Shown here: positions 1 through 38,380 of the stretch, in pieces
How positions within the stretch are numbered: the first letter of the stretch is position 1
Layout of the letters: every line of letters starts with the position of its first letter
NCBI GenBank assembly: GCA_903885445.1
Contig: CAISIO010000029.1
Span: 1 to 38,380, forward strand
DNA from: Candidatus Staskawiczbacteria bacterium
GTDB taxonomy: Bacteria; Patescibacteriota; Minisyncoccia; Minisyncoccales; Staskawiczbacteraceae
Direction of reading: 5' to 3'
Length of the DNA stretch: 38,380 nucleotides
Translations under genes and position numbers: made by a program
Notes under the pieces: model-generated
Seen by the model: only the letters and a program-made list of their open reading frames with translations
What the model was told of the DNA's origin: nothing
The model's database searches: none

Positions 1-19
1 ATAAATTAAATAACATATT

Positions 20-2128
20 ATGGAAATGAATTACAAAAAAATAAGTTTTTTAATAATAATCATTGTTGCAGTTGTTCTATTAGGAGGCTTGGCTGTAAAT
101 CATTTCAAATATAATTTATCGTCATTTTTAACAGCATCATTAATACCTCCGCCTACGCAAATTAAAGATCAGCATATCACTGCTTTTGCGGTTTTCGCCG
201 GCGCAGCCATAAGCGATGCCACTCCTGCCTCTGGCTCTATAACCGGCGATGTCGGTTTGACGCCCACCGGCGGCACTGCTATCACCGGATTAACATGCGC
301 TGAAATGACAGGGGTTAGCAAAATATACGATAATAATGCCGGATATACGGGCAATCCTGCTGGCACAGCATGTTTAACAACCGATTCGGCCCTCCTAATT
401 ACAGCCAAGGGCGAACTAAGCGCGGCATATAACGATGCTAAAGGCCGAACAGGCGCCACCACAGTTACCGCCAATGCTACAGATTCTTTCGCTGGCATTG
501 GTACCGGCGTTGGCGGGTATACTTTAGCGCCCGGTGTCTATAAATCTGGCTCTTCAATGGGGGTTCCTGTATCGCTTACCCTTGATGGCGGTGGTAATAC
601 GAATGCAGTTTTTATATTCCAAACAGGCACTACGCTTAACACCGCAAACAGCAGCGTAATTAATTTGATTAATGGCACTCAGGCCTGCAATGTCTTCTGG
701 CAGGTTGGCAGTTCTGCGATACTTGGAACAGGTTCCGATTTCTCCGGAACTGTCATGGCCGCAGTTTCAATCACAGATGCCGGTGGCTCAACTGTTCACG
801 GAAGGCTGTTGGCCGATGCTGATAACACAGATGCCGATTCTACCGGTGCGGTCGCATTGAGCGGCACTCACGTTATTGTACCAACATGCGCGGATGCTCT
901 TGCTAATGGCGCTTGCGGAACCGCTGCTAAAAGTTATCTTTATACTGACGTAGCTTTTTCAGGAACAATGTGCGGCGATGGTAATGGAGTGACAACTCCT
1001 GCAAGCCCAGCCTTTCCAGCCGCCGGTAACTCAGTAACGTGGACATGCGCTGGAATTTATGGTGGAATTCCTTCCGGCACGTGTACGGCCTCAGCTGGTA
1101 GCGTGCCGCCCGCAACTCTCACTTTGGTTAAAACCATTATTGGCGGCGCTCAAACATTCGCAGATTTTCCATTAACAGCTACTGGGACAACTACCATCAC
1201 CGGTGTTTATCCTGCATCAGCTATTACTAATGCCATTGTTTCCGCCGGCACATATGCTCTTTCGGAAAAAACACAATCTGATTATACGGCAGGGGTATGG
1301 AGTTGTTTAAAAAACGACACTCCTCCAGCAGTTACTGGCGCTTCAATCGCACTCGCTTCTGGCGATAGCGCAATCTGTACTATTCAAAATACTTACTCGG
1401 GCGGTGGCGGAAACAGTTATCCCAAGACATTAGTGCCGCCGCTCATTGAGGTAGTAAAGGTGCCAAGTCCTTTGGCTTTGCCGAGTGGTCCTGGTCCTGT
1501 GACATATACGTATAAGCTTCGCAATATTGGAACGGTCCCGGTAAATAATATAACAATGGTTGATGACACTTGCGGGCCGGTAATTTTTGTTTCCGGTGAC
1601 ATGAATAGTGATTCAAGGCTGGACATGAATGAAACATGGACATACGATTGTTTTAAGACGCTTTCGGCAACCGACACAAACACCGTCGTCGCAACCGGAT
1701 GGGCTGATGGCGTAAGCGCGACCGATATAGCAACCGCCACAGTAGTTGTCGGTTCTCCTATAGTGCCTCCATTAATTCACGTGACAAAAGTTCCGAGTCC
1801 GTTGGCATTGCCTGCCGGAGGCGGAATGGTTACTTATACTAAAAAAGTTACCAATCCTGGAACAGTAGCGTTGAGCAATATCCAAATTGCCGATGATAAG
1901 TGTGGTGCTGTAAAATATGTTTCAGGAGACGCGAACAGTGATTCAAAGCTTGATCCCGCCGAAACATGGACATATTCATGCAGCGCGAATCTTACCAAAA
2001 CTACGACAAACACAGTCACTGTGAGCGGCCAAGCCAACGGTTTGACGGCTAGAGACTTTGCAATTGCTACTGTTATTGTGGCTACGCCTAAGTTACCAAA
2101 TACGGGTTTTGCTCCTAGCGTTAAATAG
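20..2128 (+). CDS. Secreted DUF3494 (ice-binding-like) protein with prealbumin/SpaA-like domain, two DUF11-like repeats and C-terminal LPNTG motif
   Basis: N-terminal hydrophobic segment; AFAVFAGAAISDATPASGSITGDVGLTPTGG...VFIFQTGTTLNTA...VFWQVGSSAILGTGS matches the DUF3494 pattern; two VPPLI.V.KVPSPLALP repeats; ends KLPNTGFAPSVK*. Confidence 0.85.
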   Translation: MEMNYKKISFLIIIIVAVVLLGGLAVNHFKYNLSSFLTASLIPPPTQIKDQHITAFAVFAGAAISDATPASGSITGDVGLTPTGGTAITGLTCAEMTGVSKIYDNNAGYTGNPAGTACLTTDSALLITAKGELSAAYNDAKGRTGATTVTANATDSFAGIGTGVGGYTLAPGVYKSGSSMGVPVSLTLDGGGNTNAVFIFQTGTTLNTANSSVINLINGTQACNVFWQVGSSAILGTGSDFSGTVMAAVSITDAGGSTVHGRLLADADNTDADSTGAVALSGTHVIVPTCADALANGACGTAAKSYLYTDVAFSGTMCGDGNGVTTPASPAFPAAGNSVTWTCAGIYGGIPSGTCTASAGSVPPATLTLVKTIIGGAQTFADFPLTATGTTTITGVYPASAITNAIVSAGTYALSEKTQSDYTAGVWSCLKNDTPPAVTGASIALASGDSAICTIQNTYSGGGGNSYPKTLVPPLIEVVKVPSPLALPSGPGPVTYTYKLRNIGTVPVNNITMVDDTCGPVIFVSGDMNSDSRLDMNETWTYDCFKTLSATDTNTVVATGWADGVSATDIATATVVVGSPIVPPLIHVTKVPSPLALPAGGGMVTYTKKVTNPGTVALSNIQIADDKCGAVKYVSGDANSDSKLDPAETWTYSCSANLTKTTTNTVTVSGQANGLTARDFAIATVIVATPKLPNTGFAPSVK

Positions 2129-2136
2129 CATCTAAA

Positions 2137-2787
2137 ATGTTATCAAAACAAACATTGTTGGTAACTCTTTTTATAGGATGCGCGTTTTGTATAACAGCTA
2201 TTTTATTTTTGTTTTTTAATTTATTCGGTAATTTTAATGTAAAATTAGTATCGCATGCAGACAGTAAAGCTCCACAAAATTTGGTTAACAACAAGCCGGT
2301 AGAGTTTATCAAAAGCGTCTCTTCGTCAGTACAAGCGAGCTCAGGAATTCCAATTCGCCTCAAGATTCCAAATATTAGCGTTGATGCGCCGATAGATTCG
2401 GTGGGCGTTACATCCGGCGGAGCAGTCGGCGTGCCAAATGGCCCCACTAATGTAGCATGGTTTAATCTTGGACCGCGTCCTGGAGATAATGGCAGCGCTG
2501 TTATCACCGGACATTATGGCCATTGGAAAAATGGCGGAGGGTCGGTATTTGATGATTTAAATAAATTAAAACCAGGCGACAAAATAAATGTTGAATATAT
2601 ACAAGGAGTGACTGTCACTTTTGTGGTGCGAGAATTGCGTACGTATGGCCAGAATGAATATGCTCCGGAAGTATTTGGCTCGGGCGATGGAAAAGCGCAT
2701 CTTAACCTCATTACTTGCGAAGGAACCTGGATTGTGGCTCAAAAAACTTACTCCAACAGGCTCGTGGTATTTACTGATAAAGAATAA
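2137..2787 (+). CDS. Sortase (class E/F-like)
   Basis: N-terminal TM; IRLKIPNISVDAPI, VITGHYGHW (catalytic His), LNLITCEG (catalytic Cys), YSNRLVVF (Arg); starts 8 nt after the LPNTG protein. Confidence 0.9.
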   Translation: MLSKQTLLVTLFIGCAFCITAILFLFFNLFGNFNVKLVSHADSKAPQNLVNNKPVEFIKSVSSSVQASSGIPIRLKIPNISVDAPIDSVGVTSGGAVGVPNGPTNVAWFNLGPRPGDNGSAVITGHYGHWKNGGGSVFDDLNKLKPGDKINVEYIQGVTVTFVVRELRTYGQNEYAPEVFGSGDGKAHLNLITCEGTWIVAQKTYSNRLVVFTDKE

Positions 2788-2797
2788 ATAAAGTTAG

Positions 2798-2833
2798 ACT
2801 AAACTATGCCAGTTAATACTGGCATTTTAGTTA
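2798..2833 (+). terminator. Intrinsic terminator-like hairpin after sortase
   Basis: ATGCCAGT-taat-ACTGGCAT stem (2806-2825) followed by TTTTAGTT. Confidence 0.6.
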
Positions 2834-2857
2834 AATTTGGGATATAAATAATAAAGA

Positions 2858-3187
2858 ATGCTGAATAAAAACAGTAAGAGTTTGGTTTTTTCTAAAGTCT
2901 CTGTAAACGAGCTGATTCTTTTTTGCGTACATTCTGTAATTTCTAATTCCGAGCAATGCAGTTTTGAAAGATTAGTGAAGGAATGTTTTACGCTATTTCC
3001 CGACACGCTTAGGTTCGCACGATATCCTATTTGGCCAGACTCGCGCAAGTTAGACAGGCCATTGAGGGCGCTTCGCAACGAAAAACTGATAATTGGCGAC
3101 CCAAAAACATATTTTATTCTTACGAGGACAGGAGAAGAAAAAGCAACGGCGGTTTCAAAATCATTAAGGCAGGGGAAATTGTTATGA
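2858..3187 (+). CDS. Small conserved-looking protein, possible winged-helix fold
   Basis: 109 aa ORF; stop overlaps the downstream mltG start (ATGA); RKLDRPLRALRNEKLIIGDPKTYFILTRTGEEKA resembles a wHTH wing. Confidence 0.6.
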   Translation: MLNKNSKSLVFSKVSVNELILFCVHSVISNSEQCSFERLVKECFTLFPDTLRFARYPIWPDSRKLDRPLRALRNEKLIIGDPKTYFILTRTGEEKATAVSKSLRQGKLL

Positions 3188-4245
3188 TAAGAAATAATTT
3201 TTTTAAAAATAAAAACTATTCTGCGGTACCGCTAAAATCTTTAAAAAAGGTTTCATCACTTATTGGGATTGTTTTTTTGTTGCTGGTTTCATATATTTTT
3301 TTCCAGGTTTATGTTCCGGCAGATCCAGCCTCTCACGAGACAGTAACTTTTACCGCGCAAAAGGGATTGGGAGACGATGAAATAGGAAATAGCTTGCAGA
3401 AAATGGGAATAATCAGAAGCAGTTATTTTTTTAAGTTTTATGTGATACTGTCTTTGAGGCATTCCAGCCTGAAAGCAGGGGATTATATCGTTTCTCCGAA
3501 AATGTCCATCTATGAAATCGCAAATGAAATATCTCAAGGAAATGTAATTAAAGATAAAATTGTTGTTTATGAAGGTTGGGATATAAATGATATAGGCAAG
3601 TATTTGGAGTCGCGCGATATTTGCACGGAGGCTGATTTTGTCAAAGCCGCAAGTAAAGATTACAGCAGTAATTTTGATTTTTTGAAAGACCTGCCTCGCG
3701 ATAGGGCGGGCAAGCCAAGCGCCAGTTTGGAGGGATATCTTTTCCCCGATACCTACGAGATTTCAAAAGGCGAAACCTGCGACGGCTTTGTACTGATGAT
3801 GCTGGAAAATTTTGACAAAAAGTTAACTCCTGACTTGCGCGCTGAAATTACAAGACAAAAAAAATCAATTTTTGACGTGGTAACGATGGCTTCGCTGATA
3901 GAAAAAGAAGTCAGGACTTTGAGCGACAAAAAAATAGTTTCGGGAATTTTGTGGAAACGATTATTAATTGGCATGGCGTTGCAATTAGACTCAACGATAA
4001 ATTATATTACAAACGGAAATGATCCGTCGGTTTCAATTAAAAACACAAAAATCGATTCGCCATATAATACCTATAAATATCCGGGTTTGCCAAAAGGTCC
4101 AATTTCGAACTCGGGAATTGATTCTATAAACGCCGCAATTTATCCGACAGCAACTAAATATTGGTTTTATCTTTCCGACGGCAAAACTTATTTCAGCGAA
4201 ACTTTAGATCAGCACAACGCCGCCAAAGCCAAATACCTGGATTAG
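3184..4245 (+). CDS. mltG: Endolytic murein transglycosylase MltG (YceG-like)
   Basis: TM plus LysM-like region, SLEGYLFPDTYEI, VTMASLIEKEV, LQLDSTINY, SPYNTYKYPGLPKGPISNSG. ORF track starts at 3031, but ATG at 3184 overlapping the upstream stop is the likely start. Confidence 0.93.
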   Translation: MIRNNFFKNKNYSAVPLKSLKKVSSLIGIVFLLLVSYIFFQVYVPADPASHETVTFTAQKGLGDDEIGNSLQKMGIIRSSYFFKFYVILSLRHSSLKAGDYIVSPKMSIYEIANEISQGNVIKDKIVVYEGWDINDIGKYLESRDICTEADFVKAASKDYSSNFDFLKDLPRDRAGKPSASLEGYLFPDTYEISKGETCDGFVLMMLENFDKKLTPDLRAEITRQKKSIFDVVTMASLIEKEVRTLSDKKIVSGILWKRLLIGMALQLDSTINYITNGNDPSVSIKNTKIDSPYNTYKYPGLPKGPISNSGIDSINAAIYPTATKYWFYLSDGKTYFSETLDQHNAAKAKYLD

Positions 4246-4254
4246 TCGAGGCTA

Positions 4255-4283
4255 TTGACATATAGGGGAAGATAGATTAAGAT
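4255..4283 (+). promoter_or_regulatory. Sigma70-type promoter of rplJL
   Basis: TTGACA (4255-4260), 17-nt spacer, TAAGAT (4278-4283). Confidence 0.65.
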
Positions 4284-4299
4284 AATAACATAATTAATA

Positions 4300-4396
4300 A
4301 TCCGCAGACAGCAGGTGGCGAGAGCCGTAATTCCTGCCGAGGATAAACATATTTTTAAGTGTTTATTTTCATCTGCGTAAAGGCAGATTTTTATTT
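4300..4396 (+). ncRNA. Ribosomal protein L10 leader with downstream attenuator-like hairpin
   Basis: GACAGCAGGTGGCGAGAGCCGTAATTCCTGCCGAGG resembles the bacterial L10 leader consensus; then ATAAACA/TGTTTAT hairpin and ATCTGC-gtaaag-GCAGAT-TTTTATTTTT just before rplJ. Confidence 0.8.
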
Positions 4397-4398
4397 TT

Positions 4399-4896
4399 AT
4401 GGCACTAACAAAAGCGCAGAAAACAAAGCAAATAGACAGCGTAAAAGAAAAGATTGCGAAACAGAAATCGGTGATTTTTGTTGATTTCGCAAAGGTTCCG
4501 TCAAAGGATATGTTCAGCTTGAGAAAAACTTTGAAGGAAGGAGGGTGCAATTTAAAGGTCGCTAAGAAGACATTGGTAAGAATCGCCTTTGGTCAGTCCG
4601 GAGTTACTTTCTGGAACAAAATGAAAGCGGTAATCCCAGGACAATTGGCGTTGGTTTTTGGAATTGAGGACGAAATTGCTCCAGCAAGAATCGCCAATGA
4701 TTTCGCCAAAAAGCAGGAGAATTTGAAGATTTTGGGAGGAATTTTTGAGAACAGGTTTATTGAAAAGGCTAAAGTATTGGAATTGGCCAGCATACCGCCA
4801 AGGAATATATTGCTGGGAAGATTGGTTGGTTCTATATACAGTCCGGTATCAAGTTTTGTGAGAGTTTTAAATAAAATATCAGAAAAAAATAATTAA
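4399..4896 (+). CDS. rplJ: 50S ribosomal protein L10
   Basis: MALTKAQKTKQIDSVKEKIAKQKSVIFVDFAKV... L10 pattern; L10 leader upstream, rplL downstream. Confidence 0.95.
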   Translation: MALTKAQKTKQIDSVKEKIAKQKSVIFVDFAKVPSKDMFSLRKTLKEGGCNLKVAKKTLVRIAFGQSGVTFWNKMKAVIPGQLALVFGIEDEIAPARIANDFAKKQENLKILGGIFENRFIEKAKVLELASIPPRNILLGRLVGSIYSPVSSFVRVLNKISEKNN

Positions 4897-4911
4897 TTAT
4901 CGCTCGGCAAC

Positions 4912-4984
4912 AAACTTTTTTCCGGCTGTTGGTAGCCCCCTTTGTCTCTTCGGAGACAAGTGGACCAAGGCCTACAAAAAGTTT
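4912..4984 (+). ncRNA. Structured intergenic element between rplJ and rplL (predicted)
   Basis: Nested complementarity: AAACTTTTT (4912-4920)/AAAAAGTTT (4976-4984) enclosing TTGTCTC-TTCG-GAGACAA (4942-4959). Confidence 0.5.
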
Positions 4985-5008
4985 ATTACCTCGCTTAAAT
5001 AAAACAAT

Positions 5009-5410
5009 ATGACAGAAGAAACAAAAGTAGAAGTTCCAGCTAAATTTGAAAAAATGGTAGCTGAAATAGAAAAAATGCCAGTTGTAGAATTGGCAGAATT
5101 AGTGAAAGTTTTGGAGGCTAAATTCGGCGTTTCAGCAGCAGCTCCAGTGGCAGTTGCAGCAGCGGCAGCCGGACCGGTTGAGGAAAAGACATCTTTCAAT
5201 GTTGAGTTGAAAGAAGTCGGAGCTCAGAAAATTGAAGTCATCAAAGTTGTCAGAGATGTGACTGCAAAAGGATTGAAAGAATCAAAAGACTTGGTTGACG
5301 CCGCCGCAGCAGGAACAGCCCAGATGGTAAAAGAAGGAGTCAAGAAAGAAGAAGCAGCTGAAATTCAAAAGAAATTTACAGCAGCCGGAGCCAAAGTAGA
5401 AATCAAATAA
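5009..5410 (+). CDS. rplL: 50S ribosomal protein L7/L12
   Basis: Ala-rich hinge plus [41 protein letters not shown]. Confidence 0.97.
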
Positions 5411-5421
5411 ATCTTTTTAAC

Positions 5422-5450
5422 AAAAGCAGGGGATTGAACCCCTGTTTTTG
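5422..5450 (+). terminator. rplL intrinsic terminator
   Basis: CAGGGG-attgaa-CCCCTG followed by TTTTTG. Confidence 0.85.
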
Positions 5451-5464
5451 TTTGTTTTAAATTA

Positions 5465-5493
5465 TTGACATAAATATTTTGTTATGCCATACT
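5465..5493 (+). promoter_or_regulatory. Promoter for the foreign-composition ORF
   Basis: TTGACA (5465-5470), 17-nt spacer, CATACT (5488-5493). Confidence 0.5.
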
Positions 5494-5584
5494 AATTTTA
5501 GTTTGAACGTTGAGTCTGATGGCTGTATAAATGTGTCGCAAGGCGCGCCACACAGCTGTTGCCATATGGGATGGGAGATGAATC

Positions 5585-6394
5585 ATGAAGTATGTAGCGA
5601 TTGTTTTGGCGTCGGTGGCGATTGCCGGGTACTGCGGGTACGTCGCGGGTAAGCTCGATAGGATTTCTTCCCAACTAGAGCCCGTTCCCAAACCTGCTTT
5701 AGCAGCTCCGGCGAGCGCGCCGGCGGCATCGCAGCCGAATGCGAGTGTTTGTGTCGATTTCACACGGTCGAAAACCGTCGACCTCTCGGCGGGCGCGTTG
5801 GACGAAAGCACACTGTCGAGAATTCGAGACGAGGACAAACAAAATGTCGGCGGTGTGCTGAAGAATCGCTTGTCAGTTTTTCAAACGTCCAAAGGTTTTT
5901 TTCGGGTCGTTCTATGTTTCGGCCGGCAATCAATCGACCCGAATTCGGCAAGTGACGGCAAGGGTGTTATGTACGCTACGCTCCAACTGCCTAGCGGCAA
6001 ATGGACGGCTGACACCCTGGACATCGTTGGTGTATCTACATCTGCCGATGATGGCTACCTTATTTGCCGGTTTGGCGTTTATCAGCTAGTGGGCGCCGAT
6101 AAACTCATCAGGATAGTTTCATTCGCGGACAACGGCTCGCGAGGAGCGCCGATGATTCGGCGTGGAAGCCCCTGGGCGAATCGGTACTGGGAGGTCTCAA
6201 AGTCCGACTCATCGGGCTTTGGTGGATTTCTGGAATGTGCCAACGGGGTTTGGCTATTCCGTCGCTACAATGGAATCCGCAAGGGCTGGGTGGACAAGTT
6301 TCTCCCTGACGGAGATAAACGCGTGATTTTCCTTTCCGAGGGACTCCACCCGATCGAGTTTTACCCTGAGATTGGGGAGTTCACCGATTTGTGA
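5585..6394 (+). CDS. Exported hypothetical protein of foreign composition
   Basis: N-terminal signal/TM segment followed by Pro/Ala linker; GGGAG-like RBS before ATG; visibly more GC-rich than neighbours; no family recognised. Confidence 0.75.
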   Translation: MKYVAIVLASVAIAGYCGYVAGKLDRISSQLEPVPKPALAAPASAPAASQPNASVCVDFTRSKTVDLSAGALDESTLSRIRDEDKQNVGGVLKNRLSVFQTSKGFFRVVLCFGRQSIDPNSASDGKGVMYATLQLPSGKWTADTLDIVGVSTSADDGYLICRFGVYQLVGADKLIRIVSFADNGSRGAPMIRRGSPWANRYWEVSKSDSSGFGGFLECANGVWLFRRYNGIRKGWVDKFLPDGDKRVIFLSEGLHPIEFYPEIGEFTDL

Positions 6395-6411
6395 GCTATG
6401 CATGCGTTAAG

Positions 6412-6461
6412 GCGTTGGCGGAGCGAGAGTAAAATCTCGTTCTGCCAACGCTGTTTTTTTT
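6412..6461 (+). terminator. Strong intrinsic terminator of foreign cassette A
   Basis: GCGTTGGC (6412-6419) / GCCAACGC (6444-6451) with inner CGAGA/TCTCG, then T8. Confidence 0.85.
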
Positions 6462-6497
6462 GCGAAAAAGTGGTAAAATCTTTAAATGGGTATAAGC

Positions 6498-6569
6498 GGG
6501 CAGTTAGCTCAGTGGTAGAGCGTTCCGTTCACATCGGAAAGGCCATAGGTTCGAATCCTATACCGCCCA
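6498..6569 (+). tRNA. tRNA-Val (CAC)
   Basis: GGGCAGT...GCTC-AGTGGTA-GAGC...TTCCG-TTCACAT-CGGAA...ATAGG-TTCGAAT-CCTAT-ACCGCCC-A; anticodon CAC; 3' CCA not encoded. Confidence 0.93.
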
Positions 6570-6585
6570 CATTTATTATAAAATT

Positions 6586-6930
6586 ATGAACTGGAAGAGT
6601 AATTTTAAAGAAGGTAGGGAATTATTTTTAGCAACATCTTCTAAAGATGGCGTCCCTCATGCCAATATAGTTATCTCTTGTGGCTTTGCCGATGATAAAT
6701 TATTGGTTGCGGATTGCCAGATGGTAACAACTGTAAAAAATCTTAAAGAGAATCCGAATATTTGTTTAGTTGGAGGGCACATCAGGTTGAAAGGATTTGT
6801 TGATATTTTTTCTTCGGGCGAGTATTTTGAGGCGTGTGTTAGGAAATCTAAGGGGTATAACGTTAGGCACGCGATAGTTGTTGATGTAGAAGAAGTTTTT
6901 GATTTAAATAAAGTTACTGTGATAAATTAA
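6586..6930 (+). CDS. Pyridoxamine 5'-phosphate oxidase-family (FMN-binding split barrel) protein
   Basis: FLATSSKDGVPHANIV...TTVKNLKENPNICLV pattern. Confidence 0.75.
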   Translation: MNWKSNFKEGRELFLATSSKDGVPHANIVISCGFADDKLLVADCQMVTTVKNLKENPNICLVGGHIRLKGFVDIFSSGEYFEACVRKSKGYNVRHAIVVDVEEVFDLNKVTVIN

Positions 6931-7322
6931 TGAGCGGTAATTTTAGAAAACTAGTTTGGACTGAGCACTCTCAGATAAAAATGAGACAGTACGGGCTTTC
7001 AAAACAGAAACTTTTAGGAATACTTTCAAAGCCCGAACGGAAAGAGCAGGGGATTGCGCCTGGCACAACCGCGGTAATGAGGACTAATAAGGTCTTCTTT
7101 AATGCAAAACAAGTAACTCTAAAAACCGCCTGGCAAAAGCCGAAAAAAGCTCCAGGGGAAATTTGGATAATGTATAAAGACGTTAAAAACTCTGCTAAAT
7201 ACAGCGAGCAGGTAAGAAGAATTATCAGCGCCTGGCGTTATCCGGGCATTTCAAAGCCTGGCGAAGCCATCCCTGTCCCAGACGATATTAAAATCTTTCT
7301 GGAAAGTGGTATAATGGATTAA
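6930..7322 (+). CDS. Conserved-looking hypothetical protein
   Basis: 130 aa ORF overlapping its neighbours at start/stop codons; WTEHSQIKMRQYGLS start reminiscent of DUF4258-like proteins. Confidence 0.6.
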   Translation: MSGNFRKLVWTEHSQIKMRQYGLSKQKLLGILSKPERKEQGIAPGTTAVMRTNKVFFNAKQVTLKTAWQKPKKAPGEIWIMYKDVKNSAKYSEQVRRIISAWRYPGISKPGEAIPVPDDIKIFLESGIMD

Positions 7323-7711
7323 TGGAAAATAACGCCAGGCAAAACACGTTGTCTCTTTGGTTTTTTTGGCAATTTTACGGGATGCCGAGTTTTTTGCTTG
7401 GAGTCTGGAAAAACTATATTTTGTTCGCCCTCAATTATTTTTCCTTGCCGGTTTTGTTAAAATCACTTTTTGCGCCATGGCGCAAATATAAATGGAGCTA
7501 TCCTAAAGGGATTCGTGTCACAGAGTTTTTCAGCACGCTTATTTCAAACGTATTTTCCCGGCTGATGGGGGCGCTAGTAAGGATTGTTTTAATTGCGGCT
7601 GGAATTGTATTCCAAGTTTTCGTTATTTTTGCGGGATTAATAATTTTTCTGCTGTGGCTGGCAGTACCGTTTATTATTATAGCCGGAATTTTATTTGTTT
7701 TTTTCTACTAA
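7322..7711 (+). CDS. Small integral membrane protein
   Basis: Several hydrophobic segments; abuts the downstream Clp-like ATPase gene. Confidence 0.7.
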   Translation: MENNARQNTLSLWFFWQFYGMPSFLLGVWKNYILFALNYFSLPVLLKSLFAPWRKYKWSYPKGIRVTEFFSTLISNVFSRLMGALVRIVLIAAGIVFQVFVIFAGLIIFLLWLAVPFIIIAGILFVFFY

Positions 7712-7712
7712 G

Positions 7713-10253
7713 ATGAATTTTGAACTCAAAAATACAAAAATTTTTCGGGCAGTGAAAAGGGCTAATTTCCCATTGCTTAGATTCGCAAAAATTTTAAGGA
7801 ATATTTTTTTGATTTCATTTTTGGTAGCGTTTTTATCCGCAGGGTTTTCTTTTTTGAGCTTTAATTCAACCAGGACTTTAGCTCTATTTTTTTCGTTGGC
7901 CCTCTTTTTTTGGAATGTTAATTTGTTCAGGGAGCTGGAGATTAGAGAGCCAAAGGATAATTTGGGAATAACAGATGCGACTTTAAATCCCGATGAATAT
8001 AACTTGGCGGAATTTCTGGGTTTTGAAACGACAAAAATTGTTTTGGATGCGATTAAGTTTTGCAAGAAAAAAAGGATTCAGGTTAATTCAACGGCGCTTT
8101 TTTATTCTGCTATAAAATTCAGTAAAGATATTAACCTGATTTGCTTCCGTTTGGGACTAAACCATAGGAAGCTGCTGTCTGACGCAAAAAATTATTTAGA
8201 GAAAATTCCCAAACAGAGCGAACAAGGAGATATATTTTCGAATGATTTTCAGGAGGCGATAAAGTACGCCTTTGAAACTGCCGTCGCAAGGAAGCATAAA
8301 TTTATCGGCAAAGAAGAAATATTGACCGGTTTGGCTAAAAGCGATGAATTTTTTAAGCAGGTTTTGATAAATTACGACTTAAAACCGGAAGATGTTGAGA
8401 GCCTGACTTTGTGGTTAGATTCCGCGGAAGATTTAGCGGAAAGAAGCAGGAAGTTTTGGACATACGAAAATCTTGTAAAAAAAGGTTCTTTTGGCAAAAA
8501 TTTTTCATCCGGTTACACCGTAACCTTGGACAAATATTCTGTTGATTGGAAAAAAGTTGTTTCAAAATGGAAATTCAGAGAAATCATCGGCCACAAAAAA
8601 GAAATAGAAGAAACAGAAGTAATTTTGGCCAAGTCTAATTTGTCGAATGTTTTGATAGTCGGCGACCAGGGTACGGGCAGGAAAAGCATAGTTGAGGCGC
8701 TCGCCCAGAAATGTTATTTGGGGACATCATTGCCGGAATTAAATAATAAAAGAGTCGTTGAATTGGATGCTGTTATGTTGGCCGCCCAGGTTCCTGATTT
8801 TGAGAAACTTGAATCTACGTTAGACCAGATATTTTCCGAAGTTACCGCTTCGGGAAATGTAATTTTGGTGATTGACGACATCGAAAATTTTGTTGGCCAA
8901 AAAGTGCAAAAAGCCGGAGCTTTTGATATTTCCGGGATGCTTTCCAAATACCTGCCAATTCCTAAATTTCAATTTGTCGGGATAACAACCTACGAGGGTC
9001 TGCATGAAAACATCGAAAAAAACGTTTCTTTCGCCAGTTTATTTGAGAAAGTAGAGGTTTCTGAAGTTACCGAGGCTGAAACAATAAATATTCTGCAATC
9101 AGCATCCTTGGAAGAGGAATATGAACACAAGGTTTTGGTTTTGTATCCTAGCATTAGGGAGATAGTAAATCTTGCGGCTCGGTATATGCCGTCTTTGCCT
9201 TTTCCTAAAAAAGCGTTGGATATTTTAGACGAGGCAGTTGTTTATGTGCAAAAGTTGAGGGAAAAGGTTGTTTTGCCCCATCATATTGCCGAAATTGTTT
9301 CTAAAAAAACAGACATACCGGTAGGCAAAATGGAAGTTAAAGAAAAAGAAGTCTTGCTTAATTTAGAGAATTTAATTCATGGAAGGATTGTAAATCAGGC
9401 GGAAGCGGTGAGCGAAATTTCTATAGCAATGCGAAGGGCAAGAATGGGGCTTGCCTCAAAGACAAGGCCGATGGGAACATTTATGTTTATGGGGCCGACC
9501 GGCGTGGGCAAAACCGAAACAGCTAAAGCCTTGGCTGAAATTTATTTTGGTTCCGAGAAAAAAATGATACGGCTGGATATGTCTGAGTTCCAAGCAATTT
9601 CGGATATTCCAAGATTAATCGGCGCGACTTCTCCGGTTGAAATGCAGGGACTTTTAACAACTCCGGTGCGAGAAACTCCATTTTCTTTAATTTTATTAGA
9701 TGAGATAGAAAAGGCTCATCCTAATATTTTAAATTTGTTTTTACAGGTTTTAGACGAGGGCAATATAACAGACGGCCAAGGCAGAAAAGTTGTTTTCACA
9801 AACACTATAATTATTTGTACGTCCAACGCCGGAGCTGATATGATTTTTAAACAAGTGGAAGAAAACCTGCCAATCGAAAAAGACAAATTATTGGATTATC
9901 TTTTCGAGAAAAATATTTTCAGGCCGGAATTTATAAACCGTTTTGACGCCACGGTGATTTTCCATCCCTTAACAAAAGAAAATCTTTTGCAGATTGCCCA
10001 ACTGTCGTTGCGGGGGTTGCAAAAAAGCTTAAAGGAAAAAGATATTGGTTTTGAAATTACAGAGGCATTAAAAGAGAAAATTGTTGAATTATCTTATAAG
10101 CCTGAGTTTGGCGCCAGAGAGATGAGGAGGGTTATTCAGGATAAAGTAGAAAGCGCGGTGGCGGGAGCTCTATTGTCAGACAAAATTAAAAAAGGGGACA
10201 GAATTGAAATTAATCCGGAAAACTTTGAAGCGACAGTTAATCCGGTCAAATAG
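7713..10253 (+). CDS. Membrane-anchored Clp/Hsp100-like AAA+ ATPase
   Basis: Two N-terminal TM segments, Clp-N-like region, NBD1 GDQGTGRKS (degenerate Walker A), NBD2 GPTGVGKTETAKALAE + LILLDEIEKAHP + FRPEFINRFD + GAREMRRVIQDKVE. ORF track start 7695 shortened to ATG at 7713. Confidence 0.88.
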   Translation: MNFELKNTKIFRAVKRANFPLLRFAKILRNIFLISFLVAFLSAGFSFLSFNSTRTLALFFSLALFFWNVNLFRELEIREPKDNLGITDATLNPDEYNLAEFLGFETTKIVLDAIKFCKKKRIQVNSTALFYSAIKFSKDINLICFRLGLNHRKLLSDAKNYLEKIPKQSEQGDIFSNDFQEAIKYAFETAVARKHKFIGKEEILTGLAKSDEFFKQVLINYDLKPEDVESLTLWLDSAEDLAERSRKFWTYENLVKKGSFGKNFSSGYTVTLDKYSVDWKKVVSKWKFREIIGHKKEIEETEVILAKSNLSNVLIVGDQGTGRKSIVEALAQKCYLGTSLPELNNKRVVELDAVMLAAQVPDFEKLESTLDQIFSEVTASGNVILVIDDIENFVGQKVQKAGAFDISGMLSKYLPIPKFQFVGITTYEGLHENIEKNVSFASLFEKVEVSEVTEAETINILQSASLEEEYEHKVLVLYPSIREIVNLAARYMPSLPFPKKALDILDEAVVYVQKLREKVVLPHHIAEIVSKKTDIPVGKMEVKEKEVLLNLENLIHGRIVNQAEAVSEISIAMRRARMGLASKTRPMGTFMFMGPTGVGKTETAKALAEIYFGSEKKMIRLDMSEFQAISDIPRLIGATSPVEMQGLLTTPVRETPFSLILLDEIEKAHPNILNLFLQVLDEGNITDGQGRKVVFTNTIIICTSNAGADMIFKQVEENLPIEKDKLLDYLFEKNIFRPEFINRFDATVIFHPLTKENLLQIAQLSLRGLQKSLKEKDIGFEITEALKEKIVELSYKPEFGAREMRRVIQDKVESAVAGALLSDKIKKGDRIEINPENFEATVNPVK

Positions 10254-10265
10254 AATTTAATATAA

Positions 10266-10293
10266 AGCGCCGCCCACAAGGCGGTGTTTTTTT
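10266..10293 (+). terminator. Intrinsic terminator after Clp-like gene
   Basis: CCGCC-cacaa-GGCGG-tgTTTTTTT. Confidence 0.75.
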
Positions 10294-10394
10294 GTGAAAT
10301 AGCCATTGTGCGACAATAATCATGAAACGCAACTGTGGATAACTTGGGCAAAAAACCCGATTTTGAGACTATTTTTAACAAAATCTTGATGGTG

Positions 10395-10424
10395 TTGACT
10401 GTACCCTATAAAGTGGAGTATAAA
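10395..10424 (+). promoter_or_regulatory. Promoter of the mraZ/dcw operon
   Basis: TTGACT (10395-10400), 18-nt spacer, TATAAA (10419-10424). Confidence 0.6.
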
Positions 10425-10434
10425 GAATATGAAA

Positions 10435-10458
10435 TGGGTACTTGTGGATAAAGGTGGG
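10435..10458 (+). promoter_or_regulatory. Putative MraZ operator repeats
   Basis: TGGG at 10435, TGGA at 10445, TGGG at 10455: exact 10-bp phasing just downstream of the mraZ promoter. Confidence 0.65.
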
Positions 10459-10500
10459 AAAACTACCAAAACAGGTGCATAACTATATATACTTATTTTT

Positions 10501-10932
10501 ATGTTGATAGGACAATACGAACACACGATTGACGTCAAAAAGCGCTTAGCCTTGCCTGCAAAGTTCAGGGGAGAGCTTGGAGACAAAATAGTAATCACAA
10601 GAGGAATTGAGGGCTGTCTTGCCGTATATACAGAGGCAGAATGGAAAATAATGTCAGATAAGTTGGGAGCCTTAACTATAAGCCAGGCGGAAGCAAGGTC
10701 TTTTACCAGAATGATTTTAGCGGGAGCTATGGAAGTTTCCTTGGATAAATTGGGCAGAATACTGGTGCCCGATTATTTGAAAGAATATGCCGGGCTTCGC
10801 AAAAATGTTGTAATTTGCGGGCTGTCCAACAGATTAGAAATTTGGGATTCTGAAAAGTGGGAAACCTATAAAAAGTCGGCTGAAAAAGGAGTTGATGAAA
10901 TTGTTTCAAAATTAGGAGGGTTGGGAATTTAG
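10501..10932 (+). CDS. mraZ: Transcriptional regulator MraZ
   Basis: MLIGQYEHTIDVKKRLALPAKFR...DKLGRILVPDYLKEYAGL; upstream of rsmH. Confidence 0.96.
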   Translation: MLIGQYEHTIDVKKRLALPAKFRGELGDKIVITRGIEGCLAVYTEAEWKIMSDKLGALTISQAEARSFTRMILAGAMEVSLDKLGRILVPDYLKEYAGLRKNVVICGLSNRLEIWDSEKWETYKKSAEKGVDEIVSKLGGLGI

Positions 10933-10934
10933 CC

Positions 10935-11822
10935 ATGATACATTCAGCAGTTCTTAAAAAAGAAGTTTTAGAATATCTGGACCCGAAGCCCAATGAAAAT
11001 TTTGTTGATTGCACGATCGGCGAGGGCGGGCATTCGGAAGATATATTAAATAAAAATGGCCCGGACGGAAAAGTTTTGGGAATTGATTTGGACCCGCAAC
11101 AAATTGTAGCCAGCCAATGGTTGCATGTTCAGTTTAAAGACAGGATAATTTTAGCGAATGATTCTTATACAAACTTAACGGAAATCGCGCAAAGGAAAGG
11201 ATTGGGGATAATTAACGGAATTTTGTTGGATTTGGGAATGTCGTCGGCGCAGCTGGAAGGAACGCACAAAGGATTCTCTTTTCAGGTAGACCAGGGCTTG
11301 GATATGAGGTATAACGATGACGCAAATTATATGACCGCGGAAAAGGTTGTCAACGAATGGTCTGAAGAGAAAATTGCAGAGACTTTGGAAAATTACGGAG
11401 AAGAAAAATTTGCCAAAAAAATTGCGAAAGCCATCGTGGAACAAAGAAAGCAGGGAAGAATTAAAACCACATTCCAATTAATAGAAATTATTAAAGAAGC
11501 GACGCCTCCGGCGTACTGGAGAGGGAAAATTCATTATGCGACAAGAACGTTTCAGGCTTTGAGGATTGCGGTGAACGATGAATTGGAAAATATAAAAAGA
11601 GTTTTGCCGCAGGCAGTTTCGCTTTTAGCTCCCGAAGGACGGCTTGTGGTCATATCATTCCATTCTTTAGAAGACAGGATTGTTAAAAATTTCCTGGCGA
11701 ACGAATTTAAAAAGGGAATTGTAAAAATATTAACTAAAAAACCAATTACAGCGAGCAGGGATGAACTTGGGAAAAACCCAAGGGCGAGATCCGCGAAGCT
11801 GAGAGTGGCAATAAAAATTTAG
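10935..11822 (+). CDS. rsmH: 16S rRNA m4C1402 methyltransferase RsmH
   Basis: MIHSAVLKKEVLEYL...DCTIGEGGHSEDIL...LLDLGMSSAQL...FHSLEDRIVK...NPRARSAKLRV. Confidence 0.97.
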   Translation: MIHSAVLKKEVLEYLDPKPNENFVDCTIGEGGHSEDILNKNGPDGKVLGIDLDPQQIVASQWLHVQFKDRIILANDSYTNLTEIAQRKGLGIINGILLDLGMSSAQLEGTHKGFSFQVDQGLDMRYNDDANYMTAEKVVNEWSEEKIAETLENYGEEKFAKKIAKAIVEQRKQGRIKTTFQLIEIIKEATPPAYWRGKIHYATRTFQALRIAVNDELENIKRVLPQAVSLLAPEGRLVVISFHSLEDRIVKNFLANEFKKGIVKILTKKPITASRDELGKNPRARSAKLRVAIKI

Positions 11823-11823
11823 T

Positions 11824-12207
11824 ATGACAACAGCAGTATTGGGTTATTTAAAAGTCCAAAGAAAAATACAAACCAAGATCAGCTCGGCGGCGCTTCCTAC
11901 GATAAATTGGAAAGCAGTTTGTTTCATCGGATTTTTTCTGGCGTTGCCCCTGCTAGTTTTTTATGTTTTTCAGATAAATGACTTAACGAGAGGGTCGTAT
12001 CTGGTGAACAGTTATGAAAAACAGATTATCAAAATTTCCGAGGAAAATAAAACATTGCAGGTTTCTTTCGCGGAAAGCAGTTTTTTGGGGCAGGCTCTGG
12101 AAAAAGTAAAAGCATTAAATTTTCAAAAAATAAACTCAGCTTCAGTAAAGTATATGCAGATTCCAGACGATTCGGTCGCGGTAATTTCTGCTGGCACTAT
12201 TAGATGA
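11824..12207 (+). CDS. FtsL-like small divisome membrane protein
   Basis: Single TM and coiled-coil-like C-terminus located between rsmH and ftsI. Confidence 0.6.
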   Translation: MTTAVLGYLKVQRKIQTKISSAALPTINWKAVCFIGFFLALPLLVFYVFQINDLTRGSYLVNSYEKQIIKISEENKTLQVSFAESSFLGQALEKVKALNFQKINSASVKYMQIPDDSVAVISAGTIR

Positions 12208-13922
12208 AAAAGCCCAGCAATTGGCGGATAAACACAATTTTAATTTTTATTATAATATTCGGGGCAGCCATTATAAGCCGCCTGTTTTTTCTGCAGGTTT
12301 TGGAACGCAAGCTTTTTGCTTCACAGGCCTTGGGCCAGCAAGTGGCTTTTAACAGTATTACTGGTTCGCGAGGACAAATTTTCTGCGTGAACAGCCAGGA
12401 AAGCAAAGGTGTTCATGGTTCGGGAGAAGTGAAAAGTTTAGCCATAAACAAAGACAGCTGGACAATATCTGCAAATCCAAAAGACATCTTAGACAAGCCG
12501 GCCTTCGCTGAATCCTTAAGCATGGCTGTTAGTGACTCGCAAGAGCAGATACTTTCAGAATTAGGCGGCCAGGAATCGTATGTAATTTTGAAAAAGGACT
12601 TGTCTTCAGACGAGTTAAGTAAAGTCAAAAAATTAAATCTTAAAGGCTTGTCGTGGCAGAATGCAGCCGACAGGTTTTATCCGCAAGGAGAGATGCTTTC
12701 GCAAACTTTGGGATTTTTGGGCGGAGCCGGGGCGGGCCAATACGGCGTTGAGGGCTATTACGAAGACACTTTAAAGGGCGAGGTGGGTGTCCGGGAAGAA
12801 AAATCGGGGTTGGACTCAATTTTTTCGAACGGCAACCAAGCGTCTTTTGAAGGATCGGATGTTTATCTGACAATTGATTATAATATACAGTTTCAGGCCG
12901 AAGAATTATTAAAACAAGAGCAGAAAAAAGACGATATAGATTCCGGCCAGATAATAGTTATGAGGCCCGATACCGGGAGGATTTTAGCTTTAGCGAATTT
13001 TCCAAATTTTAACCCTAATCAATATTCGAAGGAAAATGATTTGGATATTTTTCAGAATTCGGCCGTCCAAAAGCTTTTTGAGCCCGGTTCCATAATGAAA
13101 CCCTTTACGATGGCAGCCGCGTTAAACGAAGGCAAAATAATTCCCGACACAACCTATACAGACACGGGAGTTGTCAATTTTGGTACAAAATCAATTCATA
13201 ATTTTGCTAACGAGGTTTATGGGAAGCAAACAATGACTCAAGTCTTGGAAAACTCCATTAATACAGGCGCGGTTTTCGTCGAGCAGCAAATTTCTCATGA
13301 TGTATTTTTCAGTTATATTGATAAATTCGGTTTCACCGAAAAGACCGGAATCGATTTACGGGGCGAGGTTTCTTCGCACAACGACAGTTTAAAAAGCGGG
13401 CCGGATATGAACTATGCAACAGCTTCGTTCGGGCAGGGAATAGAGCTTACTCCTCTTCAGATTGCCAGGGGTTTTTGCGCGATCGCTAATGGGGGGAAAC
13501 TGGTAAGACCGTATATTGTTGAGAAAATTGTAAACGGAAAGGACGGAACCGATGCAAGACCGGAAATTTCTGATCCAATTATTACCCAACAAACTCTTTC
13601 GCAACTGAACTCGATGTTGATTAATGTTGTTGACAAGGGGTTTAACAGCGTGGCGAAAATTCCGGGATATTATTTGGCAGGAAAAACGGGGACAGCCCAG
13701 GTCCCGTTGAAAAAAGGAAAGGGGTACGAAGCGGATAAAACTATTCAAAGTTTTGTCGGATATGGCCCGGCTTTTAATCCGCAGTTTTTAATATTAGTGA
13801 AACTAGATAATCCGAAAGTTCCCAAATCTGCGCTTTCTGCTGTTCCAGTTTTCAAGGAATTGGCGCAATATATAATAAATTACTGGCACATTCCGCCCGA
13901 CTACGACGCTAACGCAAAGTAA
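12204..13922 (+). CDS. ftsI: Penicillin-binding protein 2 / FtsI transpeptidase
   Basis: TM, PBP dimer domain, GSIMKPF (SxxK), NSINTG, AGKTGTAQVP (KTG). Confidence 0.93.
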   Translation: MKKPSNWRINTILIFIIIFGAAIISRLFFLQVLERKLFASQALGQQVAFNSITGSRGQIFCVNSQESKGVHGSGEVKSLAINKDSWTISANPKDILDKPAFAESLSMAVSDSQEQILSELGGQESYVILKKDLSSDELSKVKKLNLKGLSWQNAADRFYPQGEMLSQTLGFLGGAGAGQYGVEGYYEDTLKGEVGVREEKSGLDSIFSNGNQASFEGSDVYLTIDYNIQFQAEELLKQEQKKDDIDSGQIIVMRPDTGRILALANFPNFNPNQYSKENDLDIFQNSAVQKLFEPGSIMKPFTMAAALNEGKIIPDTTYTDTGVVNFGTKSIHNFANEVYGKQTMTQVLENSINTGAVFVEQQISHDVFFSYIDKFGFTEKTGIDLRGEVSSHNDSLKSGPDMNYATASFGQGIELTPLQIARGFCAIANGGKLVRPYIVEKIVNGKDGTDARPEISDPIITQQTLSQLNSMLINVVDKGFNSVAKIPGYYLAGKTGTAQVPLKKGKGYEADKTIQSFVGYGPAFNPQFLILVKLDNPKVPKSALSAVPVFKELAQYIINYWHIPPDYDANAK

Positions 13923-13966
13923 ACAAGAAATAAAAAAAACAACGCTAAGGCGGTGTTTTTTTAGTG

Positions 13967-14041
13967 TGGCCCCAACCAGATTTGAACTGGTGTTTTTTGG
14001 TTGAGAACCAAACATCCTAGACCAGGCTAGATGATGGGGCC
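13967..14041 (-). tRNA. tRNA-Glu (CTC)
   Basis: Reverse complement GGCCCCATCATCTAG...TTTGG-TTCTCAA-CCAAA...CCAG-TTCAAAT-CTGG-TTGGGGCC-A; anticodon CTC. Confidence 0.93.
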
Positions 14042-14134
14042 GATTTATGTTATTTTCTGATTTTAACTCAAATTTTGCTTATTGTCCACAATAGCAATAT
14101 AGCCCGTTTTTTGTTTTAATGGTAAAATACAACA

Positions 14135-15259
14135 ATGGTTAGAGATTTGTTTAGAAATTACGTTTATCCGACCGTTGTTTTCGCGGGTGGAATGATTGGT
14201 GTCGGATTTTTATCCTTGCCATACATCGCTTCGCATGTGGGCATTTGGCTTATGCTTTTGTATTTTTTAATTATTACGGTTTTAGTAGTATCAATTAATC
14301 TGATATTTTGTCAGATAAGTTTGAAAACGCCCGATTTTAAAAGATTTCCAGGATTTGCGAGATATCATCTAGGAAAATGGGGAGGAGCCATCGCCATGGT
14401 CTGCACGATTATCGGGGCGATTGGCTCTCTCTTGGTTTTTTTAATAGTTGGAGGCAGATTTTTGTCTGATATTTTAATCCCGGTTTTAGGCGGGACCGTT
14501 GTTTCGTGTACGATTGTTTATTTTTTAGCCGCCAGTATTATTGTTTATTTGGGTATAAAAATTATTTCGCGCGCGGAGTTATGGATTTTAGGATTTTTAG
14601 TTTTGTCTTTATTGCTTGTTTTTGTAGAAGGATTTTCGCAGATAAAGTTGAGCAATGTATTAATTTCAAATTTTAGATTCCAAACCTCAAATTTATTTTT
14701 GCCGTATGGCCCGATTTTATTCGCGATGTGGGCGGTAGGGCTTATTCCTGAGGTGGAGGAAATGATTGTGGGAAGGAAAAAATTGCTTAAGAAAATTGTG
14801 ACGATTGCCACTATGGCAGTTTCAGTGTTTTACTTTTTATTTATACTTTTGATTTTAAGCATTACGGGCTCTCACACCACAGAAACTGCGCTCACCGGAC
14901 TGAAGGATTTTTTGGGAAGCGACTTGATAATTGTTTCTCTTTTGGCGGGAACTCTGGCGACCTTTGCGGCCTTTATAACCCAAGGAATTATTTTAAAAAA
15001 GGTTTTTATGTATGACCTGGGTGTAAAGCATTGGCAGGCATTTGTGATTGCGTGCTTCCCGCCTCTTATCCTTTTTCTGGTAGGATTTGATTCCTTTATT
15101 TCCATCCTCTCTTTTTTTGGAGGATTTTTCTTCGGCATTTTTGGCATTATGATTTTGATGATGTATAAAAAAATCGGGGGGAAAAACATAATAATTTATC
15201 CGCTGTCGGCAGTTTTTTTATTGGGCATAATTTACGAGTTAATTTATTTTATTAAGTAA
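14135..15259 (+). CDS. Amino acid permease (aromatic amino acid permease-like)
   Basis: VFAGGMIGVGFLSLPYIASHVG start and ~11 hydrophobic segments; extended -10 (TGGTAAAAT) upstream. Confidence 0.78.
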   Translation: MVRDLFRNYVYPTVVFAGGMIGVGFLSLPYIASHVGIWLMLLYFLIITVLVVSINLIFCQISLKTPDFKRFPGFARYHLGKWGGAIAMVCTIIGAIGSLLVFLIVGGRFLSDILIPVLGGTVVSCTIVYFLAASIIVYLGIKIISRAELWILGFLVLSLLLVFVEGFSQIKLSNVLISNFRFQTSNLFLPYGPILFAMWAVGLIPEVEEMIVGRKKLLKKIVTIATMAVSVFYFLFILLILSITGSHTTETALTGLKDFLGSDLIIVSLLAGTLATFAAFITQGIILKKVFMYDLGVKHWQAFVIACFPPLILFLVGFDSFISILSFFGGFFFGIFGIMILMMYKKIGGKNIIIYPLSAVFLLGIIYELIYFIK

Positions 15260-15270
15260 GAAGGCAATTT

Positions 15271-16239
15271 ATGATTGTTGAAATAATAATTTTTATCGCG
15301 TCTGTATTTATTCTTTCGTGGTTGAGTTCCAGGTTGGTGGCAACGCTGGTCAACACCGCTAAATATCTTCATTGGAGGGAGTTTATAATTGCTTTTTTTG
15401 TGATGGCATTTGCCGGGTCGCTTCCAAATTTATTTGTCGATATTAACGCCGCCCTGCACGGTTTGCCGCAAATTGCCTTTGGAGATGTTGTCGGAGGAAA
15501 TTTGGTTGACCTGACACTGGTTATGGCGATAGCTATTCTTTTTGGCGCCGGTTCTCTGCCCGCAGAGAGCGAAATGGTGCAAAAATCAGCCATTTTTACA
15601 TCGATAATTGCGGTTTTGCCGATACTTTTAGTTTGGGACGGGAAATTAGACAGGATAGATGGCGTAGTGCTTTTGGGGGCATTTGCTTTGTACACTTTTT
15701 GGTTGTTCTCAAAAGGAGACAGGTTCAAGAAAAAATACGCGGGGCGGCCTAAAAATAATGCGAAAGGGTATTTCTCTTTTTTACTGAACATTGCTAAAAT
15801 AATTATCTTTTTGGGTTTGCTTCTGGCGACTTCTTACTTTATTGTTAATTCTGCCCAGTTTTTTTCTGTCCAATTGGGAATATCATTGTCGCTTGTCGGC
15901 ATTTTGATTATAGGTTTGGGAAATTGTTTTCCTGAGGCTTATTTTTCAATTATATCGGCAAGACGGGGAGAAAACTGGATGGTTCTCGGAGATTTGATGG
16001 GCTCTGTCATAGTTTGCGCGACTTTAGTGCTTGGGATAGTCGCTATGATTTCTCCGTTTGAAATTAACGACCTGTCTCCATTTCTGATTACCAGAATATT
16101 TACAATTGTAGCCTCCCTTATTTTTCTCGTTTTTATAAGAACCGGCAGGAAAGTTACAAAGATGGAGGGCCTGCTTTTCCTTTTTATTTATATTTTGTTT
16201 CTTTTGGTGGAAATATTTCTGCCCAATGTAATTAAATGA
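15271..16239 (+). CDS. CaCA-type Na+/Ca2+ (cation) exchanger-like protein
   Basis: Two inverted alpha-repeat-like motifs: GSLPNLFVDINAALHG...GDVVGGNLVDLTLV and GLGNCFPEAYFSIISARRGE...GDLMGSVIVCATLVLG. Confidence 0.8.
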   Translation: MIVEIIIFIASVFILSWLSSRLVATLVNTAKYLHWREFIIAFFVMAFAGSLPNLFVDINAALHGLPQIAFGDVVGGNLVDLTLVMAIAILFGAGSLPAESEMVQKSAIFTSIIAVLPILLVWDGKLDRIDGVVLLGAFALYTFWLFSKGDRFKKKYAGRPKNNAKGYFSFLLNIAKIIIFLGLLLATSYFIVNSAQFFSVQLGISLSLVGILIIGLGNCFPEAYFSIISARRGENWMVLGDLMGSVIVCATLVLGIVAMISPFEINDLSPFLITRIFTIVASLIFLVFIRTGRKVTKMEGLLFLFIYILFLLVEIFLPNVIK

Positions 16240-18749
16240 TTTTTTCTGAATACACAAATAAATCAGCTGATGACGTTTTAGTTTTACTGAAAAGCTCCAA
16301 GGACGGCCTCTCAAAAAAAGAGGCGGTTTCAGCCCAGCAAAAATACGGCTTGAACGAAATAAAAACTAAAAATATCAGCGCCGTTGACATTTTTGTCAGG
16401 CAGTTTAAATCACCGTTTGCTTATTTGTTGCTGGTTGCGGCAATAATTTCATTTTTTATCGGCCAGCTAATTGATAGCGTCGCGGTCGTAGCATTCGTCA
16501 TACTAAATGTTATTATCGGGTTTTACCAAGAATATAAGGCTGGAAAAGCGGTTTCTCTTTTGCAAAAATTTATTCCGCAAAAGGTCAAAATTTTGAGGGA
16601 TTCAAAAGAAGAATTAATTGATAAAAAATTTTTGGCGCCAGGCGACATCGTTTTGCTGGAGGCCGGTGATATTGTGCCGGCGGATTTGAGGGCAATAATT
16701 TTGCAGAACTTTTTAGTTAACGAGTCGGCCCTTACGGGAGAATCTGTTCCGGTCTCAAAAATTACCGATGCGCTAGATCGGCAGGAGGAAGAAATTTTTC
16801 TTGCGAAAAATATTATTTTTTCAGGTTCGTCTGTGGTTTCGGGCAAAGCGCAGGCGGTTGTCTTGGCCGTGGGGAAAGAAACGGTTTTTGGCGGAATTGT
16901 AAAAATTGTCTCGGGAATAAAACGGGAAAGCGCTTATGAAAAAAGCATTTTGTATTTTTGCAAACTGATTTTAAGGATTGTCGCTACAACGATGATCCTG
17001 GTTTTTGTTGTAAATATTTTATTCAAGGGATTAAACGATGTTTGGGAGCTTCTTTTGTTTTCAGTCGCCTTAATAGTGAGTATTCTGCCCGAAGCCCTGC
17101 CGGCTGTGGTTACATTTGCCTTGTCCGCAGGGAGTTTGAAAATGGCAAAACAAAATGTGGTTGTTAAGCGGTTATCTGCAATTGAAGATTTGGGTAACAT
17201 AGAAGTTTTGTGCGCGGACAAGACCGGCACGCTTACGCAGAATAAATTATCGCTTGAGGAGGTTGTTTCGTCTGATAAAAGAAAATGTTTTCTGTACGGC
17301 GTTTTGGGCGGGAAAATAATTAATCCCTTTGACGCCGCGCTTTATAAGCGGGTTCCCGAGGAAACTTTAAGGGACTCGAAAAAGTTCAAAATCATTTTTG
17401 AATTGCCGTTTGACTCGTACAGGATGAGATCTGCCTTTTTGATACAATCTGGCAAGGGAGAAAAGTTTTTGGTTGTAAAAGGCGCCCCGGAATCCATAGT
17501 AAAAGTTTGTTCAAAATTTGGCGGCAATTCCGACAGAAAGGAAATTATAGAGGACATAGCAAAGGAAGGCAGCGAAGGAAAAAGAGTCTTGGCTATAGCG
17601 TTTAAAAAACTTGATATAAATAAAAGTGAAATTACAGCAAACGATGAAAAACAGCTTATTTTTCAAGGATATTTTGTTTTTAGCGACCCTATAAAAACAA
17701 CCGCGAAAGAGGCGCTGAATTTGTCTAAAAAATTAGGAGTTAAAATTAAAATTATTACCGGGGATTCAAAAGAAGTTGCCGGTTATGTGGCAAGGCAGAC
17801 GGGATTGGCGTCCGGAACGCAAGATATTATTTCTGGCGAGGAACTGCTCAAATTATCGAAGGAAGAGTTTGACGACGAGTGCGATGGCAAGTCGGTTTTT
17901 GCCAGGATTTCTCCTGATTTAAAATATAGGATAATCCAATCTCTCCAAAAAAAATATGAAGTCGGATTTATGGGAGAGGGTTTTAACGATGCGCCGGCTT
18001 TAAAAGCAGCCGATGTCGGTATCGCCGTTGCCGAGGCATCTGATGTTGCAAGAGACGCCGCAGATGTTGTTCTTTTGCAGAAGGATTTGCGGGTTGTTGT
18101 AAACGGGATTAAAGACGGCAGGATGATTTTTGCTAACATAAATAAATATATTAAGTGCGCGCTGGCAAGCAATTTCGGTAATTTTTATTCAATTGCAGCG
18201 ATTTCTGTATTTATTAATTTCTTGCCAATGCTTCCAGTGCAAATTTTGCTTGGAAACTTGCTGTCTGATTTTCCGCTTATAACCGTTGCCACAGATTCCG
18301 TTGACCTAGACGAATTAAGAAAACCGAAACAATATCAATTGCACAATGTTTTGCCTTTAATAATTTCCTTGGCGCTGGTCAGCACGATTTTTGATTTTAT
18401 ATTTTTTGCAATATTTTTCAGGTCCTCGCCGGCCGTCATTCAGACTTTATGGTTTATAGAAAGCATTTTAACAGAAATTTTATTGATATTCATCATCAGG
18501 ACGCGCGGCAAGTTTTGGAAGGCAAGAAGGCCCAGCGCGTGGCTTTTGTCGCTTACAATTATTGACGCGGTTTTTATTATTGCCTTGCCGTTTTTAAAAA
18601 TCGGACAAAACTGGTTCCATTTTGTGGCCCTGCCGATTTTGCCGCTGCTGATTGTGTTTCTTGAACTGGCCGCCTATTTTTGGGTCAGCGAATTTGTGAA
18701 ATTAGTTTATTTCCATTATTGGAAACCAAAAACTTCTGTGATAAGCTAA
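16236..18749 (+). CDS. P-type cation-transporting ATPase
   Basis: LTGESVPVSK, ILPEALPAVV, CADKTGTLTQNKL, GEGFNDAPALKAADVGIAV. Confidence 0.93.
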   Translation: MIFSEYTNKSADDVLVLLKSSKDGLSKKEAVSAQQKYGLNEIKTKNISAVDIFVRQFKSPFAYLLLVAAIISFFIGQLIDSVAVVAFVILNVIIGFYQEYKAGKAVSLLQKFIPQKVKILRDSKEELIDKKFLAPGDIVLLEAGDIVPADLRAIILQNFLVNESALTGESVPVSKITDALDRQEEEIFLAKNIIFSGSSVVSGKAQAVVLAVGKETVFGGIVKIVSGIKRESAYEKSILYFCKLILRIVATTMILVFVVNILFKGLNDVWELLLFSVALIVSILPEALPAVVTFALSAGSLKMAKQNVVVKRLSAIEDLGNIEVLCADKTGTLTQNKLSLEEVVSSDKRKCFLYGVLGGKIINPFDAALYKRVPEETLRDSKKFKIIFELPFDSYRMRSAFLIQSGKGEKFLVVKGAPESIVKVCSKFGGNSDRKEIIEDIAKEGSEGKRVLAIAFKKLDINKSEITANDEKQLIFQGYFVFSDPIKTTAKEALNLSKKLGVKIKIITGDSKEVAGYVARQTGLASGTQDIISGEELLKLSKEEFDDECDGKSVFARISPDLKYRIIQSLQKKYEVGFMGEGFNDAPALKAADVGIAVAEASDVARDAADVVLLQKDLRVVVNGIKDGRMIFANINKYIKCALASNFGNFYSIAAISVFINFLPMLPVQILLGNLLSDFPLITVATDSVDLDELRKPKQYQLHNVLPLIISLALVSTIFDFIFFAIFFRSSPAVIQTLWFIESILTEILLIFIIRTRGKFWKARRPSAWLLSLTIIDAVFIIALPFLKIGQNWFHFVALPILPLLIVFLELAAYFWVSEFVKLVYFHYWKPKTSVIS

Positions 18750-18753
18750 AGCC

Positions 18754-19788
18754 ATGGATTTAACGATAATACTATTACTAATAATTGCGGTGGGGATGGT
18801 GGTGGCGATTTTTTTGTTGCTCCGCAAAAAGCCGGAAATTGAAAAGAAAGAAGATAACTCGCTTTTGGTGTTGCAACAGTTAAATAATATTTCGCAGGTT
18901 TTGGATTCTAAATTGTCTGAAACGAATAAAAATACCCAGTTTCAGTTTGACCAGTCTGCAAAAATAATTGGAGACGTAAGAGAAAGATTGGCTAAACTGG
19001 ATGAAACAAACAGGCAAGTGGTTGGATTCGCCGACCAGTTAAAAAGTTTGCAGGATATTTTAAAGAACCCGAAACAGCGGGGGATTCTTGGAGAGTATTA
19101 TTTGGAAACTGTTTTGAAAAATGTTTTGCCTCCCAGCTCTTTCCAAATGCAATACTCGTTTTCAAACGGCGAAATTGTTGACGCGGTTGTTTTTGTTGAT
19201 AAAAGAATAATCCCGATTGACTCAAAATTTTCTTTGGATAATTATAATAGAATGTTGCAGACGAACGACCCGGTTGAGAAAAAAAGATTGGAAACGGCCT
19301 TTGTGAATGATTTAAAACTAAGGATTGACGAAACCTCAAAATATGTAAGGCCGGAAGAAAAAACAATGGATTTTGCTTTTATGTTTATTCCCTCGGAAGC
19401 GGTTTATTATGATTTGCTGATAAATAAAGTTGGTGTTATTGCCGAAGACACGAATAATTTAATTTATTACGCGGGGAAGAAAAAAGTTATTGTTGTTTCG
19501 CCGACTTCATTTTTGGCATATTTGCAGACAGTTTTGCAGGGGCTGAGAAACCAGAAGATTTCCGAGCAGGCGCAAACCATAATAAAAGAAGTCGAACGGC
19601 TGGGAAAGCATTTATTTACATATGCGGAGCATTTTAATAGATTGGGCCAGCATTTAGACGGAACAGTCAGCAGTTTTAATAAGGCAAAGCTGGAATTCGG
19701 CAAAATAGACAAAGATGTTATAAAACTCACGGGAGGCGAATCAAAGCTGGAACTGGACGAGGTTAACCGTCCGGCAGTTGACGAATAA
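18754..19788 (+). CDS. rmuC: RmuC-family DNA recombination protein
   Basis: TM plus coiled coil, NPKQRGILGEYYLETVLKNVLP, VDAVVFVDKRIIPIDSKFSLDNY, DFAFMFIPSEAVYYDL, VVSPTSFLAYLQTV. Confidence 0.92.
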   Translation: MDLTIILLLIIAVGMVVAIFLLLRKKPEIEKKEDNSLLVLQQLNNISQVLDSKLSETNKNTQFQFDQSAKIIGDVRERLAKLDETNRQVVGFADQLKSLQDILKNPKQRGILGEYYLETVLKNVLPPSSFQMQYSFSNGEIVDAVVFVDKRIIPIDSKFSLDNYNRMLQTNDPVEKKRLETAFVNDLKLRIDETSKYVRPEEKTMDFAFMFIPSEAVYYDLLINKVGVIAEDTNNLIYYAGKKKVIVVSPTSFLAYLQTVLQGLRNQKISEQAQTIIKEVERLGKHLFTYAEHFNRLGQHLDGTVSSFNKAKLEFGKIDKDVIKLTGGESKLELDEVNRPAVDE

Positions 19789-19832
19789 CGGTTTTTTTGC
19801 TAAACTATGTTTATACTAAAACACTCATAAAT

Positions 19833-20138
19833 ATGATAGCAATTATAAGAACTGGCGGGAAACAATATGTTGTCCAGCCGGGAGATAAAATCAAAGTAGA
19901 AAAATTGGATAAAAAAGAAGGAGAGGAATTTTCCTTTTCTGATGTTTTGTTGGTTGAAAAGAGCAAAAAAATTGAGGTTGGAAATCCAACAGTTAAAGTG
20001 GAAGTCCAGGCAAAAGTTTTAAGCCACGGAAAGGGAGACAAAGTAATCGTTTTTAAATATAAAGCCAAGAAAAGAGAAAGCAAGAAAATTGGACACAGGC
20101 AAACATACACGGAAATAGAAATTACAGGAATTAAATAA
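19833..20138 (+). CDS. rplU: 50S ribosomal protein L21
   Basis: MIAIIRTGGKQYVVQPGDKIKVEKL...KYKAKKRESKKIGHRQTYTEIEI; start shortened from 19797 to ATG 19833. Confidence 0.96.
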   Translation: MIAIIRTGGKQYVVQPGDKIKVEKLDKKEGEEFSFSDVLLVEKSKKIEVGNPTVKVEVQAKVLSHGKGDKVIVFKYKAKKRESKKIGHRQTYTEIEITGIK

Positions 20139-20156
20139 ATCTTAACTAATTAAAAG

Positions 20157-20178
20157 ACCCGTGAAAGCGGGTTTTTAG
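20157..20178 (+). terminator. rplU intrinsic terminator
   Basis: ACCCG-tgaaag-CGGGT-TTTTAG. Confidence 0.65.
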
Positions 20179-20438
20179 TTGGCAAACAATTCCTTTGTTT
20201 TCTCAATTATCGCGTTTTCCAACAGCTTACTGGTTTCCTCGTTTGTTGGGCGGTATACATTGATATCCTTAGCGCCAACCTTTTTTGTGGGGTAGGTTAT
20301 TCTATAACCCGAGCCGTCAAGCCGCGTGTGTACTCCAATAGACCCTAAATAGATGCTATTATCAATAAGCACGCTAGCGAAAGCGACTAATCCGTTATGG
20401 GGAGTGATCGGCGTAATTTGTATATCTGTAATTTTCAT
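20175..20438 (-). CDS. SpoVG-family protein
   Basis: MKITDIQITPI...LVAFASVLIDNSIYLGSIGVHTRLDGSGYRITYPTKKV...DINVYRPTNEETSKLLENAI matches SpoVG layout. Confidence 0.75.
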   Translation of the reverse strand: MKITDIQITPITPHNGLVAFASVLIDNSIYLGSIGVHTRLDGSGYRITYPTKKVGAKDINVYRPTNEETSKLLENAIIEKTKELFAN

Positions 20439-20504
20439 ATTTATTGTTATATAACTAATACGTATGCGCCACCTATTTACGCAGCATTACCCTAAAGAGA
20501 GAAT

Positions 20505-21233
20505 ATGTTAGAAAAAGAAAAAAGTTGGCTTTTAAAAGAGAAATATAATAATAAGCCGACCAAAAAATATTATAAAGATGTTGAACGGCTCAACTCAGGT
20601 GAGCCGTTAGATTATGTAATTGGGTTTACAGAGTTTTTGAATTGTAAAATTGATTTATCCAGAAGCCCGTTGATTCCGAGGCCGGAAACCGAATATTGGG
20701 TGAGCCAAGAATTAAAAAATATTAAATCGGGAAAAGTGTTGGATATTTTTTCAGGTTCCGGCTGCATCGGGATCGCGATTTTAAAACATTCGCAAAGTTT
20801 ATTGTGCGACTTCGCAGATAAAGATGTCGGAGCGATAAAACAAGTAAAAATAAATTTAAAAATAAATAATATAAGTTCGGCGAGGTATAAAATAATAAAA
20901 TCAGACGTTTTTGACGGCGTAAAAAGTAAGTATGATTATATCTTCGCTAATCCACCGTATATCTCGACTGTAAAGAAAAATAAAATCCAAAAATCAGTTT
21001 TGAAATACGAGCCAAAGTCAGCTCTATTCGGCGGGAAAGACGGACTTTTTTATATCAGAAAATTTTTAAAAGATGCGCGGAATTATTTAAATCCCGGCGG
21101 ACAAATTTTTATGGAATTTGATTTTATTCAAAAGAGGGGGATTGAGCTTTTATTAAAAAAATATAGTTACAAAATATGGGAATTTCACAAGGACCAATTC
21201 AGCAAATGGAGGTGGGTTTCTGTCTTAAATTGA
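20505..21233 (+). CDS. prmC: HemK/PrmC-like protein glutamine methyltransferase
   Basis: GEPLDYVIGFTEFL, IPRPETEYWV, VLDIFSGSGCIGIAIL, FANPPYI. Confidence 0.88.
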   Translation: MLEKEKSWLLKEKYNNKPTKKYYKDVERLNSGEPLDYVIGFTEFLNCKIDLSRSPLIPRPETEYWVSQELKNIKSGKVLDIFSGSGCIGIAILKHSQSLLCDFADKDVGAIKQVKINLKINNISSARYKIIKSDVFDGVKSKYDYIFANPPYISTVKKNKIQKSVLKYEPKSALFGGKDGLFYIRKFLKDARNYLNPGGQIFMEFDFIQKRGIELLLKKYSYKIWEFHKDQFSKWRWVSVLN

Positions 21234-21257
21234 AAAGTCCCTAGCGGGATTTTTTTG
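21232..21257 (+). terminator. Intrinsic terminator after prmC-like gene
   Basis: AAAAGTCCC-tagc-GGGATTTTTTT. Confidence 0.7.
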
Positions 21258-21264
21258 TTGCTTT

Positions 21265-21293
21265 TTGATATCTAAATGGTAGTATTTAATAAT
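21265..21293 (+). promoter_or_regulatory. Promoter of the purC cassette
   Basis: TTGATA (21265-21270), 17-nt spacer, AATAAT (21288-21293). Confidence 0.5.
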
Positions 21294-21335
21294 CGTGATA
21301 GAGAGCGTCCGACCTCGTAACCTCTTGAGGGAGTC

Positions 21336-22262
21336 ATGGAAATGATTGAGTTGCGACCGTCCTTTGAAAATGGGTGTTTCATGTCCGCTAACGCTACGGG
21401 TTGTCCTGCTCGTAGCGGGAAGGTGCGCGAGATCTTGGATCTCGAGGAGGAGTTGCTTCTCTTGGTTACTGATCGTCTCAGCGCCTTCGACGTGGTCATG
21501 CCCAACGGCATCCCCGACAAAGGCCGCGTACTCACGCAGATCAGCGCGTTCTGGTTCCGCTTATTGGAGGACATTACGCCCAACCACATGCTGTCCATTG
21601 ACGTGGACGATTTGCCGGAGGGACTCCTCGCCCACGCCGAGGAGCTTGCCGGGCGGTTCATGCTTTGTCGCAAGTGTCGCGTGGTGCCCATTGAGTGCAT
21701 CGTCCGTGGATATCTCGCCGGCAGCGGATGGAAGGAGTACAAGCAGAGCGGCACGGTGTGTGGCATTCCCCTGCCAGAGGACCTCAAGCAGTGCTCCGAG
21801 CTGCCTGAGCCGATCTTTACCCCCTCCACCAAGGCCGAGAAGGGCCACGACGAGAACATAACCTTCGAGCAGACCTGCGACTTGGTTGGCCGGGACGTGG
21901 CCGCCCAGATCCGCGAGAAGTCCCTGGCCGTCTACAACCGAGGGCGGGCTTACGCGGCCGAACGAGGCATCATCCTGGCCGACACGAAGTTCGAATGGGG
22001 CTGGGACGCCGATGGTCGGCTTCTGCTGATCGACGAAGTGCTCACGCCGGATTCCTCCCGCTTCTGGCCGGCCGATGGGTACAAGCCCGGGCGTGACCAG
22101 CCGAGCTTCGACAAGCAGTTCGTCCGCGACTATCTGGACCAGATCGGCTTCGACCGCAGGCCCCCCGGCCCGGTCCTGCCGGCCGACATCGTCCAGAAGA
22201 CCCGCGCCAAGTACATCGAGGCCTTCACGCGCCTCAGCGGCCAGGAATTCGCCTGGGAGTAG
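21336..22262 (+). CDS. purC: Phosphoribosylaminoimidazole-succinocarboxamide (SAICAR) synthase
   Basis: RSGKVREILDLEEELLLLVTDRLSAFDVVMPNGIPDKGRVLTQIS, ECIVRGYLAGSGWKEY, ITPNHM, ADTKFEWG, IDEVLTPDSSRFW; markedly GC-rich. Confidence 0.96.
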   Translation: MEMIELRPSFENGCFMSANATGCPARSGKVREILDLEEELLLLVTDRLSAFDVVMPNGIPDKGRVLTQISAFWFRLLEDITPNHMLSIDVDDLPEGLLAHAEELAGRFMLCRKCRVVPIECIVRGYLAGSGWKEYKQSGTVCGIPLPEDLKQCSELPEPIFTPSTKAEKGHDENITFEQTCDLVGRDVAAQIREKSLAVYNRGRAYAAERGIILADTKFEWGWDADGRLLLIDEVLTPDSSRFWPADGYKPGRDQPSFDKQFVRDYLDQIGFDRRPPGPVLPADIVQKTRAKYIEAFTRLSGQEFAWE

Positions 22263-22298
22263 TCGAGAGGCTTCAATTTTATGTTAGTCATGCGAGAG

Positions 22299-22332
22299 GC
22301 CTGGCACGTGCGTTGTGCCGGGCGTTTTTTTT
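22299..22332 (+). terminator. purC cassette intrinsic terminator
   Basis: GCCTGGCAC (22299-22307) / GTGCCGGGC (22315-22323), then g + T8. Confidence 0.85.
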
Positions 22333-22388
22333 GCAAAAAATTGATTGATTTAAATGATTTTAATCTGGTCTTGCCCTCAACGATAAAT

Positions 22389-22417
22389 TTGAAAAATTTA
22401 TAAAAAGGGGGTAAAAT
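22389..22417 (+). promoter_or_regulatory. Promoter of nuclease/ABC operon
   Basis: TTGAAA, 17-nt spacer, TAAAAT. Confidence 0.6.
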
Positions 22418-22425
22418 AAGGAAAA

Positions 22426-23112
22426 ATGGGCGAGAAAAAAATACAACTTTCACCGAACTCGTTAAATCTGTTTCTGGAATGCCCGCATTGTTTTTGGCTA
22501 GATAAAAATTTGGGAGTTAAAAGGCCGCCGGCGTATCCTTATGCTTTAAATTCCGCGGTTGATGAATTACTGAAAGAAGAGTTTGATGCTTATCGCGCTA
22601 AAAATTTAATGCATCCTTTATTATCAGAGAATAATATAAAAGCGCATTTGTTTCCAAACCAAAAATTATTAAATCAGTGGAGGAATAATCTTGCCGGAAT
22701 AAGATATTTTGACCAAGATATTGGAGCAACGTTATTTGGCGCAGTTGACGATGTCTTGCAATTCGACGATAATAAAATAGCCCCGCTAGATTACAAATCA
22801 ACCGGAAGCACCACAGCGAATGTTTATGACAGATTTCAATTGCAACTGGACACGTACGCGTTCTTGATGGAAAAAAATGGATATAGCATTTCAGGGAAAG
22901 GGTACCTGGCATTCTATGTCGTTGACAAGAGCAGGGGATTTATAGACAGGTTGCCTTTTAGAAAAGAAATTATGGAGGTAGAAACTAATTCCGCGGGCAT
23001 ATACGATATTTTTAAAGACGCGGTAAACGTATTAAAAAAAACAGCTCCGAGCGCGCACAGCCGAGATTGCCAATTCAAAAAATGGTTCGACGGAGCAAAA
23101 GCATTTAATTAA
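22426..23112 (+). CDS. PD-(D/E)XK nuclease superfamily protein (Cas4/RecB-like)
   Basis: LSPNSLNLFLECPHCFWLDK N-term, GAVDDVLQF...IAPLDYKSTGS (D...D-YK), QLQLDTYAFLME (QxxxY-like). Confidence 0.8.
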   Translation: MGEKKIQLSPNSLNLFLECPHCFWLDKNLGVKRPPAYPYALNSAVDELLKEEFDAYRAKNLMHPLLSENNIKAHLFPNQKLLNQWRNNLAGIRYFDQDIGATLFGAVDDVLQFDDNKIAPLDYKSTGSTTANVYDRFQLQLDTYAFLMEKNGYSISGKGYLAFYVVDKSRGFIDRLPFRKEIMEVETNSAGIYDIFKDAVNVLKKTAPSAHSRDCQFKKWFDGAKAFN

Positions 23113-23122
23113 ACAATAAACT

Positions 23123-24658
23123 ATGAAAATACCCAAATTTTTAAAAAGAAAAAGAAACATCTGGATTATAATAATTTTGGTTGTGGTTATTTTGCTCGGG
23201 TTTCTAATTTTTAGCCCGAAAAATAATACAAGTTCTATCCAAACCGGTTTTGTTACCAAACAAAATTTACAGGAGACGGTTCTCTCGACCGGGCAGGTTG
23301 TCAGCGAGATAGACCTTAGTTTGGGCTTTCAGGGTAGCGGGGTTGTCAGGCGAGTTTTGGCTAATGAGGGTGATAAAGTAAGGCAAGGCCAGCTCTTGGC
23401 TTCGCTTGACCAATCAAGCGCTCTGGCGACCCTGACTACGGCCCAAGGTTCTTTGGCGCAGGCGAAGGCGAACTACGAGAAGCTTTTAGCAGGCGCGTCG
23501 CAGCAGAGCGTTAAAACAGTTCAGGATTCCATAAACTCGGCTAAGCAGGATTTAACTAACGCCTACAACGGCGCAATAAACACTTTAAATAGCGCCCACA
23601 CCAGCATGTTTAACGCTTTTTCTGTGGCTAATTTAATTCAAAACGCTTATTTTTCAGCCAGCGACCAACAAGGAGTCGCGGTGTCCGCCGCTAAAATCAA
23701 TATTAACAGCAATATGCAGACCGCGCAAAATTATTTAAATACTGCAGAGACAAGCATGGATCCTGGAGACATTGATACGGCAATAGGGAAAACGATATTA
23801 GACCTCAATAAAATCTATGATGATTTAAATATCATCCGGGCACAATGCGACCAAGGGCTTTATTATACAAGTGTCGCATCCGCCGATAAAGCATCTTTGG
23901 ATGCGCAGAAAACATATATTAATACTGCGTTAGCTGGAGTTACTTCGGCGCAACAAAGTGTTGCTTCTCTAAAATTGGCGTTGCAAAAAGCAGAAGACCA
24001 GCTAAGCGTTACGACCGCTCCGCCGACCCAAGCAGACGTTGATTTGGCAAAGGCCCAGATGCTTTCGGCGCAGGGCCAGGTTGATTCGGCGCAAGCTGTT
24101 TTAAATAATTCAGTTATAATTGCGCCGGCTGCGGGGACCATTACTAGAGTTGATATAAAAGTTGGCGAGCAGGCAACTCCTTCAAAAGAAGTGATGGTTT
24201 TGCAGGACGTTGGAGATCTGCACGCCGAAGCCGACGTAAGTGAGGCCAATGTTGCGTCTTTGCAAATTGGGCAAAGCATTGATTATACGTTTGATGCACT
24301 CGGACCAGACCAACATTTTATCGGAAAGGTTTTAACAATAAACCCGTCTTCAACGGTAATTTCCGGAGTTGTTGACTATAAGGTTGCAGGCAGTTTTGAT
24401 AATGTACCCAGCATAAAACCCGGCATGACTGCCAATATGACAATTCTAGTCGCGCAAAAAATTGATGCGCTGGCCGTTCCGTCTACGGCGATAATAAACA
24501 AAAACAATAAGCAATACGTGAGGGTTATTGATGATCCAAAAACAAAAACCTATCACGAAGTACAAGTGCAAACAGGATTGCAGGCAGACGGCGGGCTTGT
24601 TGAAATTATTTCCGGGTTAAGTGATGGCCGGCAAATAGTAGTTTATATGAAACCATAA
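23123..24658 (+). CDS. Periplasmic adaptor (HlyD/MacA-type membrane fusion protein)
   Basis: N-terminal TM, lipoyl halves GVVRRVLANEGDKVRQGQLLASLDQ and VIIAPAAGTITRVDIKVGEQ flanking a long coiled coil. Confidence 0.88.
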   Translation: MKIPKFLKRKRNIWIIIILVVVILLGFLIFSPKNNTSSIQTGFVTKQNLQETVLSTGQVVSEIDLSLGFQGSGVVRRVLANEGDKVRQGQLLASLDQSSALATLTTAQGSLAQAKANYEKLLAGASQQSVKTVQDSINSAKQDLTNAYNGAINTLNSAHTSMFNAFSVANLIQNAYFSASDQQGVAVSAAKININSNMQTAQNYLNTAETSMDPGDIDTAIGKTILDLNKIYDDLNIIRAQCDQGLYYTSVASADKASLDAQKTYINTALAGVTSAQQSVASLKLALQKAEDQLSVTTAPPTQADVDLAKAQMLSAQGQVDSAQAVLNNSVIIAPAAGTITRVDIKVGEQATPSKEVMVLQDVGDLHAEADVSEANVASLQIGQSIDYTFDALGPDQHFIGKVLTINPSSTVISGVVDYKVAGSFDNVPSIKPGMTANMTILVAQKIDALAVPSTAIINKNNKQYVRVIDDPKTKTYHEVQVQTGLQADGGLVEIISGLSDGRQIVVYMKP

Positions 24659-25374
24659 TGAGCTTAATAGAAGTAGAAAATCTTGGAAAAGATTACATTA
24701 ACGACGAAGTTGTAACGCGCGTTTTGCACGACGTCAGTTTTAAGATAAAAGAAGGGGAGTTCGTGGCAATTATGGGCCCCTCCGGTTCTGGGAAGTCAAC
24801 TTTAATGCACATATTAAGCTTTTTGGACCGGCCAACCGCCGGTGTTTATAAATTTGAGGACAAAAATACAAAAGATTTTAACGACGATTATCTGGCGAAG
24901 TTGAGGAACGAAAGAGTCGGGTTTGTTTTTCAATCCTTTAATTTATTGGCGCGCACAACAGTTTTAGATAATGTAAGATTGCCCCTAATTTACAGCAAGA
25001 AAAAAAATTATGACGAATTAGCGGAAAAAGCGCTGGAATCGGTTGGAATGTCGCACAGGTTAAATTATTTTACAAACCAGATTTCCGGCGGAGAAAAGCA
25101 GAGAGTCGCAATCGCCAGGGCGCTGGTAAATAATCCGGCTGTAATTTTTGCCGACGAGCCGACAGGAAATCTTGATTCAAAATCTGGAAACGCGGTAATG
25201 CATATTCTGCAGAAATTAAATAACCAGGGCCACACAATTATTTTGGTCACGCACGAAACAGATACTGCTAATCACGCAAAGAGAATTATCCGCATAAAAG
25301 ACGGAAATATTATTTCTGATGAAAAAGTAGAAAGGCGTACGATTGCTGAAACCGACAAAGAGCTGGTGAAATAA
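24658..25374 (+). CDS. ABC transporter ATPase (MacB/LolD type)
   Basis: GPSGSGKST, ISGGEKQRVAIARAL, VIFADEPTGNLD. Confidence 0.96.
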   Translation: MSLIEVENLGKDYINDEVVTRVLHDVSFKIKEGEFVAIMGPSGSGKSTLMHILSFLDRPTAGVYKFEDKNTKDFNDDYLAKLRNERVGFVFQSFNLLARTTVLDNVRLPLIYSKKKNYDELAEKALESVGMSHRLNYFTNQISGGEKQRVAIARALVNNPAVIFADEPTGNLDSKSGNAVMHILQKLNNQGHTIILVTHETDTANHAKRIIRIKDGNIISDEKVERRTIAETDKELVK

Positions 25375-25379
25375 TTTAA

Positions 25380-26651
25380 ATGGATTTTATTGGAACAATT
25401 AAATTGGTTTTCAGGACTCTGCTTGCCAGAAAAGGCAGGTCGTTTTTGACTATTTTGGGAATTGTTATCGGAGTTGCAGGAGTAATTATTATAATTGCTT
25501 TGGGGGCCGGAGCGCAGAGTTTAATTTTGGGGCAGGTTACAAAATTGGGCTCTAACCTTTTGAGCGTAGCTCCCGGCGGAGGAAACGAAAAGGGCCCGCC
25601 ATCAACTATATTTGGAATTACTGTTACAACCTTGGTGAATTCCGACGTTGATTCATTGCGGAGCAAAACACAAGTTCCGCACGCCTCAGCGGTTAATGCT
25701 ATGGTTCGCGGAACCGCGACCGCCGTTTGGCAAAATAAAAATGTTGATACAAATTTTATTGGAACAGAAAGCAGTTATTCCGATGTTATCAGTTTTACAA
25801 TGCAGGAAGGTCAATTTTTTAACCAATCAGAAGAGCGGGGAAGCGCAAATATTGCTGTTTTAGGTTCCACGGTTGCTGATGAATTGTTTGGCGGAACTGG
25901 CGTTGACCCGGTGGGGCAGGTGATTAAAGTTAAAAGCTCTTCAAACACGGAAGCGGGCGGAATTCCTTTGCGGGTAATAGGAGTTATAACTCCGCGAGGA
26001 AGTTCATTTTTTCAAGACAACGATGACCAGATATTTCTTCCTTTAGTAATCGGCCAGCAGCAATTGCTCGGCATTCACTATTTAGAGGCAATAAATATAA
26101 AAGTTGATTCATCGTCAAATATTGACCAAACAATCAGCGATGTGACAAGGGTTTTAAAGCAAAACCACCACATTCAAAGCAACTCGGATATTGATTTTAC
26201 TGTTTATAATGTCGCTGACGCAATAAGTGTTTTGAGCACGATCACAAACGCGCTGAGATTATTTTTGACTGCAATGGCGGCAATTGCCTTGGTCGTGGGC
26301 GGAATTGGAATTTTGAATATTATGCTGGCGACAGTTGCGGAAAGGACAAGGGAAATTGGTTTGCGAAAAGCGGTCGGCGCGACAAATGGAGCAGTAATGC
26401 GGCAATTTTTACTGGAAGCCGGGACTTTAACTTTTTTGGGCGGGATTGCGGGGATTATTATTGGGACGGCAATTTCTTATTTGATAACTTTACTGATGCA
26501 TTATTTAGGATACGATTGGGCGTTTATGGTTTCAATTTCCTCTATTTTATTGGCCGTGGGAGTTTCGATATTAACCGGCGTAATTTTTGGCTTGTACCCG
26601 GCGTTGAAAGCATCAAGATTAAATCCAATCGAAGCACTAAGATATGAATAA
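25380..26651 (+). CDS. MacB-like ABC permease (FtsX domain)
   Basis: KGRSFLTILGIVIGV N-term, MacB periplasmic core, GGIGILNIMLATVAERTREIGLRKAVGAT. Confidence 0.93.
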   Translation: MDFIGTIKLVFRTLLARKGRSFLTILGIVIGVAGVIIIIALGAGAQSLILGQVTKLGSNLLSVAPGGGNEKGPPSTIFGITVTTLVNSDVDSLRSKTQVPHASAVNAMVRGTATAVWQNKNVDTNFIGTESSYSDVISFTMQEGQFFNQSEERGSANIAVLGSTVADELFGGTGVDPVGQVIKVKSSSNTEAGGIPLRVIGVITPRGSSFFQDNDDQIFLPLVIGQQQLLGIHYLEAINIKVDSSSNIDQTISDVTRVLKQNHHIQSNSDIDFTVYNVADAISVLSTITNALRLFLTAMAAIALVVGGIGILNIMLATVAERTREIGLRKAVGATNGAVMRQFLLEAGTLTFLGGIAGIIIGTAISYLITLLMHYLGYDWAFMVSISSILLAVGVSILTGVIFGLYPALKASRLNPIEALRYE

Positions 26652-27891
26652 TAGAAAAGCGTTTCAACAATCGGTAAGGGCATTGTCGGCAAATCCGGTG
26701 CGGACGGTTTTAACGACTCTGGGAATTGTAATTGGAATTGCCACAGTGATTATGGTTCTATCAGCGGGAGCTGGGTTTAGAAGCCTGATAAACGACGAAA
26801 TTAAATCTTTAGGAAGCGATACTTTGTTTATTAAAACGCGCGTGCCTCCAACAACGAAAAATCGCGCGGCGAGTTCCTTGACTCCCGGAATATCGGTTGG
26901 AATAACAACCTTCAAGCAGCGCGATTTGGAAGATATTAAAAAACTAAACAACGTTGCAAATGATTACGGAATGGTGACAGGGATGGCGGTTACAAATTAC
27001 AGAGACAACAAGAAAAGCGTTATTTATTTCGGGTCTTCCGCGGAAAGATTTATTATCGACCAGCACACTTTAAAAAGCGGAAGATTTTATACGCAAGCCG
27101 AAGACAATGGAGCCGCGCAAGTTGTTGTTTTGGGAAGCAATCTTTCGAATAACTTATTTTTACAGGACGACCCGCTGGGTAAATTAATCCGCATCGGAAA
27201 TTTGAATTTTCAGGTCATTGGAGTTTACAACTCGCAAGGGTCGGTCGGCGGAAACGGAGCAGACGATAGCGCTTATATGCCCTTGGGGACAGCGCAGAAA
27301 AAAATGCTTGGAGTTGATTACGTCACCGTCGCGGTCGTGCAATTAAAAAATGTTAATCTGGCCGACGCGACAGCTTCGCAAATTAGTTTAACTTTGGAGC
27401 GTAATCACAATATAGCAGATTCGGCAAAAGACGATTTTATTGTAATGACGCAGGCGCAGGTTTTAGATATTTACAATACAATTTTTAACGGCATAACTAT
27501 TTTGCTGATTGCGATTGCCTCTATTTCTCTGGTTGTCGGCGGAGTTGGAATTATGAATATTATGTATGTTGTGGTTACAGAAAGAACAGCGGAAATAGGG
27601 CTGAAGAAATCTCTAGGAGCGACAGGCGGAGACATCTTAAAAGAGTTTTTAATTGAATCTATTTTAGTTACTATTCTGGGGGGAATCATAGGCATTTTAT
27701 TGGGAACTGTTTTGAGTTGGTTGGTTTCGGTTGTGGCAATTTCAAGCGGATTAGTTTGGACATTTACGGTTCCATTGTATGCGATAATTATTGCCGTAGG
27801 AGTTTCGGGCGCGATTGGAATATCTTTTGGAGTTTTGCCGGCGCGTTCGGCGGCTAAATTGGATCCTATTGAAGCATTGCGGTACGAGTAA
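26644..27891 (+). CDS. MacB-like ABC permease (FtsX domain), second paralogue
   Basis: NPVRTVLTTLGIVIGIA, GGVGIMNIMYVVVTERTAEIGLKKSLGAT; overlaps the preceding gene. Confidence 0.93.
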   Translation: MNNRKAFQQSVRALSANPVRTVLTTLGIVIGIATVIMVLSAGAGFRSLINDEIKSLGSDTLFIKTRVPPTTKNRAASSLTPGISVGITTFKQRDLEDIKKLNNVANDYGMVTGMAVTNYRDNKKSVIYFGSSAERFIIDQHTLKSGRFYTQAEDNGAAQVVVLGSNLSNNLFLQDDPLGKLIRIGNLNFQVIGVYNSQGSVGGNGADDSAYMPLGTAQKKMLGVDYVTVAVVQLKNVNLADATASQISLTLERNHNIADSAKDDFIVMTQAQVLDIYNTIFNGITILLIAIASISLVVGGVGIMNIMYVVVTERTAEIGLKKSLGATGGDILKEFLIESILVTILGGIIGILLGTVLSWLVSVVAISSGLVWTFTVPLYAIIIAVGVSGAIGISFGVLPARSAAKLDPIEALRYE

Positions 27892-27950
27892 AGTTGTATT
27901 TTATATTTATAAGAGTTAAAATTAGACAATTAATATTGTTTAACAAAACT

Positions 27951-28598
27951 ATGAATAAAGAATCAGGCTCGCCTCGATTCGGCGAAGCGGGACAGGCATC
28001 AAAACTGCTTTTAGTTTTGGCGGTTGTGGTTTTGGTTGCGGTAGTAATAACTTATTTAGTCATGCGCATGGCGACAAAACCTGCTCCGCCCGTAGGACCG
28101 ACTGGACCGTCGGTAGATTTACCGGTTTATGAAAAAACTTTGGGAAATATAAGATTTGTTTTTGAATCAGCAATCGACAGGGCAGGCGTTTTAAAAGTAT
28201 CGGAAATAGTAAATTCCCAATTCGCTTTGTCTACGCAAAAAGATTTTGTAATTGACAACACCGGAGCAAAATTTATACAGGTCACTGTCGGCGCGCAAAA
28301 CAAAGGTACAGAAAATACCGAACAGAATTCGTGGGACATAGGAAATATTGTAGACTCGGAGGGCAGAAAATTCGTGGCGGTTGATAGTTTTGCCGTCAGT
28401 CCATGGCTTCCTAATCCTAATTTGTGCGGAGCGTTGTTAAAGCCGGCATTCGACCCGACGCCGTGCACAAAAATATATGAGGTTTCCAAGGCATCGGAAG
28501 GGTTAAAAATAGAAGTTAAAACCGGCCAAGACAACACATCGCAAAATTTCACGTCCGGAAAAATAGATTCGTTTTTAATTGATTTAATAGTTAAATAA
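27951..28598 (+). CDS. Membrane-anchored hypothetical protein (DUF4352-like, Ig-like fold)
   Basis: Single TM then beta-rich region KFIQVTVGAQNKGTENTEQNSWDIGNIVDSEGRKF; likely ATG 27951. Confidence 0.6.
   Translation: MNKESGSPRFGEAGQASKLLLVLAVVVLVAVVITYLVMRMATKPAPPVGPTGPSVDLPVYEKTLGNIRFVFESAIDRAGVLKVSEIVNSQFALSTQKDFVIDNTGAKFIQVTVGAQNKGTENTEQNSWDIGNIVDSEGRKFVAVDSFAVSPWLPNPNLCGALLKPAFDPTPCTKIYEVSKASEGLKIEVKTGQDNTSQNFTSGKIDSFLIDLIVK
27966..27997. repeat. Putative in-frame palindromic element (encodes GSPRFGEAGQ)
   Basis: GGCTCGCCtcgattcGGCGAAGCGGGACAGGC: TCGCC/GGCGA stem extendable with one bulge, inside the CDS in frame. Confidence 0.45.
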
Positions 28599-28604
28599 AA
28601 TTTA

Positions 28605-29024
28605 ATGGCAGACCAAGATAAAAAAGAAGATTTAAAAACGCCCGAGAGAGGAGCTCCTGCCGGTGAACAGGCAGTGCGTTTTGAGCAAGAAAATCAGGTT
28701 GAGAAAAGGGAGGTTTCGCCTGACGAAGCAAGAGTATCCGCTGAATTAAGGAAAGAAATAGAAATGATGGAGCTGGATGATACTGCAAAGGCAGAGGCGG
28801 AAAAGAAAGCTGAAAAAATTGGATTTCTGGGCGAAAAGGAAAAGATTGAACATCTTTTGCAAATGGCGCGCGAAAAGGGTCTGATTTTTGCAATCCAGGT
28901 TGCCAGGCGCATGAACGAGCCGTATCTTCTGGATATTTTGCACGACACTCTGTCGCAGGAAGGTTTTTATAAAGATTTTCTTCCCGGCAAAAGCGCAAAC
29001 GACGATGACGATAAAAAAGTTTAA
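28605..29024 (+). CDS. Hypothetical protein
   Basis: 139 aa, charged disordered N-term, helical middle; sits just upstream of the VirD4-like gene. Confidence 0.65.
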   Translation: MADQDKKEDLKTPERGAPAGEQAVRFEQENQVEKREVSPDEARVSAELRKEIEMMELDDTAKAEAEKKAEKIGFLGEKEKIEHLLQMAREKGLIFAIQVARRMNEPYLLDILHDTLSQEGFYKDFLPGKSANDDDDKKV

Positions 29025-29034
29025 ATTATAAGTA

Positions 29035-31521
29035 ATGGCAATTATTATTCCGGGACTTATTGCGGTGTTTCTGCTGGTAGTGCTGGCTTTTGTGATGGTT
29101 TTAAATGCGGAAACCAAAGAGAAAGAGTCGGTTTTCGGCGGGCTTGATATGGTTTTGTTTTTGGTGATGATGCCAAAAAATCAGCCAAGAAAAGAAGGTG
29201 AACAGCAGAAAGAAGAAAAAACAATGGTGGCGCAAATGGAACAAGTTTTCGCCAACTTTTTGTATTTGAAAAAACCGAAAATGTTTCAGACCGCGCCCGC
29301 AGTCGCCTTTGAGATTGCTTCACAAATTGGAAGTTCAGATATTTCTTTTTATGTGGCGGTTCCAAAATATTTGGAATCTGTTTTTGAAAAATATGTGCAA
29401 GGCGTTTATCCAAACGCGGTTGTCGACAAGGTTCCGCAGGACTACACAATTTTTGAGCCTCAAGGGGCTACCGCCGCCGCCTATTTACGGCTTTCAGAAA
29501 ATTCTCTTTTTCCAATCAGCACATATCAGACATTGGAAACCGATCCATTATCTGTGGTGACAAATAATTTGAGCAAAATTACCGCTAATGAAGGCGGAGC
29601 AGTCCAGGTCTTGATAAGGCCTTTGTCGAAATTAAATTTGAGGAAAGCGGGGGAGAAAGCTTTGAAAAAAATTAGGGAAGGCAAATCCGTGAAGGGCGCG
29701 GTTGAAAGAGCATCAGGCTGGGGTCCTGCTAATCTTATAGAAATAATCGATGAAATTTTTGTGCGAGGACCGAGAGATTCGAAGCGGAAAGAGGCAGAGG
29801 GAAAAAGCCTGCCTGCCGGCAGACAGGAGCAGGGGATTGACCAGAAGGGTTATGACGCAATCCAAAGTAAAATCCAGAAACAGCCGTTTGAAGTGAATAT
29901 AAGGGTTGTCGCCGCAGCGCAATCAGAAGGCCGGGCCGAGGAAATTTTGAACCATCTGGTTTCGGCATTTAGCCAGTTTTCTTTGTCGGCGATAAACAGC
30001 CTGGAACCGCGAGAAGTTTACAAAAAGGAATTGCAAAAACTGGTTTATGACTTCAGCTTCCGCTCTTTTAATAAGAATCAAAGCAATATTTTAAATCTTG
30101 AAGAGCTGGCGAGTATTTATCACTTTCCAACGCATTATATTGAAACGCCGTATATTAAAGCCGCCAAATCGGCAACAACTCCTCCGCCGTCGGATTTGCC
30201 GGAAAAAGGCGAGACGTGCGTTGGAAAAGTTTCGTACAGGAACGAAGAAAAAAAAGTTTATTTTGGAAGCAGGGCTGACCGCAGAAGGCATCTTTATCTT
30301 ATTGGGCAAACCGGCGTTGGAAAATCTGGTTTTATGGAAGGACTGATTGCCCAAGACATTGCAAACGGCGAGGGTGTGGCCGTTGTTGATCCGCACGGAG
30401 AATTGGTTGACCATATTTTAGCCATGATTCCAAAGAACAGAGTTGAAGATGTGGTTATTTTTGAGCCGTTTGATATTTCGCGTCCGTGCGGCTTGAATAT
30501 GTTGGAATACGATTCGCCAGAACAAAAAGATTTTGCCGTGCAGGAAATGATTGCTATTTTTATGAAGCTTTTTCCGCCCGAAATTATCGGCCCGATGTTT
30601 GAGCACTATATGAGAAACGCCATGCTGGCGTTAATGGCAGACAAAGATAATCCGGGAACTCTGGTTGAAATTCCGAAGATGTTTACCGATCCTGCGTTTT
30701 TACAAACAAGAATGGCGAAAGTTTCCGATCCGATTGTGCGAAGTTTTTGGACAAAAGAATGGGCGCAGACAACCGGCTCTACAAGGTCTGATATGTTGGG
30801 CTACGTTGTTTCAAAACTCGGCAGATTTATTGAAAACGAAATGATGCGAAATATCATCGGGCAGTCGCACTCCGGGTTTGATTTAGCCGAGATAATGGAT
30901 TCTAAAAAAATATTCTTGGCAAATTTATCCAAGGGTTTGACTGGCGAGGTAAACAGTTCTTTGCTTGGTCTAATTTTGGTTTCTAAAATTCAGATGGCAG
31001 CCATGCGACGCGCCAGAATTGCCGAAGACCAAAGAACGGATTTCTATTTATATATTGACGAATTCCAAAACTTTACAACAGATTCCATTGCTACGATTTT
31101 GTCTGAAGCCAGAAAATATAAATTAAACTTGATAATGGCCCACCAGTACATGCCACAGTTAAAGCAGGAAATTCGCGACGCGGTTTTAGGAAACGTTGGC
31201 ACGATTGGAGCCTTCAGGATTGGAGCTGAAGACGCCGAAAATCTGGAGAAACAATTTGAGCCAGGATTTTCCAGATTTGACCTGGTGAATCTGGACAACT
31301 TTACAATGATAATTAAGATGATGATAAACAACAAGATTTCAACACCGTTTAAAATGAATACGCTGCCGCCTCCAAAAGGAAAGCCGGAAATTGTAGATGT
31401 AATCAAAAAGATTTCCAAATTAAAATATTCCCGCGCTAAAGATATTGTAGAGCAAGAAATCTCCCAGCGTTCGTTTGTCGAGTCTGCCCCAGTTGTCCCG
31501 ATACCGCCAATCAAGAAGTGA
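29035..31521 (+). CDS. VirD4/TraD-like (DUF87-type) conjugation/secretion ATPase
   Basis: N-terminal TM, HLYLIGQTGVGKSGFMEGLIAQDI (Walker A), FYLYIDEFQNF (Walker B), SEARKYKLNLIMAHQYMPQL. Confidence 0.88.
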   Translation: MAIIIPGLIAVFLLVVLAFVMVLNAETKEKESVFGGLDMVLFLVMMPKNQPRKEGEQQKEEKTMVAQMEQVFANFLYLKKPKMFQTAPAVAFEIASQIGSSDISFYVAVPKYLESVFEKYVQGVYPNAVVDKVPQDYTIFEPQGATAAAYLRLSENSLFPISTYQTLETDPLSVVTNNLSKITANEGGAVQVLIRPLSKLNLRKAGEKALKKIREGKSVKGAVERASGWGPANLIEIIDEIFVRGPRDSKRKEAEGKSLPAGRQEQGIDQKGYDAIQSKIQKQPFEVNIRVVAAAQSEGRAEEILNHLVSAFSQFSLSAINSLEPREVYKKELQKLVYDFSFRSFNKNQSNILNLEELASIYHFPTHYIETPYIKAAKSATTPPPSDLPEKGETCVGKVSYRNEEKKVYFGSRADRRRHLYLIGQTGVGKSGFMEGLIAQDIANGEGVAVVDPHGELVDHILAMIPKNRVEDVVIFEPFDISRPCGLNMLEYDSPEQKDFAVQEMIAIFMKLFPPEIIGPMFEHYMRNAMLALMADKDNPGTLVEIPKMFTDPAFLQTRMAKVSDPIVRSFWTKEWAQTTGSTRSDMLGYVVSKLGRFIENEMMRNIIGQSHSGFDLAEIMDSKKIFLANLSKGLTGEVNSSLLGLILVSKIQMAAMRRARIAEDQRTDFYLYIDEFQNFTTDSIATILSEARKYKLNLIMAHQYMPQLKQEIRDAVLGNVGTIGAFRIGAEDAENLEKQFEPGFSRFDLVNLDNFTMIIKMMINNKISTPFKMNTLPPPKGKPEIVDVIKKISKLKYSRAKDIVEQEISQRSFVESAPVVPIPPIKK
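29808..29827. repeat. In-frame palindromic element (encodes SLPAGRQ)
   Basis: CCTGCCTGCCGGCAGACAGG: 20-nt palindrome with one mismatched pair, translated as ..LPAGRQ.. inside the VirD4-like ORF. Confidence 0.6.
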
Positions 31522-31570
31522 TTGACGTGATTCTCTGATAGTATATAATAAAATCATAAATAATAAAAAT

Positions 31571-31780
31571 ATGGCGGACAAAAAAATAACAATTGAGGAA
31601 TTGGCAAAAATGATAAATAAAGGATTTAATAATGTCACAGGACAAATTAACGGTTTAAAAACAGATGTTGCAGATATAAAAAAAGATGTTAAAGAAATAA
31701 AGAACGAACTTGTCAGAGTTGATGCGGTAGAAAAAAGAGTTGATTACATCGAAAACACATTAAACATCTCGGCTAATTAG
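31571..31780 (+). CDS. Small coiled-coil protein
   Basis: 69 aa heptad-like GQINGLKTDVADIKKDVKEIKNELVRVDAVEKRVDYIENTL. Confidence 0.6.
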   Translation: MADKKITIEELAKMINKGFNNVTGQINGLKTDVADIKKDVKEIKNELVRVDAVEKRVDYIENTLNISAN

Positions 31781-31824
31781 TTTGATTTTAAATGAATAAA
31801 TTATGTCAGCTAAACTCCGAATCC

Positions 31825-31847
31825 GAGAGAGAGAGAGAGAGAGAGAG
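31825..31847 (+). repeat. (GA)11G dinucleotide microsatellite
   Basis: 23 nt uninterrupted GAGAGAGAGAGAGAGAGAGAGAG, inside the open frame leading into the signal peptide of the giant surface protein. Confidence 0.97.
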
Positions 31848-31921
31848 TAAATCTCGCTCGCCAATTTTTTAACTCTTACTTTTTCAAAACCGCCGCAATT
31901 TTATTATGTGCCGGTTTTCTA

Positions 31922-34900
31922 TTGCCATCGTTAGTGCTGGCTTATCCCGAAATACCTCAAAATTCTGATCTAGTTGTCGCGGGTCCATACGACACCGCAG
32001 CGTCTGGAGCGGGGAATTGGGGTTGCGCTGGTTGTCTTCCTGGTGAATATCGTTATTTCGTAACAATAGGACAGAAATACCGCATAAGAGAGAATGGGAC
32101 AATTTCCAGGGTGCGCATATATACATATCTTAAGACAAACGTCACGGGCTTTTATATTGATGTGTGGAGGAAAAATGGATCTAATTATGATTTGGTAGGA
32201 ACTAGCGAGAATATTATAGACAGCCTAGTTTCGGCCGATTATGCAACCATTGACTTAGCTTCGCCTATTTCTGGTGTGCAGGAGGGGGACTATTACGGAT
32301 ATCATATGACATTTAGTGCTGGTTCCAGCAGCGCTTTCTTTGCAAGAACGAGCGTAAGTGGTGTGACAACCTATTACGCTACCAACTCTACGCCCAATTC
32401 AACAAATTATAACTGGACGGGCCAGTCATCGCTCGCCGGTGCGGTTTTGCCGATAGAGTTGTATATGACAGCTCCGCAATTTGCTTTTATCGGTGACTCT
32501 ATAATTGCCGGCCACCCCGGCCATTATAGTTTCCTCGAAGCAACCGCAACTACCAATATTGCTTCAACAATTGAAAATCAATTTGGCGCCTTAGGGAGTT
32601 ACACATATCAAAACATGGGCATTGGTTCTCAAACCACGACTAATATTGCCGCCCGTTTTACAAACGATATAATAAATCTACACCCTACGGTTGTTGTATT
32701 AGAGGGTGGTGTAAATGATATAGCGGGGGGCGCTGCAAAATCTACTTTTATTTCTAATTGGACAACGATGCTGGCAGCCGCGCAGGCCAGTAGTAGTGTT
32801 CAATATATTTTAGTCTTGAAAATTTTGCCGTGGACAAATGGTACCAACACACAAATGCAAACCCGAGATGATTGGAATGCTTCATTGGTTGCACTTGCCT
32901 CAAGTTATTCAAAAGCTATTGTTGTTGACGCGAGCACTTATGTGGGAGAATTTCGTGCTGGTGGTGATGCTGGAAATCTTTGGAATATTCAGGCTATTTA
33001 TAACGCAGATGGAGTTCATTTTAACCAGGCTGGTCATGGGCAAGTAGCCCTTGCTCTTGGCGAAGCTCTTAATAATATTGGCCCGACCATCTCCACCTTG
33101 TCTCCCGTGGATAACGCAACAGGAGTTGACATGGACACTAATCTCGTGATTACCTTTGACAGAGTTGTTATCCCGCAGGCAGGAGCAGACAATAACATCG
33201 TTATCAAAAAAACTAGCGATAATTCAACTATTGAAACTATCGATGCGGAAAGCGCGCAGGTTACCGGCAGCGGGACAGCAACAATTACCATTAATTCATC
33301 TGTTACGTTGGATCCTTCAACAAGTTATTATGTCCAAATTGGAGTGGATGCTTTTGATGATGCCAGTGGCAATAGTTTCGTGGGCATCAGTAACACAACA
33401 ACCTGGAATTTTACAACCGTTGATATTGAAAACCCTCTAGTCTCCACCTTATCTCCTGCAGATAACGCTGTAAGCGTCGATGTGAGCGCCAACCTCGTGA
33501 TTACTTTTGACGAAGCTGTCACTCCGCAGGCCGGCGCTAACAATGATATTATTATTAAAAAATCCAGTGACAACAGCACGGTAGAAACGATAGATGCCCA
33601 AAGCGCGCAGGTTACCGGCAGCGGGACAGCAACAATTACCATTAATCCATCTATCACACTGGCTTCCGCGACAGATTATTACGTCCAGATTGGAGCCGAT
33701 GCGTTTGACGACACAAGTGGCAATAGTTTCGTGGGTATAAGCAATACTACAACTTGGAATTTTACAACAGGAGCGGGTCCTTTGGATGGATTTTTATATT
33801 ATAAACAGATAACGGTTAGCAATGCCAATATAGATGCTGTTCTTACTGATTTTCCGTTGCGTGTTTACATATCGGCAGATTCGGATATGGGCGCCGTTAC
33901 GAGAGATGATGGTTACGATATACGTTTTACTGCGCCTGATCAAGCTACAATCCTGCCATATCAGCGCGAAACTTGGAGTGGTGGCAACGGGTCGGCTGTT
34001 ACGGCCAATTTTTGGGTGAAAACAACGCTTAATGCCGATAATAACACTGCAACTAATGATACGATCTATGTTTATTATGGAAAATCTGACGCAATTGATG
34101 GCCAGGATGCTGCTGATGGCGATAATGATGTTTGGAACAGTAATTTTGCCGGAGTTTGGCATTTGGACGAAACTGCAACTGACGAGGGAACCGTTGCTGG
34201 GCTTCATGCCGACTCCACTTCAAATAATAAAGATGGTAGTCAGAGTGGTAACACCAATACTGTCGGTAAGATTTCTAACGCTCAAGATTTTGATGGAATC
34301 AATGATGTTATAGAAATTAATTCCGCATATAACAGCGCCGATATAACTGTTTCATGGTGGTCCAATTGCGCTATTTCAAATCCAACAGCGGAAGGAATCT
34401 TAGCAATTTATCGCCAGGCGAGTGGCGATAGTCTTTGGGGGTATCATTGGAATCTTGTCACTAGCGGAGTATATATTGTTTACAGAGACGCTTCAACGAA
34501 CACGTTTTATAAAAGAATTTTGGATTCTTCAATAACGCAAGCAGATTGGCATTATTATTCCGTGGCGTGGGATGAAACAGCTAAAACTTTTACTTTGTAT
34601 GTGGACGGTGTAGTGCAATCTGGTGTTGGCACTGGAAATCCTGATTTTCCGACGACACTTGCCACAACGAGATTGGGTTATAGTCATGAAAATTGGCCGG
34701 GAGATGTAAATATAGATGAATTCAGAATTTCTTCGATTGTCCGGCCGGTGGCGTGGACAAAATTTGAATATAGAAATATGGGAGTGGCGGGCAATGATAT
34801 TAATTTTGGTGATCAAACTTCAACGGCTAGTACCGACGCGACCATCTCTGCAGGAACCTTAGCCTCGCAAACCATCTCGGGGACATTCACCGGCGGAGCT

Positions 34901-37645
34901 AATATCGCGGGCAGTTCGGCCTTAACGGTCACAGTCCCAGATGCTGACAAAACAAACGCGGCCTTGGCGCTAACAAAAGGCGACTCAGGTTCAACTATCA
35001 AGTACGTCAAAGGTTCTCAGCCTAGCGTTGATGGCGACTACACTGGCACCTACTCTCAAGGCAGCACAACCATCACCGTAGTCAACAACGACATCATCTG
35101 GTTATTGGTAACCGCGGCAGACACGACAACCAAGCTGTATTACAAGATTACGGTTACGGTCAATGCGCCACTCGTAACAGATATTACAACTGCAGGCGTG
35201 ACTGGATTTGTGGCTCCGGCAACAGGTGGAACGCCTCAAGTGTTCGGAAACTTAACAGCAGGCTCAGTACAATATACTGTTACGGGTTTAACATGGTCTC
35301 CAACTGATAATCCTTTCCACGCATCAACAGCTTATACAGCCACAGTCGTGCTTACTTCCGCTGCAATTTACAAGTTTCCGACAGGAAACATAGCATCTCC
35401 GACTGCTGATGTCGGAACAGTAAACAGCATAGGCACAACCAGCGGTGGTGATGTGTCGGGCAACCATCTCACATTCACAGTGCTGTTCCCGGCAACGGCT
35501 GCCAAAATTACTCCAACTCTTTCAGTCACCAATTCGCCCGTAACTTACAATGCATCTCAGCAGACAGCCACAGTTTCAGGTTCGGTTGCAGGAACTGTAA
35601 GTAATGTTGAATATTCAGGTTCTCTGACTGTTCCAACTAATGCCGGCACCTACGCAATTACAGCTGACTTTGCTCCGACAGATTCCACAAATTATAACTC
35701 GTTGACCGGAGCATCGGCAGGAAACTTTGTTATCAGCAAAGCCACCCAATCAACATTAACCTTTGCGGGCCGGACCGTTACTTCTCCTGCAACCTTTTCA
35801 GCTCTTTCAACGACCGGCGGTTCTGGAACCGGAGTTGTCTCGTACGCTGTCACAACAGCAGGAACAGCAGGTTGCAGTATTGTCGGAACCACGCTTTCGT
35901 ATACATCAGCTGGAACATGCGGAGTCACAGCAACCAAAGCCGCTGACTCAAATTATAATTCAGCTTCATCATCTGAAGCTACGTTTACAATTAACGCAGC
36001 GCTGAATTCAGCTAAATCAATTACAGCATTCAGTTTTCAGGGGTTGAGTCCGGCGGTCACAGCAATAATCAACGGGACAAATATTACCGCAACTTTTCCG
36101 TTCGGCACAACAATCACTAATCTTGTGGCAACATTTACAACCACTGGCTCGTCAGTTGCAGTCGGCGCAACACCGCAAACAAGCGGAACAACGGCAAACA
36201 ATTTCACAAGTCCGATCACTTATACAGTTACCGCCGAGAACTCAACTACACAAGATTATACGGTTACTATTAATGTGATTGCTTCGTTGGTTATTTCCGA
36301 CGTTCTATCTGTCCCAAATTCTTCGGGGGCAGTTATTACCTGGACAACTAACGAAAACTTATCTTCTAAAGCTGACTATGGATTAACAACTTCCTACGGC
36401 GATTCAACGGCAGAAACAGACACATCAACAAGAGTCGCTAGCCACTCAGTATCTCTGTCCGGCCTTTCTGCTTGTACAACTTACCATTATCGCGTTCGGT
36501 CACGAGACGCGGCTGCTAATGAAATAGTCGATAATGACAATACTTTTACAACTACAGGTTGTGTCGGCTCTGCGCCGGTGACCGCTACTGCGACGGAGCA
36601 AATTAATAAAGCTACAGGAGGAACATTAACGTTAGAAGACGGTAGCTCTCATGGATTAACATTAACCGTTCCAGCTTTGTTTGCCGGATCCGACGCCAAC
36701 TTTCAGGCTCATCAATTAGACAAAGCGACGGTTTTAGCAACAACAGCTAGTCCGGCTGGATACTCTGCTGCCAGCAACCATATCTATGAATTAAAATCAT
36801 TGGCTGATAACGCAACAACCATTTCTACTTTTAGTAATGCGCTGACGGTTAGCATTTCCTACGGAGCTAGCGATATTGTTGGTTTAGATGAGTCAACCTT
36901 AAAAATATACCGATATGACGGCAGCAGCTGGAGCCAATTAACCGGGTGCACAGGGGATACGAGCGCGAAAACGGTTACTTGCACCACTACCAATTTCTCC
37001 GTGTTTGGGCTTTTTGGAGTAGCCGTAGCAAGCACAAGCGTTACCTCCGGGGGAGCCGCGTTGCCAGAGGGGTCATGGAATAAACCCGTAGCTCCCATAA
37101 ATGGGTTTGGAATCATGATCAATAATGGAGAAAAACAAACCAGTTCGACTAAGGTTATTCTAACTCTTGTTGGCGGACCAGACACCGTTAACATGGCAAT
37201 CTCTGATACAATTAATTTTATTAATTCATGGCAAGAGCCATACTCGTTAAAAAAATCTTGGACATTGCCAAGCGGTCAGGGGTTGAAAACGGTTTTTGTA
37301 AAATTTTATACAAAATGGGGTCAGTCATCTGATCCGGTTTCTGCGAGTATTATTCTAGCGAATGTAACCTCAGCGAACACAATTTTAAATCCATCATTAT
37401 CACCAGGGCTATTCACTCAAGCCCTACAATATGGTTCGAATAATAAGCAAGTTGTCTTACTTCAAGATACTCTGAAAAAATTAGGGTTTTTTCCTCAATC
37501 TATAAAATCCAATGGTAACTTCGGGCCAGCCACCCTTAAGGCTGTGCAATCCTTTCAGGTAAAATATAACATCGCAAAGCTAGGCGTTGTGGGTTACGGC
37601 CAAGTTGGGCCTAAAACTAGGTCGTTCTTGAATCAACTAAAATAG
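31922..37645 (+). CDS. Giant secreted protein: SGNH/GDSL hydrolase, two Ig-like (Big_5/SbsA-like) repeats, DUF2341 + LamG-like, further Ig/MBG-like and FnIII-like domains, C-terminal peptidoglycan-binding domain
   Basis: FIGDSIIAG, LEGGVNDIAGG, DGVHFNQAGH (SGNH blocks); LSPVDNATGVD / LSPADNAVSVD repeats; C-term LQYGSNNKQVVLLQDTLKKLGFFP...NFGPATLKAVQSFQVKY. The same frame is open upstream to 31814 and encodes NSYFFKTAAILLCAGFLLPSLVLA, so the true N-terminus is upstream of the TTG at 31922. Confidence 0.85.
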   Translation: MPSLVLAYPEIPQNSDLVVAGPYDTAASGAGNWGCAGCLPGEYRYFVTIGQKYRIRENGTISRVRIYTYLKTNVTGFYIDVWRKNGSNYDLVGTSENIIDSLVSADYATIDLASPISGVQEGDYYGYHMTFSAGSSSAFFARTSVSGVTTYYATNSTPNSTNYNWTGQSSLAGAVLPIELYMTAPQFAFIGDSIIAGHPGHYSFLEATATTNIASTIENQFGALGSYTYQNMGIGSQTTTNIAARFTNDIINLHPTVVVLEGGVNDIAGGAAKSTFISNWTTMLAAAQASSSVQYILVLKILPWTNGTNTQMQTRDDWNASLVALASSYSKAIVVDASTYVGEFRAGGDAGNLWNIQAIYNADGVHFNQAGHGQVALALGEALNNIGPTISTLSPVDNATGVDMDTNLVITFDRVVIPQAGADNNIVIKKTSDNSTIETIDAESAQVTGSGTATITINSSVTLDPSTSYYVQIGVDAFDDASGNSFVGISNTTTWNFTTVDIENPLVSTLSPADNAVSVDVSANLVITFDEAVTPQAGANNDIIIKKSSDNSTVETIDAQSAQVTGSGTATITINPSITLASATDYYVQIGADAFDDTSGNSFVGISNTTTWNFTTGAGPLDGFLYYKQITVSNANIDAVLTDFPLRVYISADSDMGAVTRDDGYDIRFTAPDQATILPYQRETWSGGNGSAVTANFWVKTTLNADNNTATNDTIYVYYGKSDAIDGQDAADGDNDVWNSNFAGVWHLDETATDEGTVAGLHADSTSNNKDGSQSGNTNTVGKISNAQDFDGINDVIEINSAYNSADITVSWWSNCAISNPTAEGILAIYRQASGDSLWGYHWNLVTSGVYIVYRDASTNTFYKRILDSSITQADWHYYSVAWDETAKTFTLYVDGVVQSGVGTGNPDFPTTLATTRLGYSHENWPGDVNIDEFRISSIVRPVAWTKFEYRNMGVAGNDINFGDQTSTASTDATISAGTLASQTISGTFTGGANIAGSSALTVTVPDADKTNAALALTKGDSGSTIKYVKGSQPSVDGDYTGTYSQGSTTITVVNNDIIWLLVTAADTTTKLYYKITVTVNAPLVTDITTAGVTGFVAPATGGTPQVFGNLTAGSVQYTVTGLTWSPTDNPFHASTAYTATVVLTSAAIYKFPTGNIASPTADVGTVNSIGTTSGGDVSGNHLTFTVLFPATAAKITPTLSVTNSPVTYNASQQTATVSGSVAGTVSNVEYSGSLTVPTNAGTYAITADFAPTDSTNYNSLTGASAGNFVISKATQSTLTFAGRTVTSPATFSALSTTGGSGTGVVSYAVTTAGTAGCSIVGTTLSYTSAGTCGVTATKAADSNYNSASSSEATFTINAALNSAKSITAFSFQGLSPAVTAIINGTNITATFPFGTTITNLVATFTTTGSSVAVGATPQTSGTTANNFTSPITYTVTAENSTTQDYTVTINVIASLVISDVLSVPNSSGAVITWTTNENLSSKADYGLTTSYGDSTAETDTSTRVASHSVSLSGLSACTTYHYRVRSRDAAANEIVDNDNTFTTTGCVGSAPVTATATEQINKATGGTLTLEDGSSHGLTLTVPALFAGSDANFQAHQLDKATVLATTASPAGYSAASNHIYELKSLADNATTISTFSNALTVSISYGASDIVGLDESTLKIYRYDGSSWSQLTGCTGDTSAKTVTCTTTNFSVFGLFGVAVASTSVTSGGAALPEGSWNKPVAPINGFGIMINNGEKQTSSTKVILTLVGGPDTVNMAISDTINFINSWQEPYSLKKSWTLPSGQGLKTVFVKFYTKWGQSSDPVSASIILANVTSANTILNPSLSPGLFTQALQYGSNNKQVVLLQDTLKKLGFFPQSIKSNGNFGPATLKAVQSFQVKYNIAKLGVVGYGQVGPKTRSFLNQLK
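33250..33646 (+). repeat. Intragenic domain duplication marked by a 46-nt identical repeat pair
   Basis: 33250-33295 identical to 33601-33646 (offset 351 nt = 117 codons) within two homologous Ig-like domains. Confidence 0.85.
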
Positions 37646-37676
37646 CCCCTCCGCCGCCAATTAAAAAATAACAACT

Positions 37677-37702
37677 AAAAACCAGCCATTCGGCTGGTTT
37701 TT
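37677..37702. terminator. Bidirectional intrinsic terminator between the giant protein and efp
   Basis: AAAA-ACCAGCC-attc-GGCTGGT-TTTT, symmetric A/T flanks, convergent genes. Confidence 0.85.
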
Positions 37703-37715
37703 GTTTAGTTTCCTT

Positions 37716-38276
37716 TTAGACGCGCTTTACGTATTCACCGCTATCGGTGTTGACTTCTATTACGTCGCCCTCTTCTACAAACAAAGGGACCTGAATAACT
37801 GCTCCTGATTCTAATGTTGCTTCTTTTGTTCCGGCTTGGGCGCGGTCTCCCTTTAGTCCGGGAGCTGTTTCTTTGACCTTCAAAGTAACTTTTATTGGCA
37901 ATTTGAATGTAATTATTTTTTCTTCAAAAACGATTCCGACAACTAATTCATTCGGTCGTAAAAATTTTGCCTGGGTGCCGATTTGCGCCTCGGTGAAAGA
38001 AAATCTTTCTGACGGATTTTTTGGGTTGCAGAAAAAGTATTGTTCTTTTGTTGTGTAAAGATATTTTATTTCACGCTTTTCTAAATCAGCTTCGTCAAAA
38101 ACATCTCCCTGCTGGAAGTTTTTTTCCTGGACTCTTCCGTCTATAAGATTTCTTATTTTGCTTTGGATAACCGGGCGCCTTTGGGCTGTTTTCATCATGC
38201 TGGCCTCCACAACTTCCCATGGCTGGCCCTCAAAAATAAATTGTATTCCCGGATGCAAATCTGTGTGTGACAACAT
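37716..38276 (-). CDS. efp: Elongation factor P
   Basis: MLSHTDLHPGIQFIFEGQPWEVVEA..., KIRNLIDG, FMEADLEKREIKYLY-like middle, C-term GAVIQVPLFVEEGDVIEVNTDSGEYVKRV. Confidence 0.94.
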   Translation of the reverse strand: MLSHTDLHPGIQFIFEGQPWEVVEASMMKTAQRRPVIQSKIRNLIDGRVQEKNFQQGDVFDEADLEKREIKYLYTTKEQYFFCNPKNPSERFSFTEAQIGTQAKFLRPNELVVGIVFEEKIITFKLPIKVTLKVKETAPGLKGDRAQAGTKEATLESGAVIQVPLFVEEGDVIEVNTDSGEYVKRV

Positions 38277-38295
38277 GTTTTTTATATTTTATTTT

Positions 38296-38380
38296 TTATT
38301 TATCTATTATTTTCCACTCAATCGTGGATTGTTTATCGGCAAATTCCAACCATTCGCCGTATTTTGAAATTACAAACCAT
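38296..38380 (-). CDS. Partial CDS (C-terminal fragment), product unknown
   Basis: Reverse strand reads ...WFVISKYGEWLEFADKQSTIEWKIIDK* open to the window edge. Confidence 0.35.
   Translation of the reverse strand, partial: WFVISKYGEWLEFADKQSTIEWKIIDK

What the first reader, a model, noticed from the sequence alone, without database searches (positions are those of the whole stretch)
31792..31925. Candidate phase-variation switch: (GA)11 tract between upstream ATGs and the signal peptide of a giant surface protein
Seen directly: the frame of the 1907-aa ORF continues upstream of its TTG start (31922) and encodes an obvious signal peptide (NSYFFKTAAILLCAGFLLPSLVLA-YPEIP). Going upstream this frame runs through (GA)11G (31825-31847) to a TAA at 31811, with no ATG, GTG or TTG before 31922. 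Two ATGs lie just upstream in the other two frames: 31803 (stops at TAA 31848) and 31792 (stops at TAA 31870). Deleting one GA unit gives MSAKLRIRERERERVNLARQFFNSYFFKTAAILLCAGFLLPSLVLAYPE from ATG 31803. Adding one GA unit gives MNKLCQLNSESERERERERVNLARQFFNSYFFKTAAILLC... from ATG 31792. As sequenced the gene is therefore OFF, one repeat unit from ON in either direction. Known contingency loci in pathogens use dinucleotide or other simple repeats in coding regions of surface proteins; I am not aware of this being described for a CPR-like lineage.
Basis: partly seen in the sequence, partly recalled or inferred. Interest (0 to 1): 0.9.

Follow-up and report, generated by a model that had tools for sequence, protein, structure and literature searches.

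The report
Repeat-length on/off switch for surface protein
A run of eleven GA repeats sits between the start codons and the export signal of a giant surface protein in an ultrasmall CPR bacterium, so gaining or losing one repeat should turn the protein on; related bacteria carry the same leader, in on and off forms, which suggests these tiny symbionts vary their surfaces much as pathogens do.

Summary
(GA)11G at 31825-31847 separates two ATGs in two frames from a 1,932-codon secreted protein (GDSL lipase, Big_5, DUF2341, peptidoglycan-binding) in the third frame. It is the only GA tract of 8 or more units in the 804-kb genome.

Related genomes support the phase-variation reading. The same cassette (two ATGs, GA tract, signal peptide) precedes unrelated mature proteins at four more loci in two congeners, one a Ca. 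Staskawiczbacteria MAG. All are OFF, with tracts of 15-21 nt. A sixth copy in another order is ON. Among 62 GA tracts examined, 20 (32%) sit in this out-of-frame-start position, against 1.9% of random positions. One reverse-transcriptase gene is ON with 23 nt in one species and OFF with 27 nt in its congener. MutS and MutL are absent from all 12 genomes of the genus. Two paralogues of the congener's switch-bearing proteins have ordinary ATGs but G9-G10 tracts in their promoters, and G8+TATTAT promoters occur 21 times in the order (reversed control: 1).

Not shown: tract-length variation within a population, or expression. The main rival is -2/+2 slippage during translation. Verdict: a probable contingency locus, a known mechanism in a lineage where I found no report of it.

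The parts
31522..31549 (+). sigma-70-like promoter TTGACG-16-TATAAT (11 of 12), no homopolymer in the spacer; probably drives the small ORF and the leader
   Evidence: consensus match only
31571..31780 (+). small ORF, about 69 aa, coiled-coil-like (MADKKITIEELAKMINKG...), ends 11 nt before ATG1; probably same transcript
   Evidence: read from the sequence; inference
31792..31872 (+). start 1: ATG 31792, MNKLCQLNSESERERERESKSRSPIF, stops at TAA 31870; in frame with the long ORF at 9 or 12 GA units
31803..31850 (+). start 2: ATG 31803, MSAKLRIRERERERE, stops at TAA 31848 directly after the tract; in frame with the long ORF at 10 or 13 GA units
31811..31813 (+). TAA that closes the long frame upstream of the tract
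31825..31847 (+). (GA)11G tract, the putative switch; OFF as assembled
31848..31870 (+). spacer between tract and signal peptide (VNLARQFF in the long frame), homologous to the spacer of G002
31871..31942 (+). signal peptide NSYFFKTAAILLCAGFLLPSLVLA, similar to those behind the GA tracts of G002, G008 and G534
   Evidence: no SignalP available
31814..37645 (+). long open frame of the giant secreted protein (1,907 aa from TTG 31922)
32486..33037 (+). GDSL-like lipase/acylhydrolase domain (PF13472, 7.5e-17)
33425..33769 (+). Big_5 Ig-like domain, best of two (PF13205, 6.2e-25)
33908..34114 (+). DUF2341
37442..37594 (+). C-terminal peptidoglycan-binding domain (PF01471), likely wall anchor

Best explanation
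A translational contingency (phase-variation) locus. Slippage of DNA polymerase on the (GA)n tract changes the repeat number at high rate, helped by the lack of MutS/MutL mismatch repair. Every change moves the ribosome's frame by 2 nt. With 11 units both upstream ATGs run into stops and the giant secreted protein is not made (OFF). One unit less joins ATG 31803, and one unit more joins ATG 31792, to the signal peptide and the exported protein (ON). A clonal population would thus hold a minority of cells displaying a GDSL-hydrolase/Ig-domain protein anchored to the wall. Shown: the anatomy, its recurrence, different tract lengths in homologous cassettes, ON and OFF forms between species, and absence of mismatch-repair genes. 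Inferred: slippage rate, switching within a population, expression, and surface role.
For: Exact geometry. The leader/GA/signal-peptide cassette recurs at four loci in two congeners with 15, 17, 17 and 21 nt tracts, by DNA homology for G002 and G008, and in another order in the ON state. The mature proteins behind it differ: GDSL/Big_5 here, SBBP propeller in G008, cadherin-like in G002, a parallel beta-helix-like repeat protein in G534, so the conserved part is the switch plus signal peptide. OFF-switch geometry at 20 of 62 GA tracts against 1.9% of 3,100 random positions. One RT gene is ON at 23 nt in G241 and OFF at 27 nt in G242, with 98% identical DNA downstream. Homologues L110 (ON) and L117 (OFF). 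No MutS or MutL in 12 of 12 genomes, while controls ring in 11 of 14. G008 paralogues have an ordinary ATG but G9/G10 in the promoter. G8+TATTAT occurs 21 times in the order against 1 for the reversed pattern, mostly before secreted proteins.
Against: All five cassettes in the genus are OFF, although two start frames should make two of three tract lengths ON (chance 1/243 if independent, which they are not). No reads were available, so no length variation within a population is shown. The spacer being open only in the ORF frame is weak evidence (product of shuffle probabilities 0.037). 33 of 62 GA tracts have no long ORF through them, so GA tracts are not switches everywhere.
Confidence: 0.77

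Rival explanations
1. Recoding: the GA run is a slippery sequence. Ribosomes (or RNA polymerase) slip by 2 nt on the perfectly re-pairing GAG/AGA codons, so a constant low amount of full-length protein is made from the 11-unit allele, without DNA changes.
For: All five genus loci share the same OFF class, with one frame hitting a stop directly after the tract (GAG TAA) at four of them; a 2-nt shift re-pairs perfectly.
Against: Homologous tracts differ in length (15-23 nt), and the cassette in G534 and the RT of G241 are plainly in frame. Dinucleotide slippage is rare in known recoding sites (general knowledge). It does not explain poly-G promoter tracts in paralogues.
Confidence: 0.09
2. Translation starts at a non-standard codon downstream of the tract (for example ATT 31898) or at TTG 31922, and the tract is an untranslated leader.
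For: Two G008 paralogues start with ATG just upstream of the same signal peptide.
Against: TTG 31922 lies inside the hydrophobic core and would destroy the signal peptide. No ATG/GTG/TTG lies between tract and signal peptide core in the window's long frame, and none was listed upstream of the tract in that frame at any of the five loci. The ON copy in G534 reads straight through the tract from an ATG.
Confidence: 0.06
3. The gene is a dead or mis-assembled copy: the tract length is an assembly error or the frame was lost by accident.
For: MAG assembly; OFF state; in G206 one contig ends inside such a tract.
Against: 1,932 codons without a stop behind the tract; the same arrangement independently assembled in several genomes; 32% against 1.9% enrichment.
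Confidence: 0.06

Closest known systems
Helicobacter pylori sabA and oipA, CT-dinucleotide contingency loci (PMC2715451, PMC10564699)
   Same: Dinucleotide tract at the 5' end of a surface-protein gene, ON/OFF by repeat number. [quoted passage not shown]
   Different: Here GA on the coding strand, two start codons upstream, stop in the long frame before the tract; CPR host; no expression data; coding and promoter tracts occur on different paralogues rather than in one gene.
Haemophilus influenzae tetranucleotide contingency loci such as lic1/lic2/lic3 (PMC2651432; the detail of several start codons is from memory)
   Same: Repeat just behind start codons lying in more than one frame, so more than one repeat number is ON.
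   Different: Tetranucleotide repeats in LPS genes; no signal peptide cassette.
Promoter-spacer homopolymer switches such as Neisseria meningitidis porA (PMC3639595)
   Same: Poly-G promoter tract; the G8-11 TATTAT loci in this family look alike.
   Different: Applies to paralogues and relatives, not to the window's own gene, whose promoter has no homopolymer.
Hypervariable 9-mer repeat gene of a Gracilibacterium (PMC6851277)
   Same: CPR gene with a repeat tract expected to slip.
   Different: Repeat unit of 9 nt keeps the frame and varies sequence/length; no ON/OFF switching.

Membership tests
SSR-mediated translational phase variation (contingency locus) | Perfect simple repeat, unit not a multiple of 3, long enough to slip and rare in the genome | tested here: met
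   (GA)11G; only GA>=16 nt in the genome; 0 of 100 shuffles
SSR-mediated translational phase variation (contingency locus) | Unit changes alternate between in-frame and out-of-frame product | tested here: met
   computed tract series
SSR-mediated translational phase variation (contingency locus) | Repeat number differs between strains or related species, giving ON and OFF alleles | tested here: met
   between species only: cassette 15-23 nt, five OFF and one ON; RT pair G241/G242 ON/OFF
SSR-mediated translational phase variation (contingency locus) | Repeat number varies within one population | not testable with these tools
   no raw reads available
SSR-mediated translational phase variation (contingency locus) | Expression follows repeat number | not testable with these tools
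   needs reporters or proteomics
SSR-mediated translational phase variation (contingency locus) | Target gene is surface-exposed or host/phage interacting | tested here: met
   signal peptide, GDSL lipase, Ig-like and peptidoglycan-binding domains; surface location inferred
Programmed ribosomal frameshift site | Slippery sequence with a stimulatory element at a conserved spacing and conserved tract length | tested here: inconclusive
   class modulo 3 conserved at five genus loci but length not; ON copy in another order; no search for a stimulatory structure was made

The most novel reading that the evidence does not exclude
The class to which Ca. Staskawiczbacteria belong has a real phasome: a portable cassette (dual-start leader, GA tract, signal peptide) that can be put in front of different exported proteins, poly-G promoter switches for other exported proteins, and GA switches in reverse-transcriptase genes, so that ultrasmall, presumably episymbiotic bacteria without mismatch repair diversify surface and diversification machinery by repeat slippage.
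Probability: 0.6. Interest if true: 0.85.

Novelty: new variant of a known kind. Interest (0 to 1): 0.76.

Why it matters
Simple-repeat phase variation is known mainly from host-adapted pathogens. Finding it in CPR bacteria, which are thought to live on other microbes, would mean that surface variation against hosts, phages or predators evolved there too. It names concrete genes to watch in existing metagenomes. It also warns that gene callers miss the true starts of such genes and that MAG consensus sequences hide ON/OFF mixtures.

Tried and rejected
The full protein finds no N-terminal homologue among 58 relatives, only domain matches; its paralogue on C3 and several other domain homologues are prepilin-like proteins with no tract. 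A leader pattern with 3 mismatches gave mostly chance hits. The leader pattern is absent from viral contigs. The single named-genome scan found only the Lac Pavin MAG. The open-spacer test was weak (0.037). Many poly-G tracts in the family lie just before or in reverse-transcriptase or VR-like contexts, read here as diversity-generating retroelement features, and were set apart from the promoter class. The G206 pilin-like loci were not counted as switches because the ORF behind the tract is short. Family and comparison searches failed on coordinates or frame.

Full report
1. Observation. The sequence is as described. A perfect (GA)11G tract lies at 31825-31847. ATG 31792 and ATG 31803 read into it in two frames and stop at TAA 31870 and TAA 31848. 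The third frame is open from behind TAA 31811 to 37645 and has no ATG, GTG or TTG before TTG 31922, which lies inside the hydrophobic core of the signal peptide. Computed alleles: 9 and 12 units join ATG 31792, 10 and 13 units join ATG 31803, 11 is OFF. GA>=14 nt is never seen in 100 dinucleotide shuffles of the window, and the tract is the only GA>=16 nt in the 804-kb genome.

2. The gene. The frame encodes a signal peptide, a GDSL lipase/acylhydrolase domain, two Big_5 Ig-like domains, DUF2341 and a C-terminal peptidoglycan-binding domain. Upstream lie a VirD4/TraG-like coupling protein and a small ORF; a good promoter match (TTGACG-16-TATAAT) precedes the small ORF at 31522. Downstream on the other strand is elongation factor P.

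3. The cassette recurs. GA>=17 nt occurs in 16 of 247 genomes of the order and GA>=13 nt in 21. In the same genus, G008 has three loci and G002 one in which two ATGs in two frames, a GA tract (17, 17, 15, 21 nt) and a signal peptide in the third frame come in the same order. The leader DNA is homologous: G008 97% over 31-32 nt before and into the tract, G002 69% over 149 nt, E 2e-8. The mature proteins are not alike: SBBP beta-propellers in G008, a cadherin-like protein in G002, and only the signal peptide gives the top local alignment between the window and G002. G008 is the Ca. Staskawiczbacteria MAG LacPavin_0920_WC70_MAG_39_33, JAPLYZ01, which places the window in that lineage. In another order of the class (G534) the cassette again has two ATGs, 19 nt of GA and the signal peptide FIKTAVFLLFCAGFLFFGFA, and there it is ON: ATG -34 reads through for more than 400 aa into a repeat protein.

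4. Position and state of GA tracts. Of 62 GA tracts examined from the order and class, 20 have an out-of-frame ATG just upstream and an open frame of at least 100 codons behind, against 1.9% of 3,100 random positions in the same loci. Four more have an upstream ATG in frame with the long ORF (ON); these are no commoner than at random positions (5.4%). The sample is not fully independent, because some loci are paralogues. Counting also the mid-gene RT loci L123 (ON), L124 and L126 (OFF), I find 5 ON and 22 OFF. Some OFF loci may be decaying genes. The cleanest pair is a reverse-transcriptase gene in two congeneric species, G241 and G242. It is 98% identical over 690 nt behind the tract and differs in length, 23 against 27 nt: ON in the first, OFF in the second. 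A second homologous pair, L110 ON and L117 OFF, is 42% identical over 103 residues.

5. Conditions for slippage. The MutS (PF00488) and MutL (PF01119) domains are found in 0 of 12 genomes of the genus, while the same searches ring in 11 of 14 control genomes.

6. A second kind of switch on paralogues. Two other G008 proteins with the same signal peptide and SBBP mature region start with an ordinary ATG but carry G10 and G9 just upstream of a TATAAT. In the order, G8 directly followed by TATTAT occurs 21 times against 1 for the reversed pattern, 19 of the 21 in the window's family. A -35-like hexamer lies mostly 16-20 nt upstream, and most readable downstream ORFs begin with a hydrophobic export signal. 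This is the promoter-spacer form of phase variation.

7. Mechanism. The best reading is slipped-strand switching of translation. What is shown is anatomy, recurrence, enrichment, variation between species and missing repair genes. What is inferred is variation within a population, expression and role. The weak point is that all five genus loci are OFF, although two start frames should make two of three lengths ON. This could mean that OFF is the selected majority state (H. pylori 26695 sabA is out of frame in 40 of 41 clones, PMC2715451), or that the tract works by ribosomal slippage of 2 nt. The ON copy in G534 and the ON/OFF RT pair speak for the first.

8. Comparison. The closest known loci are H. 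pylori sabA and oipA (CT repeats near the 5' end of outer-membrane protein genes; PMC2715451, PMC10564699). Repeats behind start codons in several frames are known from H. influenzae lic genes (from memory; survey PMC2651432). In the held library no paper that I found describes repeat-mediated ON/OFF switching in CPR; the nearest is the in-frame 9-mer repeat gene of a Gracilibacterium (PMC6851277). Papers outside that library were not searched.

9. Verdict. The finding is real and its interpretation is well supported. It is a new variant of a known kind: a portable dual-start GA leader plus signal peptide in a lineage for which I found no such report.

Noticed in passing
L123 (G241), L124 (G242), L126, L125, L303, L307, L310, L312, L314, L290, L292, L293, L305, L308, L309, L316: Many long GA tracts of the class lie in reverse-transcriptase genes (RVT_1 in the two scanned with Pfam; related to group II / DGR-like RTs, no curated NCBIfam cut-off reached), at the N-terminus or mid-gene, some ON and most OFF: possible phase-variable reverse transcriptases.
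   Followed up: partly
L260-L280, L162, L163 and others: Poly-G (8-11) directly in front of a TATTAT -10 box, before secreted proteins, nearly confined to the window's family: likely promoter-spacer phase variation.
   Followed up: partly
L198, L200, L204, L207, L208, L212, L213, L226, L235, L247, L249, L254: G9-G12 tracts just before reverse transcriptase-like ORFs or at the 3' end of ORFs, reminiscent of DGR template/variable repeats and their GC-rich initiation site.
   Followed up: no
L105, L106, L103 (G008), just behind the GA tract: A dRS3-like inverted repeat (CGTCATTCCCGCGAAAGCGGGAATCCAG) and, in two of the three, a second CCCGCC...GGCGGG element are inserted between GA tract and signal peptide without closing the reading frame.
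   Followed up: partly
window 31848; L103, L105, L112, L113, L123, L126, L128, L129: The tract is followed by TAA (often GTAAA, then a CGCCCGCC-like stretch) at many unrelated GA loci, sometimes preceded by TTAC, as if the tract belonged to a small repeated element.
   Followed up: no
L108, L109, L110, L111 (G078) and L117 (G063): A family of short similar leaders (for example MSEINKKFFEKEKPEIS, then ER repeats) with GA tracts in front of different soluble proteins (no Pfam hit in the two scanned), five copies in one genome.
   Followed up: partly
L114, L115, L116 (G206): Three GA tracts with two upstream ATGs, in front of a prepilin-like N-terminus (KGLSKKSFTLVELLIVI) in the third frame where readable; one contig ends inside the tract.
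   Followed up: no
window 20-2128 and 23123-27891: Another protein with exported-type domains (Ice_binding, SpaA_2, DUF7507) and an ordinary ATG, and an HlyD/MacB/FtsX export system in the same window.
   Followed up: no
G000:C37:1-17: A contig of the window's own genome ends in a run of 17 G, either a broken poly-G locus or a sequencing artefact.
   Followed up: no
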